DNA from: Candidatus Eisenbacteria bacterium
GTDB lineage: Bacteria > Eisenbacteria > RBG-16-71-46 > SZUA-252
Assembly: GCA_005893305.1 (NCBI GenBank)
Contig: VBOZ01000029.1
Location: 1-52,127, forward strand
DNA: 52,127 bases
Direction: 5' to 3'
How positions within the stretch are numbered: position 1 is the stretch's first letter; every line of letters begins with the position of its first letter. The notes below the pieces were generated by a model. That model was given only the letters and a program-made list of their open reading frames with translations, ran no database searches and was not told where the DNA came from. Positions 1-52,127 of this stretch are shown here, piece by piece. The translations under genes were made by a program, and so were the position numbers.

Positions 1-1
1 G

Positions 2-955
2 ACGATGGGGCCGGCGCAGCAGCTGACGAACGACCCCGCGTTCTCGGGGTCGGCCTCGATCGCGGCGACCCGCGATGGGGTGGTGCACGTGGCGTGGGTG
101 GATACGCGGACAGCGTCGCAGCAGATCTGGACGAAGCGTTTCGTTCCGGGGAGCGGGTGGACGCCGGACGAGCTGCTGGTGTTCAGCACGGCCGCGGCGG
201 CGCAGCCGTCGTTGACGTCGGACTACGAGGGTCATCTGCATTTGGTATGGCGGGACAGCCGGGACGGGGACAACGAGATCTACTACAAGGAGTATCGTCC
301 GGGCACGGGGTGGGACGCAGCGGATACGCGGCTGACGGTGAACGCGGCGACGCAAAGCGAGCCGAACGTGGATGCCGACCCTCAGAGCAACGTCTATGTC
401 GTATGGACGGACCAGCGAAACGGGGCTGCGAATCCGGATATTTTCTACAAGGAGCGGAAGGGCGCTGCGTGGCAGGCGGAGGTGGCGCTCGTTTCGTCCG
501 CGAGCGACACGACCAATTCGGTGCAGCAGTTCCCGGCGATTGCCCACGACGGCCAGGCGACGACCTATGTGGCCTGGACGGATCACCGCCTCCCGGCATC
601 CTCGGGCAAGAATCGAGAGGTTTTTTACAAGGTGGGGACCGGCTTCGTGACGGGGGTGGAGACGGAATCGGCTCCGCCGCTGGCCCGGCTCCTGCGCAAT
701 TACCCGAACCCGTTCAATCCGGCGACGAAGATCGTGTTCCGGCTGGAACGGGACGCTCAGGCGACGCTGCGGGTCTTCGACGTCCACGGGCGCCTTGTGC
801 GGACGCTTGTGGACTCGTATTTGGCGGCCGGCCCGCGGACGGTGGAGTGGGACGGTCGGGACGACCGGGGCCATCCCCTAGCGTCAGGGACCTACTACAT
901 GAGGCTCCAGGGCGGCGGGACGTACGTCTCACGAGCCGTCAGCCTCCTGAAGTAG
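2..955 (+). CDS. Secreted repeat protein with C-terminal FlgD/T9SS-like sorting domain, 5'-truncated
   Basis: The reading frame is open to the left edge of the window, so the N-terminus and any signal peptide are missing; an internal ATG lies at base 5. The visible part holds at least four copies of a beta-propeller-like unit of the form V-x-V-A-W-x-D-x-R followed by an I/F-Y-Y/T-K strand (VAWVDTR, LVWRDSR, VVWTDQR, VAWTDHR), as in sialidase-like propellers. The last ~85 residues form a FlgD-Ig-like/type IX-like tail: YPNPFNPATKI, then a beta-rich stretch ending LASGTYYMRL and a short basic end. Such tails direct or anchor surface and secreted proteins in FCB-group bacteria. The ligand is unknown, and enzymatic activity cannot be claimed. 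Confidence 0.8.
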   Translation, partial: TMGPAQQLTNDPAFSGSASIAATRDGVVHVAWVDTRTASQQIWTKRFVPGSGWTPDELLVFSTAAAAQPSLTSDYEGHLHLVWRDSRDGDNEIYYKEYRPGTGWDAADTRLTVNAATQSEPNVDADPQSNVYVVWTDQRNGAANPDIFYKERKGAAWQAEVALVSSASDTTNSVQQFPAIAHDGQATTYVAWTDHRLPASSGKNREVFYKVGTGFVTGVETESAPPLARLLRNYPNPFNPATKIVFRLERDAQATLRVFDVHGRLVRTLVDSYLAAGPRTVEWDGRDDRGHPLASGTYYMRLQGGGTYVSRAVSLLK

Positions 956-1018
956 CGCGGTTTGCAGGGCTTCTTGGCGGTCGCGGAGGACGCACAATTT
1001 GGCCCAGGACAATGCCCG

Positions 1019-1047
1019 TTGACCCTCGCAACTGAAAGTGCTATAAT
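1019..1047 (+). promoter_or_regulatory. Near-consensus sigma-70 promoter with extended -10
   Basis: TTGACC at 1019-1024 and TATAAT at 1042-1047 are separated by exactly 17 bases, and a TG one base before the -10 hexamer makes an extended -10. It lies about 175 bases upstream of the GTG start at 1222, so the transcript would carry a leader of about 165 bases. It is the best housekeeping promoter I noticed in the window. Confidence 0.75.
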
Positions 1048-1221
1048 CTTCCCAGTTCGCAGGCGCGTACCGCGAAGCGGGCGTTGTCTTCGAGGCGGGG
1101 GCGTGTCGGCCACACTGGCCGCCAGGATCTCGCCTCGATTCATTTCCGTATAGAGGCCGAGGCGCGCTCCATCCGAGTCCTCACGCAACCTCAGGGTCTA
1201 CAACCAAGCGAGGTTCCCCCG

Positions 1222-2862
1222 GTGTTCCGTCCCAATTCGGTGTCCGCGTCACGCCGCTTCGCCTCCGCTCTGCTCCTGACAGCTCTCGTCGCCCTCGTCG
1301 TCGCTTCCCCCGCATTGGCGGGGGGGAAGACGGACAGGAGGGACATGTACGACGTCTTCTCCGTGGGCCCGCGGCCCTCGCAGACCCCGGCAGTCTCCGA
1401 GACGACGATCAAGCACAAGGCCTACTTCACGGACCTCGAGGGGAGCAACGCCGGTTGGGGTTCCATCGATTATCGCCTGGGCCAACCCAACGCGTGGCAT
1501 CGGGTCACGGGAATCGAATCGTGCGTCGGGAACGCGTGGTGGTGCGGCGTGACGGGGCTCACGTACGGGGACGGCTACGACAACAATTGGGTGCAGACAC
1601 TGAAAACTGCCACCCCGATCAATCTCGCCAGCTCGTCCGGAAACGTCCTGACATTCAAGCACCGCTGCATGACGGAGGACGGGTACGATTTCGCCTGGGT
1701 TCTGATCCATGACGGCTCGACGGCCTCGACCTGGGACACACTCGCCCAGTACTCGGGATTTCTCGGCACAAGCTGCATCAACGCGTCGCTCCCGATCCCG
1801 GATACCTGGACGACGAGACAACAGCCGATTCAGCTCATGTTCCTGTTCGGTTCGGATTTCAGCTACTCCCGGGCCGACTCCAACAATACCTTCACCGGCT
1901 GGTCGATCGACGACGTGAAGATCACGGCCACCGGCGGCGCCGTGAAGTTCTTCGACGACATGGAGGCCGGCGGCTCGAACTGGGTCGCCAGCTCGCCCGA
2001 CCCCGGGCCGATGTGGCACATTGAAAATTCGCCCGGGACTTCGGTGCCGGCGTCCTGCTTCTTCCTCAGCACGAACGTATGGGTTCCATTCCAAGGGTTC
2101 GGGTTCGGCCAGGTGCCGGATTTCGTGGATGCGATGCTCACGTCGCCTCCCGTCGACATCACCGGGATCTTTGTGGGCGCGAACACGTCGTTGCGATTGC
2201 AGTTCGACAACTGGATCAACCTTCCCTCTGAAAACAACGTGGTCTGGTCCCTCTGGATCCAAGGCTCGAATGACGGCGCTACGTGGACGCCGTGGCACAA
2301 TGCGCTCTATCCGATCACGTTCACGGGGACAGTCGCGCAGTGCGTGGAGGGGAGCTACATCGAATTCAACCCCTACAACACGCCGCGGACGGGTGTCCAG
2401 CCGGGGACCCGATTCGTCCGCCTCGGATTCCGCATCCGCGATGAGAAGCCGACCGACATAGACGCGAGCATTCTTCGATTGGGGAACCGGACCGAAGGAA
2501 TTTACTTCGACAATATCGGGGTCTACTCGATTTACACGATCACCGGGGTGGAACCGGTAGACGGGGTCCCGGTGAGCACCCGCGCGTCGATCCAGAGGGT
2601 CTATCCGAACCCGTTCAACCCGGCCACGACGATCGAGTTCTCGGTGCCCAAGGCGGGAGCGACCACGGTGCGGATCTTCGACCTACAAGGGAAGGCCTTG
2701 GCGACGCTCGCGAACAGCAGCATGTCGGCGGGCGTCTATCGGGTTCGTTGGAACGGCAAGACCGAAGACGGTCGCGATCTCTCCTCCGGAGTCTATTTCG
2801 TCAGCGTGGAGAACGCGGGCAGCCATAGCCGCGGATCCGCGCGAATCATCATGATGAAGTAG
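1222..2862 (+). CDS. Secreted protein with C-terminal FlgD/T9SS-like sorting domain
   Basis: Start chosen at GTG 1222: the frame is open further upstream, but a GAGG ribosome-binding site lies at 1209-1212 and the protein then begins with basic residues and a hydrophobic stretch ending in ASPALAGG, a classical Sec signal peptide. The mature part (about 510 residues) is rich in Trp, Asp and Gly and seems to hold two similar jelly-roll-like modules; WSIDDVKI and FDNIGVYSI resemble MAM/immune-inhibitor-A-type accessory domains. No peptidase motif is visible. The C-terminus (YPNPFNPATTIEF, LSSGVYFVSV, basic end) is the same sorting tail as in the gene upstream. Probably a surface or exported protein; substrate unknown. 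Confidence 0.85.
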   Translation: MFRPNSVSASRRFASALLLTALVALVVASPALAGGKTDRRDMYDVFSVGPRPSQTPAVSETTIKHKAYFTDLEGSNAGWGSIDYRLGQPNAWHRVTGIESCVGNAWWCGVTGLTYGDGYDNNWVQTLKTATPINLASSSGNVLTFKHRCMTEDGYDFAWVLIHDGSTASTWDTLAQYSGFLGTSCINASLPIPDTWTTRQQPIQLMFLFGSDFSYSRADSNNTFTGWSIDDVKITATGGAVKFFDDMEAGGSNWVASSPDPGPMWHIENSPGTSVPASCFFLSTNVWVPFQGFGFGQVPDFVDAMLTSPPVDITGIFVGANTSLRLQFDNWINLPSENNVVWSLWIQGSNDGATWTPWHNALYPITFTGTVAQCVEGSYIEFNPYNTPRTGVQPGTRFVRLGFRIRDEKPTDIDASILRLGNRTEGIYFDNIGVYSIYTITGVEPVDGVPVSTRASIQRVYPNPFNPATTIEFSVPKAGATTVRIFDLQGKALATLANSSMSAGVYRVRWNGKTEDGRDLSSGVYFVSVENAGSHSRGSARIIMMK

Positions 2863-2910
2863 TCGGCCACCGTCGACGAGGGTCCAAATCCGCTGTGGTA
2901 CATTGCGCGG

Positions 2911-3519
2911 GTGGATCTCTATCGGGACGGCGGCAAGCGAGTCCTCGACCTCCTTCTCGCATCGATCGCGCTCCTCTTCGCCCTCCCCGTGATCGCGCTC
3001 GCGGCCGCCGCGATTCGATTGGATTCGGAGGGGCCGGTATTCCACCGCGCCACCCGCGTCGGCCGTGGCGGGAAAAAATTCACGTTCCTCAAGCTCCGCT
3101 CCATGCAGATCGGCGCCGAGGAGCTCCGGGGTCTCCTGCTTCATCTGAACCAGGCGCAGGGAGCTGCCTTCAAGCTGCACAACGATCCTCGGGTCACGCG
3201 GGTCGGCCGCTTTCTCCGTAAGACCAGCCTCGACGAGCTCCCTCAGCTCTGGCACGTCCTCGAAGGACACATGAGCCTTGTCGGTCCGCGCCCCCCTTTT
3301 CCCGAAGAGGTGGAGAAGTACGAGCCGTGGATGCTGAAGCGCCTCTCGGTGCGCCCGGGCCTCACCTGCCTCTGGCAGATTCAGGGACGGAGCGACCTCC
3401 CGTTCGAGGAGTGGATGCGCCTCGACATCGAGTACGTGGATCGGTGCTCTCTCGCTCTCGATCTTCGAATTCTCGCCCTGACGATCCCGGCGGTGCTCTC
3501 CGCGCGAGGCGCCTACTGA
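2911..3519 (+). CDS. Sugar-phosphate transferase (polyprenol-phosphate glycosyl-1-phosphate transferase, PglC/WcaJ C-terminal type)
   Basis: Transfers a sugar-1-phosphate from a nucleotide sugar to undecaprenyl phosphate, the first membrane step of a glycan chain. The 202-residue protein is the short form: basic N-terminus (KRVLDLLLAS), one membrane helix or re-entrant hairpin at about residues 11-35, then the conserved block GPVFHRATRVGRGGKKFTF and the catalytic Asp-Glu pair in SLDELPQLWHVL, followed by SLVGPRPP and RPGLTCLWQIQGR. All family landmarks are present. It starts at GTG 2911 and is followed 60 bases later by the GDP-mannose pyrophosphorylase, which suggests a common glycan pathway. 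Which sugar it uses cannot be read from the sequence. Confidence 0.92.
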   Translation: MDLYRDGGKRVLDLLLASIALLFALPVIALAAAAIRLDSEGPVFHRATRVGRGGKKFTFLKLRSMQIGAEELRGLLLHLNQAQGAAFKLHNDPRVTRVGRFLRKTSLDELPQLWHVLEGHMSLVGPRPPFPEEVEKYEPWMLKRLSVRPGLTCLWQIQGRSDLPFEEWMRLDIEYVDRCSLALDLRILALTIPAVLSARGAY

Positions 3520-3578
3520 TCGCGGCGGCCGAGGTTCCCGTTGCCGCCCCGCGCGCCGTGTGGTACCGGTTGTAGCCC

Positions 3579-4649
3579 ATGCGCTTCCACCCAGTGATCC
3601 TCGCGGGGGGAAGGGGAGAGCGCTTCTGGCCTCTCTCGCGCCGCGCCCGCCCGAAGCAGCTCCTCCCGCTCCTGTCGGATCGGCCGATGGTCGCCGATAC
3701 GCTCGAGCGGCTGCGCGGCCTCGCGAGCCCGAAGGATGCGTGGATCATCACCTCCCGCGAACTTCGCACCGCGGTCCGCGTCGCCGTGCCGTCGGTGCCG
3801 CGCGAGCGGGTCATCGGGGAGCCGGTGGGGAAAAACACGGCCCCGGCCGTCGCGCTCGCGGCCTGGTGGCTCCGCGGCATGGGTGCCGATGCTGTGGCAG
3901 TGATTCTGCCGTCCGATCATCGGGTCGAGCCCGCGTCGCGGTTTCGCGAGGACCTGGCCGCGGCGGGGAGGGTCGCGCTCGAGCGCCGCGCGATCGTGGT
4001 GCTTGGCATCCCGCCGACCCGCCCGGACACGGGCTACGGATACATCGAGGCGGGAGATCCTGTCGCGGCGGGGTCCGAGTTCCGCGGAGTGGTCGCCTTC
4101 CGCGAGAAGCCCGACGCGGAAACGGCGGTTCGATACGTCGAGGACGGGCGGCACCTCTGGAACGCGGGAATCTTCGTGTTCGCGCCCGAGGTCATGCTCG
4201 AGGAGATCCGGACTCATGCGCCCGACATCGCGGCGCTGCTTTCGGATCTCCCCGAGCGTCCCGGCCGCGGAACCGACGCCGCCCTGGAGCGGTATTACGC
4301 GGCGGCCCCTTGGATCTCGATCGACTACGCCGTGATGGAGCGCACGCGGCGCGCCGTCGTGGCGCGCGCGGGCTTCGCGTGGGATGATCTGGGCTCCTGG
4401 GCGGCCCTGGAATCGCAGGGCGCCAAGGACGCGCGCGGGAACGTCGTCCACGGACGGGCTCTGCTCGAGGACTCGAGCGGCGTCATCGCGTATTCGGACG
4501 GCGGGCTCGTCGCGGGCATCGGGGTGAAGGATCTGGTCATCGTCCATACCGGCGATGTGACGCTTGTCTGTCCTCGCGACCGGGCACAGGAGGTGCGCGC
4601 ACTCGTGGAACGGATCAAGAAGGAGAAGGATGCCGACGCGCTCCTCTAG
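3579..4649 (+). CDS. manC: Mannose-1-phosphate guanylyltransferase (GDP-mannose pyrophosphorylase)
   Basis: Makes GDP-mannose from mannose-1-phosphate and GTP in the cytoplasm. The nucleotidyltransferase signature is at the N-terminus (LAGGRGERFWPLSR, then PKQLLPL), GEPVGKNTAPAVALAA follows at about residue 82, FREKPD at about 174 and LWNAGIFVF at about 194; the C-terminal part carries SIDYAVMERT and WDDLGSWAAL. The 356-residue length matches the single-domain guanylyltransferase and lacks the fused isomerase of longer ManC proteins, so mannose-6-phosphate isomerase and phosphomannomutase must be encoded elsewhere. Its 3' end overlaps the next gene by 20 bases. It could feed both the transferase upstream and the polyprenyl-phosphate-mannose synthase-like gene near 36 kb. 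Confidence 0.93.
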   Translation: MRFHPVILAGGRGERFWPLSRRARPKQLLPLLSDRPMVADTLERLRGLASPKDAWIITSRELRTAVRVAVPSVPRERVIGEPVGKNTAPAVALAAWWLRGMGADAVAVILPSDHRVEPASRFREDLAAAGRVALERRAIVVLGIPPTRPDTGYGYIEAGDPVAAGSEFRGVVAFREKPDAETAVRYVEDGRHLWNAGIFVFAPEVMLEEIRTHAPDIAALLSDLPERPGRGTDAALERYYAAAPWISIDYAVMERTRRAVVARAGFAWDDLGSWAALESQGAKDARGNVVHGRALLEDSSGVIAYSDGGLVAGIGVKDLVIVHTGDVTLVCPRDRAQEVRALVERIKKEKDADALL

Positions 4650-5283
4650 GCTCTTCTCCGTCCTCTTCGCCGTGGTCGTGGGATGTGCCCGCACGTCGGC
4701 CGCCCCGCCGACCGCGCAGAGCCCCGCGCCGGTCTCCAGAGGATCCGGAGTGTATGGCGGGGTGGCCCCCCGCGCTCCCGCCGCGAGCGCCACTATCCCG
4801 TCGTCCATCGCACTTGATCCCACCGAGGCAATCACCCCCCGTGAGCTCGCCTCGATTCCGGATCCGATCGTGGGGGAGGCCGCGCCCGCTCGGGGAGCGC
4901 CGGACAAAGCGGCCGCGATCGAGAAGATCGCCGCGGCCGACTCGGAGATCGCGCAGGCACGTTCGGCGGCGCCCTACGCCGCGGACACGCGCGCCGAGCA
5001 CCCACGAGGCGCCGCAAGCGGTGACGAGCGGCGAGGGGTCTGGCGCGTGCAGGTGTTCGCGTCGCCCGACCTCACGCAGGCGGATCGGATCGCGAAGGAG
5101 ACCTCGCTTCGCTTCGGAGAGCCGTCCGTGATCGAGTTCGAGGACTCGCTCTACAAGGTGCGTCTCGGCGCATTCGCGACCGAGGCGCTGGCGCAGTCGC
5201 TCCGCGAGCGCGCGGTTCGTGGGGGCTTTCCAGGGGCATTTCGTATGTGGAATACCGAGTCTGCTACTTCATCGTCCAAATGA
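4630..5283 (+). CDS. SPOR-domain lipoprotein
   Basis: Start set at ATG 4630, preceded directly by an AAGGAGAAGG ribosome-binding site inside the end of the manC gene; an upstream in-frame extension is not needed. The N-terminus (SRLFSVLFAVVVGC) is a lipoprotein signal with the lipobox Cys at about residue 18. A long Ala/Pro-rich linker follows, and the last ~75 residues (WRVQVFASPD, KVRLGAFATEALA) form a SPOR domain, which binds denuded peptidoglycan at septa. Likely an outer-membrane or periplasmic lipoprotein acting in cell-wall or envelope maintenance; translational coupling to manC suggests the envelope glycan genes are co-expressed. Confidence 0.85.
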   Translation: MPTRSSRLFSVLFAVVVGCARTSAAPPTAQSPAPVSRGSGVYGGVAPRAPAASATIPSSIALDPTEAITPRELASIPDPIVGEAAPARGAPDKAAAIEKIAAADSEIAQARSAAPYAADTRAEHPRGAASGDERRGVWRVQVFASPDLTQADRIAKETSLRFGEPSVIEFEDSLYKVRLGAFATEALAQSLRERAVRGGFPGAFRMWNTESATSSSK

Positions 5284-5328
5284 AGTTACGCAACTTGCTT
5301 AAAGTCACTTCGAATTGACCGCCGCCTG

Positions 5329-6912
5329 ATGGCCCAGCGCTATCGCGCCGCGATCCTGAGCGCGGAGTCGGTACCTTTCGCGAAGGTTGGCGGTCTGGGC
5401 GACGTCGTCGGCGCTCTGAGCCGCGCCATCGCGGACTTAGGCTGCTCCGTCGCGGTGTTCCTCCCGCGCTACGCCGACATGCAGCTGCCGCCGGACTGCG
5501 AGCTCGAGCTGGTGGCGAAGATCGACGTGAGGGTCGGCCCGGACGACCAGCCCGGCCTGATCTACCGTCTGCGGCACCCCGCGCACCCGCCGCACTACCA
5601 TCACTTCTTTATCGGGAACGAAACGTATTTCGGCCGGCCGGGGATCTACAACGATCCCGCGACCGGAGAGCCGTTCCGCGACAACGCCGAGCGGTTCGTT
5701 TTCTTCTCACGCGCGTGCCTCGAGGCGATGCGGGCCACCGCCTTCGTCCCCGACGTGATCCACGCGAACGACCACCAGACCGCGCTCGTTCCCGCCTATC
5801 TGAAAACCCTCTATGCCGAGGACGCGTTCTTCCAGATGACCGCGAACATTCTCTCCATCCACAACCTGGGGTACCAGGGCGTCTATCCGCCGGAGACGAT
5901 GGCGATCGCCGGCTTCCCGGATCGATACTTCTATCCCCTCTCGCCCTTCGAGTTCTGGGGAAACATGAATTTTCTCAAGGCGGGAATCCAATTCGCGGAC
6001 CGGCTGACGACGGTCAGCGAGCGCTACGCCGAGGAGATCCAGTCGGGGGAGGAGTTCGGCTTCGGTCTCCAGGGCGTCCTGAACGCACGGCGCGCGGATC
6101 TCACGGGGATTTTGAACGGCATCGACGTCAACGTCTGGAATCCGAGGACCGACCGCTCGATCGCCGCCCGGTTCGACGCGGAGTCCCTCGAGGGGAAGGC
6201 CACGTGCAAGGCGGCGCTCCTCGAGGAGACGGGACTTCCCTCGAAGCCGGACCAGCCGCTTGTCGGGATGATCTCGCGGCTGGTCGACCAGAAGGGCTTC
6301 GATCTCATCGAGGCGGCGGTGGGGCAGCTCCTCGCGCTCCCGGCGCGCTGGGTCGTGCTGGGAAGCGGCGCGGCGCGGTACGAGGGATTTCTTCGGGCGA
6401 CGGCGAAGGAGCATCCCGATCGCTTCGCCTATCGGTCGGGGTACGACGATCCGCTGGCGCACCGGATCGAGGCGGGGGCCGACTTCTTCCTCATGCCCTC
6501 CCGATACGAGCCAAGCGGCCTCAATCAAATGATGAGCATGCGGTACGGGACGATCCCCGTGGTCCGCGAGACCGGCGGGCTCGCCGACACCGTCACGCCC
6601 TTCGGTCCGGGCGATCGGTCGGGGGGAACGGGGATTCTCTTCGGCCCGTACTTGAGCGACGCGCTCGTCGCCGCGGTGCGCGAGGCCGTGCGCCTCTATG
6701 GCGAGCCGGCGAATCTGCTGCGCGCCAGGCGGAATGGAATGGCGCTCGATTTCTCATGGGCGAGCTCCGCGCGAAAATACATCCAACTCTACCGTCAGGC
6801 GAATTCCGCGCGGCGGATGGGATCGGGCTTCAATCGGTGGCTCGAAACGGTCGAGCGGGGCGAGTTCCCGGGCCCTCAACAACCGTCGCGGGGCTGGGAG
6901 CCGCCCGGGTAG
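5329..6912 (+). CDS. glgA: Glycogen synthase (ADP-glucose type, GT5)
   Basis: Elongates alpha-1,4-glucan from an ADP- or UDP-glucose donor. The N-terminal Rossmann domain begins with the GT5 signature KVGGLGDVVGAL (the Lys-x-Gly-Gly motif that binds the donor phosphates), HANDHQTALVPAYLK supplies the HxxDWHT-like acceptor motif, and HNLGYQGVYP follows. The C-terminal domain has ISRLVDQKGFDLI and the catalytic Glu region PSRYEPSGLNQM with RYGTIPVVRETGGLADTV. At 527 residues it is slightly longer than the typical 480. The ATG at 5329 has no strong ribosome-binding site, but it precedes the conserved first strand directly. No branching enzyme or GlgC lies in the window. Confidence 0.95.
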   Translation: MAQRYRAAILSAESVPFAKVGGLGDVVGALSRAIADLGCSVAVFLPRYADMQLPPDCELELVAKIDVRVGPDDQPGLIYRLRHPAHPPHYHHFFIGNETYFGRPGIYNDPATGEPFRDNAERFVFFSRACLEAMRATAFVPDVIHANDHQTALVPAYLKTLYAEDAFFQMTANILSIHNLGYQGVYPPETMAIAGFPDRYFYPLSPFEFWGNMNFLKAGIQFADRLTTVSERYAEEIQSGEEFGFGLQGVLNARRADLTGILNGIDVNVWNPRTDRSIAARFDAESLEGKATCKAALLEETGLPSKPDQPLVGMISRLVDQKGFDLIEAAVGQLLALPARWVVLGSGAARYEGFLRATAKEHPDRFAYRSGYDDPLAHRIEAGADFFLMPSRYEPSGLNQMMSMRYGTIPVVRETGGLADTVTPFGPGDRSGGTGILFGPYLSDALVAAVREAVRLYGEPANLLRARRNGMALDFSWASSARKYIQLYRQANSARRMGSGFNRWLETVERGEFPGPQQPSRGWEPPG

Positions 6913-6940
6913 CGGATCGCGGCGCATTGCCGCCGCTCTC

Positions 6941-6970
6941 TTGACGGCCCCTCCGGCGCGGGGCTAGAAT
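6941..6970 (+). promoter_or_regulatory. Promoter of tRNA-Gly
   Basis: TTGACG (6941-6946) and TAGAAT (6965-6970) are 18 bases apart and end about 28 bases before the mature tRNA, a typical arrangement for a stand-alone tRNA gene. Confidence 0.6.
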
Positions 6971-6998
6971 GGCCGTCGCTGCGGTCGCATCGGAGCGA

Positions 6999-7075
6999 GC
7001 GGAAGTAGCTCAGCCCGGTAGAGCCCCACCTTGCCAAGGTGGTTGTCGCGGGTTCAAATCCCGTCTTCCGCTCCA
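6999..7075 (+). tRNA. tRNA-Gly(GCC)
   Basis: A full cloverleaf can be folded: acceptor stem GCGGAAG (6999-7005) pairs with CTTCCGC (7065-7071); D arm GCTC..GAGC; anticodon stem CCACC (7026-7030) with GGTGG (7038-7042) around loop TTGCCAA, anticodon GCC at 7033-7035; T arm with GGTTCAAATCC. U is the discriminator and CCA is encoded (7073-7075). A run of eight T starts at 7077 and may end transcription. Confidence 0.96.
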
Positions 7076-7200
7076 GTTTTTTTTCCCGACACCCACAGAT
7101 TTCTCCTCTAGATTCTTGCTCCTTCCCAGCACGCGTGGTAGTAATTCAACCCGGTGCCGACGAACTGGGATCGGCACGACGCTCACGAAAGGAGAGGTGC

Positions 7201-7509
7201 ATGCCAGCTAAGAAGCGCGCACGCAAACCCGCGAAGAGGAAAGTCGCCTCCAAAAAGCGGAAGCCGAACGCCGCATTCATGAAGCCGCTCATGCCGTCCG
7301 AGGCCCTCTCTGAGGTGATCGGCGCGAGGGCGCTGCCGCGGACCGAGGTCACGAAGAAGCTCTGGGCGTACATCAAGAAGAACAAGCTCCAGGACAAGGT
7401 CAAGCGCACGATGATCAACGCGGACGACAAGCTCCGCGTCATATTCGGGGGCAAGCGCCAGGTCAGCATGTTCGAGATGACGAAGCACGTCTCGAAGCAC
7501 CTGAAGTAA
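7201..7509 (+). CDS. SWIB/MDM2-domain protein with histone-like basic N-terminus
   Basis: Start at ATG 7201 with a GGAGAGG ribosome-binding site just upstream. The first ~25 residues are almost pure Lys/Arg/Ala (a histone-H1-like tail), followed by a complete SWIB fold of about 75 residues: FMKPLMPSEALSEVIG, RTEVTKKLWAYIKKNKLQD, then FGGKRQVSMFEMTKHVSKHL. Stand-alone SWIB proteins occur in chlamydiae, some proteobacteria and other bacteria and are thought to act with chromatin, topoisomerase or RNA polymerase. 102 residues is the usual length. The tRNA ends 125 bases upstream and a terminator follows, so it is probably a single-gene transcript, cytoplasmic and DNA-associated. Confidence 0.9.
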   Translation: MPAKKRARKPAKRKVASKKRKPNAAFMKPLMPSEALSEVIGARALPRTEVTKKLWAYIKKNKLQDKVKRTMINADDKLRVIFGGKRQVSMFEMTKHVSKHLK

Positions 7510-7536
7510 ACGCGCCGTCTCCGTCCGGCCGTAAGG

Positions 7537-7574
7537 CGTCCCGCCGCGCTCCGCGCGACGGGACGTTGCTTTAT
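7537..7574 (+). terminator. Rho-independent-like terminator after the SWIB gene
   Basis: A 12-base stem (7537-7548 with 7554-7565, a single C-A mismatch, loop CTCCG) is followed by TTGCTTTAT. It starts 28 bases after the SWIB stop codon. Confidence 0.6.
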
Positions 7575-7701
7575 CTGGCCCGAGCGGCGCTTCCTGAGGG
7601 GGTGCAGTGGGCCGCCGCGGCCCCGAGAGGCGTTCAATCCCTGCTATCCGGGCCCTGACATGGGGTGGGCGGAATCAGGGGCTTGGGCGGCCCGCCAAGA
7701 G

Positions 7702-8127
7702 CTACCGAGGTCCTTGGGCGGGTCCGGCGTTCCCTGACCGCGACACCCTCCTGACGTAGCGAACCAAAGCGCCCAGGGCAAACGCGGCACCCACCACCGC
7801 CGTCCACGGCACGAACCACTCCGGGCCGCTCAGCCCGGCCAGGGAGCCCGCGGCGGCGATTGTCAGCGCCAGCTCGCCGACCAACAGCGCCCCCCACGCG
7901 AGGACGGTCCCAGGCGCCCATCCCGCGCGCTGCCAGAGTCCGATCAACGCGGGCGGGATGCTGATCGGAAGGCCGCTCAGAACCAAGACCGCGAGCCACT
8001 CGAACCATGTCTTGGGCCCCGTGCCGGCGATCAGGCGCGGAACGATCGCCGCCCAGCAGGAGATCCCCACGAAGAGCGACGCGAGGATCAAGAGGCTGAG
8101 CAGGACGATTCCGCGAGGCTGCCTCAC
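7702..8127 (-). CDS. Small integral membrane protein, function unknown
   Basis: A 141-residue protein starting at GTG, one base after the stop of the preceding small gene, hence the last cistron of the amidase operon. Four hydrophobic segments are visible at about residues 7-30, 45-62, 72-95 and 105-125; the C-terminus is basic (RYVRRVSRSG). No family is recognised and there is no catalytic motif. The tight spacing and co-directionality are the main support that it is real. Confidence 0.6.
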   Translation of the reverse strand: MRQPRGIVLLSLLILASLFVGISCWAAIVPRLIAGTGPKTWFEWLAVLVLSGLPISIPPALIGLWQRAGWAPGTVLAWGALLVGELALTIAAAGSLAGLSGPEWFVPWTAVVGAAFALGALVRYVRRVSRSGNAGPAQGPR

Positions 8128-8128
8128 G

Positions 8129-8314
8129 TCACTTCGCGCGCGCCTTTGCCTGGAGGTGTTCCTCGGTGAGCCAGGGAGCGACGCGGCGGAGCTTCTCCAC
8201 GAGCAGGGTCCGCTCCTCCCTGCGCGACTTCTCGTATCGTTGCTGGAGCCGTTTCAGCGTCTTGGCGCGCTTGCGCCGCCTCTGGAGCCACGAGCGTCTG
8301 TGATCTCTTGCCAT
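8129..8314 (-). CDS. Very basic 61-residue protein
   Basis: Starts at ATG 8314 with an AAGGAG ribosome-binding site whose first bases overlap the amidase stop codon. It is extremely rich in Arg and Lys (RSWLQRRRKRAKTLKRLQQRYEKSRREER) in its first 35 residues, predicted helical or coiled coil, and ends in a short amphipathic stretch (KLRRVAPWLTEEHLQAK). It could bind nucleic acid or a partner protein; no family is recognised. It is joined to the next gene by a single-base gap. The strong ribosome-binding site argues that it is translated. Confidence 0.65.
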   Translation of the reverse strand: MARDHRRSWLQRRRKRAKTLKRLQQRYEKSRREERTLLVEKLRRVAPWLTEEHLQAKARAK

Positions 8315-8325
8315 GTGCCGTCTCC

Positions 8326-9741
8326 TTACGTGGCGAGCGGTGGTCGCTCGCGGTGGTGGTTCGTGCGCGTCTGATAGGCCTCGCCGAGGTCCAGTAAGAG
8401 TCCTTCCTCGAACGGCGACCCCATGATTTGAAACCCTGCCGGCATGTGTCCTTTGCCGAAACCGCACGGGAGCGCGATCGCCGGAAGGCCGCAGGCGTTC
8501 CCGACAGCCCCGACGGGATCGGCGTAGGGAAGCGTCTTGGTGAGATCCTCGTCGACGCGCGGCGCGACCGAGAGGAAGTTCGGCGTCACGATCACGTCGT
8601 ACTTTGCGTAGAACTCGGCCATCAGTCGCTGGAGCTCCGTCCGCATCCGCGACGCCTTCACGTAGTCGGCTCCGGTCAGAGAGCGGGTGACGTCGTTCTG
8701 GTAGGGGGCATAGGCATCGCGGAGCGTCCAGACCGAGCCGTCGCTGAAAAAGTTCTCGAAGGTCGAGAGCGCTTCCGCGTAGAGGATCGTGGTGGCCACC
8801 TCGCTGGCCGGGAATTCCGGCAGGGCCGCTTCCTCGATTTGGAGGCCCATCGCCTCGAGGTCGCGGACCGCCCCGTCGAAGGCATCCTTCACCTCGGGCT
8901 CGGCGCCTTTCGTTTTCGCGAAATCGATCGGGATCAGAGCGGCCCGGATGCGGCTGAAATCGGGCCTCTCCCGACCGAGCCGCACCGGCTCCGTCGACGC
9001 GCTGGGATCGTCCGGGTCGGCCCCCGCGATGGCCTGGAGAATCGTCCGGCAGTCGGACGCCGAGCGCGCGATCGGCCCGATCTTGTCGAGCGACCACGAT
9101 CCGACCATGCCGCCCGCGCGGCTCACCCGTCCGTACGTGGGACGGAGACCCGTGACGCCACAGAACGCGGAGGGGCAGAGGATCGAGCCCCACGTCTCGG
9201 TCCCGATCGCGAAGCCCGTGAGGCCGGCCGATACGGCGGCTCCGGAGCCGCTCGAGGATCCGCCCGTCCAGCGGTCGGGGTTCCACGGGTTTCGCCCCGG
9301 CCCTTGGAGCGAAGCGTCCGCGTACCGGTATCCGAGGCAGCCCGCGAACTCCACCATCGCGAGCTTGCCGAGGAGGATGGCGCCCGCGTCCCGGAGCTTC
9401 CGGACCACCGTCGCGTCCCGATCGAACATCTGGTCGCGGGTCGGCGTCGCGCCCCAGGTCGTCCGGATCCCCGCGGTCGCGAGGAGATCCTTCGCGCCGT
9501 ACGGCACGCCGTGGAGCGGTCCGCGGATCCGGCCGCTTCCGATCTCCCGCTCGGCTTCGCGGGCCTGCGTCAAGGCTACCTCCGGCGTCACCGTGGCGAA
9601 CGCGTTGAGCTTGGGACCGAATCGTTGGATCCGGTCGAGGTAGGCCTCCGTCAATTCGACGGGGGAGAGACGCCTCGAGTGCACCCGCTCGCCCAGCTCC
9701 GTGGCCGAGAGATAGAGAACGTCCTCGCCGATCCCGCTCAC
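8326..9741 (-). CDS. Amidase (amidase-signature family)
   Basis: Hydrolyses an amide bond. The GTG start at 9741 overlaps the stop of the upstream Tat-signal gene (GTGA) and has a GAGGAGG ribosome-binding site. The Ser-cisSer-Lys triad can be assigned: Lys84 in GVPYGAKDLL, cis-Ser162 in WTGGSSSGSG and nucleophile Ser186 in GTETWGSILCPSAFCG; the 24-residue distance between the two serines equals that of fatty-acid amide hydrolase. GTETWGSI replaces the more common GTDTGGSI, as in a subgroup of bacterial amidases. The 471 residues have no signal peptide of their own. It is not GatA: there is no GatB/GatC nearby. Substrate unknown. Confidence 0.92.
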   Translation of the reverse strand: MSGIGEDVLYLSATELGERVHSRRLSPVELTEAYLDRIQRFGPKLNAFATVTPEVALTQAREAEREIGSGRIRGPLHGVPYGAKDLLATAGIRTTWGATPTRDQMFDRDATVVRKLRDAGAILLGKLAMVEFAGCLGYRYADASLQGPGRNPWNPDRWTGGSSSGSGAAVSAGLTGFAIGTETWGSILCPSAFCGVTGLRPTYGRVSRAGGMVGSWSLDKIGPIARSASDCRTILQAIAGADPDDPSASTEPVRLGRERPDFSRIRAALIPIDFAKTKGAEPEVKDAFDGAVRDLEAMGLQIEEAALPEFPASEVATTILYAEALSTFENFFSDGSVWTLRDAYAPYQNDVTRSLTGADYVKASRMRTELQRLMAEFYAKYDVIVTPNFLSVAPRVDEDLTKTLPYADPVGAVGNACGLPAIALPCGFGKGHMPAGFQIMGSPFEEGLLLDLGEAYQTRTNHHRERPPLAT

Positions 9742-10034
9742 CGTTCCCTCCTCACGGCCCGGACGGCATGGAAGATCGATGCGGGCGGGCTCCCGGCCGG
9801 GAGCTTGAACGCGCGGACCACTTTCACCATGTCCGCGACCGACTTCTTCTGTACCTCGAGCTCCTTCCGGATGGCGGCGGTGAGGGGTCGATGCGCCGGT
9901 CCCGTGTCGGGATGCACCGCCGCGCGCGGTTTCGCGGCGCGGGCCGCGCCGAGCGGGGCAGCCGCGGCGGCCGCCGCTCCAGCGGCGAGTAGCCGAACGA
10001 ATCGACGACGGTCCATTCTGCTCAGCACGTCCAT
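9738..10034 (-). CDS. Tat-signal small protein, split-off N-terminal part of an exported amidase (inferred)
   Basis: Starts at ATG 10034 with a consensus AGGAGG seven bases upstream. The N-terminus has a twin-arginine motif (DRRRFVRLLAAG) and an Ala-rich hydrophobic core ending near ARAAKP, i.e. a Tat signal. The remaining ~65 residues end in a helix and a PPA stretch (KSVADMVKVVRAF, KLPAGSPPASIFHAV) that resembles the leader segment placed before the catalytic domain in many exported amidases, where one sees a helix, then a Leu/Pro turn and VPPA-type residues. Here this part is a separate cistron that overlaps the amidase start. I infer that the two polypeptides associate, possibly for export together. 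Function otherwise unknown. Confidence 0.75.
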   Translation of the reverse strand: MDVLSRMDRRRFVRLLAAGAAAAAAAPLGAARAAKPRAAVHPDTGPAHRPLTAAIRKELEVQKKSVADMVKVVRAFKLPAGSPPASIFHAVRAVRRER

Positions 10035-10178
10035 GCTCCAACCTCCTCTGGGTGCGTGGGGACGTGGAACGTAGCACCTTGACCCCGGGGCCGCTAGGGC
10101 GAGGCGAGAAGGGCTTCGCCCGCGCGTCCCGCCCGATTATCATCGCGGCGTGAGCACCAATTCCGGGGTCCGGGGGTA

Positions 10179-11435
10179 GTGAGCGGAACGCGCGTGGCGA
10201 TCGTCGGCGGGGGAGTGATCGGGCTCTCCTGCGCCTACTACCTCCTCGAGCGTGGCCATCGGGTCACCGTGATCGAGCGGGGAGCCCAGGGCCATGACTG
10301 CTGCTCCCTGGGCAACGCGGGATATATCTCGCCCAGTCATTTTCTGCCGCTTGCGGCTCCGGGGATCATGGGTCAGGCGATCCGCTGGATGGGGAATCCC
10401 GAGAGCCCGTTCTACGTCCCGCCCCGTCTCGATCCCGGGCTGATCTCCTTCGGCTGGCGATTCTGGCGGGCTTCGACTCCGAAACGCGCCCACGGGGCCG
10501 GCCCGCTCTTGCGCGATCTGAACCTCGCGAGCCGGGCGCTCTTTGTCGATCTCGCCGGGCGCACCCAGAACGAATTCGAGCTTGTCCAGGGGGGACTCCT
10601 GACGCTCTTCCAGACGGAGCGTGCCTTTGGCGAGGAGGCGCGGCACGCCGAGCGGGCGCGGCGGCTGGGGATGCCGGCCGAGGTGATGGATCCGGCCGGC
10701 GTGGCGGCACTCGAGCCCGAACTCACGCTGAACGCGATCGGGGGCGTCTACTATCGCCTCGACTCCCACGTCACGCCGGAGCGGTTCCACGCCGCGCTCT
10801 CGCGCCTTGTACGCGAGCGCGGCGGGACGTTCGAGTGGGGCGCCGAGCTCCGCGATTGGAAGCGGCACGGCCGCGTCGTGCGCGCCGCGGTGACGTCGCG
10901 GGGAGAAATCGAGGCCGATGAATTCCTCGTCGCTGCCGGGTCGTGGTCGTCCCGGCTGGTCCGCTCCCTCGGGCTCAAGCCGCCGCTCCAGCCGGGGAAG
11001 GGTTACAGCCTGACGTTGAGCTCTCCACCAGAGCGCCCGCGCCGCGCGGTGCTGCTGCAAGAGAGCCGCGTCGCTCTCACGCCCATGGGCCGCGCGCTCC
11101 GCGTCGGCGGCACGCTGGAGCTGGGCGCGTTCGACGGCCGGATCAGCCCGCCGCGGGTGCGGGGGATTCTGCGCTCACTCTCGCGGCATCTCCCGGCGTT
11201 CCAGCCCGAGAATTTCAACGGCACGAACGCTTGGTGCGGGCACCGTCCCTGCACGCCGGACGGGCTCCCCTACGTCGGGCGCTTCGAGCGGTTCGAGAAC
11301 CTGTCCGTCGCGACCGGGCACGCCATGATGGGGCTGAGCATGGCCCCCATCACCGGGAAGCTGATGGCCGAGCTGCTCTCGGGGGAGCCGCCCTCGATCG
11401 ACATCTCGGCGCTCCGCCCGGACCGTTACCGCTGA
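10179..11435 (+). CDS. D-amino-acid dehydrogenase-like FAD-dependent oxidoreductase (DadA family)
   Basis: Flavoprotein of the DAO fold that oxidises D-amino acids, or a related amine, passing electrons to the membrane. The FAD Rossmann motif VAIVGGGVIGLSCAYYLL is at residues 6-23 and VTVIERG follows at the end of the second strand; SLGNAGYISPSHFLPLAAPG matches the DadA-specific N-terminal loop, and the C-terminal FAD motif includes WCGHRPCTPDGLPYVG and ATGHAMMGLSMAPITGKL. At 418 residues it has full family length. It begins with GTG at 10179 and overlaps the next gene by one base (TGATG). Its true substrate (D-amino acid, opine, proline-like) cannot be told from sequence. Confidence 0.88.
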   Translation: MSGTRVAIVGGGVIGLSCAYYLLERGHRVTVIERGAQGHDCCSLGNAGYISPSHFLPLAAPGIMGQAIRWMGNPESPFYVPPRLDPGLISFGWRFWRASTPKRAHGAGPLLRDLNLASRALFVDLAGRTQNEFELVQGGLLTLFQTERAFGEEARHAERARRLGMPAEVMDPAGVAALEPELTLNAIGGVYYRLDSHVTPERFHAALSRLVRERGGTFEWGAELRDWKRHGRVVRAAVTSRGEIEADEFLVAAGSWSSRLVRSLGLKPPLQPGKGYSLTLSSPPERPRRAVLLQESRVALTPMGRALRVGGTLELGAFDGRISPPRVRGILRSLSRHLPAFQPENFNGTNAWCGHRPCTPDGLPYVGRFERFENLSVATGHAMMGLSMAPITGKLMAELLSGEPPSIDISALRPDRYR

Positions 11436-13456
11436 TGCCGCGTCGCCTGGCGAGACGCCCAGCGGCGCCGGGCCGCGCCGCGCCGGGCCGCGCCGCGCCG
11501 GGGCCACCCGCACCGCCCTGGGCGCTCATCGCGCCAGCGGTCCTCGCGTTGATCCTCGTCCTGCCCACGTTCTCGTTCACGTACCTCTTCGATGACTATG
11601 ATTTTTTGGGGAGGGCGCAGAGCTTTCAGCTGAGCCAGCTGACCCCGGACCCGGGCACGCTCTTTTACCGGCCGCTCTCTCGCGAGATCTACTTTCGCGT
11701 CCTCTACCTGCTCGACCCGAACCAGCCCCTCTGGGGCCACTTGGCGAACGCGATTCTCCTGGTCGCGGCGATCCTCCTCTTGAGCTCCATCACGAGAAAG
11801 CTCGCGGGCCCACGCGCTGGGTACGTCGCGGGGACCTCCTTCGCCGCCCTGGGCGCCATCCCGATCCTTGTCGGCTGGGCGAGCGGCAGCCAGGATCTCC
11901 TGGCCATCGTCTTCGTCCTGGCGGCTCTCGCAGCGCAGCTCTCGAACCGGCCGGTCGTGGCGATGATTGGAATGGCCTGCGCGCTCCTCTCCAAGGAGAC
12001 CGCGGTCGCGTTCGTTCCCGCGATCGCGCTCGCGCGCTGGGTCGTGGGCGAGCGGCCCTACAAGCTCGGTACAAGCCTCATCGGATTCGGCCTGCTGGTC
12101 GCAGCGTGGGGCGCGGCTCACCCCGGGATCCGGCTCCTCCTGTCGACCGGCATGGAGAGCGGGGGCCCGAGCGCGGCGTACTTGACGTGGAGCGGGGCAG
12201 ACCGCTGGGCCTCGCTCGTCAAGGGCCTCGCCACGCTCGGGAACCTGCCGATCAGCGGGCCGGGCACGCCCTGGCCCGGCGAGCGGAACCCAACGCTCGC
12301 CGTCGCGGCCGCGGTCGTCCTGTTCGGGTTCTGGACGACGTGGCGCTTTCGCGCCGGATCGTTCGACAGGGGAACCGCGCAGGGTGGGATCGCTCCGGCG
12401 CCGCGCCTCGTCGCCCTTTCGCTATTCCTCGCGATCCCGCCGCTTCTGCTGGTCAGCTTCCTCGTGCGCTACTGGCAGCCCTACTACCTCTCCCTGGCCG
12501 CGATCGGTACGTCGATGCTTTTGGGGATCGGGCTCGCGCGCCTCCCGGCGCTTGTGGCGGCCGCGCTCGCCCTGGGATTTCTCGCGTTGGGGATCTGGTG
12601 CCGGGGGATGGATCTCGGGCCGGGGGTTCCGACCGAGCGCACCGTGCGGCCTCCGATGGAGCGGCTCCGTCGTGCGGAGGCCGAATTCCGAAAGCGCTTC
12701 CCGCGGATCGACTCGCCCGCTCACGTCTACGTCTCCGTCTACGCGCCGGAGGACAAAGCCGTCTCGATGCACTTGTTCCGATTCCAGGTGCTCCGGATCT
12801 GGTACCGGAACCACTCCGTCGACACGATGCACCCGGAGTGGCGCCGTCCGGATCCGCCCGAGGAGCGGCTGGCCTGGGTTGCGCCGGACATGAGCGTCCA
12901 TGAGATCGATCCCAGGACGCTCGAGACGCGGCCTGCCCTCGCCGATTCCAGCTCGTACGAGTACGGCGCCACACTGCGCGCGTACGCCCAGGGGCTCGCC
13001 GCGTCGGGGCACACCGACCGCGCCGTGGAGATTCTTCTCCGGATGCCCGCTCCCGATCCGCTCGTGGCGGCGGTTCACCGCCGGCTCGCCGCGGCCCTTC
13101 TCCTCGCGGATGGAAGAGAGGCCGAGGCGGCGAAGCTCCTCCGAGCCACCCCACCGCTCGATCGAGAGGATGCCCTCGACGTGGCGGGGATGTTCCTTTC
13201 GAACCCGGCGCGGAGGGACATCGACGCTCCCGTTCTCGCCGCGCTGGGCCTCGCACCCGCGGACACTGCGGCCGTGCGCGGCGTGATGAGAAAGGTCGCG
13301 TTGACCGGCCGGCGGGAGGCGACGATCCGCTTCGCCCACCGCCTGCTCGCGATGACGCCGGGGGATTGGGAGGCGGAGGCGCTCCTCCGCTGGCTGCGGC
13401 AGGGGGCGGAGTCGAAGCGCGTGACGGTCCCCGTGGTCGCGGATTCCCTCTGGTGA
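11435..13456 (+). CDS. Large integral membrane protein of the GT-C/TMTC-like type
   Basis: The ATG at 11435 overlaps the upstream stop; the frame stays open further upstream, but that part is a shadow of the dehydrogenase gene. After a low-complexity APGR-rich start the protein has a membrane segment (about residues 33-52) ending in LFDDYDFLGR, a short motif with adjacent acidic residues as in GT-C lipid-linked-sugar transferases, and FYRPLSREIYF, typical of TMTC-like proteins. About ten hydrophobic segments run to residue ~400, followed by a ~270-residue soluble region with helical repeats. The probable role is glycan transfer from a polyprenyl-phosphate sugar outside the inner membrane. 673 residues. 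Confidence 0.7.
   Translation: MPRRLARRPAAPGRAAPGRAAPGPPAPPWALIAPAVLALILVLPTFSFTYLFDDYDFLGRAQSFQLSQLTPDPGTLFYRPLSREIYFRVLYLLDPNQPLWGHLANAILLVAAILLLSSITRKLAGPRAGYVAGTSFAALGAIPILVGWASGSQDLLAIVFVLAALAAQLSNRPVVAMIGMACALLSKETAVAFVPAIALARWVVGERPYKLGTSLIGFGLLVAAWGAAHPGIRLLLSTGMESGGPSAAYLTWSGADRWASLVKGLATLGNLPISGPGTPWPGERNPTLAVAAAVVLFGFWTTWRFRAGSFDRGTAQGGIAPAPRLVALSLFLAIPPLLLVSFLVRYWQPYYLSLAAIGTSMLLGIGLARLPALVAAALALGFLALGIWCRGMDLGPGVPTERTVRPPMERLRRAEAEFRKRFPRIDSPAHVYVSVYAPEDKAVSMHLFRFQVLRIWYRNHSVDTMHPEWRRPDPPEERLAWVAPDMSVHEIDPRTLETRPALADSSSYEYGATLRAYAQGLAASGHTDRAVEILLRMPAPDPLVAAVHRRLAAALLLADGREAEAAKLLRATPPLDREDALDVAGMFLSNPARRDIDAPVLAALGLAPADTAAVRGVMRKVALTGRREATIRFAHRLLAMTPGDWEAEALLRWLRQGAESKRVTVPVVADSLW
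11465..11502 (+). repeat. 15-base tandem repeat inside the coding start
   Basis: Two and a half copies of a 15-base GC-only unit (11465-11479, 11480-11494, then partial) encode the repeated APGRA peptide at the N-terminus of the membrane protein. Such repeats are prone to slippage, but the frame is intact. Confidence 0.7.
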
Positions 13457-13460
13457 CCCG

Positions 13461-14639
13461 ATGACCTTCGGCCGCGCGATGCTCGATCAATGGCTCCTGG
13501 ATCCCGACGTCATCTACCTGAATCACGGCACGGTGGGCGCGACGCCCAGGCGCGTGCTCGCGAAGCAGCAGGCCATCCGCGACGAGATCGAGCGTCGGCC
13601 CTCGCAATTTCTCCTTCGGGAGCTGACGGGCGTCGCGCCCGTTGGGATGCCCCGGAGCGAGCCGCCTCTGCTCCGGGCGGCCGCGGCCGAGGTGGCGCCC
13701 TTCGTGGGCGCGAAGGGCGAGGACTTCATGTTCGTGGAGAACGCGACGACCGGGGTCAACGCGGTGCTCCGCTCGCTTGATCTGCGTGAAGGCGACGAGG
13801 TGTTGATCACCGACCACGTCTACGGCGCGGTCGCGAAGATCGCCGCGTTCGTCACCCGACCGCGTGGCGCGCGGGTCCGATCGATCGAGCTGCCCTACCC
13901 GGTCCCGGGCCCTGACGCCGTCGTTGCGGCCGTCCTCGCCGCGATCGGTCCACGGACGCGGGTCCTCATCGTCGAGCACGTCACGTCGGAGAGCGCGCTC
14001 GTGCTCCCGGTGCGGGAGATCGCGTCGGGCTGCCGCGCGAAGGGAGTTCGGGTCCTCGTGGACGGCGCGCACGCGCCCGGCGCTCTGCCGCTCGACGTTT
14101 CCTCACTCGGGGTCGACTGGTACTCGGCCAACCTCCACAAGTGGGCCTTCACGCCCCGCGCGTCGGGATTTCTGTGGGTCGCCCCGGAACGGCGCGAGGG
14201 GCTCCATCCGACCGTGATCTCGTGGGGACTGGGTCAAGGGTTGAGCGCCGAATTCGATCTGACGGGGACGCGCGATCCGTCGCCGTTTCTCGCGGCTCCC
14301 GAGGCGATCGCGTTCTTCCGGAGCCTGGGCGTCGAGGCGGTGCGCGCGTACAACCACGGCCTGGCGTGGGAATCGGCGCGGCACCTGAGCCGCCGGTGGG
14401 GAACGAAGCTGGGGATGGAGGAGCAGATGGTCGGCACCATGGCGACGGTCCAGCTTCCGGATCGCATGGGCTCGACGCCGGAGGACGCCGCGCGCCTCAG
14501 GGACGCGCTCCTCTTCGAGGACCGGATCGAGATCCAGCTACACGCCTGGCGCGATCGCCTCTGGGTGCGGGTGTCCGCGCAGGTTTACAACGACGTGAGG
14601 GACATCGAGCGGCTGGCCGCCGCCGTCGAGGCTCGCTAG
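13461..14639 (+). CDS. PLP-dependent class V aminotransferase (isopenicillin-N-epimerase-like)
   Basis: Pyridoxal-phosphate enzyme of fold type I. The N-terminus YLNHGTVGATPRRVL is the substrate and phosphate loop of the isopenicillin epimerase/cysteine desulfurase group; ENATTGVNAVLRSL forms the cofactor phosphate-binding turn; VDGAHAPGALPLDV supplies the Asp that contacts the pyridine ring; the Schiff-base lysine is Lys227 in YSANLHKWAF. No catalytic Cys loop of cysteine desulfurases is visible, so epimerase, lyase or transaminase activity is more likely. 392 residues, complete. It starts four bases after the upstream stop, so the three plus-strand genes from 10179 probably form one operon with an amino-acid theme. 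Confidence 0.9.
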   Translation: MTFGRAMLDQWLLDPDVIYLNHGTVGATPRRVLAKQQAIRDEIERRPSQFLLRELTGVAPVGMPRSEPPLLRAAAAEVAPFVGAKGEDFMFVENATTGVNAVLRSLDLREGDEVLITDHVYGAVAKIAAFVTRPRGARVRSIELPYPVPGPDAVVAAVLAAIGPRTRVLIVEHVTSESALVLPVREIASGCRAKGVRVLVDGAHAPGALPLDVSSLGVDWYSANLHKWAFTPRASGFLWVAPERREGLHPTVISWGLGQGLSAEFDLTGTRDPSPFLAAPEAIAFFRSLGVEAVRAYNHGLAWESARHLSRRWGTKLGMEEQMVGTMATVQLPDRMGSTPEDAARLRDALLFEDRIEIQLHAWRDRLWVRVSAQVYNDVRDIERLAAAVEAR

Positions 14640-14661
14640 CCGCCCCACGCCCGGCCGGGCG

Positions 14662-14680
14662 GGGGAGCGATCCGCTCCCC
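14662..14680. terminator. Hairpin between convergent genes
   Basis: A perfect 8-base inverted repeat (GGGGAGCG / CGCTCCCC, loop ATC) lies between the aminotransferase stop and the convergent beta-barrel gene; just left of it is another self-complementary GC stretch. There is no T-run, so it is a stem-only, possibly bidirectional, terminator. Confidence 0.45.
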
Positions 14681-14706
14681 GCGCGTCCGAAACCGCTCGC
14701 TCTGTA

Positions 14707-15306
14707 CTATTTCGTATGCCAGGGGAAAACCGAGAGGCCCACGCCCGCCAGCACCCGGTTCGCGCTCGCGTTGAATTCCCCGTCCGCGTTGCTCTCGTGC
14801 TGGTACCCCAAGCTCATGTTCACCGAGGCGGTCGATCCGACCAGAACCCGGATGCCGCCCGTGACCATCGGAGCAAGCACCGCGGTTTGGTCGAGCGCGA
14901 ATCCGCCGTAGAAGAGCGCGCCGAATCCGACGTTCGCGTACGGGATCACGTTGCCGGCCGAATTGAAGTTGTACGTGAGCCCGGCCGAGGCGCCGAGCGC
15001 CGTGTCGCTGTTTCCATTCACCGACTGGTGCCGCGTCAAGAGGGCTCCCGTCACCTCGTAGTGCCTCGAGACGCAGAATCCCACCGTCGGCGCGATGTCG
15101 AGCCTCGTCGACGTCTCGACGTTCCCGTAGCCCTCGCGCTTAAAGTTCTGATGGCTGAAGGACACCGACGGCGAGAACTCCACCGAGCCCTCGGAGAGTT
15201 GATTGCCCGTCGCCGAGGGCGGACTGCCAGCCGCCGAAAGCGGAACCGCGAGCAGCGCCATCACGATCGGCACCGCGAGCCTCAAAGCCTGCGCCAGCGC
15301 TTTCAT
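14707..15306 (-). CDS. Small outer-membrane beta-barrel protein
   Basis: Starts at ATG 15306 with AAGGAG about eight bases upstream; the frame remains open further upstream but only as an antisense shadow of the di-haem gene. A signal peptide is clear (LRLAVPIVMALLAVPLSAAG). The mature ~170 residues alternate polar and hydrophobic positions with Tyr/Phe-Gly turns (VEFSPSVSFSHQNF, SAGLTYNFNS, YANVGFGALFYGGF, NMSLGYQHESNADGEF), consistent with an eight-stranded OmpX/OmpA-type barrel; it ends with a compact VGLSVFPWHTK. No active-site residues are visible. It is divergent from the di-haem gene; no close functional hint. Confidence 0.8.
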   Translation of the reverse strand: MKALAQALRLAVPIVMALLAVPLSAAGSPPSATGNQLSEGSVEFSPSVSFSHQNFKREGYGNVETSTRLDIAPTVGFCVSRHYEVTGALLTRHQSVNGNSDTALGASAGLTYNFNSAGNVIPYANVGFGALFYGGFALDQTAVLAPMVTGGIRVLVGSTASVNMSLGYQHESNADGEFNASANRVLAGVGLSVFPWHTK

Positions 15307-15474
15307 GGGTATCGCTCCTTCCTCGTTGTGTCTGTTTGGATGGATCGAGCCGCGGCCGGGAATGGCGCGGCATCCCCCGCCGGGCAGGATGGAGCAAAAT
15401 CCGGGCCCGCGATATTGGCCCACCTCTTGCGACGCTGACGCTCGGGTTTCTCCGCATTGCTCGAGGGGGGTGTA

Positions 15475-16788
15475 ATGCCGACGTCGTATTCCTTTCACGA
15501 CACATTGATTGCGGCCCCATTCCGCGGCCGAGAGGGAGGGCGGGGCCAGAGGCGCGTCTCGGGCGGCGGTCGGGGACAGAGAGGGTGCGACCTCGCCGCC
15601 ATTGCGATTTGCGTTCTCGCGATCGTCGGCGTGGGCTGCGACAAGCTGCTGACGTCGCCGCCGGCGCTGGGTGAGCGATTCGATCAGCCGATCCAGGGAC
15701 TGGACAACGGGGAGCTTGGCGATTTCCAGGATGGGCAGGTCCAGTTCCGGCGCGCGTTCACCATCGCCGAAGGGCTGGGCCCGATCTTCAACAACGTCTC
15801 CTGCGCGTCGTGCCACAGCGGTGACGGCCGTGGCATCCCCGGGAACATCCTCGTCCGGTTCAGCCGTGGGACGGATCTGGTGATCGGGGAGGGCGGGCCA
15901 CAGATTCAGGACAAAGCGATTCCTGGCGCGGTCGCCGAGCACCTGCCGGCCGGCGTCGACGTATCGCGGCGCATGCCGCCCGCGGTGTTCGGCGTGGGCC
16001 TGATCGAGGCGCTGACCGATTCCGTGATCCTCTCGCACGCCGACCCCGGCGACGCGGATGCCGACGGAATCTCGGGTCGCGCCAACATGGTCACTCCGCC
16101 TTCCTACGTCCCGGCCTCCGAGCCGGGCGCCGGACCGGGCCTCCGGGTCGGCCGGTTCGGGCGCAAGGCGGCGGTCACGTCCCTCTTCCAGCAGACGGTC
16201 ACGGCGTACCACCAGGACATGGGCGTCACGTCTCCGGCTCTGCCCGACGAGAACGTGAACCCGCTCGCGCCGGCGGGGCTCCCGGATCCCGACCGCGCTC
16301 CCGATCCCGAAGTGAACGGAGGGCAGGTCAACGACGTCGAGCAGTACATGCGCATGCTCGCGCCCCCGACCCCCGGCGAGTGGACGGACCAGCGCCGCCG
16401 TGGGCAGACGCTCTTCGCGTCGGCGCGGTGCTCGGCCTGCCACATCCCGACGATGCGGACCGGAGCGCACGAGATCGAGGCGCTCTCGAATCGAGACGTC
16501 ACGCTCTACTCCGACCTACTGCTCCACGACCTGGGTCCCGGGCTCGCGGACAATCGCCCTGACGGCGACGCCGACGGCCAGGAATGGCGGACGGCCCCCC
16601 TCTGGGGTCTGCGCATCGCGCGGGAGTTCCTGAACGGCCAGCTCTTCCTCCTCCACGACGGGCGCGCCCACAGCGTGGACGAGGCGATCCGCCTTCATGG
16701 CGGGGAAGCCGCCTCGGCGCGCGACGCGTTCCTCGCCATGCCGCCGGCGGACCGCGCGGCGGTTCTCGATTTCGTGGAGTCCCGATGA
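15475..16788 (+). CDS. Di-haem DHOR-type oxidoreductase lipoprotein (DUF1111 family)
   Basis: Start chosen at ATG 15475 because GAGGGGGG lies just upstream. A hydrophobic stretch (AIAICVLAIVGVGC) ends in a lipobox-like Cys at about residue 43, so the protein is probably anchored by lipid in the periplasm. Two c-type haem motifs are present, CASCH at about residue 109 and CSACH at about 322, together with the family sequences AEGLGPIFNNVSC, MPPAVFGVGLIEAL and LHDLGPGLADNRPDGDADG. The DHOR family is often described as thiol or peroxidase-like oxidoreductase, although its reaction is unsettled. It overlaps the following porin gene by four bases (ATGA), so the two likely work together at the outer membrane. 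Confidence 0.92.
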   Translation: MPTSYSFHDTLIAAPFRGREGGRGQRRVSGGGRGQRGCDLAAIAICVLAIVGVGCDKLLTSPPALGERFDQPIQGLDNGELGDFQDGQVQFRRAFTIAEGLGPIFNNVSCASCHSGDGRGIPGNILVRFSRGTDLVIGEGGPQIQDKAIPGAVAEHLPAGVDVSRRMPPAVFGVGLIEALTDSVILSHADPGDADADGISGRANMVTPPSYVPASEPGAGPGLRVGRFGRKAAVTSLFQQTVTAYHQDMGVTSPALPDENVNPLAPAGLPDPDRAPDPEVNGGQVNDVEQYMRMLAPPTPGEWTDQRRRGQTLFASARCSACHIPTMRTGAHEIEALSNRDVTLYSDLLLHDLGPGLADNRPDGDADGQEWRTAPLWGLRIAREFLNGQLFLLHDGRAHSVDEAIRLHGGEAASARDAFLAMPPADRAAVLDFVESR

Positions 16789-18035
16789 GCGCGCGCGTGT
16801 CGATCGCGGCCGCGGGAGCCGCGACGCTTCTGGCGCTGCTCGCGGCGGGCGCGAGCGGGGCGACGGCGGACGTGAGCGGCGCGACGGCGGGCGCGAGCGG
16901 CGCGACGCAGCCCGTCCGCATGGCGTCACCGATTCGCACGGCAGCGCCGCCGCGGGAGGAGCCTTCGCCCTGGCCTCTTCACGAGGGTCCTTACCACGGC
17001 AGCCTGGATCGGATCGCCTTCGGGGCGTACGGCGAGCTTCGCTTCGCCGAGGACCGGGTTCGCGGCGTCACCGATCCGGAGTGGTTCTCGGTCGGTCGGA
17101 TCGGCGGCTTCGCGACCGCGCGGCTTCATCCCCGGGTCGAGATCCTGGCCGAGGGAGCCTGGGATCAGGGCACGGACGATTTCTCTCTCGAGCAGGCCGA
17201 GCTTCGGTATCGCCTCAAGCGATCGATGCAGCTCCACGCCGGCGTCTTCCTCGTCCCCCTGGGGCGCACCAACCTCCAGCACGACGGTCCCGCGTATGAG
17301 TTCGCCGAGCGCTCGCTGCCCGCGACCCAGCTGGTCGGCGTGCCCAACGCACAGATGGGCATCGGCCTTCGCGCGGTTGGCGGAACGTTCTCCGGTTGGC
17401 CTCTCTCGTACGAAGTCGCCGTTGTGACCGGGTACGACGACGGCCTCATCATGGACGCCGTCGGCGGCACCCGGGTTCCGAAGGGCCGGAACAATTACGG
17501 GGACAATAACGGCATTCCGGCGCTCTCCGTCCGCGTGGCCGCCCGCCCGTCGCGCACGTCGGAAATCGGCCTCGCGGCGCAGAGCGGCCAATACAACAAG
17601 ACGGTCTTGGGCGGCGTGACCGTCGACCGCGCGCGGTACCTCCACGTTCTGGTCGCCGACGCCACATCCGGGTTCGCCGGGTTCGATCTCTTCGGCGAGG
17701 CGGTCGTGGCGTTGATCGACGTGCCGCCCGGCCTCGAGGCCCTCTACGCGCAGCAGCAGTACGGCGCCTCCGTGGAGCTGACGCGAACGCTCCGGGAGCC
17801 GATTTTCGGCGGGTGGACCCATTCGAGGCTCTCCGGTGGACTGCGCCTCGACGCGGTCGATCTCGACCCTTCATTGCCCGGAGACTCGAGGAGCCGCCTC
17901 TCCACGAGCTTGAACTTCCGTCAAGTCCCGCTCGGCGTCATCCGGCTCGGCTGGTACTACGAGATCGCCCGGGACCGCTTCAACAACAAGACGCCCAAGG
18001 CGGGGATCACGGTAACGACCGCCGCGTACTTCTAG
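16785..18035 (+). CDS. Outer-membrane porin-like protein
   Basis: The start at ATG 16785 overlaps the di-haem gene stop. A signal peptide (SIAAAGAATLLALLAAGASG) is followed by a small heptad repeat and a proline-rich spacer, then about 350 residues of beta-strand-rich sequence with aromatic girdles (FGAYGELRF, VGRIGGFATARLHPRVEI, QLHAGVFLVPLGRTN), ending in Phe after GITVTTAAYF, which is the classical C-terminal signature for barrel insertion. It resembles phosphate-selective porin O/P and other 16-stranded barrels. Its co-transcription with a di-haem oxidoreductase suggests uptake or export of a substrate linked to redox or metal chemistry; which one is not evident. Confidence 0.85.
   Translation: MSARVSIAAAGAATLLALLAAGASGATADVSGATAGASGATQPVRMASPIRTAAPPREEPSPWPLHEGPYHGSLDRIAFGAYGELRFAEDRVRGVTDPEWFSVGRIGGFATARLHPRVEILAEGAWDQGTDDFSLEQAELRYRLKRSMQLHAGVFLVPLGRTNLQHDGPAYEFAERSLPATQLVGVPNAQMGIGLRAVGGTFSGWPLSYEVAVVTGYDDGLIMDAVGGTRVPKGRNNYGDNNGIPALSVRVAARPSRTSEIGLAAQSGQYNKTVLGGVTVDRARYLHVLVADATSGFAGFDLFGEAVVALIDVPPGLEALYAQQQYGASVELTRTLREPIFGGWTHSRLSGGLRLDAVDLDPSLPGDSRSRLSTSLNFRQVPLGVIRLGWYYEIARDRFNNKTPKAGITVTTAAYF
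16851..16911 (+). repeat. 21-base tandem repeat in the porin gene
   Basis: Three copies of a 21-base unit encode ASGATAD / VSGATAG / ASGATQP directly after the signal-peptide region. The copy number may vary between strains without breaking the frame. Confidence 0.7.
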
Positions 18036-18184
18036 CACCCCCCGCTCCCTCCTCCCGCGGCCCGACGCTTGAACCGGAGCCACCGGTGCGTCATGATTGT
18101 TGCAATTGTGTGTGAAACTATGACGTTCCTCCGTTATCCCTCCAACCAACGGACCCCCGACGGCGACTGACGGTATCCACCAGC

Positions 18185-19324
18185 ATGCGTGACCCAGCCA
18201 GGGACGTGCTTGCCCGCAGACCGCGTCATGGCCTGATCCCCGTTGCCCTTGGGCTGCTTGGCCTCTGCGCGTCTCTCGGATGCGGCGCCAAGAGCGCGCC
18301 CAAAAGCGCGCGCGTCCCCATCACGGTCGCGATCGCCGTCGAGCGGCCGGTGCCGTTCGCGATTGCGGCCACAGGAACCGTCGAGGCGATCCGGACCGCG
18401 GCCATCGGATCCCAGGTGGGAGGGACGGTGCAGCGGGTCGCGTTCCGGGAGGGGGACTACGTCCGGGCCGGCCAGCTCCTGATCCAGCTGGATCCGCGCC
18501 CGTTCGGCGCCGCGCTCGACCAGGCCCTCGCCGCCCTGGCGCGAGATCGGGCACGGGCTGCCACGGCCCGGGTCGAGTCCGAGCGCGCCGAGAAGCTTTT
18601 CGCCCAGGACATGCTTTCCCAGTCCGAGTGGGATCAGAAGCGCGCCGACGCCGAGGCGCTCGCCGCCACCGTGCAGGCCGACTCCGCCGCCGCGAGCACC
18701 GCAAGATTGAATCTCGAGTTCGCCGCGATCCGCGCGCCGATCTCGGGGCACACCGGCCGCGTGGCCGTCCACGCGGGCGACTACGTGAAGGCCGCCACGA
18801 GCGACCCGCTCGTCACCATCATCCAGCCGGATCCGATCCGCGTCCGGTTCGCGATTCCGGAGCGGGAGGTTCCGCTCCTGCAGCGTTACCGGACCGGAAA
18901 CCCACGCGTGGAGATCCACCCGGACGGGTCGCGGGTGATTCCGGGGAAGCTCGTGTTCGTCGACAACGCGGTCGACCCCGGCAGCGGCACGCTGCTCCTG
19001 AAGGGAGAGGTCCCGAACCCGGACGGGCGCCTCGTGCCCGGTCAGTTCGTGGACGTCCGGCTGATTCTCTACGTCGCGCCGAAATCGCTGGTCGTCCCGG
19101 CCCGGGCGGTCTCGGTGGGGCAGCAGGGGAGTTACGTCTACGTCGTGAAGCCCGATTCCACGGTCGCCTCACGTCCCGTCGAGGTCGAGCGGACGCGAGA
19201 CGAGATCTCGGTCATCGCGCGCGGGCTGACCGCCGGCGAGGCGGTCGTGACCGACGGGCAGCTCAAGCTCGCGCCGGGCTCCAAGGTCTCGATCCGGCCC
19301 TCGATCGTCGAGGAAGGGCAATGA
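18185..19324 (+). CDS. RND efflux periplasmic adaptor lipoprotein (membrane fusion protein)
   Basis: Adaptor that links an RND pump to an outer-membrane channel. A lipoprotein signal (LGLLGLCASLGCGAKS) puts the lipidated Cys at about residue 37. The domains follow in the usual order: a barrel-sandwich hybrid half (GTVEAIRTAAIGSQVGGTVQRV, GDYVRAGQLLIQLD), a helical hairpin (about residues 100-170), the second half (IRAPISGHTGRVAVHAGDYV), a beta-barrel and a membrane-proximal domain (AVSVGQQGSYVYVV). 379 residues is the normal size. It overlaps the RND pump gene by four bases (ATGA). No TolC-type channel gene is in the window. Confidence 0.93.
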   Translation: MRDPARDVLARRPRHGLIPVALGLLGLCASLGCGAKSAPKSARVPITVAIAVERPVPFAIAATGTVEAIRTAAIGSQVGGTVQRVAFREGDYVRAGQLLIQLDPRPFGAALDQALAALARDRARAATARVESERAEKLFAQDMLSQSEWDQKRADAEALAATVQADSAAASTARLNLEFAAIRAPISGHTGRVAVHAGDYVKAATSDPLVTIIQPDPIRVRFAIPEREVPLLQRYRTGNPRVEIHPDGSRVIPGKLVFVDNAVDPGSGTLLLKGEVPNPDGRLVPGQFVDVRLILYVAPKSLVVPARAVSVGQQGSYVYVVKPDSTVASRPVEVERTRDEISVIARGLTAGEAVVTDGQLKLAPGSKVSIRPSIVEEGQ

Positions 19325-21723
19325 ACCTCTCCGGCATCTTCGTCCGCCGGCCGATCATGACGACGCTCGTGATGGCGGGCGTCCTCATCTTCGGCGTCGT
19401 CGGATACCGGCTCCTCCCGGTGAGCGATCTCCCCAACGTGGACTATCCCGTGATCTCCGTCAGCGCGAACCTGCCGGGCGCGAGCCCCGAGACGATGGCC
19501 TCGGCCGTGGCGACGCCGCTCGAGAAGCAGTTCTCGACGATATCCGGGCTCGACGCGATGACCTCCTCGAGCAGCCAGGGGAGCACCTCGATCACGCTCC
19601 AGTTCGCGCTCGACCGCGACATCGACGCGGCGGCGCAGGACGTCCAGGCGGCGATCACGAAGACCCTCCGCTCGCTTCCGACCGGGATCACGCCGCCCTC
19701 CTACCAGAAGGTGAACCCGGCCGATTCGCCGATCCTCTTCCTGGTCCTGACGTCGAAGATGCTCTCGCTCTCCCAGCTCGACGACTATGCCGAGAACGCG
19801 CTCGCGCAGCGGATCTCCATGGTGAAGGGCGTGGCGCAGGTGTCCGTCTTCGGGGCGCAGAAATACGCGGTGCGCATCCAGCTCGATCCGAGGGCGCTCT
19901 CCTCGCGCGGGATCGCGATCGGGCAGGTCAGCGACGCCATCCAGGCCGCGAACGTAAATCTGCCGACCGGGATCCTCTGGGGGAAAGACCGGTCCTCCAC
20001 GGTCGTCGCGGGCGGCCAGCTGCGAAACGCGCAGGAGTTCGGGGATCTGGTCGTCGCCATCCGCGAAGGCGCCCCCGTCCGGCTCCGCGATCTGGGCCAG
20101 GTGCGCGACGACGTGCAGAACAACCGTGTCGCGAGCTGGTACAGAGATCAGCGAAGCATCACGCTCGCGATCCAGCGGCAGCCGGGGACGAACACGGTCG
20201 AGGTCGCGGACGCCGTGCATCGTCTCCTGGAGCGCGTCCGGCCCCAGCTCCCGGCGTCGGTCGAGATCCACACGCTGTACGATCGGTCGGTCACCATCCG
20301 GCACTCCGTGCAGGACGTCCAGTTCACGCTCCTCCTGACCTTGGCGCTGGTCGTGATGGTGATCTTCCTCTTCCTGCGCAACATCGCCGCGACCGTGATC
20401 CCCAGCCTCTCGCTTCCGCTCTCGGTCGTGGGCACGTTCGCGGTCATGCACTTCCTCGGCTACAGCCTCGACAACCTCTCCCTGATGGCGCTCACGCTCT
20501 CGGTGGGCTTCGTCGTGGACGACGCGATCGTCATGCTCGAGAACATCCACCGGCACATGGAGCAGGGGAAGCCGGCGCTTCGCGCGGCGCTCGACGGCTC
20601 GCGGGAGATCGGCTTCACGATCATCTCGATGACGCTCTCCCTGGTGGCGGTCTTCATCCCCGTGCTCCTGATGGGCGGGCTCCTGGGCCGGCTCTTCCAC
20701 GAGTTCGCGATGACCATCAGCGCGGCGATCCTCGTGTCGGGGATCGTCTCGCTGACGCTGACGCCGATGCTTTGCAGCCGGTTTCTCCGGATGGAGCGGG
20801 CACGGTCGCACGGAAGCGCCTACCAGGCCATCGAAGGCGCCTACCAGCGGACCCTGGATCTTTACCGCCGGACCTTGGGCTGGGTCATGGGGCACCGGCC
20901 TGTCACGATGCTCTTCTCGCTCGGCATTCTGGTCGGGACGGTCCTGCTGTTTCGCGCGATCCCCAAGGGCTTCATCCCGAGCGAGGACACCGGGCGCATC
21001 CAGGCGACGACGGAGACCGCGGAGGGCACGTCGTTCGACGCCATGGTCGAGCACCAGAAACAGGTGGCGGCGATCGTCGGCAAGAATCCGGACGCGCAGT
21101 CGTACATGTCGTCGGTCGCTTCGGGGGGCGGCATCTCCTCCCCGCACCACGCCCGGATCATCATCCGTCTGAAACCGCGCTCCGACCGGCCGCGCTCCGC
21201 CGACATCCGCGACCTCCAGCCGAAAGTTGCCCAGGTGCCCGGCATTCGGGTCTTCCTCCAGAACCCGCCGGTCATCAACGTGGGCGGCCGGATCTCGAAG
21301 AGCCAGTACCAGTACTCGCTCCAGGGGTCCGACCTCCAAGGGCTCTACCAAGGCGCGACGGACCTCACCAATCGGCTGAGGGACGTCCCCGAGCTTCAGG
21401 ACGTCACGAGCGACCTCCAGATATCGAACCCACAGGCGAACGTGACCATCGACCGGGACCGGGCCGCCTCGCTGGGTGTCACCGTCCAGCAGATCGAGGA
21501 GGCGCTCTACGACGCCTACGGCTCGCGCCAGGTCTCGACCATCTTCACCCCCAACGACCAGTTCTGGGTGATCATGGAGCTGTTGCCCCAGTACCAGCGC
21601 GACGCCGACGCGCTCGCGCTGCTGAGCGGAACGGCGGATTGGTCCCGCTGGGGGCCGTCGCGACGGTCACTCCCGCCGTCGGGCCGCTCAGCGTCAACCA
21701 CATGGGGCAGATCCCCGCCGTGA
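19321..21723 (+). CDS. RND multidrug-efflux-type transporter, 5' part of a frameshifted gene
   Basis: Inner-membrane proton-driven pump of the AcrB/MdtB family. The reading frame begins with the typical MNLSGIFVRRPIMTTL and holds TM1, the first periplasmic loop (PNVDYPVISVSANLPGAS) and TM2-TM6 with GFVVDDAIVMLENI, including the two adjacent Asp of the proton relay in TM4. Homology runs to about base 21622; after that the frame runs into unrelated residues and stops at 21723. The correct continuation lies in another frame. A single lost base near 21624-21634 (GGAAC read as GGAAAC) would restore LLSGNGGLVPLG. Complete family members have about 1040 residues, matching the sum of the two parts. 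Confidence 0.9.
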   Translation: MNLSGIFVRRPIMTTLVMAGVLIFGVVGYRLLPVSDLPNVDYPVISVSANLPGASPETMASAVATPLEKQFSTISGLDAMTSSSSQGSTSITLQFALDRDIDAAAQDVQAAITKTLRSLPTGITPPSYQKVNPADSPILFLVLTSKMLSLSQLDDYAENALAQRISMVKGVAQVSVFGAQKYAVRIQLDPRALSSRGIAIGQVSDAIQAANVNLPTGILWGKDRSSTVVAGGQLRNAQEFGDLVVAIREGAPVRLRDLGQVRDDVQNNRVASWYRDQRSITLAIQRQPGTNTVEVADAVHRLLERVRPQLPASVEIHTLYDRSVTIRHSVQDVQFTLLLTLALVVMVIFLFLRNIAATVIPSLSLPLSVVGTFAVMHFLGYSLDNLSLMALTLSVGFVVDDAIVMLENIHRHMEQGKPALRAALDGSREIGFTIISMTLSLVAVFIPVLLMGGLLGRLFHEFAMTISAAILVSGIVSLTLTPMLCSRFLRMERARSHGSAYQAIEGAYQRTLDLYRRTLGWVMGHRPVTMLFSLGILVGTVLLFRAIPKGFIPSEDTGRIQATTETAEGTSFDAMVEHQKQVAAIVGKNPDAQSYMSSVASGGGISSPHHARIIIRLKPRSDRPRSADIRDLQPKVAQVPGIRVFLQNPPVINVGGRISKSQYQYSLQGSDLQGLYQGATDLTNRLRDVPELQDVTSDLQISNPQANVTIDRDRAASLGVTVQQIEEALYDAYGSRQVSTIFTPNDQFWVIMELLPQYQRDADALALLSGTADWSRWGPSRRSLPPSGRSASTTWGRSPP

Positions 21724-22439
21724 CCGTCTCGTTCAACCTCCGACCGGGCGCGTCGCTGGGGCAGGCGGTGGACACGGTGCAACGAACCGCGAGAGAGACG
21801 CTCCCGGCGACGATCACGGGCAGCTTCTCGGGAACGGCGCAGGCGTTCCAGTCGAGCCAGCAAGGGCTCCTCCTCCTGCTCCTCCTGGCGGTCCTCGTGA
21901 TCTACCTCGTGCTCGGCATTCTCTACGAGAGCTTCATCCACCCGCTCACGATCCTGTCGGGTCTCCCGTTCGCGGGATTCGGCGCCCTCCTGGCCCTGAT
22001 GGTCTGCCGCACGGAGCTCAGCATCTACGCGTTCGTCGGCATCGTCATGCTGGTGGGCCTCGTGAAGAAGAACGCGATCATGATGATCGATTTCGCCCTC
22101 GACGCGGAGCGCACTCAGGGGAAGTCGCCGCGAGACGCGATCGTCGAGGCGTGCATCATTCGATTCCGGCCGATCATGATGACCACCATGGCCGCGTTCA
22201 TGGGAACGCTGCCGATCGCCATCGGCCTGGGATCGGGAGCGGAATCGCGCCAGCCGTTGGGCATCGCGGTCGTGGGTGGGCTCGCGTTCTCCCAGCTCGT
22301 GACCCTGTACGTGACGCCGGTGATCTACACGTACCTCGACGCGTTCCAGCGGCGCCTGGGGAGCCGTGGGGCGCGATCCAAGACGGTCCGAGCCCCTCGT
22401 GCGGAGATGGACGAGCGCGTCCCCGTTCCCGCCGCGTGA
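21639..22439 (+). CDS. RND multidrug-efflux-type transporter, 3' part of the frameshifted gene
   Basis: Continuation of the gene beginning at 19321, in the next frame. It starts with LVPLGAVATVTPAVGPLS, the family segment that follows the frameshift point, and goes on through the second porter loop, TM7-TM12 and a short cytoplasmic tail. The TM10 lysine of the proton relay is present (LVKKNAIMMIDFALDAE), and FRPIMMTTMAAFMGTLPI is normal. TTG 21639 or ATG 21702 could serve as an artificial start, but I regard the pieces as one gene. All sites essential for pumping are retained across the two parts, so either the mutation is very recent or the sequence is in error. Confidence 0.85.
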   Translation: MVPLGAVATVTPAVGPLSVNHMGQIPAVTVSFNLRPGASLGQAVDTVQRTARETLPATITGSFSGTAQAFQSSQQGLLLLLLLAVLVIYLVLGILYESFIHPLTILSGLPFAGFGALLALMVCRTELSIYAFVGIVMLVGLVKKNAIMMIDFALDAERTQGKSPRDAIVEACIIRFRPIMMTTMAAFMGTLPIAIGLGSGAESRQPLGIAVVGGLAFSQLVTLYVTPVIYTYLDAFQRRLGSRGARSKTVRAPRAEMDERVPVPAA

Positions 22440-22466
22440 ACGCGCCCGGGCAAGGCAGGTAGGCGC

Positions 22467-23135
22467 TTGAATCCGTTCGCGCTTCTTGGCCTCGCGCTCG
22501 CGCTCGGGCTCCGCCACGCCGCCGATCCGGATCACGTCGTCGCGGTGACCGCGATCACCGCCCGGACGAAGCGCGTGCTCCCGGCGATGTGGCTGGGGGT
22601 CGTTTGGGGGCTCGGGCACACCGTGACCTTGTTCACGGTGGGCGCCGCCATCATTCTCTTCAACCTGGTCGTGCCGCCGAGGGTTGGGCTCACGCTGGAG
22701 CTGGCGGTCGGACTCGCGCTCGTGGTGGTCGGCCTACTGAATCTGAAGCCAGCCGCGGGAGGCGGCGGGAGCGGGCTCCCAGGAGAAGGGAAGCGGGAGC
22801 GGATTCCGGCCTGGCGCGCGTTTTTCGTGGGGCTGCTCCACGGGCTCGCCGGGAGCGCGGCCGTCGCCCTTCTCGTGCTCGCGACGGTGCGCGATCCACG
22901 ATGGGCGTGCGCGTATCTACTGTTGTTCGGGTTAGGGACGCTCGCCGGGATGAGCCTCGTCACGACCGGTCTCGCCACGCCCTTGGCCGCGGCGTCACAG
23001 CGTTGGCCGCGCGTGAGCCACGGCGCGCGCCTCGTGACGGGCCTCCTCTCCCTTGCCCTTGGCGTCTGGCTCGTCTATCAAATCGGCTGGAAAGACGGGC
23101 TCTTCCTCGCCGCCCCCCACTGGTCGCCACGATAA
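22467..23135 (+). CDS. Nickel/cobalt transporter-like protein (NicO/HoxN superfamily)
   Basis: A 222-residue membrane protein starting at TTG 22467, 27 bases after the RND gene. The first helix carries the metal signature HAADPDH (His17, Asp20, Asp22, His23), as in the nickel/cobalt transporter family where HX4DH is essential. Six hydrophobic segments are present, with a Gly/Lys-rich cytoplasmic loop (about residues 91-112) in the middle and a second family-like stretch FFVGLLHGLAGSAAVALLVLA. The direction (uptake or efflux, RcnA/UreH-like) cannot be told. Its position behind an RND system makes a metal-efflux role possible, but this is a guess. Confidence 0.75.
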   Translation: MNPFALLGLALALGLRHAADPDHVVAVTAITARTKRVLPAMWLGVVWGLGHTVTLFTVGAAIILFNLVVPPRVGLTLELAVGLALVVVGLLNLKPAAGGGGSGLPGEGKRERIPAWRAFFVGLLHGLAGSAAVALLVLATVRDPRWACAYLLLFGLGTLAGMSLVTTGLATPLAAASQRWPRVSHGARLVTGLLSLALGVWLVYQIGWKDGLFLAAPHWSPR

Positions 23136-23184
23136 GCTAGAATACGGCGATGACCGCCGGCCCCTCCTGAGCCACGCCTCACCC

Positions 23185-24570
23185 ATGCGCCCCGAGATAG
23201 CGGTCGTCGGAGCCGGATTCAGCGGCACCATGGTCGCGGTTCACCTCCTTCGACTGGCTCGCTCCTTCTCGGCGGACGTTTCGGTGGCCCTCTACGAGCA
23301 AGGCGGTGCTCCCGGCCGGGGACACGCCTATGGGACGACCAGCCCGATTCATCTCCTGAATGTTCCGGCCGGCCGCATGAGCGCGTTCCCCGACGCTCCC
23401 ACCCATTTCTTGGACTGGGCCCGCGCTCGGGACGGATCGGTCCGGCCCGAGGCGTTTCTCCCGCGCCACGACTACGGTGAGTACCTCGCCGAAATCCTGA
23501 ATCGCGAGACCAAGGAATCGAAGGGCCGCCTCGAAATTCGTTCGGCCGAAGTGCTCGACGTGGAATCGGCGGGCGAGGGACTCCGGCTGCGCTTCCGCTC
23601 GGGGCCGGCGAGGTCCGCAAGCCGCGTCGTCCTCGCCACCGGGCACCCGCTTCCCGCGCCGCCAATTCCACTCGATCGCGCGGTCCTCGATGGGGGTCGG
23701 TACAAAGAGAATCCCTGGGACAGCGCCGCGCTGGATCGGCTCCCCAGCGACGCATCCCTTCTCCTGATCGGGAGCGGCCTGACCGCGGTCGACGTGCTTC
23801 TGGAGTCGCGCCGCCGCGGGTTCCGGGGCGTGATCCACCTTCTGTCGCGGCGCGGGCTTCTTCCCCTGCCGCACGGCGGGGCGGAACCGCCCCGATCCGG
23901 AATCCCGGCCGATTTCCCGCGAGGGCGTCTCCTCCCGATGATGAAGCGGCTCCGGATGGAGGCGCTGCGCGCCGAGAAGAACGGGGAAGGGTGGCGTTCG
24001 AGCATCGACGCCCTCCGGCCCGCGACGCAGGAGCTCTGGCGCTCGCTCGACGCCGAGGAGAAGCAGCGTTTCCTGAGGCACCCACGGGCCTACTGGGAGG
24101 TCCATCGACACCGCGTTGCTCCCGAGATCGACGAAAAAGTGAAGGTCGAGCTTCAATCCGGGAGGGTGGTGCGGCACGCGGCGCGGATCGTCGCGATCGG
24201 GGCCGCGAGCGACGGGCTCCGGGTGGGCATCGCCCCACGGGGCGCCGCCGCGGCGAAGGAGCTCCTCGTGCAGCGGGTCATCAACTGCACCGGACCCAAC
24301 ACCGGCGTCGAGATGTGCCGGTCGCCGCTCACGCTGACTCTCTTGACGTCGGGGGCCTGCACACCGGACGAGGTGGGCATCGGCTTGGCGTGCGACGCCG
24401 ACGGCGCGCTGATGGACTCGGCGGGGCGCGTCTCGGATCGCCTCTTCACACTCGGTCCGCTTCGAAAGGGAGAGCTCTGGGAGAGCACGGCGGTCCCGGA
24501 GCTCCGCGTGCAGGCGGAGCGCCTGGCGCGCCGTCTCCTGGGCGGAATGGACGCCGGTAGTCCGCGATGA
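23185..24570 (+). CDS. FAD/NAD(P)-binding protein (NAD_binding_9-like)
   Basis: Start chosen at ATG 23185, immediately before the Rossmann motif EIAVVGAGFSGTMVAVHLL; the longer open frame upstream is a shadow. NVPAGRMSAFPDAPTHFLDW is typical of the FAD/NAD(P)-binding YdhS/HpnW-like group, and a second dinucleotide motif appears in the middle (LLLIGSGLTAVDVLL, about residue 192), with NCTGPNTGVEM near residue 370. The 461 residues are complete. The reaction is unknown; the family contains proteins of hopanoid and glycan pathways as well as uncharacterised oxidoreductases. The gene stands alone, 171 bases before the ABC unit. Confidence 0.8.
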   Translation: MRPEIAVVGAGFSGTMVAVHLLRLARSFSADVSVALYEQGGAPGRGHAYGTTSPIHLLNVPAGRMSAFPDAPTHFLDWARARDGSVRPEAFLPRHDYGEYLAEILNRETKESKGRLEIRSAEVLDVESAGEGLRLRFRSGPARSASRVVLATGHPLPAPPIPLDRAVLDGGRYKENPWDSAALDRLPSDASLLLIGSGLTAVDVLLESRRRGFRGVIHLLSRRGLLPLPHGGAEPPRSGIPADFPRGRLLPMMKRLRMEALRAEKNGEGWRSSIDALRPATQELWRSLDAEEKQRFLRHPRAYWEVHRHRVAPEIDEKVKVELQSGRVVRHAARIVAIGAASDGLRVGIAPRGAAAAKELLVQRVINCTGPNTGVEMCRSPLTLTLLTSGACTPDEVGIGLACDADGALMDSAGRVSDRLFTLGPLRKGELWESTAVPELRVQAERLARRLLGGMDAGSPR

Positions 24571-24671
24571 AGTCCGCTGCTTCATACGGCGCCGCCCACC
24601 CATGCGCCGGGCGAAACCTTGCCTGGGACAGGAGCGTATGTAATTCTCAGCCCAGCCGCGCCGGGATTCCC

Positions 24672-24690
24672 GAAGGAGCCTCTCTCCTTC
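24672..24690. repeat. Perfect inverted repeat in the leader of the ABC ATPase gene
   Basis: GAAGGAG (24672-24678) and CTCCTTC (24684-24690) form a 7-base stem with a 5-base loop, 51 bases before the ATPase start. It could be an operator half-site pair or an mRNA hairpin; there is no direct sign which. Confidence 0.4.
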
Positions 24691-24741
24691 ACCCTTGCGC
24701 GCACCGCCTGGGATCCGGCACTCCATCTACCCGGAGGACCT

Positions 24742-25701
24742 ATGCTTAGCACTCGGGGCCTGGTCAAGATCTACCCAGGTCCGGTCACGGCGTTGAACGG
24801 AATCGACCTGGACGTGCCTCAAGGCATGTTCGGGCTCCTCGGACCGAACGGCGCGGGGAAGTCCACCTTCATGAAGATCCTCGCCGGGCTGCTCGAGCCT
24901 ACCTCGGGCAGCGTGACGCTGGACGGATCGGACATTCTCGGGCATCCGGACACCCTCTGGCCGCGCCTCGGTTATCTGCCGCAGGAATTCGGCTTCTATC
25001 CTCACCTGACGGGCGAGGCCATGCTCGCGCATCTCCTCGAGCTCAAAGGGGTCGCGGCGCCGCAAGGACGCAAAAAGCTCGTGGCGGCTCTCCTGGAACG
25101 CGTGAATCTCACATTCGCGGCCAAGCGCAGGGTCAAAGGGTATTCCGGCGGCATGCGGCAGCGTCTTGGGATCGCGCAGGCTCTCGCGGGCGATCCGCGT
25201 CTCATCATCGTGGACGAGCCGACGGCGGGATTGGATCCGGAGGAGCGCCTGCGGTTCTACCATCTGCTGTCCGAGCTCGCGGCGAATCGCATCGTCCTTC
25301 TCTCAACCCACATCGTGGAGGACGTCGCGGTGCTCTGTCCGCGCTTCGCCGTCATCCGCGCGGGCCGGCTCTTGACGGTGACGTCGCCGAGCGAGGCCCG
25401 CGCGGCAATACGCGGGCACATCTTCGAGGGCATGGTGAGCGTGGACGATCTGCCGCGCTTGCGCGCCGAGCGCACGGTCACGCAGGCGCTCCTGGTGGAG
25501 GGGCGCAACCGGGCGCGGATCTACGAGCCCGCGGGATCTCCGCCCGACGGGTTCGCCTCCGTTCCGGTGACGCTGGAGGATGCCTACCTCGTGCTCATGC
25601 GCCTCGGCGCGTTTCCCACCGACGAGCCGCGCGCCGGCCGAGCCGCGCAACGCGACGACGCGCTGTCGCCGGGCTCCGCGCCGGCCGAGGTCGCGGGATG
25701 A
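24742..25701 (+). CDS. ABC transporter ATP-binding protein partnered with the permease-peptidase
   Basis: Powers the fused permease encoded next. Start at ATG 24742 with GGAGGACC upstream. Walker A GPNGAGKS is at about residue 38, the Q-loop LPQEFGFYPHLTG near residue 80, the signature YSGGMRQRLGIAQAL near 134, Walker B RLIIVDEP near 154, and the H-loop STHIVEDV near 190. A C-terminal extension of about 100 residues (arginine- and alanine-rich after residue 260) is longer than in the shortest ATPases. It overlaps the next gene by four bases (ATGA). This pairing is characteristic of the ABC-2-type transporters with M1 peptidase fusion. Confidence 0.94.
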   Translation: MLSTRGLVKIYPGPVTALNGIDLDVPQGMFGLLGPNGAGKSTFMKILAGLLEPTSGSVTLDGSDILGHPDTLWPRLGYLPQEFGFYPHLTGEAMLAHLLELKGVAAPQGRKKLVAALLERVNLTFAAKRRVKGYSGGMRQRLGIAQALAGDPRLIIVDEPTAGLDPEERLRFYHLLSELAANRIVLLSTHIVEDVAVLCPRFAVIRAGRLLTVTSPSEARAAIRGHIFEGMVSVDDLPRLRAERTVTQALLVEGRNRARIYEPAGSPPDGFASVPVTLEDAYLVLMRLGAFPTDEPRAGRAAQRDDALSPGSAPAEVAG

Positions 25702-28700
25702 GTTTTAGGCGGCTTCGGGCGACCTTCAGCGTGGAGTACTGGCACACCTTGCGTCGGCCGCTCTTCATCGTGCTCGCCTTCATGCTGCTCTTGAGCGCGT
25801 TCGGGCTCTCCTCCGGGAAGATGTCGATCTCCTCCGGGGACAGCTCGGTCGGCGGAACGAAGGCCTGGATCACGTCGGAGTTCGCGCAGACGCAGATGAT
25901 GACGTTCATCGTCCTGCTCTATTACGCGTTCTTCATCGCGATCGGGGCGGGCATGACGCTGCTCCGCGATCGCGAGACCAAAGTCGACACGCTGCTCCAC
26001 TCCACGCCGCTCACGGCGGGCGAGTATGTATGGGGACGCTTCCTCGCGATCACGTGCGGCTTCATCGTCCTGATGGTCTGGCAGATGGCCGTCACCGCGC
26101 TGTTCAACCACGTGGTTCCGAACGCGTCGGCCCTGGAGATCCGCGGCCCGTTCCGGATGATGAACTATCTCACCCCGGTGCTAACCATCGGTCTTCCGTT
26201 TCTCATCTTCTTTGCCGGCCTGTCGATGTTTCTCGGAGAGAAGACCCGAAGTCCGGTCCTGGTCTTCCTGCTTCCGGTGGCGACGCTTCTCATTTTCGGA
26301 TTCTTTCTCTGGACCTGGGCGCCTTCGTGGCTCGACCTGAGAGTGAACAAGCTCTTCCAGCTGATCGACCCCGCCGGCTATCGGTGGCTCAATGAAACGC
26401 ACTTGAAGGTGGACCGCGGCGTCCAGTTCTACAACACGCAGCCGGTCCCCTACGACTTGCTGTTCTGGCTGAACCGGGCGTGGATGATCGTGGCCGGCCT
26501 GGGCGCCGTGCTCCTCGCCCAGCGGTCCGTTGCCCAGTCGCTGCGCGGCGAGGTCGCCTCCAAGGCCCACGCGAGGATGGGAACGCGGCCGGCCGTAGCG
26601 GGCATGGGGGACGAGGCGCCGGCGGCCGGCCCCGTGAGCGCTCTCGGGATGAAGAGCGGAGCGCCGTCGTTCCTCGGAGGCGCGATCTCGGTCGCGAGGG
26701 TGGAGCTCCATGAATTGCTCCGCCAACCGGGCCTCTACATCTTCATCCCGGTCATCCTGGCCCAGGGGCTCGCCAACGCTCTGTTGGCCGTGGGCATGTT
26801 CGATACGCCGATCCTCTTGACGCCCGGCATGACGGCGGTCGCGATCTCGACCCAGATTTCCGCGCTCGTCTGTCTCATGCTCATGTTCTATACCGTCGAA
26901 TCCCTGGAGCGGGAACGCACCACCGGCTTCTCGCAGATTCTCTACGCGACCCCGCTCCGCACCGCGGCGCTCCTGTCCGGCAAGGCCCTCGCGAACAGCG
27001 CGGTCGCGACCATAGTGCTGCTCGCGTCGCTTGCCGCGAGCGCGATCGCCCTGCTGGTGCAGCATACGGTCCCGTTCTCCTTCGGCCCGTACCTGCTCGT
27101 GTGGGGCCTCCTCCTGATTCCGACCTTCCTGGCGTGGACGGCCTTCGTGACCGCGGTCTACGCGGCGGTGGGGAACCGCTACGCCGCCTACGCCGTCGCC
27201 TTGGCGGCGTTCGCCTATACCGGCTTTCGTGTCTTGACCGGTCAGCTGAGCTGGGCCGGGAACTGGGCGTTGTGGCGCGCTCTCCGGTGGAGCGACCTCG
27301 GCTTCTTCGAGACCGACCGCGTCGCGTTGATCTTAAACCGCGTGATGGTCTTGGGTCTCGCGGTGCTCTTCATCGTGCTCGCGATGCGCCTCTTCGGGCG
27401 CCGCGGCGCCGATGCCGTGCGCACCATGCACCGTCTCGCCCCGAGCCGGCTGGCGTCTTCGGCGCTCAGGCTCGCGCCCTACGCCATGGTCCCTCTCATC
27501 GCCTGGGCGGCCCTCATATTCCAGGTGAGCGAGGGGAGCGAGGGCGCCGCGGCCAAGAAGGCGAAGAAGGATTACTGGGCGAAGAACCTCAAGACGTGGC
27601 TCGATGCCCCGCTGCCGGACATCGCGCGCGCCGACGTGAGGCTGAAGCTGGATCCGGCCCGGCACTGGTTGGCGAGTGATGGGACGTTCACGCTCGTGAA
27701 CGGCCTGGACGCGCCGCTCGCTCAGATTCCGCTGACGGGGGGGTGGGACTGGGAGCATCTGACCTGGACCATGAACGGGCGCGCGGCCACGCCGGAGGAC
27801 AGCCGGCACCTCTACATTTTTACTCCCCCCGTGCCGCTCGCCAAGGGCGACAGCGTCGTGATCGGTTGGAAGTGGGATGGGCGTTTCCCCAAGGGCGTCA
27901 CGAAGAACGGCGGCAACACGATGGAGTTTGTCCTGCCGTCGGGGGTCGTCCTGACCGGGTTCACACCGAGCTTCGTGCCGGTCGTGGGATTCATGGAAGA
28001 TCAGGGGGAGACCAAGGAGAACAAGACGGAGCCGCGCCGCTATCCGCGCGATTACTGGAAAGGGGTCACGCGCGCGAGCTACGGAGCCACCGCGTGGTTT
28101 CCCGCACGCGTAAGCGTCACGGCTCCCGCGGAGTACACGCTCAACTCGATCGGGGTCTGCGTGAGCGACTCGGTGAAGGACGGGTGGCGCACGCAAGTAT
28201 GGGCGACGGATCACCCCGTGAAGATCCTCAACGTGGTATGCGGCAAGTGGAAGGTGAAACAGGGGAAGGGCACGACCATTTTCTACAGCTCCGCCCACCC
28301 GTACAACATCGATGAAATGTCCTCCACCCTGGACGCCGCCCGCCGCTGGTACTCCGAGTGGTTCCTCCCGTATCCCTGGCGGGAGCTCAAGCTCTCGGAA
28401 TTTCCCGCCCTCGCCGGCTACGCCCAAGGCTTCGGAACGAATATCACGTTCAGCGAGAACATCGGGTTCCTGACCAAGAACGACGCCAAGACCGACGCGA
28501 CATTTCTCGTCACCGCCCACGAGGCGGCGCACCAATGGTGGGGGAACATCTTGACCCCGGCCAACGGGCCGAACGGCGATTTCCTCAGCGAGGGCATGGC
28601 CCATTTCTCCACCCTGTTGCTGTTCGACAAGATGAAGGGCCCCCGGGGGCGAATGGAATTCGCGAAGTCCCTCGAAGCCCGTTACAATGATCGCCGGCGC

Positions 28701-29303
28701 GTGGACGACGAGCGCGCCATGTACGACGTGGATGGGAAGAGGGAAGCGGACGAGACGGTCATCTACGACCGCGGGGGCTGGGTTTTCTGGATGCTCTACG
28801 ATTTCATGGGGCACGACCGCGCGCTGGCGGGCTATCAACACTTCATCCGGACGTGGAGTGTGGGCCGGGATCATCCCGCGCTTCAGGATTTCGTCGCCTC
28901 CATGCGCCCGTACGCGGCCGACGCCGCGGCGTACGACGCGTTCGTGAAGGAGTGGTTGGAGGATCGGGTCGTGCCGGAGTACCGGGTCGTCTCCGCGAAG
29001 AAGGCCAAGAGCGGTTACGACTATGACGTCACCGTGACGGTGCGGAACACCGGGACGGGGAGGATGCCGGTGGAAATTGCCGCCGCGGCCGGAGAGCGCT
29101 GGTCCGAGCCGAACGCGAAGGCACCCGAAGCACGCTGGGAGCAGAATCCGTCCTACCGCGAAGCGCGCGGGAGCGTGACGCTCGGCGCCGGAGAATCGAG
29201 GACGCTCACGATCCGCTGCGGATTCGTGCCCGAGCGCGTCGTGGTGGATCCCGACGCGCGAATCCTGCAGCTCCGGCGAAAGCAAGCGGTCGCGACCCTG
29301 TAG
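25698..29303 (+). CDS. ABC-2-type permease fused to an M1-family metallopeptidase
   Basis: A 1201-residue membrane protein. Residues 1 to ~590 contain two permease-like sets of helices (the first begins HTLRRPLFIVLAFMLLLSA, the second near RVELHELLRQPGLYIFIPV), each with the DRET/ERERTT-type coupling region. Residues ~640-1200 form an extracytoplasmic aminopeptidase-N-like domain: an exopeptidase loop FSENIGF in place of GAMEN, then the zinc site HEAAHQWWGN (His941, Glu942, His945) and Glu965 in LSEGMAHF as third ligand. The gap between His945 and Glu965 is 19 residues, one more than the usual HEXXH-X18-E. The conserved Tyr downstream cannot be assigned with certainty. Likely a surface protease whose action is tied to transport. 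Confidence 0.92.
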   Translation: MSFRRLRATFSVEYWHTLRRPLFIVLAFMLLLSAFGLSSGKMSISSGDSSVGGTKAWITSEFAQTQMMTFIVLLYYAFFIAIGAGMTLLRDRETKVDTLLHSTPLTAGEYVWGRFLAITCGFIVLMVWQMAVTALFNHVVPNASALEIRGPFRMMNYLTPVLTIGLPFLIFFAGLSMFLGEKTRSPVLVFLLPVATLLIFGFFLWTWAPSWLDLRVNKLFQLIDPAGYRWLNETHLKVDRGVQFYNTQPVPYDLLFWLNRAWMIVAGLGAVLLAQRSVAQSLRGEVASKAHARMGTRPAVAGMGDEAPAAGPVSALGMKSGAPSFLGGAISVARVELHELLRQPGLYIFIPVILAQGLANALLAVGMFDTPILLTPGMTAVAISTQISALVCLMLMFYTVESLERERTTGFSQILYATPLRTAALLSGKALANSAVATIVLLASLAASAIALLVQHTVPFSFGPYLLVWGLLLIPTFLAWTAFVTAVYAAVGNRYAAYAVALAAFAYTGFRVLTGQLSWAGNWALWRALRWSDLGFFETDRVALILNRVMVLGLAVLFIVLAMRLFGRRGADAVRTMHRLAPSRLASSALRLAPYAMVPLIAWAALIFQVSEGSEGAAAKKAKKDYWAKNLKTWLDAPLPDIARADVRLKLDPARHWLASDGTFTLVNGLDAPLAQIPLTGGWDWEHLTWTMNGRAATPEDSRHLYIFTPPVPLAKGDSVVIGWKWDGRFPKGVTKNGGNTMEFVLPSGVVLTGFTPSFVPVVGFMEDQGETKENKTEPRRYPRDYWKGVTRASYGATAWFPARVSVTAPAEYTLNSIGVCVSDSVKDGWRTQVWATDHPVKILNVVCGKWKVKQGKGTTIFYSSAHPYNIDEMSSTLDAARRWYSEWFLPYPWRELKLSEFPALAGYAQGFGTNITFSENIGFLTKNDAKTDATFLVTAHEAAHQWWGNILTPANGPNGDFLSEGMAHFSTLLLFDKMKGPRGRMEFAKSLEARYNDRRRVDDERAMYDVDGKREADETVIYDRGGWVFWMLYDFMGHDRALAGYQHFIRTWSVGRDHPALQDFVASMRPYAADAAAYDAFVKEWLEDRVVPEYRVVSAKKAKSGYDYDVTVTVRNTGTGRMPVEIAAAAGERWSEPNAKAPEARWEQNPSYREARGSVTLGAGESRTLTIRCGFVPERVVVDPDARILQLRRKQAVATL

Positions 29304-29317
29304 AGCCGGGACCTCCC

Positions 29318-31384
29318 TTGTCCAAATCGAAACCCAAAGGCAGACAGAACCCGCCGCGCGACAACGTCCTCCGCCGCCCTTGGATCGCGCCGGCCGCGCT
29401 CGTTCTCCTCACCGCGCTTGTGTACGCGCGCTCGATGCTCGTGCCGGTCCACGACTGGGACGACTACGTTTACATCTTCCGCGACTCGCGGCTCGAGCAC
29501 CTGTCGGGCGCGAATCTCCTCCGCATCTTGACGCAGCCCTTTTTCGCCAACTTTCACCCCATCACGACGCTCACCTATGCGTTCGACCGCGCCGTCTGGG
29601 GAACCTGGGTGCCCGGATTTCATCTCACCCAGCTGGCCTTCTATATCGGAGGCGTCGTCGGCCTCTACTTCCTCTTCGCCCGTCTGCTCGGCTGGCGTCC
29701 CGGCGCGTTCGTGGCGGCGGCGATCTTCGCGACACACACGATCCATGTGGAGTCGGTGGCCTGGCTGGCGTCGAGGAAGGACGTCGTCTGCCTGTTCTTT
29801 TACGCGCTCGCGCTCAACACCTATGTGCGGTACGCGGGCTCCACTTCCATTCGCTGGGGGACGTACGCTCTCACCTTCGTTCTGTCCGCCGCCGCGATGC
29901 TCTCGAAAGGCTACGCGGTGGTCCTCCCGGCCGTGTTCTTCGCCTACGATCTCTGCTTCTCGGGGCGGATCACGCGGAGACAAATTGTCGACAAGCTGCC
30001 GTTCCTCACCATCGCGGCCGTTACGATCCTCCTCACCACCAACGCTCAGGATCGGGACAGCGCGCTGATCCAGCCCGGACTTCCATTGGTGGCGCGCGTG
30101 GCGCTCCTGGCCAAGATCTTCGCGCTCTACGTCGGACACGCGCTTCTGCCCGTCCGGCTCTCGGCGTTTTACGCGGTCGGCGGTGAGCCCCCCGAGCCTT
30201 CGATCGTCTTCATCGGCGCCCTCCTCGGGCTTGCGCTCGTCGCCGGATTCTCTTCCCTGCGCCGAAAGAATCCTGCGGCCGCGTTCGGAATCGCCCTCTT
30301 TCTGCTCCCGCTCGCGACCGTCATGAACTTCTTCTTCACGCTGCGGATCTGGATGACCGATCGATATCTGCTCTTCCCGACGATCGGGTCGTCGCTCGCG
30401 CTCGTGGCGCTGGCGACGCCGCTCTTCCGACCTCGGGGCGCCGATCGGGCTCCGGCCCGTCATGGTCCCGCCCGCGCGTGGCTTGCCGGAGCGGCGATCT
30501 CCCTGATCGGGCTCTACTCCATCCTGACCTTCGCGCGGATCGGCGTCTGGACCAGCAGCGTGAGCCTGTGGAGCGACGTTCTTCGAAAAGATCTCGACCT
30601 CCCGGGATCGGGGCCTGTGACCGCGCAGGATCTGAGCGGATCGTCCAAGATCGGATTGGTCGCGAACGGGCCCCTGATGGGCTTGGTCCACGCCTATCTG
30701 TGGATGGGCAACAATGAGGAGGCGGGCAAGGTCGCCGCCCTGGTGGGCGGTACGGCCGGGGCCGGCGCGGACGACAGCGAGCTGGCGCTGGCGCAGCGCG
30801 ATCTCGACGCGGGGAAGCCCGGGGACGCGCTCCGGCGGCTCACGCCGATCTCTCAAGGCAAGACGTGGGTCGCGCCCCTGGCGACGATCTGGATCGGCGC
30901 GGTACAGAAGACCATGGGAAACGAAGAGGCCTCTCGTCAGTCGATCCGCGAGGGAATCGAGCGCTATCACAAGTCCGGCCAGCCCGCGACCGACGGCCTG
31001 ATCCATGTCGGCACGGCGGCGTTCCGCCGCGGCGATTACCGCCAGGCGGCGGAGTGGTACGGGCTCGCGCTCCAGGAATCTCCGAAGGAGGCGAAGGCGG
31101 CATTCCACCTGGGGAGGGCCCTCGAGGAAAGCGGCGACGTTCCCAAGGCGATGGAGCTCTACAAGCGAATCACCGCCGGAGAACTGGTTATTCTGCCGGA
31201 CGCCCAGTTCACAGTTCTCGACGTCTATCTTCAGATGGCCGTGGCCGCGCAGCGGATCGGCCATCGCCAGGAGGCGATCGGCTACTTCGAGGAGGTTCTC
31301 CGGCGCTCTCCGGGTCACCCGAAGCGCGGCGCCATCCTGGCTCAGATCAAGACCCTCCGCGCTCCTGCCGCGGCGAATCCGTAA
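29318..31384 (+). CDS. TMTC-like membrane protein with C-terminal TPR repeats
   Basis: Starts at TTG 29318, 14 bases after the peptidase stop; no better start precedes the first membrane helix. The N-terminal ~430 residues hold about ten hydrophobic segments with the TMTC/DUF1736 landmarks: VHDWDDYVYI (acidic catalytic motif near residue 48), FHPITTLTYAFDRAVWG, and TIHVESVAWLASRKDVV near residue 150. Residues ~450-688 are tetratricopeptide-like (DAGKPGDALRRL, RRGDYRQAAEWYGLALQ, EESGDVPKAMELYKR). Eukaryotic TMTCs are O-mannosyltransferases; bacterial members are unproven. The role in the same direction as the GT39 protein that follows suggests a glycosylation unit. Confidence 0.82.
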   Translation: MSKSKPKGRQNPPRDNVLRRPWIAPAALVLLTALVYARSMLVPVHDWDDYVYIFRDSRLEHLSGANLLRILTQPFFANFHPITTLTYAFDRAVWGTWVPGFHLTQLAFYIGGVVGLYFLFARLLGWRPGAFVAAAIFATHTIHVESVAWLASRKDVVCLFFYALALNTYVRYAGSTSIRWGTYALTFVLSAAAMLSKGYAVVLPAVFFAYDLCFSGRITRRQIVDKLPFLTIAAVTILLTTNAQDRDSALIQPGLPLVARVALLAKIFALYVGHALLPVRLSAFYAVGGEPPEPSIVFIGALLGLALVAGFSSLRRKNPAAAFGIALFLLPLATVMNFFFTLRIWMTDRYLLFPTIGSSLALVALATPLFRPRGADRAPARHGPARAWLAGAAISLIGLYSILTFARIGVWTSSVSLWSDVLRKDLDLPGSGPVTAQDLSGSSKIGLVANGPLMGLVHAYLWMGNNEEAGKVAALVGGTAGAGADDSELALAQRDLDAGKPGDALRRLTPISQGKTWVAPLATIWIGAVQKTMGNEEASRQSIREGIERYHKSGQPATDGLIHVGTAAFRRGDYRQAAEWYGLALQESPKEAKAAFHLGRALEESGDVPKAMELYKRITAGELVILPDAQFTVLDVYLQMAVAAQRIGHRQEAIGYFEEVLRRSPGHPKRGAILAQIKTLRAPAAANP

Positions 31385-31401
31385 TTCAGGGACGAGGGAC
31401 C

Positions 31402-33147
31402 ATGGCGAAGAACAAGCGTCGGCGCGCGGCGATGACCCAGGGGAGCGGTGGGGCGCAGCCGTCGCCACCGGAGTCCTCCGTGACATCGGGCAAGACGACC
31501 GTGGAGCCGATCCTCAGCGGTCGCCCCGGCGCGCGCCTCCTCCTCCTGGCCGGTCTCACGGCCCTCTGCCTCGCCCCGTTCATCGGAAAGGCATTTCACA
31601 TCGACGATCCGCTATTTGTTTGGGCCGCGAAGCAGATCCAGGCGAATCCCGGAAACCCGTACGGGTTTTCCGTCAATTGGTACGGAGTCGCGATGCCCAT
31701 GTCGGAGGTCACCAAGAACCCGCCGTTGACCTCCTACTACATCGCGGCCGTCGCGGCCGTAGCGGGATGGAGCGAGCGGGCTCTCCATCTCGCGTTTCTT
31801 CTGCCGGCCATCGTGGCGATCCTCGGAACGTATCTCCTCGCCGAGCGGATGTGCCGCCGGCCGCTCCTCGCGGCCCTTTGCACGCTCTTCACGCCCGCAT
31901 TCATCGTATCGAGCAGCAACGTCATGTCGGATACCTTGATGCTCGCCCTCTGGGTTGTCGCGGTCTATCTCTGGGTGACTGGCCTGCAAAGCCGATCCTG
32001 GATCCTGCTGACGCTTTCCGGCATTGCGATCGCCCTCTGCTCGTTGGCGAAATATTTCGGGATGTCGCTGATCCCGCTGTTGTTCCTCTACTCGGTGTTC
32101 CGCGAGCGGCGCGTCTCGTGGGCCGCCGCGTATCTCCTCGTGCCGGTGGTTCTCCTTGGCGCCTACCAGTGGGCGACGAACGCGCTCTATGGGCGCGGCC
32201 TCCTGCTGGACGCGGCCTCGTACGCCACGGGGGCCCGGACCAGCTGGAGTAAGTATTCGTTCGAGAAATTGTTGATCGGATTGGGATTCACCGGCGGTTG
32301 TCTCGGCGCGACATGGCTGTTCGCGCTCCGATCGCGGCGTCCCACGGCGCTCTTGGCGGTCGGGGCGACCGCGATCGCGGTGACGGTCGCCGTCGCGAGC
32401 GCGAGGATGATCGGAAGCCACGAATTGGGAGAGGGGGACCAAAATCTGTGGGCGACGGCGGGGCTCCTGGGCCTCTTCGTGGCGGGAGGGCTCAGCATCC
32501 TGGCGCCGGCGATCCTCCCTCTGCTGAAGCGGACCGATCCCGATGAGATGCTGCTCGCCCTCTGGATCCTCGGCACATTCGCATTTGCCGCGATGGTGAA
32601 CTGGTCCACGAATGCCCGATCGATCCTGCCGATGATTCCGGCCGTGGCCATCATGATGATGCGCGAGCTCGAGCATCGGCGAAACGCGCGGCTGGGGGTG
32701 GGACCGATTGTCGCCGGCATCGCGCTGGCCGCGGCCGTGGCCATGGGAGTGGGTTGGGCCGATTTCGTGTACGCCAACAGCTCGCGGCAGGCAGCGAACG
32801 TGATTCACGCGAAGTACCGAAGCAACCCCCGCGGAATCTGGTTCGAAGGCCACTGGGGATTCCAGTACTACATGGACGCTCTGGGTGGGAAGGCGATCGA
32901 TTCGCGCACGACGCAGCTCTACCCGGGAGACATCATCGTCATCCCGGAGAACAACACCAACGTGTCGCCCGCGCCCGAAGACCGCACGCGGCTCGTGGAA
33001 ACGATCGAGATTCCCGGAGGCCGGTGGATCTCGACGATGAGACTCGGAGCAGGCCTCTACTCCGACGCGTTCGGCCTTCTTCCGTTTACGGTGGGGAAGG
33101 TTCCCGCGGAGCGCTACAAGGTCTACGAAGGGATTTTGCCGCAGTAG
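31402..33147 (+). CDS. Glycosyltransferase family 39-type membrane protein (PMT/ArnT-like)
   Basis: Starts at ATG 31402 with GACGAGGGAC upstream, 17 bases after the TMTC-like gene; the open frame upstream is a shadow. After a basic cytoplasmic head and the first helix comes the motif FHIDDPLFVWAA, with the adjacent acidic pair expected in GT39 (catalytic Asp), followed by NPPLTSYYIAAVAAV, typical of ArnT-like proteins where it binds the lipid-linked sugar. About ten further hydrophobic segments extend to residue ~450, followed by a periplasmic C-terminal domain (about residues 455-581). 581 residues; donor probably a polyprenyl-phosphate sugar, acceptor unknown. Confidence 0.85.
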   Translation: MAKNKRRRAAMTQGSGGAQPSPPESSVTSGKTTVEPILSGRPGARLLLLAGLTALCLAPFIGKAFHIDDPLFVWAAKQIQANPGNPYGFSVNWYGVAMPMSEVTKNPPLTSYYIAAVAAVAGWSERALHLAFLLPAIVAILGTYLLAERMCRRPLLAALCTLFTPAFIVSSSNVMSDTLMLALWVVAVYLWVTGLQSRSWILLTLSGIAIALCSLAKYFGMSLIPLLFLYSVFRERRVSWAAAYLLVPVVLLGAYQWATNALYGRGLLLDAASYATGARTSWSKYSFEKLLIGLGFTGGCLGATWLFALRSRRPTALLAVGATAIAVTVAVASARMIGSHELGEGDQNLWATAGLLGLFVAGGLSILAPAILPLLKRTDPDEMLLALWILGTFAFAAMVNWSTNARSILPMIPAVAIMMMRELEHRRNARLGVGPIVAGIALAAAVAMGVGWADFVYANSSRQAANVIHAKYRSNPRGIWFEGHWGFQYYMDALGGKAIDSRTTQLYPGDIIVIPENNTNVSPAPEDRTRLVETIEIPGGRWISTMRLGAGLYSDAFGLLPFTVGKVPAERYKVYEGILPQ

Positions 33148-33175
33148 CGAAAAGGACCGGGCCCCCCGGCCCAGG

Positions 33176-34831
33176 TCACCGCCATCCCGAAACGACGACC
33201 ACTGCCAAGTTTTCGTAGGGATTCACGGGACGCCCCGCTCCCGTCGGGAGGACCTCCGCCCGGAGGACGTGGGACTTGAGCAAATAGGAGATTTGCCGGC
33301 CCCACGTGATGATATAGGGGGCGCAATACCAACCCGACGACGCATGGGGCGCCGGCGGCAACACGGCCGGCTCCTCCACGTCCCTTGGATCCGGAAACAC
33401 TCCGATCAGCCAGAGGCGATGTCCCGACTTCAACGTCGCGGTGACCTTCTCGAGGACCGGGTCGATCGGATTCGATCGCGCCATCGCAGCCTTGAGCAGA
33501 TCGTACCGGTGGATCCGGAGATCTTCGAGCGGCGGGAGCGTCGTCCAATCGGCGGTCCCCTTGTAGTAGCGACGGAAGCTGACCCCGTAATACCAGGGAT
33601 TCACGACGATCAGATCCTGGGCCGAGGCTTCCGTTCCGACCAGGGATGCCACGATGTCGGCGTTCGTCCGCCGCTCCGTCACGTGGGCCCATCCGGGCAC
33701 CGCCATCGCAGCGGCGATCGCAGCGGCGAGAACAAGCCTGGCGATTTTCCACGCATGGGTCGTCGCAGCGGCCCATGCGCCCGCGTCCAGGGCCGGAGCG
33801 AGGATCGCCAGGAGCGGGACGTAGTACCACGGCTGCGTCTGCAGCTTGGTCGACGCCAGCGCGGCCAGGAACGCTGCCGTTGACGCGACCACGACCGCCC
33901 CGCTGAACAGCGCCACGCCCTGGCTCGCGGCGTTCTGTCCGGGGCTCGATCGAGGGCGAAGGGAGCGGGCCACGGCCCGGCCGCAGACGATGGCAAGCAC
34001 GAGCCAGGGGACGGCCGTCGCGGGTCCTCCCGGGCTCACCGCCTGGATGAGGATCGAGAGCAGCTGCATCGCGCTCGTCGGGCTCTGGATCACGACGTTC
34101 CAGCTCTGCGCCGCGGCAATGGTCGCTCGATAGGGTAGTAGTGAGAGCGCCGCGACGGCGCCGACAAGCACGACCGCGCCGGCCGTTTTCAGGTCGGCGC
34201 GCCTTAGCGATACGACGGCTCCGGCCGCGCAGATGCCGACGAGCAGAAAGGCATTCTGGTACATGCATTGGACGCTGAGGACCGCGAGGATTCCCGCGCC
34301 CACGAACCCCTTCGCGGAGGGCGACTCGATGGCCCTCCATACGAGCGCCATCGTCGCCACGATCAGGACCATCCCGAGCCCGTAGGGCCGGATCGAGTCG
34401 ACGGCGCGAACGGCGACGGGATTGAGGCCGATCAGCGCCAGGGAGAAGAGCGGGGTAGGGCTGCGGAGCGATCGACACGCCAGCCAGAGCGCGCCGAGGA
34501 AGGCGAGACCGACGGCGAAGCCGAACACTCGGAGGCCCAAGTCGTCGCTGCTCCCTCCCGCAGTGGCCCAACCGCGCACGAGCAGCGCCACCAGCGGCGG
34601 AAACCCGTCGTACTTTAGAAACGAGTAGATCTCGTGGACCGAGGCCATTCGCGCGAATTCGGCTGTGTTGACCTCGTCGCGCCAGAGCGCCCCCGCCTGC
34701 GTCAGGAAGCCGATATGGAAGAGCACGGCGAGGAGGCAGACAGCGATCGCGATGCCCCATTCGGCGCGCCGAAGGCCCTCTCCCGGGGCGTTCCCCTCGG
34801 ATTGGATCTCCTTCCGGCGCTTCTTGCTCAT
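33176..34831 (-). CDS. Glycosyltransferase family 39-like membrane protein
   Basis: Start chosen at ATG 34831, which overlaps the stop of the preceding methyltransferase (ATGA); a longer frame upstream is a shadow of that gene. The first helix is followed by GALWRDEVNTAEFAR, the acidic WRDE motif typical of bacterial GT39/ArnT-like proteins, and KYDGFPPLVALLVRG. About ten membrane segments run up to residue ~420, and the C-terminal ~130 residues are periplasmic (TTLPPLEDLRIHRYDLL). The 551-residue protein is complete. It forms one transcription unit with the methyltransferase and GT2 genes, all three overlapping by four bases, and its stop faces the GT39 gene on the other strand. Confidence 0.85.
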   Translation of the reverse strand: MSKKRRKEIQSEGNAPGEGLRRAEWGIAIAVCLLAVLFHIGFLTQAGALWRDEVNTAEFARMASVHEIYSFLKYDGFPPLVALLVRGWATAGGSSDDLGLRVFGFAVGLAFLGALWLACRSLRSPTPLFSLALIGLNPVAVRAVDSIRPYGLGMVLIVATMALVWRAIESPSAKGFVGAGILAVLSVQCMYQNAFLLVGICAAGAVVSLRRADLKTAGAVVLVGAVAALSLLPYRATIAAAQSWNVVIQSPTSAMQLLSILIQAVSPGGPATAVPWLVLAIVCGRAVARSLRPRSSPGQNAASQGVALFSGAVVVASTAAFLAALASTKLQTQPWYYVPLLAILAPALDAGAWAAATTHAWKIARLVLAAAIAAAMAVPGWAHVTERRTNADIVASLVGTEASAQDLIVVNPWYYGVSFRRYYKGTADWTTLPPLEDLRIHRYDLLKAAMARSNPIDPVLEKVTATLKSGHRLWLIGVFPDPRDVEEPAVLPPAPHASSGWYCAPYIITWGRQISYLLKSHVLRAEVLPTGAGRPVNPYENLAVVVVSGWR

Positions 34832-35490
34832 CCTGTGCTCTTCCTCGCCACGACGGCGATCGCGGGCGTCCATCGGCGCCAGATTCGGGTGGGCAGGTGC
34901 AGGTAGCCCAGACCCGGCACGAGGTACCGGTAGATCCCCCACCACTCGACGAGCGCGAAATTCTCCCCTGCCCACCCGAGCCAGGAGCCGCGCGAGACCT
35001 TGTGAACGTGGGTCTCATCCTTGTCCAGAAGGCGCACGATCGGCCCGGTCGGTCCGTCGTAGACGGGCACGACGAAGATGAAGTGGCCGTCCGGGGTAAG
35101 CTTGGAACGGACGGTCGACGCGACCAGATCCAGCGACGGCACGTGCTCGATGACGTCGAAGGCCGTGATGACATCGAACAATCCCAAGAAGGGGATCGTG
35201 TCGATGTCGGCCTGGGCGAACGTCGCGCCCGGGACGGCCTGGGCCGCTTGCTCCGTCGCGAATCGACTCACGTCGGCGCCGAATCGCTGCCATCCCGGAT
35301 CGAGCGCCGATAGAAACGTCCCGAAGGCGCAGCCGAAATCGAGAATTCGCGGTGAGGGCTTTCCCGCGGCGGCGCGCTCCGCGAGGCGGCGGTAGAACCG
35401 AAGCTTCCGCGGCGGATTTTGCCGGGCGTAGTCGCGGTAGTTGGCTTCGTAGTATTCCCGCTCGAAACGTGATCCCCGGGGCGTCCTCAA
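34828..35490 (-). CDS. SAM-dependent methyltransferase
   Basis: A class I methyltransferase; motif I ILDFGCAFGTFLSAL is at about residue 58, the acidic loop QADIDTIPF at about 94, and DVITAFDVIEHV at about 107, with FVVPVYDGPTG further on. Start: TTG 35490 overlaps the stop of the GT2 gene (TTGA) and follows GAAGAGG; GTG 35511 seven codons upstream is an alternative. The 220-residue protein belongs to the Methyltransf_11/23 type common in glycan clusters. Acceptor unknown, but its position between a polyprenyl-phosphate-mannose-synthase-like protein and a GT39 protein suggests methylation of a sugar or lipid carrier. Confidence 0.85.
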   Translation of the reverse strand: MRTPRGSRFEREYYEANYRDYARQNPPRKLRFYRRLAERAAAGKPSPRILDFGCAFGTFLSALDPGWQRFGADVSRFATEQAAQAVPGATFAQADIDTIPFLGLFDVITAFDVIEHVPSLDLVASTVRSKLTPDGHFIFVVPVYDGPTGPIVRLLDKDETHVHKVSRGSWLGWAGENFALVEWWGIYRYLVPGLGYLHLPTRIWRRWTPAIAVVARKSTG

Positions 35491-36266
35491 TCGCCGAACC
35501 GCCTCTTCCACAAGAGGCCCAGCGTGGCCGTCACGGTCCGCGACACGTTCATCTTGCTCCCGCCTTCCTTGTAGTCGTAGCGCAGGATGAATGGGACCTC
35601 TCCGAAAATCAGGTTCATCCGCCGGAGCTTGAGAAGGATGTCCACCATGCATTGAAAGCCGTCCTGGTCGAGGAAGCTCTCGCCGTAGCGGGCGAGCGCG
35701 TCCCGGACGACACGCGCGCGATAGGCCCGATACCCGCAGGTGAAGTCCCTCACGCCCCGGGTGGGGAACACGAGGCGGAAGATCCAGGACGCGCCGTAGC
35801 TCAACGCCTGGCGGAACAGGGGAACGCCCACGCATCGGGATCCGGCGCGGTATCGAGACGCGATGACCACGTCGTGCCCCTCGGAGATCATGCGGACCAT
35901 GCGGAGGATCAATCCCGGCGCGTGCGTATCGTCAGCGTCCATCGTCACGATGATGTCCCGCCCGCCCGCCGACTCCGCCGCCGCGACGAGGCCATCCCGG
36001 ATGGTGGCGCCCAGGCCGAGATTGACGTCGTGCTCCATCAGCCGGATCGGCATTCGGGCCGCGCACGCGCGCACGGTGTCGCGGGTGGAATCCCGGCTGC
36101 CGTCGTCGACCAGGATGACCTTGTACGGCATCGCGGCATCCTCGAGCGCCTCGTCGACATGGTCGAGCAGCCTCTCGATTCGGGCTTCCTCGTTGTAGAC
36201 CGGAAGCACGACGTACACGATCCGCTTCTCGTGTTTCCCCTTGCCGGTCCCACTCGGCTCGCTCAT
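35487..36266 (-). CDS. GT2 family polyprenol-phosphate mannosyltransferase-like
   Basis: First gene of the minus-strand glycosylation unit. A GT-A fold glycosyltransferase: VYVVLPVYNEEARI at the N-terminus, VILVDDGSRDST near residue 46, then the metal-binding TMDADDTH near residue 103 and FTCGYRAYRA near 175. The C-terminus KEGGSKMNVSRTV corresponds to the region of dolichyl-phosphate mannosyltransferase (DPM1) that closes over the donor. No membrane helices follow, as in soluble DPM1. With ManC in the same window, mannose transfer from GDP-mannose to a polyprenyl phosphate is the best guess; other hexoses are possible. 259 residues. Confidence 0.85.
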   Translation of the reverse strand: MSEPSGTGKGKHEKRIVYVVLPVYNEEARIERLLDHVDEALEDAAMPYKVILVDDGSRDSTRDTVRACAARMPIRLMEHDVNLGLGATIRDGLVAAAESAGGRDIIVTMDADDTHAPGLILRMVRMISEGHDVVIASRYRAGSRCVGVPLFRQALSYGASWIFRLVFPTRGVRDFTCGYRAYRARVVRDALARYGESFLDQDGFQCMVDILLKLRRMNLIFGEVPFILRYDYKEGGSKMNVSRTVTATLGLLWKRRFGD

Positions 36267-36406
36267 AGACCCCTTGTAGCAGAAGTTGTAACGAGTGCGC
36301 CTCTCCGAGCTTCAAACTATATCCCGTAAGTTATAGTATATCATATCTTTACACAACTGCACGAGCGCTCTCTTGATGGCGCCCGAATCGGCCGATAACA
36401 AGGGCG
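36267..36406. promoter_or_regulatory. AT-rich divergent promoter region
   Basis: The 140 bases between the GT2 start and the divergent sensor kinase contain the longest AT-rich block I noticed (about 36313-36354), with TATAGT/TATATC-like elements on both strands. On the plus strand TTCAAA and TATAGT are only 15 bases apart; no hexamer pair with ideal spacing was found. Promoter position is therefore approximate. Confidence 0.4.
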
Positions 36407-39400
36407 ATGCGGACGATTCGAGCATGGGGCTTTGCCCTCTTCCTGCTGCTCCTCCCGCGCGCCGGCTTCGCTCTCGATCCCGCGCGCGCGATCACGCAGT
36501 ACTCCGTCCAGACTTGGTTCGCGAAGGACGGGCTCCCTCAGAACTCGGTGCACGCCATCTACGAGGATCCGGACGGCTACATGTGGTTCGGCACCGAGGA
36601 GGGGCTCACCCGCTTCGACGGCGCGCATTTCACGACGTTCAATCAGGTGACGCCGGCCCTCGATGGGGGCTTCTGGATCGGGTCGTTGAACGGCGGCCTC
36701 GCGCACTACAAAGACGGCACCTTCACGCAGAGAGGGCACGAGCTGGGCCTCGAGAACAACGCGGTTCGGCCCGCGTTCGAGGACGGGCGCGGCGGCCTCT
36801 GGGTCGGAACCGTCGGCGGCGGCCTGGTGCTGCTCCGGCAGGGACGCGCGACGGCCTACACGCAGCGCGACGGTATTCCGAGCGACATCGTCCGCGGCAT
36901 CGTCAAGGACGAGGATGGGAGCCTCTGGCTCGGCACCGCTGAAGGCCTCTGCCGGTTCCGAGACGGGAAGGGCGTCGCCTATACGACGCGGGACGGCCTC
37001 CCGGACAACACCGTCATGTCCCTCTATCGCGACCGAGGAGGCGTCCTCTGGGTCGGCACCCTCGGCGGCCTCTCCCGATACGCGGACGGCCACTTCACGA
37101 ACTACCGTCGGGCCGACGGACTACCCGACGACGGCGTCTACGCCCTGTGCGAGGACCGCGCGGGAACCCTCTGGATCGGAACCGAGGGAGGGCTCTGCCG
37201 CTACTCGCGGGGAGTGTTCTCGTCGCTGACGGCGAAGGAGGGGCTCTCCGGTGACCGGATCCGAAGCATCCGCGAGGACCGGGAGGGGAGCCTTTGGGTG
37301 GGGACGTTCGGCGGCGGTCTCACGAGGCTGCAGGACGGCAAGTTCCTGAATTACACGACCCGCGAGGGGCTCGTGCACGACGGGGTCGGCCCGGTGATCC
37401 AGGACCGGACCGGGGGGATCTGGCTCGGGACCCGGGGCGGCGGCTTGAGCCGCTACAAGGACGGCGCGTTCGTCTCCTACACCACCAAGAACGGCCTGGC
37501 CAGCGATCTCGTCGAGTCGCTCTGCGAGGACCACACCGGTGCGATCTGGATCGGGACGTTCGGGGGTGGGCTTTCCCGCTTCAAGGACGGAACGTTCACG
37601 ACGCTGACGCCGAGCGGGCCCGGGCGGAACGTCGTGACAACGATGCACGAGGACCGTCAGGGCAATCTCTGGATCGGCTACAACGGCGGCGGGCTGGATC
37701 GGTACAAGGACGGCAAGTTCACGTCCTACACGACCGCGGACGGGCTCGCGCACAACATGGTGCGGGACTTGTTCGAGGATCGCGATGGGGCCCTCTGGAT
37801 CGGAACCGTCGGCGGCGGGATCAGCAGGCTGGAAGGCGGCCGTTTCACGAGCTACTCCACGTCGAACGGCTTCCCGTACGACGTCATCGGTTGCATCACG
37901 CAGGACTCGCAGGGGACGATGTGGTTCGGCACGCTGGGAGGCGGCCTGGTTCGATTCCGGGATGGGAAATTCCGGCAGATCACCACGCGCGACGGGCTCT
38001 TCGATGACACGGTCTATTCGATCCTGGAGGACACAGAGGGCAACTTCTGGATGAGCTGCAACGTCGGTGTCTCACGCGTGAGCCTCGCGCAGCTCGACGA
38101 CTTCGCGGACGGCAAGATCCCGAAGGTCACGGCCCTCTCCTTCGGCGAAGCCGACGGAATGCGGAGCCGCGAGTGCAACGGCAACTCGCCCGGCGCGTTG
38201 AGAGCGAACGACGGCAGACTCTGGTTCTCCACGCTGGGTGGCGCGGCCGTCATCGATCCGAATCACATCCCGTTCAATCGTCGCCCGCCGCCGGTCCTTG
38301 TCGAGCGTGTGATCGCCGACGGCAAGCCGCTTAAGTCGAAAGGAACGATGCACGTCCCGCCGGGGAAGGGCGCGCTGGAGTTCCAGTACGCCGCCCTGAG
38401 CTACCTGGCGCCGGAACGCGTGCGCTTCCGTTATCGCCTGGAGGGGTTCGATCGGGACTGGGTCGAGGCCGGCACGAGGAGGGTGGCCTACTACACCAAC
38501 ATCCCGCCGGGCCGCTATACGTTCCGGGTCCTGGCCTGCAACAACGACGGCGTCTGGAGCGCGGACGGCGCCTCGGCCGCGCTGGAGCTCGCCCCGCACT
38601 TCTATCAAACGTACGGATTTCTCGGGCTGTGCGTCGCCGCCATCGCGATGTCCGGTGTGTGGTGGCATCGGTCGCGCGTCCGCCGGCTCACCCAGAAGGC
38701 GGAGAAGCTGCGCGCGCTCGTGGACGAGCGCACCCGCGCCAAGGAGGCTCTCGCGGAGAGCAACCGGAAGCTCGAGCTGGCTCTTTCAGAGCTTCACCGC
38801 GCCCAAGAGACCCTCGTGCAGCAGGAGCGGCTGCGCGCTTTGGGCCAGATGGCCAGCGGCGTGACCCACGACTTCAACAACGCGCTCACCCCCATCGTGG
38901 GCTACACCGATTTCCTCCTCGTGCGCACCCAGATTCTCGACGACCGCGAGAAGACCCTGGAGTACCTCAAGAACATCAATATGGCCGCCAAGGACGCGGC
39001 CAATGTCGTGAAGCGCCTTCGGGAGTTCTACCGCCCGCACGATGAGAAGGAGGTATTTCCGGTGGTCGCGCTGGATGCGATCGTGCGGCAGTCGATCGCC
39101 ATGACCCAGCCCAAGTGGAAGGATCAGGCGCTCGTCGAGGGCGTCACGATCGAGGTGAAGTCCGAGCTGGCCATCACGCCGCTCCTCTCCGGGAACGAAG
39201 CGGACCTTCGCGAGATGCTCACGAACCTGATTTTCAACGCCGTGGACGCGATGCCGGAAGGCGGGTCGATCACGCTGCGCACGCGCGTCGAGGGAACGTT
39301 CGTCGTTCTCGAGGTCTCGGACACCGGCACCGGAATGACCGACGAAGTGCGCCAGCGCTGTCTCGAGCCGTTCTTCACGACGAAAGGCGCCGAAGGGACG

Positions 39401-39928
39401 GGGTTAGGTCTCCCGATGGTCTATGGGATCGTTTGCCGTCACGGCGGAACGATCACGATCGACAGCGCCCCCGGGAAGGGGGCGACGTTCCAGATCAAGC
39501 TCCCGGCCAAAGCCATTCCGGCGCGAGAGAAGGGCGCCGAGGCCCCGCCACCCGCTCCGGAGCTCCGGTCCTTACGCGTGCTTGTCGTCGACGACGAGCC
39601 GAGGGTTCTGAGCTTGGTCCAGGATTACCTCGTTGCCGATCATCACAGCGTGGAGACCGCGACCGATGGTCGGGATGGGCTCGACAAGCTCCGGACCGGC
39701 AAGTTCGACTTGATCGTCACCGATCGCACCATGCCCAAGATGACCGGGGACCAGCTGGCGGTCGCCGCGAAGCGGCTGCGGCCCGAGACGCCGATCGTCC
39801 TCCTCACCGGGTTCGGTGAATTGATGAGCGATCACGACGAGCGGCCTGAGGGCGTGGATCTGATCGTGAGCAAGCCCATCACGCTCGCCGCGCTCCGGGC
39901 CGCCATGACAAGGGTCATCGCCGCCTGA
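36407..39928 (+). CDS. Hybrid sensor histidine kinase with 14 Reg_prop motifs, Y_Y_Y domain and receiver
   Basis: An 1173-residue one-protein two-component system. A signal peptide (AWGFALFLLLLPRAGFAL) is followed by 14 Trp-Phe/Ile-Gly-Thr blade motifs (from YMWFGTEEGL to RLWFSTLGGA), consistent with two seven-bladed propellers in the periplasm; the gap between blades 1 and 2 is about 12 residues short. A Y_Y_Y domain at ~655-725 and a membrane helix near ~750 come next. The cytoplasmic part has His821 in GVTHDFNNALTPIVG, N-box NLIFNAVDAMPEGG, a G-box, and a C-terminal receiver with Asp1106 (VTDRTMPKMTG). There is no DNA-binding domain and no adjacent response regulator, so its output partner must be elsewhere. 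Confidence 0.93.
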   Translation: MRTIRAWGFALFLLLLPRAGFALDPARAITQYSVQTWFAKDGLPQNSVHAIYEDPDGYMWFGTEEGLTRFDGAHFTTFNQVTPALDGGFWIGSLNGGLAHYKDGTFTQRGHELGLENNAVRPAFEDGRGGLWVGTVGGGLVLLRQGRATAYTQRDGIPSDIVRGIVKDEDGSLWLGTAEGLCRFRDGKGVAYTTRDGLPDNTVMSLYRDRGGVLWVGTLGGLSRYADGHFTNYRRADGLPDDGVYALCEDRAGTLWIGTEGGLCRYSRGVFSSLTAKEGLSGDRIRSIREDREGSLWVGTFGGGLTRLQDGKFLNYTTREGLVHDGVGPVIQDRTGGIWLGTRGGGLSRYKDGAFVSYTTKNGLASDLVESLCEDHTGAIWIGTFGGGLSRFKDGTFTTLTPSGPGRNVVTTMHEDRQGNLWIGYNGGGLDRYKDGKFTSYTTADGLAHNMVRDLFEDRDGALWIGTVGGGISRLEGGRFTSYSTSNGFPYDVIGCITQDSQGTMWFGTLGGGLVRFRDGKFRQITTRDGLFDDTVYSILEDTEGNFWMSCNVGVSRVSLAQLDDFADGKIPKVTALSFGEADGMRSRECNGNSPGALRANDGRLWFSTLGGAAVIDPNHIPFNRRPPPVLVERVIADGKPLKSKGTMHVPPGKGALEFQYAALSYLAPERVRFRYRLEGFDRDWVEAGTRRVAYYTNIPPGRYTFRVLACNNDGVWSADGASAALELAPHFYQTYGFLGLCVAAIAMSGVWWHRSRVRRLTQKAEKLRALVDERTRAKEALAESNRKLELALSELHRAQETLVQQERLRALGQMASGVTHDFNNALTPIVGYTDFLLVRTQILDDREKTLEYLKNINMAAKDAANVVKRLREFYRPHDEKEVFPVVALDAIVRQSIAMTQPKWKDQALVEGVTIEVKSELAITPLLSGNEADLREMLTNLIFNAVDAMPEGGSITLRTRVEGTFVVLEVSDTGTGMTDEVRQRCLEPFFTTKGAEGTGLGLPMVYGIVCRHGGTITIDSAPGKGATFQIKLPAKAIPAREKGAEAPPPAPELRSLRVLVVDDEPRVLSLVQDYLVADHHSVETATDGRDGLDKLRTGKFDLIVTDRTMPKMTGDQLAVAAKRLRPETPIVLLTGFGELMSDHDERPEGVDLIVSKPITLAALRAAMTRVIAA

Positions 39929-39930
39929 GG

Positions 39931-41805
39931 TCACCCGGGCGTCGCGGCCGACCCTAGCGCTGGGTTGAGACGGTGCGCCTCGCGAAAATCCGCCGCCGCG
40001 CCATCGGAATCGCCGATCCGCGACTTGCAGACCCCTCGATTGTAGTAGGCGTACGGATCCCGCACGCCCGACTCGATCGCCCGATCAAACTCGGCGATCG
40101 CATCTCTGTATCGAGCCAGCTGCAGATAGGCGTTCCCGCGAGGGAAGTGGAGGGTCGTTGCCTGGAGGGGCATCAGGACTCTCGCACGCTCCAGGTCCGT
40201 GAGCGCCTCGTTGGGACGAGCCAGGCGTAGGTACGCGATCGCGCGGTTGTAATACGTGCGGCCCATGTTCGGCTCCAGGCTCAACCCGCGGTCGAACATG
40301 ATCAGGGCCGAGTCCACCTGCCCCAGGCTTCCATAGGCGTTTCCGAGCCCGTCGAACAGGATTCCTCTGCGCGAGCCCAGCCTCAACGCGGTTTGCAGAT
40401 CCGCCATCGCTTCCGAGACCCGGCCCGACTTGCCCCTGAAGTTGCCGCGGGAGATGTACGCCAGGTCGCTGCGCGGGTAACGATGGATCACGGTGCTCCA
40501 GAAGGTCTCGCTATCCCGCCAGGACTCGATTTGCCGCGTGGTCTGGACCAGCAGGAACGCCGCGAAGAGGCCGCACGCCGCCCACGCGGCGGGACGGAGC
40601 GCCGGCGATTTCCGGAGAACAAGGGCCATTCCATCGGCGAGCGCGAAGAGAAGCCCGAAGTACGAGAGATAGGAATAGCGGTCCGCCATGATCGCCTCGC
40701 CCACGGGAACCCATTGGAGAACGGGCGCGATGGTGACGAGGTACCACCCGATGCCAAAGGTCAATATTCGGGTCCGCCGGAGGTCCCAAATCGCGAGCGC
40801 GACGGTGCCGAGGAGAAAGAGCGGCGAGAGGAGGTACAGGACGCCGTTCGCCTCGGAGGACGACGGATACGGATAGAAGCCGGACAGGTTGAGAGGCACG
40901 AAGAGCTTCCACACGTACATGAGATAGCCATAGCTGGGGAGCGTGAGGCGCTGGAGCGGCGAAACGGGCAGGGTGTCGGCGAGGCCCTTGAGCCCCTTGT
41001 CGACGCGGGTGAAGGCGCCGTGGAAATCCCCTCCGGCTTGAACGTTCATCGCGATCAGGCCGAAGAGGAGCGCGACGGCGAAGAACGGGGCCTTCTCGAG
41101 GAGGCTCTTCGGTTCGAGGGCGGGCCGGCGCTTCCAGAAATCGAGCAGCGCCATCACGACCGGGAACACGACGGCCATCCCCTTCGAGAGGCAAGAAAGA
41201 ACGAACAGGGCGAAGGTGGCGAGGAGCCATGGCCACGCTTGCCGTTCGAGATACCGCCAGTACGTGATGCACGCCGAGAGGAAGAAGAGGCAATACAGCA
41301 CGTCCTTCCGCTCCGAAATCCACGCGACCGATTCCACGTGCATGGGGTGGATTCCGAAGAGGAGCGCGACGACCGAGGCAACGAGGATCCGCCGTCCCGA
41401 GAGCAGGAGCGCGAGCCAGAAGACGAGCATGGTGTTCAGCGTGTGAAGGATCACGTTGGTGACGATGAACGGCTTGGGCGAGAGCGGTTGGGATGCGTTC
41501 GTGGCGAGCGAGATCATGGTGAGCGGGTGATAGTTGTTGGAAATCACGGCCGTGAGAAGGCCGTGGGTATCGTGGCTTTGAACGAGGGTGTTCTCCTCCA
41601 CGTAGTCGGGGTCGTCCCAGCTCACGAAGGCGTGATCGAACGCGCCCGTGTACGCCGCGAACGTGACCGCGGCGATTGCCGCCACGGAGAGCAAGGTCGC
41701 ACCGATGCGGCGGGGCGGCTGCGATGTCGCGGCCGTCCGCGCCGATTCGGAAGCACGATTCGGCACCCGCCGCCCGCGCCGTGGCTTCGACGGATTCCGG
41801 GTCAC
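39931..41805 (-). CDS. TMTC-like membrane protein with C-terminal TPR repeats (second copy)
   Basis: Starts at GTG 41805, which overlaps the stop of the MASE1 kinase gene (GTGA). It shares the TMTC layout: an acidic SWDDPDYVEEN motif after the first helix (~residue 65), NNYHPLTMISLATNA, and GIHPMHVESVAWISERKDVLY (~residue 150), about ten membrane segments to residue ~440, then four or five TPR units (GRVSEAMADLQTALRLG, GQVDSALIMFDRGLSLEP, RPNEALTDLERARVL, RYRDAIAEFDRAIESG, GDSDGAAADFREAHRLNP). Likely a glycosyltransferase-like envelope protein. It is the last gene of the regulatory unit and stops two bases before the convergent kinase gene. Confidence 0.85.
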   Translation of the reverse strand: MTRNPSKPRRGRRVPNRASESARTAATSQPPRRIGATLLSVAAIAAVTFAAYTGAFDHAFVSWDDPDYVEENTLVQSHDTHGLLTAVISNNYHPLTMISLATNASQPLSPKPFIVTNVILHTLNTMLVFWLALLLSGRRILVASVVALLFGIHPMHVESVAWISERKDVLYCLFFLSACITYWRYLERQAWPWLLATFALFVLSCLSKGMAVVFPVVMALLDFWKRRPALEPKSLLEKAPFFAVALLFGLIAMNVQAGGDFHGAFTRVDKGLKGLADTLPVSPLQRLTLPSYGYLMYVWKLFVPLNLSGFYPYPSSSEANGVLYLLSPLFLLGTVALAIWDLRRTRILTFGIGWYLVTIAPVLQWVPVGEAIMADRYSYLSYFGLLFALADGMALVLRKSPALRPAAWAACGLFAAFLLVQTTRQIESWRDSETFWSTVIHRYPRSDLAYISRGNFRGKSGRVSEAMADLQTALRLGSRRGILFDGLGNAYGSLGQVDSALIMFDRGLSLEPNMGRTYYNRAIAYLRLARPNEALTDLERARVLMPLQATTLHFPRGNAYLQLARYRDAIAEFDRAIESGVRDPYAYYNRGVCKSRIGDSDGAAADFREAHRLNPALGSAATPG

Positions 41806-42959
41806 AGATCGGCGAGGTCCAGCCCGGCGAGGGGGCGGGCGATGCCAGGTACCCTGCAGGTGACGATGGTGCCGCCGCGGTCGGGTTGGACCTCGAGCGT
41901 GCCGCCGAGCTGCTCGGCCCGATGCTTCATGATGCTCACGCCGAGCCCCTCCCTGTTTGCGGCCGTCGAGCCCAGCCCGACCCCGTCGTCGCGAACCGTG
42001 AGCGTCAGCTGCTGGCCTTGCAGCACCAGATAGATCTCGATGGCGCGCGCCTTGCCGTGCCGGACGGCGTTGCTGATGGACTCCTGAATGATCCGGTAGA
42101 GGTTCGTCGCCGCGACGGGACGGTCGACCACAAAGGGCTTCTCATAGTCGAGCGTACACGCCACATCGAAGACCCGCTCGGTCATCGCCGCGAGCTCCTG
42201 GATCGACGCGAGGAATCCTCCCTCGCCCAGCGTTACGGGCGTGAGCCCGAGGGCCAGGCGGTGCGTCTTCGCGATCGCCTCCTGCACAAGGGAGCGGATT
42301 TCCTTCGCCGCCGTCATCTCCGGCAGCGATTGGGTGGAGAGTTTCTTCTCGACCGCGCTGGATAGAAAGAGGATGCCGGCGAGAAGCTGCCCCAGGTCAT
42401 CATGCAAATCCCGTCCCAGACGCAGGCGCTCTCGCTCGCCCGCGTCGATGAGTTCCTTCTCAAGCCGCGAGCGTTCCCCCATCTCTCCCCGCAGCGACTG
42501 ATTGGCCCGGGACAGGTCCACCGTCCGATCGCGGACCCGCTCCTCCAGCTCGTCGCGCGCTCGCCGGAGGTCCTCCGTGGTGCGCTCGCGGGCGGCGACG
42601 ACCGCGGACAGCGTGAGCGACAAGACCGCGACGACGCCCAGGAACGATTGGAGAAGGAGAAGGGAGGCATTGGCCGACGCCAGGACGAAAGGCCCCAGGC
42701 CAAGCTCGGTGCCCCACACGGTGACCGCCGAGAGCCCGACCACCGCCGTGGCGGCGGCACGCTGGCCAAAGCGGTACGCCACCCAGACCACGACCGGGAT
42801 CCAGAACCACTCGATCGGCGCGTTCTTCTGACCGATGCCGCCGAAGAAAGCGGCCGCGGTCGCGATGAGGAGGACTCCGACGCAGGTCGCCTCGACGAGC
42901 CGGCGGGGCGGAAGAGGACGCGCTCCCGCTATCCAGAGCAGGAGGGGCGGGGCGATCAC
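41802..42959 (-). CDS. MASE1-type sensor histidine kinase, kinase part of a frameshifted gene
   Basis: Kinase half of the gene that begins at 43476. The frame picks up in the last helices of the MASE1 sensor (VIAPPLLLWIAGARP), a coiled coil follows (ERTTEDLRRARDELEERVRDRTVDL), then the dimerisation domain of the NarX/UhpB type with the phospho-acceptor His in LGRDLHDDLGQLLAGILF, and an HATPase_c domain with its N-box (YRIIQESISNAVRHGKAR) and G-box (DDGVGLGSTAANREGLG). The frame could initiate at GTG 42959, but that would leave most of the sensor out. An orthodox LuxR-type regulator for a HisKA_3 kinase is not present in the neighbourhood. Confidence 0.85.
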   Translation of the reverse strand: MIAPPLLLWIAGARPLPPRRLVEATCVGVLLIATAAAFFGGIGQKNAPIEWFWIPVVVWVAYRFGQRAAATAVVGLSAVTVWGTELGLGPFVLASANASLLLLQSFLGVVAVLSLTLSAVVAARERTTEDLRRARDELEERVRDRTVDLSRANQSLRGEMGERSRLEKELIDAGERERLRLGRDLHDDLGQLLAGILFLSSAVEKKLSTQSLPEMTAAKEIRSLVQEAIAKTHRLALGLTPVTLGEGGFLASIQELAAMTERVFDVACTLDYEKPFVVDRPVAATNLYRIIQESISNAVRHGKARAIEIYLVLQGQQLTLTVRDDGVGLGSTAANREGLGVSIMKHRAEQLGGTLEVQPDRGGTIVTCRVPGIARPLAGLDLADL

Positions 42960-42968
42960 GAGGTCGCC

Positions 42969-43476
42969 GATCCCAGGTCGTCCAGATCGCGCCGTAATCC
43001 GACCAATGTGCGAAGCCGGCGATCGAAAGGGTGGTGGCCCCCACGGTCGCGCTCACGATCGTGCTCAAGCCCGCCGCCAACCCGATGAACTTGAGAATGT
43101 CCCGCGGGCGCGAGAGCGCCTCCTTCCCGCCCGCGAAGCGATTGGCCAGCCACGCGCCTACCAGCCCCTCGAGCGTGTTCCCGGCGGCGATTCCCGCGGA
43201 TGTGGCGAGCGAGCCCGCCGTCGTTGCGTTCGCCAGGAAGGCCCCGAGCGCGATCCCCGGCCAGACGCGGTTCCCGAACAGAAGAAAGGCTGCGAGGGCG
43301 ATTCCGGCCGGCGGCCACACCGCTGACGCGCTGGGGTGGACGATTGCGAGGCTCAGCCCCAGCTTCGCGGCGGCGAAATAGAATGCGGCGAGGACCAGGT
43401 TCAGCCCCGCCGAATGCCACACCGATTCAGCTCCGGTGCCTAGGCGCGCTCGGTCGCTTTTCAGAAGTTCGCGCAT
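42969..43476 (-). CDS. MASE1-type sensor histidine kinase, N-terminal sensor part of the frameshifted gene
   Basis: Begins at ATG 43476 with the MASE1 layout: NLVLAAFYFAAAKLGLSLA, PSASAVWPPAGIALAAFLLFG, ANATTAGSLATSAGIAAGNTLEGL, then ATVGATTLSIAGFAHWSDYGAIWTTW. At this point the expected W-W-x-G-D-L is broken: the frame reads on into arginine/proline-rich residues and does not stop until 42460. Restoring two bases (TG) at 42972-42973 would join it exactly to the kinase part. MASE1 is an integral membrane sensor found in kinases and diguanylate cyclases. Confidence 0.85.
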
Positions 43477-43489
43477 GCAAATCCCTCGA

Positions 43490-44830
43490 TCACGGTTCCA
43501 GAGACTCCGGGCGCCAGCCGAGCCTCTTCATTTTTTTGTAGAGGTGGCTACGCTCCAGCCCCAATCGGCTGGCCGCCTTGGTCATGGTGCCCTCGGCCAG
43601 GATAGCTGCCTCGATTTGCTTTTTCTCGAACTCCCGCACCGCCTCGCTCAGACGCGGCCGTTCGGCCACCGTGCCTTCCGCGCGGGGGAGCGCGGCATGA
43701 ACCTGCTCGTGATCGACCGAAGTGCCTGGGGTCATGATGATCAGCCGCTCCACCAGGTTTCGCAGCTCGCGGACGTTGCCGGGGAAGGAGTATCGGCGAA
43801 GGGTGTCGAGCGCGCTCGGCGTAAACCGCTTCTGCTTCCCGTTCGTCTCCTTCGCGATCTGAGTCGCGAAATGCTCGAGCAAGAGCGGGATATCCTCGGG
43901 ACGCTGGCGAAGGGGGGGGACAGTGATCGGAATGACGGCGAGCCGGAAGTAAAGATCTTCACGAAATTGGTTGGATTGGATCCGCTCAGCGAGATCGCGA
44001 TTCGTGGCCGCGATGACGCGCACGTCGACGCGGATCGTCCTGTTTCCTCCGACCCGGAAGAATTCGGCCTCCTCCAGAACGCGAAGGAGCTTTGTCTGCG
44101 CCCGCGGGCTCAGGTCGCCGACCTCGTCCAGGAAGAGCGTCCCGCCGTGCGCCTCCTCGAACCGGCCCCGGCGCGCCTGCGTCGCCCCGGTAAAGGCGCC
44201 CCTCTCGTGACCGAACAGCTCCGATTCGATCAGCTCCTCCGGGATTGCGGAGCAGTTGACGGCGACGAACGGCCGCTCCCGCCTCGCGCCCGAGGCGTGG
44301 AGCGCCCGGGCAACCAGCTCCTTGCCCGTGCCGTTCTCTCCCTGAATGAGAACCCGGGCCGCGCTCTGTCCGGCGAGCTGAACCTCGCGCAGAAGTTTCT
44401 GCACCGCCGGCGAGGCGCCCACGATCGGATGCATCCAGGGCTGCCTCAGGCGGCTGTTCTCGTTCCGGAGCGCGAGCGTCGTGGAGGCATTGCGGAGCAG
44501 GACGAGAAGGCGCTCCAGCGAGATCGGTTTTTCCAGGAAGTCGAACGCGCCGAGTTTGGTCGCCTTCACCGCGACGTCGATCGTCGAGTGACCCGACATC
44601 ATGATGACCGCGGTTTCCGGCGAGCCGGCCGTGATCTCGGCGAGGAGATCGAGCCCGCTCTCCTCCGGGAACCAGACATCCAGGAGCACGAAGTCGTAGG
44701 CGTCGCGGAGCTTTGTTCGCCCTTCGGCCACCGATGCCGCGGAATCGGCCTGAAACCCCTCGCGGCCCAGGGCTCCCTCGAGGCTCTTCCGGATGTTGGC
44801 CTCATCGTCCACGATCAACACGGATGGCAT
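43490..44830 (-). CDS. NtrX-like sigma-54-dependent response regulator
   Basis: A 446-residue transcription activator. The receiver domain has the acidic pair DDE at 8-10, phospho-acceptor Asp51 (LLDVWFPEESG) and Lys101 in FLEKPISLE. The AAA+ domain carries Walker A GENGTGKE (164-171), the sigma-54 contact loop GAFTGA (211-216), Walker B TLFLDEVGDL (231-240), and the arginine-finger region REDLYFRLAVIPITVPPLRQR. The C-terminus is a Fis-type helix-turn-helix (AAILAEGTMTKAASRLGLERSHLYKKMKRLG). The next gene upstream is an NtrY-like kinase, so it is most probably its regulator. Its promoters would need sigma-54; one candidate is opposite the operon. Confidence 0.93.
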   Translation of the reverse strand: MPSVLIVDDEANIRKSLEGALGREGFQADSAASVAEGRTKLRDAYDFVLLDVWFPEESGLDLLAEITAGSPETAVIMMSGHSTIDVAVKATKLGAFDFLEKPISLERLLVLLRNASTTLALRNENSRLRQPWMHPIVGASPAVQKLLREVQLAGQSAARVLIQGENGTGKELVARALHASGARRERPFVAVNCSAIPEELIESELFGHERGAFTGATQARRGRFEEAHGGTLFLDEVGDLSPRAQTKLLRVLEEAEFFRVGGNRTIRVDVRVIAATNRDLAERIQSNQFREDLYFRLAVIPITVPPLRQRPEDIPLLLEHFATQIAKETNGKQKRFTPSALDTLRRYSFPGNVRELRNLVERLIIMTPGTSVDHEQVHAALPRAEGTVAERPRLSEAVREFEKKQIEAAILAEGTMTKAASRLGLERSHLYKKMKRLGWRPESLEP

Positions 44831-44834
44831 CGCG

Positions 44835-46466
44835 CTAGGCCCTCCGCTCGAGGGGCAGTCGCATCCGAAACGTCGTGCCCGTTCCCGCGCCGGAGTCGAC
44901 GGTGATCGCGCCCCGGTGCTCGTTCACGATCCGCTCCACGATCGTGAGGCCCAGGCCGCTCCCATGGCTCTTCGTGGTGAACCCTGGCTGGAAGGGCTGC
45001 GCCCGCTGCTGCGCGCTCAAGCCGGGTCCCGTGTCGGAAACGGATAGCTCCGCCCGATCTCCTTGAGCGGCGGCCGTGACCACGACCTCGCCCGATCCGT
45101 CCACCGCCTCCAGTCCGTTCTTGATCAGGTTGATGAGAGCCTGCCGGATCTGTCCCGCGTCGGCGGAGATCGTGATCTCCCGCGCGGGAGGTGAGAATCG
45201 CAAACGGCCGTCAGTGACGTCGCGATTGTAGAGGGCGGCCAGATCCGCCAAGAGCGCCGAGACCCGGCACGGCGCGAACGCCGGGGCGGGAAGCCGGGCG
45301 AAGTCGGAGAACTCCTGAAGCAGGTGCTTCAGCGTCTCCACCTCATCCGAGATCGTTCGGACCGCCTGGTCGAGGATCTCGGGGAAGTCGGCCCTCTGGC
45401 TTTCGTAGCTCCGCTTGAGGTCGGCGATGGAGACCGCGATCGGAGTCAGCGGATTCTTGACCTCATGCGCGACCTTGCGGGCCATCTGGCTCCAGGCCGC
45501 ATGGCGCTCGCTCGTGACGAGCTTGTCCCGGTAGGTCGTCAGGTCCAGGCGCATCCGGTCGAGGGCCTGGACGAGCGTTTGCAGCTCGGACACGCTCTCG
45601 AATTTCAGCGGCTCATCCCATTCGCCCTGCGCGAGCTTGTGGGAGTAATTCGCGAGACGCTCCACCGGCCGTGATATCTGGGACGACCAAAGCGTGCCGA
45701 GGAGGATCGCGATCCCGAGTCCCAAGAGCCCCAAGGACGCCGAGGTCCACTGGAGGGTTGCGATGGTCTGGTCGGCCGAGGCGGTCGAGACGAGGCCTGT
45801 GACGATCGCGGGCGATGGGCCGCCGATTTTCAACATGACGCTCCGGCTCATGTAGGCCCGGCCCCCCAAACGAACGCGCTCGATGCCTGCTCGTGCCGGG
45901 AGCGTTTCTGCATCCGCGGAGTCGATCGTCGCCGCCGCAAGTCGGCCGGACCCGTCGTGGATTGCCAGCTCCATGCCGCCGGTCTGCTTGAGTCGGGCCA
46001 GGAAGGCCGCGTCGAGGAAGAGTCCTCCGGACACGGCGCCGACCGCTTTGCCTTCATACCGGATGGGCGCGTCCAGCGACATCGCGAGCGGCGGTGAGGC
46101 CGAAGGGGAAGCCGAACCGTCGCCGATGACGGCCCCAGCCTCATTCGATATTCGGAGAAAGTCGAGCCCGAGCAGGGATTGCCGCTCGGCGACGTAGTCG
46201 TTGAGATCCCGGCTGCCCGAAGGCTGCAGGAGGTAGAGCCGCTTGAGCGTGGCATCCTTTGCCAAGATCTGGAGCTGCTCGTCGATCCGCGCACGATCCA
46301 AGTCCAGCTCGGTCTGCAGCCCGCCGAGCGCGGCATTCAGCCGTTCCGCCGCCTGCGTCCGGACCATCGACTCGACACGCTGGGAGAGGAGGTACATCGC
46401 CACCGCCAGCGGCACGAGTGCCACCAACGCGGAGCCGGCGATGAGGCGCGCCCGGAGGGATTTCAT
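44835..46466 (-). CDS. NtrY-like membrane sensor histidine kinase
   Basis: Partner of the NtrX-like regulator; its stop is four bases before that gene. Start at ATG 46466 overlaps the upstream stop (ATGA). The N-terminus is a membrane helix (ARLIAGSALVALVPLAVAMYLL), followed by a periplasmic sensor of about 230 residues, a second helix (GLLGLGIAILLGTLW) and a HAMP region (SRPVERLANYSHKLAQGEWDE). The dimerisation domain has the phosphorylated His334 in VAHEVKNPLTPIAVSI, typical of NtrY; the ATPase part ends SVSDTGPGLSAQQR and GLGLTIVERIVNEHRGAI. The protein lacks an obvious PAS domain, which NtrY often has. 543 residues. Confidence 0.92.
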   Translation of the reverse strand: MKSLRARLIAGSALVALVPLAVAMYLLSQRVESMVRTQAAERLNAALGGLQTELDLDRARIDEQLQILAKDATLKRLYLLQPSGSRDLNDYVAERQSLLGLDFLRISNEAGAVIGDGSASPSASPPLAMSLDAPIRYEGKAVGAVSGGLFLDAAFLARLKQTGGMELAIHDGSGRLAAATIDSADAETLPARAGIERVRLGGRAYMSRSVMLKIGGPSPAIVTGLVSTASADQTIATLQWTSASLGLLGLGIAILLGTLWSSQISRPVERLANYSHKLAQGEWDEPLKFESVSELQTLVQALDRMRLDLTTYRDKLVTSERHAAWSQMARKVAHEVKNPLTPIAVSIADLKRSYESQRADFPEILDQAVRTISDEVETLKHLLQEFSDFARLPAPAFAPCRVSALLADLAALYNRDVTDGRLRFSPPAREITISADAGQIRQALINLIKNGLEAVDGSGEVVVTAAAQGDRAELSVSDTGPGLSAQQRAQPFQPGFTTKSHGSGLGLTIVERIVNEHRGAITVDSGAGTGTTFRMRLPLERRA

Positions 46467-47605
46467 GGCTTTCGGGGGGCCGGGACGCACCGGAACAAAT
46501 TGGCGAGCGCCTCGGTGTCGATCGCGTGGAGGTAGGGCTGCAGCTTGGCGCGGCTGATCACGGGGCAGCGGACGACCAACCAGTAGTCCTCAGGTAGATC
46601 GGCGATGACGGGCACGGTGGGCCAGATCTCGTGGTAGGAAAGTCGCACGACCCTTGCGGTATCAATCGGAGAGTCGGGTCCGACCGCTCCATTCAAGAAT
46701 TGCTCCATGGTCTCATGCCCCGGGAGAGAAGCATCGACCTTGAATCGCCCCAGAGTGGTCGACGGGGACCCACCTAGTCGCGGGAATGGCAGCAGATCAT
46801 CGCGGAAGAGTTCGTGATTTAGCCGCTCGAGTGCTTTCAGCTCCTTTTCGTGGAATGGATCCGCGAAGCCGCTCTGATACGGTCGCCGCACGGCTGCCGT
46901 GAGTTGCCCACGGGCTCCGATTCCGCTCTCCCAACGTGTCCATCCAGTCACTTCCCGAATGTGCGTGGAGGCTTCCCCCGGCCAGAACACCGCAACGTCC
47001 AAATCTCCGCGCTCGAGGGCGATCTCCTCGTCCGCGACCTCATCGAAAAGACGGACGAGCAGCGTGTCGGGCCAAGGAGCGGCAGCGGAGATAGTGGGAT
47101 CTCGCACCAAACGATAGGCTCGGGTGCCAGACGCCTCCGACTTGTAGACGCGCTGGACCGGCGATGCCCCGATGCCTCCCACCTGAAGCGAAGAGTCGAG
47201 TGATTGATTGGAGCAATCGAAGAGGAGGCTGTTCCGGCTTGGGGACGGATACCCGACGCGCAACAGAGGCATCGGTCGGATGGCAGGACGATCAGCCGTG
47301 ACTTCGAGCTTCTCCAGATGCTTCACCTTCGCGAGCGAACCTGACGTGAGCTTCGCAACGATCAGCTCACCGTCGTGAACGGCCGTGACCTCGCCCGTGG
47401 CCACCTGCTTCCCGCGATTCTTGAACGCGAGGATTGTTCCTGGCTCTAGCGAGACGGAATCAGGCGAGACAACATAGACCCGATCGCCCCGCACCCAGAC
47501 GACACGCGCTCCGCGCAGCGAGGAATCGGCGCGGGCGATCTCGGGGAGACCGAGAGCGCAGGCCAACGCGAACCAGACAGCAACGCTCCGTGTCAGGAAT
47601 GCCAC
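46463..47605 (-). CDS. Secreted/periplasmic protein of unknown function upstream of NtrY/NtrX
   Basis: Start placed at GTG 47605, which gives a signal peptide (FLTRSVAVWFALACALGLPEIARA); a 44-residue longer frame upstream is possible but has no ribosome-binding site or signal. The mature part starts with a strand-rich SH3-like region (VVWVRGDRVYVVSPDSVSLEPG, TGEVTAVHDGELIVAKL), and the rest has features reminiscent of solute-binding proteins (GDLDVAVFWPGE) but no firm family match. As first gene of the NtrYX unit, coupled to the kinase by an ATGA overlap, it may supply a periplasmic ligand sensor for it. I do not assign a molecular function. Confidence 0.7.
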   Translation of the reverse strand: MAFLTRSVAVWFALACALGLPEIARADSSLRGARVVWVRGDRVYVVSPDSVSLEPGTILAFKNRGKQVATGEVTAVHDGELIVAKLTSGSLAKVKHLEKLEVTADRPAIRPMPLLRVGYPSPSRNSLLFDCSNQSLDSSLQVGGIGASPVQRVYKSEASGTRAYRLVRDPTISAAAPWPDTLLVRLFDEVADEEIALERGDLDVAVFWPGEASTHIREVTGWTRWESGIGARGQLTAAVRRPYQSGFADPFHEKELKALERLNHELFRDDLLPFPRLGGSPSTTLGRFKVDASLPGHETMEQFLNGAVGPDSPIDTARVVRLSYHEIWPTVPVIADLPEDYWLVVRCPVISRAKLQPYLHAIDTEALANLFRCVPAPRKP

Positions 47606-47671
47606 GTTCGTCTTACCCCATAGGAACAAGTCGCTTGGCCCTCTGCTGCTAGCGTCCGCCCAATGTAGCTC

Positions 47672-47689
47672 TGTGTCAAGGGTGACACA
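47672..47689. promoter_or_regulatory. Perfect palindrome, possible operator
   Basis: TGTGTCA-AGGG-TGACACA (7-base arms, 4-base spacer) lies 67 bases upstream of the minus-strand start at 47605. It contains TTGACA on the minus strand, which could be a -35 element, although no good -10 follows at the right distance. A dimeric regulator binding here would control the NtrYX unit. Confidence 0.45.
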
Positions 47690-47752
47690 TCTTACACGCA
47701 GGGGCCGGAGCATCGATTCTGTAAAAGACTGCGTCACAACAATTTAACCAAC

Positions 47753-47768
47753 AGGCACGCCGCTTGTA
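47753..47768 (+). promoter_or_regulatory. Sigma-54-like promoter
   Basis: AGGCACG-CCGC-TTGTA matches the TGGCACR-N4-TTGCW consensus in spacing and in the GG of the -24 element; the -12 element reads GT instead of GC. It points toward the lipoprotein gene at 47915 and lies next to the NtrX-like activator unit, but the -12 mismatch makes it uncertain. Confidence 0.3.
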
Positions 47769-47799
47769 TTAGAGCCTCCCACAGAGCGGCGCTGCACAG

Positions 47800-47905
47800 A
47801 CCACGCCGACCCGATCCTGGTACTCGGGGCATACGCCACAAACCAGGCAGCTGGGAATCAGGAGCCGGCCACCTGACCGCTGTAAGCATCCTCGAGCCGG
47901 CCGGG
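47800..47905 (+). promoter_or_regulatory. Leader with weak resemblance to cobalamin riboswitch elements
   Basis: Upstream of the lipoprotein gene, GGGAATCAGG, a CCACCTGACCGCTGTAAGC stretch and a GAGCCGG element follow each other in an order that recalls the conserved blocks of cobalamin riboswitches (GGGAA, CCGCNACTGTAA, AGCCAGGAGACC). Several positions are missing, notably the CCC and the loop. The region could equally be an unrelated structured leader. Confidence 0.2.
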
Positions 47906-47914
47906 AGAAGGGCA

Positions 47915-48499
47915 ATGAAGAACGAACGAGTGGGGAGGGATCAGTTGGCTGCGCTGGGCGTCACGGTGATCGTCGCATCGCTCGCCGTCGGCTTCCTCGC
48001 GATCGGATGCGGCCAGCAACAGAGTGAAACGGCCACGACCGAGACAGGCACCATCCAGTCCGCCGACGCCGGGAAGGCTCCGGTCGCGGCGAACACAGCC
48101 GCGTCGGCGACTGGAATGAAGGAGGCCACGCCGCAGGCTGGCCGAGCGGCGGATGCTGCGGGCGATTCAATGCCGCCCGATGTTCTTGCGAAGGCGTCGG
48201 CGGACTACGTCACTCCCGGCGAGATCGTCGAGATCACCGCACAGGGCACCCCGGATGTGGTCGAGGTGATCCTCAAGGACGGCGGAGGGAAGACGCAGCC
48301 TCTCCATTATGACCAGGCGGCAGCTGCCTGGCGGGCACGCTACCGCGTGCCGCTTCACCCGGCGACGGAGCGCTTTGGGCTCTCGGTGACGGCGAAGAAC
48401 GCGCAGAAGCTTCAGCAGCGAGTGTGGGTGTTCCTGCAGGTGCGGGAAGCGGCTGTGGGGGAGGCCGCAGGGACTGCCGCGGAGCCGGATTCACAGTGA
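47915..48499 (+). CDS. Putative lipoprotein, function unknown
   Basis: The ATG at 47915 has a GGGAGAAGG ribosome-binding site directly upstream. A hydrophobic stretch ends in the lipobox LAIGCG, with the lipid-bearing Cys at about residue 32. A Thr/Ala/Gly-rich linker (to residue ~90) follows, and a compact C-terminal domain of about 95 residues (PDVVEVILKDGGGKTQPLHYDQ, WRARYRVPLHPATERFGLSVTA) looks Ig-like. The C-terminus is low-complexity. No family is recognised. It is the only gene between the divergent NtrYX unit and the cold-shock gene, and may be a target of NtrX. Confidence 0.75.
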   Translation: MKNERVGRDQLAALGVTVIVASLAVGFLAIGCGQQQSETATTETGTIQSADAGKAPVAANTAASATGMKEATPQAGRAADAAGDSMPPDVLAKASADYVTPGEIVEITAQGTPDVVEVILKDGGGKTQPLHYDQAAAAWRARYRVPLHPATERFGLSVTAKNAQKLQQRVWVFLQVREAAVGEAAGTAAEPDSQ

Positions 48500-48509
48500 G
48501 GCTCTGACC

Positions 48510-48549
48510 CGAAAAACGCGAAAGGGGCGGTACCGTGAGGTACCGCCCC
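48510..48549 (-). terminator. Rho-independent terminator of the cold-shock gene
   Basis: A perfect 11-base stem (GGGGCGGTACC at 48524-48534 with GGTACCGCCCC at 48539-48549, GTGA loop) is followed on the minus strand by TTTCGCGTTTTT. The stem lies just after the lipoprotein stop on the opposite strand, so it may stop transcription from both sides. Confidence 0.75.
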
Positions 48550-48580
48550 GATGCGTTAGAGACTTGCGGCCTGCTAGAAC

Positions 48581-48781
48581 TTACGCCTTGCGGACGTTTG
48601 CGGCCTGCAGTCCCTTCGGTCCCTTAACGATGTCGAACTCCAGACGCTCGCCCTCCGCCAGCGTCTTGAAGCCCTCGCCGGAGATTGCCGAGTAATGAAC
48701 GAACACGTCTTCGCCACCCTCTTGCTGGATGAATCCGAAACCCTTCGACTCGTTAAACCACTTCACGTTTCCGACAGCCAC
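48581..48781 (-). CDS. Cold-shock protein (CspA family)
   Basis: A 66-residue single-stranded nucleic-acid-binding protein. Start GTG 48781 with AAGGAG seven bases upstream; the open frame continues to 48925, but that extension would disrupt the fold. The first strand is [16 protein letters not shown] with RNP1 (KGFGFI, residues 13-18), and RNP2 is VFVHY (26-30); the last strand is ANVRKA. Length and residues match CspA-type chaperones that melt mRNA structure. Its 5' leader is strongly folded, as is usual for this family, where structure controls expression. Confidence 0.96.
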
Positions 48782-48914
48782 TATGACTCTCCTTACGTAC
48801 GGGGCAATCAGCCCCAACTTGCCGCCCTTTCCGGACGGCTGACCCAGCCACTTTGGCGGGGCCTCCGGACGATCTGTCCGGATACAAAAAACCCGCAGGT
48901 AGCATCTCCTGCGG
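48782..48914 (-). promoter_or_regulatory. Structured leader of the cold-shock gene with terminator-like hairpin
   Basis: Reading in the direction of the gene: a 7-base stem (48914-48908 with 48899-48893) followed at once by six U; a second perfect 7-base stem (TCCGGAC/GTCCGGA, 48882-48864); a third (GGGGC/GCCCC, 48815-48801), then the AAGGAG ribosome-binding site. The first element looks like an intrinsic terminator placed upstream of the gene. Because no minus-strand gene precedes it, it may be an attenuator, or the end of a small RNA. Confidence 0.6.
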
Positions 48915-49090
48915 TGTCGTTCCATGCATTGGTGCTGCGTACGACCGTCAGGTACCTACTTCCTATGTTGTTAGATGAAAGAATCGGCCAAGAGGTCCGG
49001 TTTGTAAAGGCCTAATTTCCAAGTCCCCTGCCGGGGCAGGGATACCCCGCCCCGAGATTTCGCTAGGCATTCGACGCCGCTCCGCCGATA

Positions 49091-49110
49091 CTAGTTAAGT
49101 CTAGTTAAGT
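49091..49110 (+). repeat. 10-base direct repeat upstream of the hydroxylase-like gene
   Basis: CTAGTTAAGT occurs twice, head to tail, immediately upstream of the TTG start at 49117. The motif is AT-rich against the background and may be a regulator or slippage site. Confidence 0.5.
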
Positions 49111-49116
49111 CCCGGG

Positions 49117-49812
49117 TTGTCCACGGACTCGCTCCAGCGTTCTCTGCTGGCGATCCCCACCCCGCCTTCTCGCCCATGGAAAATCAATTTGATACTAGTC
49201 GCGGTCCTGGTTGGCTTCTCGGTCGCCGTGGTCCAGTCCAGCTTCGTCGAGTGGGCGTTCCACCGCTTCTGGCTGCACCGTCCTTGGCTCCCCGAGAACT
49301 GCTTCACCCAACACACGCTGATCCATCACCAGCTTTGTAAATTCGACGACACGTTCCACGTCACGGATGAGGAGCAGCATGAGGCGCTCACGTTCGCATG
49401 GTGGGGCGGCCCGATCCTCATCGCGATCAGCGCGACACCGTGGGCGTTGGCATCGTGGGCGCTCTACGCCTCGGGAGTTTCGCTCCCGTACGTCGCGTTT
49501 GTGATCGCCATCATCGCGGGCGTGTCGGTATACTACGTGGGCTACGAAAGCCTCCACTATTTCATGCACAAGCCGACGATCGCTTGGATCGAGCGCTCGC
49601 GCCTGTTTCAATTCATCAAGCAGCATCACCGCATTCACCACGTGCGGATGAATCGCAATCTCAACGTGCTGCTGCCGCTCGCGGATCTGGTCCTCGGTAC
49701 GTTCGTGACCAAGATGCCGCCCCACGCACCGACCTCCACGGGTGCACGTCGAGTGGCGCGCAAGCACAGCCGGTTCGGTCGGAAGACGTCGGACAGCGAT
49801 CTCGCGGGTTAG
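49117..49812 (+). CDS. Fatty acid hydroxylase/sterol-desaturase-like membrane protein
   Basis: A 231-residue diiron membrane protein. His clusters are EWAFHRFWLH (~45), HTLIHHQL (~69), HYFMHK (~145) and HHRIHHVRMN (~168), arranged as in the fatty acid hydroxylase superfamily where the histidines bind two irons. Four hydrophobic segments are present. The start at TTG 49117 has no recognisable ribosome-binding site, and no in-frame ATG precedes the first histidine motif, so the N-terminus is uncertain by up to ~25 residues. Likely modifies a membrane lipid or carotenoid; the substrate cannot be told. Confidence 0.85.
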   Translation: MSTDSLQRSLLAIPTPPSRPWKINLILVAVLVGFSVAVVQSSFVEWAFHRFWLHRPWLPENCFTQHTLIHHQLCKFDDTFHVTDEEQHEALTFAWWGGPILIAISATPWALASWALYASGVSLPYVAFVIAIIAGVSVYYVGYESLHYFMHKPTIAWIERSRLFQFIKQHHRIHHVRMNRNLNVLLPLADLVLGTFVTKMPPHAPTSTGARRVARKHSRFGRKTSDSDLAG

Positions 49813-49866
49813 ACTTCGGGTGAGCGGTTGTCCCTGGCGGGCAACCGCATGCGAAAGGAATACGGC

Positions 49867-50088
49867 GTGGCGGGAAGCAGAAGACCTTCGTTCCTGAAAC
49901 GACAGAAGGAGCAGAAGCGCCTCGCCCGGGCCACCGAGAAGCGGGAGACGCGTCTCGCGCGGAAACGCGCGCAGGCGGAGCAACCCGAACCCACGGATCA
50001 GGTGGCTCCCGCGGAGCCGGTGGATTCCGCGCAGGGAGCCGACTCCGAAGCGACGAAACCGATCGACGACTCGCCCGAGATCAACTAA
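49867..50088 (+). CDS. Small basic protein, function unknown
   Basis: Start chosen at GTG 49867 after AAAGGAA six bases upstream; an in-frame upstream ATG at 49849 is an alternative. The first ~38 residues are strongly basic and predicted helical (SFLKRQKEQKRLARATEKRE), and the last 35 are acidic and proline-rich. The division into a basic helix and an acidic tail suggests binding to nucleic acid or a ribosome-associated role, but there is no recognised family. It lies 54 bases after the hydroxylase-like gene on the same strand. Confidence 0.6.
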   Translation: MAGSRRPSFLKRQKEQKRLARATEKRETRLARKRAQAEQPEPTDQVAPAEPVDSAQGADSEATKPIDDSPEIN

Positions 50089-50111
50089 TCCGCTTTAGCT
50101 CGATCCCGCTC

Positions 50112-51380
50112 TCAGCTCGTCCCCGACCAGAACCGCACGATCCGACGACCCAACTTCACGATCGGCTTGAACTGCCGCAACTCTCCCATCCATTGCGCGG
50201 TCCAGGTGTTGGCGCTCAGGTGCATGTTGTCGTCCTGCAGCCACTCGCGCCATGCGATGGGGCATCCCAGCCGGTTTGATGGGATCTCGTCGGCCACGAA
50301 ACCTTCGTTTTCCCCCACCCGCACGAGGAGGCGCGGCCCGATCCAAATGCGGTCCTCTTCGGCCGTCGCGGGGGCGAGACCGTACCAGGCGAGCGTTCCG
50401 AAATATTGCCTCCGCTCATCGCCATGCTTCGGCGTCGCCGCGTGGGCCCAGTGCCCGTACCGGTCGAGGATGCTCGCCCAATCCTCGATCGCGGTGAAGT
50501 CCGCGCTCGAGAGATCGCAGCTGTCCTGGGCCGCCCGACTCACAGCCTGAGCGAACGCCGACATCGCGCGCGACTCGCGGACGGAGCCGGCCGAATCCAG
50601 ACGCGCGACCTCGTGAGGGATGAACGCATTGCTGTCGTCGAGGGCCATGCGGAAGAAGTTCGTGTAGATCCGCTGCGTTCCGCGTACCGAGGCGAATCGA
50701 ACGGCGTCGCTCTCGTAGCCCATCACGACCGGCTCGAGCAGAACCCGCCGCCAGGCCTCCCGCGCGATGACGCGCCCGATGGCGGGAGTGTTCAGCACAC
50801 GCTCCTGAACGGCCGGATTGCTGAGTGAGCTGCTCCAGGTGGCCATGCGGTATCCGATCGAGTACCCCGAGACCATCCCGACCACGAGCGCCACGGCACC
50901 CGCCGGCTTCACATAGTCGAGGCTCGCCCGGTAGAGCTCGTCGAATTGGTCGGCGGCGAAAGAGCGAGCGGAGGAGCTGTGGAGCTCGAGCCAGAACCCG
51001 CGATCGACGTGGCCGCGCACTTTGAGCGGAGGATAACGCGTGCCGCTGATCGAGCGCCGGTAGTCGTGACCGAGAATGGGCGCTGCGAAACGCCGCTCAT
51101 CGATGTCGTACTGCCGGAACACCCGGCCGCGGGCCGCGAGCTCGACGACAAAGCGGGCGATCGAGTCGGTAGGCGCCTCTCGGTAGGAGAGGACGCTCAT
51201 GTTCTCAAACATCTCCTCGAAAGGCAGTGTGCTGGGCGCGGGGCGTGCTTGGGAACCTACCAGGGCGCCGAGAGCGCAGAGCACGAGCCAGAGGGTCAAG
51301 AGCTGGCTCTTGAGTACGAATCTCGCGATCCTCGATACAAACGAACCGAGTCGGCTGGGGAGCAGGCGGTTCTTTTTCAC
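50112..51380 (-). CDS. Membrane-anchored protein of unknown function
   Basis: Starts at GTG 51380 with GGAG eight bases upstream. One N-terminal helix (SQLLTLWLVLCALGALVGS) anchors the 422-residue protein; a second short hydrophobic stretch is at residues ~157-175 (GAVALVVGMVSGYSIGY). The rest is extracytoplasmic, rich in Trp, Arg and Asp, and ends with WTAQWMGELRQF and a basic tail. There is no catalytic signature that I recognise. It could be an envelope or lipid-linked protein. Context: small basic gene downstream, convergent. Confidence 0.7.
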   Translation of the reverse strand: MKKNRLLPSRLGSFVSRIARFVLKSQLLTLWLVLCALGALVGSQARPAPSTLPFEEMFENMSVLSYREAPTDSIARFVVELAARGRVFRQYDIDERRFAAPILGHDYRRSISGTRYPPLKVRGHVDRGFWLELHSSSARSFAADQFDELYRASLDYVKPAGAVALVVGMVSGYSIGYRMATWSSSLSNPAVQERVLNTPAIGRVIAREAWRRVLLEPVVMGYESDAVRFASVRGTQRIYTNFFRMALDDSNAFIPHEVARLDSAGSVRESRAMSAFAQAVSRAAQDSCDLSSADFTAIEDWASILDRYGHWAHAATPKHGDERRQYFGTLAWYGLAPATAEEDRIWIGPRLLVRVGENEGFVADEIPSNRLGCPIAWREWLQDDNMHLSANTWTAQWMGELRQFKPIVKLGRRIVRFWSGTS

Positions 51381-51532
51381 GTAGTTCGCTCCATATGGCC
51401 CGTTATGGGGGACGAGAGCGTCGCGGCCTCCGGGGAATGCCCGAATCGCGCGGATGCCTAGTAGTTATCGGCGGGGACTCGGCAATCCTAGAGTCCCGCG
51501 GCGTGGGCACGCAGGCGTCCGATTAAAGCGAA

Positions 51533-51564
51533 GCGCCCCAAGGAGATGTACCTCCGCGGGGCGC
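51533..51564 (-). terminator. Hairpin after the hydrolase gene
   Basis: GCGCCCC (51533-51539) pairs with GGGGCGC (51558-51564), and an inner GGAG/CTCC stem lengthens it. On the minus strand it follows the hydrolase stop by 25 bases and is followed by TTCGCTTTAA. Only a weak T-tract. Confidence 0.5.
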
Positions 51565-51589
51565 CTGCCTCGGTTTGGGTGCCGCTCTA

Positions 51590-52127
51590 CTATCTGGCGG
51601 CTCCTGCAAGCTTCTCCGTGCCGATGAAGGCAAGCAGCTCGCGGTTCACCTCGTCAGCGTGCGTCCAGGTCAGGCCGTGCGGCCCGCCCTCGATTACCGA
51701 CAGCCGGCCGCCCTTCACGGTCTCGGCCGTGCGCTTTCCGCTGGCCGCGAGGGGGACGATCCGATCGGAGTCGCCATGAATGACCAAGGTGGGAACGTCG
51801 ATGCGTTCGAGATCCTTTCGGAAGTCGGTCAACCATGCCGAGACGCAATCCAGCGTGCCCTTCGGCGAGGCAGAGACCGCGATGCTCCAGCTGAGCTGAA
51901 CGAGCTGATCGCTGACCAGCTTGCCGCCCAGCACGTCCACGTTGTAAAAATTCGACAGGAATCCCGCGAGGAATGCGGGACGGTCCGCGACGAGGCCCTT
52001 CTTGATCCCTTCGAAGATGCCGCCATCCACTCCGCCCGGGTTATCGGCCGTCTTCAGCAGAAAGGGCGGGATGGACGAGATAAAGACCGCCTGGCTGACG
52101 CGCTTCGAGCCGTACTTGCCAAGGTAA
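51590..52127 (-). CDS. Alpha/beta hydrolase (chloroperoxidase-like), 5' end outside the window
   Basis: The frame is open to the right edge, so about the first 100 residues, including the nucleophile-elbow Ser, are missing. The visible part begins YLGKYGSKRVSQAVFISSIPP and ends LLAFIGTEKLAGAAR. The catalytic Asp is in LVIHGDSDRIVPLAASG and the His in EGGPHGLTWTHADEV. The 50-residue stretch before it, with FLSNFYNVDVLGGKLVSDQL, is the cap region typical of cofactor-free haloperoxidase/esterase proteins. The start GTG at 52030 inside it is not the real one. Substrate unknown. Confidence 0.88.
   Translation of the reverse strand, partial: YLGKYGSKRVSQAVFISSIPPFLLKTADNPGGVDGGIFEGIKKGLVADRPAFLAGFLSNFYNVDVLGGKLVSDQLVQLSWSIAVSASPKGTLDCVSAWLTDFRKDLERIDVPTLVIHGDSDRIVPLAASGKRTAETVKGGRLSVIEGGPHGLTWTHADEVNRELLAFIGTEKLAGAAR

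Follow-up and report, generated by a model that had tools for sequence, protein, structure and literature searches.

Why would a cold-shock (csp) gene carry a terminator-like hairpin between its promoter and its start codon? Leaders of csp genes are known chiefly for roles in stability and translation, and a terminator in this position raises the question of whether transcription itself is controlled before the gene is reached. The window examined here, a 52,127-nucleotide stretch of DNA from a Candidatus Eisenbacteria bacterium (part of contig C29 of a 2.7-Mb draft genome), contains such a leader on its minus strand. Comparison with relatives indicates that this leader probably acts as a transcription attenuator by means of an intrinsic terminator, and we infer that termination occurs and is regulated.

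The gene behind the leader encodes a 66-aa protein with a cold-shock domain (PF00313 CSD, 97.6 bits versus a cutoff of 27) whose nearest named relatives come from Candidatus Eisenbacteria assemblies. A longer csp frame of 114 aa, starting at 48925, was rejected because conservation starts at the GTG codon with its Shine-Dalgarno sequence. The neighboring upstream gene (49117 to 49812) encodes a fatty-acid-hydroxylase-like protein (PF04116, 30.8 bits versus a cutoff of 31) and is divergent, on the plus strand; a minus-strand ORF overlapping it (49195 to 49983) was taken as a shadow. Because this neighbor is on the plus strand, there is no minus-strand upstream gene that the terminator could serve, as the sequence-only reading had held. 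A search of the region for tRNAs and known RNA families (Rfam) returned nothing at the gathering threshold; the cspA thermoregulator (RF01766), whose model spans the coding region too, scored 37.2 bits versus a gathering score of 78, and weak opposite-strand matches to Pseudomon-groES and GNAS-AS1_2 were taken as chance. From 5' to 3', the layout is promoter, 5' hairpin, terminator hairpin with U6, four stems, Shine-Dalgarno sequence, and csp, with the following coordinates.

48980 to 49008, minus strand: predicted promoter, -35 TTTACA (49008-49003), 17-bp spacer, -10 GATTCT (48985-48980); boxes conserved in the family.
48908 to 48952, minus strand: 5' hairpin, CCUGACGGUCGU (48952-48941) with ACGACACCGCAGG (48920-48908), predicted from nascent-RNA folding and folds of 16 family leaders.
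48893 to 48914, minus strand: P1, intrinsic-terminator hairpin CCGCAGG/CCUGCGG, 7 bp with an 8-nt loop, arms 48914-48908/48899-48893.
48886 to 48891, minus strand: U-tract, six U following one G after P1; from the sequence, with T content conserved.
48864 to 48882, minus strand: P2, UCCGGAC/GUCCGGA, arms 48882-48876/48870-48864; both-side changes in 5 of 8 pairs among 15 leaders.
48841 to 48863, minus strand: P3, GGCCCCGCC/GGCUGGGUC; covariation in both alignments (36 class leaders and 15 f1 leaders, defined below).
48821 to 48839, minus strand: P4, GCCGUCC/GGGCGGC; covariation in f1, with an f8 counterpart stem ACGC/GCGU.
48801 to 48815, minus strand: P5, GGGGC/GCCCC, arms 48815-48811/48805-48801, immediately 5' of the Shine-Dalgarno sequence; in both covariation analyses.
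48789 to 48794, minus strand: Shine-Dalgarno sequence AAGGAG, from the sequence and conserved in alignments.
48581 to 48781, minus strand: csp gene, GTG start, 66 aa.
48524 to 48549, minus strand: hairpin GGGGCGGTACC/GGTACCGCCCC, 3' of the csp stop codon; from the sequence, the probable 3' end of the csp transcript.

The sequence-only reading had described a 7-base GC-rich stem plus six U, a perfect TCCGGAC/GTCCGGA stem after it (48882 to 48864), and a GGGGC/GCCCC stem (48815 to 48801) ending before the ribosome-binding site (AAGGAG, 48794 to 48789), and all three were found on the minus strand where it had placed them. Its further stems are present, but they number four rather than three, since stems at 48863 to 48841 and 48839 to 48821 belong to the leader as well. 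Likewise, its interval of 48782 to 48914 placed these elements correctly but stopped short of the promoter and of the leader's 5' portion (about 48973 to 48915).

How far upstream the transcript begins determines whether P1 can act on csp at all. Promoter boxes resembling TTTACA/GATACT, separated by exactly 17 bp, were present in all 15 leaders of the window's family (f1), about 190 to 210 nt upstream of the start codon. On this basis, csp transcription is expected to start near 48973, giving a leader of ~190 nt and placing the terminator hairpin inside the csp transcript; a csp start downstream of 48893, which the earlier reading had named as counting against it, is at odds with a conserved predicted promoter upstream of the hairpin. 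The leader region folded at -93.7 kcal/mol, compared to -75.8 +/- 4.1 for shuffled sequences (z = -4.36; 0 of 200 shuffles as good). Inspection of the aligned leaders revealed no conserved small ORF before the terminator that could encode a leader peptide: relatives do not share the window's ATGs at 48929 and 48925, and L003, for example, lacks any ATG from the start site to the terminator.

P1 has the form of an intrinsic terminator, a GC-rich stem with a short loop and an immediate U-tract, and it lies between the promoter (itself predicted) and the coding region. One terminator-like match was found in the 3-kb region where 2.3 were expected, which is unremarkable, and the significance of P1 comes instead from its conservation in relatives. 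In addition to f1, these include f8, a further family in the window's class (Eisenbacteria-like); both labels come from the genome search. A simple search for a hairpin followed by a T-run succeeded in 15 of 15 f1 leaders (1.8 expected in shuffles) and 16 of 23 other class leaders (4.2 expected), and the terminator form was located 104 to 134 nt before the start codon throughout the class. When the stems were placed according to the alignments, the nine nucleotides following P1 contained a mean of 6.6 T in f1 and 6.25 in f8 (expected, 1.8 to 2.0), compared to 0.3 to 2.5 after the remaining stems; the U-tract thus follows the first stem only. At least 5 T of 9 followed P1 in 48 of 51 leaders, and the U-tract is lost in a few (L129, L132, and L141). 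When the same criterion was applied to both sides of the same genes, the terminator form appeared upstream of csp in 41 of 51 cases and downstream in 12 of 49. The proposal of a premature intrinsic terminator inside the csp transcript is therefore borne out by the conserved hairpin and U-tract and by the conserved promoter upstream of them.

Expressing conservation as covariation extended this picture to the other stems. In the alignment of 36 class leaders (A3; P1, P3, P4, and P5), 92.9% of cells were paired and 52 were double-change cells, compared to 87.4% and 16.8 in shuffles, while in the 15 f1 leaders (A1) the values were 93.1% versus 86.8% and 27 versus 9.2. Shuffle controls leave relatedness in, and arms were therefore also exchanged among sequences. 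Across the class, native P1 arms paired at -17.1 kcal/mol compared to -13.2 kcal/mol for swapped arms (P = 5e-5); the arms are nearly invariant within f1, so this evidence comes from f8 and from comparison of both families. Covariation analysis in related genomes had been named beforehand as one check on the idea, and stems not conserved in relatives as the result that would speak against it; the hairpin, the U-tract, and the later stems proved to be conserved, and the stems covary in relatives.

Homology searches led from one family to the other. A covariance model (R1) of f8-type leaders, excluding the window's own leader, found that leader with 49 bits (E = 2e-10, model E-values being rough), and a model built on f1 (R2) found f8-type leaders. 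Nearly all confident R1 and R2 matches precede csp genes. That these leaders form one RNA family, with a conserved promoter, a terminator hairpin, a U-tract, and covarying stems, is well established at the level of sequence. Among the non-csp matches, the leader precedes a homolog of the hydroxylase-like gene at 49117 to 49812 in two genomes.

L194 860-1034 (G039:C119:16260-16433): leader before a PF04116 hydroxylase-like gene.
L196 (G042:C200:4162-4311): leader before a PF04116 hydroxylase-like gene.

Its presence before a second kind of gene suggests that the leader behaves as a regulatory module. Several individual leaders were also of note. The window's genome has a second csp about 50 kb away on the same contig (L118, G000:C29:99346-99728; included in R1) with an f8-type leader, so that both leader types occur within one genome, and a third, strong leader of the window's family (L193, G000:C7:23843-24044) in front of a csp copy with a disrupted frame. 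At another locus (L195, G036:C156:47016-47178), the 5' element and terminator occur without csp, and the downstream strand is antisense to a radC-like ORF; it may be a remnant or else a small RNA in its own right. Leaders of a second type, with a 5' GUCGGA..., a stem GCAGCUGCGGA/UCGACCGCGGCUG, and a U-run, also occur at csp genes in f8 (L013, L016, L020, L021, L023, L128, L130, and L140); they fit the model poorly and were left out of the alignments.

A rival reading is that the leader works post-transcriptionally, as in E. coli cspA, with the hairpin, U-run, and stems stabilizing the mRNA, protecting its 5' end, binding Csp, or serving translation and with termination being marginal. In favor of such a role, the stems beyond the terminator covary, and in f8 the 5' end (GUCUUCGGUUG) base-pairs with sequence located past the terminator (native arms, -14.2 versus -13.4 for swapped arms; P about 0.01, uncorrected, with related sequences), a long-range helix that only a read-through transcript could contain. 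In E. coli, csp leaders that are long and structured do act in this way (discussed in PMC6239172), and the Agrobacterium cspA leader, a 227-nt 5' UTR, was seen only within full-length mRNA (PMC3738593). However, a post-transcriptional role leaves unexplained why a U-tract in terminator register follows the first stem only, and the predicted openness of the Shine-Dalgarno sequence was like that of shuffles and dropped slightly when the temperature was set to 10°C instead of 37°C. We consider this explanation unlikely. Still less probable is that the 5' part serves chiefly as a small RNA acting elsewhere and ending at the terminator, with csp expressed by read-through: the G036 locus does combine the 5' element with the terminator and lack a csp gene, but the remaining confident matches precede csp or a hydroxylase-like gene and keep the downstream stems.

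There is very little chance that the hairpin is a neighboring gene's terminator or a random match with no role in csp, since, despite a frequency of one per 3 kb being within chance and a co-oriented upstream ORF at some csp genes (in a crude survey), its position downstream of the promoter is constant, its arms covary, and the upstream gene in the window is divergent. An RNA thermometer hiding the Shine-Dalgarno sequence, with no attenuation, is just as improbable, although P5 adjoins that sequence and RNAalifold proposed a CUUC/GGAG pairing between it and the 5' end in f8, because predicted openness was 0.53 versus 0.55 in shuffled leaders for f1 and 0.48 versus 0.46 for f8, with nearly equal values at 10 and 37°C. 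The CUUC/GGAG pairing was dropped for the long-range helix, as its pairs hardly vary and CUUCG fits a downstream CGAAG better.

Under the favored reading, attenuation, transcription would begin about 190 nt before the start codon, and the nascent RNA would fold the 5' hairpin first and then the GC-rich hairpin with its U-tract. Part of the polymerases would stop at the U-tract and release a short RNA of about 85 to 90 nt, while those reading through would make P2 to P5, which end just 5' of the Shine-Dalgarno sequence, and express Csp. In f1, the 5' hairpin could hold the 5' arm of the terminator, and the regulator would be something that shifts the balance between the two structures or melts the hairpin, with cold, transcription speed, or Csp protein itself as the proposed signal.

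Folding predictions suggest that the 5' hairpin of the window's family could be an antiterminator. Its inner part (UCGU/ACGA) is hairpin Pa, and its outer part captures the 5' arm of P1 through a 5' element, CCUGACGGU in f1, that is a near copy of the terminator 3' arm and complementary to the 5' arm with a one-base bulge. This 8-bp complementarity is kept in 14 of 15 f1 leaders; f8 showed no consistent counterpart. In the nascent RNA of the window at 37°C, the 5' hairpin is predicted to form first, with a probability of 0.81 once the arm is made, and to persist at about 0.64 versus 0.20 for the terminator when polymerase is at the U-tract, while in the full leader the terminator is favored (0.92). 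Covariation of the inner helix was weak (P = 0.06 in f1 and 0.025 for the corresponding f8 hairpin, uncorrected, with related sequences). The outer helix was conserved without covariation (native versus swapped arms, P = 0.97 in f1, 0.57 in f8, and 0.36 together), and single-sequence shuffle tests of the same pairing were not significant (P = 0.05 to 0.34). Because this pairing does not covary, the switch is put forward here as a possibility.

The nature of the signal is less certain. Cold by itself is expected to stabilize a hairpin. In line with this, the fold model, applied to the window only, gave a terminator probability in nascent RNA of 0.61 at 10°C versus 0.20 at 37°C, so that relief by cold would need a factor or kinetics; this predicted rise counts against simple cold relief. 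Csp proteins are candidate regulators because they reduce termination in E. coli and influence it in B. subtilis. In E. coli, CspA, CspC, CspE, and CspD make some terminators less efficient (PMC9765468, citing Bae et al. 2000), while in B. subtilis CspB and CspD mostly favor termination (PMC8307031). Relief of termination by cold or by Csp, which the earlier reading pictured as melting the hairpin, is a tentative proposal. Finding the module upstream of a gene for lipid modification is compatible with a role in the cold. A wider scheme, in which the 5' hairpin and terminator form a cold- or Csp-responsive switch through which Csp controls itself, the module also places a membrane-lipid enzyme in the cold regulon, and similar csp attenuators occur across phyla, appears doubtful as a whole.

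Attenuators built on intrinsic terminators include trp-type leaders, riboswitches, and protein-controlled attenuators such as pyr. The csp leader resembles them in placing a premature terminator between promoter and gene and, in f1, in having a competing upstream hairpin, but it has no recognized conserved leader peptide or known ligand domain, and the product of the gene behind it is an RNA chaperone with a possible influence of its own on termination. This kind of control is already known; its presence in csp leaders would be new. Cold-shock and csp genes go unmentioned in a survey that sorts premature terminators by gene family (PMC2965389), and our literature search, whose coverage excluded most subscription journals, found no precedent for attenuation of csp by an intrinsic terminator in its leader. 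The leader of E. coli cspA is likewise long and structured with a hairpin near its 5' end, whereas the window's leader has a hairpin with a conserved U-tract and stems of its own. Leaders of B. subtilis cspB and cspC, also csp 5' UTRs, contain cold shock boxes and respond to 5' UTR point mutations with altered expression, but attenuation is not reported for them in the covered part of PMC8307031. Csp alters intrinsic termination in the E. coli metY-rpsO operon and at further terminators sensitive to Csp (Bae et al. 2000; PMC9765468); those terminators serve other genes, whereas the one described here lies within the csp transcript itself, and its Csp sensitivity is hypothetical. With published Csp effects on intrinsic termination being opposite in E. 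coli and B. subtilis, a conserved terminator in csp transcripts offers a simple, direct substrate for testing the action of Csp on its own gene and the effect of cold. If the proposal is true, Csp, an RNA chaperone with known effects on terminators, would regulate the transcription of its own gene.

Terminators in csp leaders may be common and overlooked, as suggested by a sense-strand excess in other lineages. Among 107 other csp upstream regions sampled from several phyla, 25 had a terminator-like hairpin on the sense strand, whereas the reverse strand gave 3 and shuffled sequences 4.5; these 25 are unsorted, and some may be terminators of upstream genes. In L035, L060, L248, and L258, from csp genes of other phyla, the terminator-like hairpin follows promoter-like boxes by inspection, and in L254, L255, and others, also from other phyla, it lies between a promoter-like sequence and the csp start codon.
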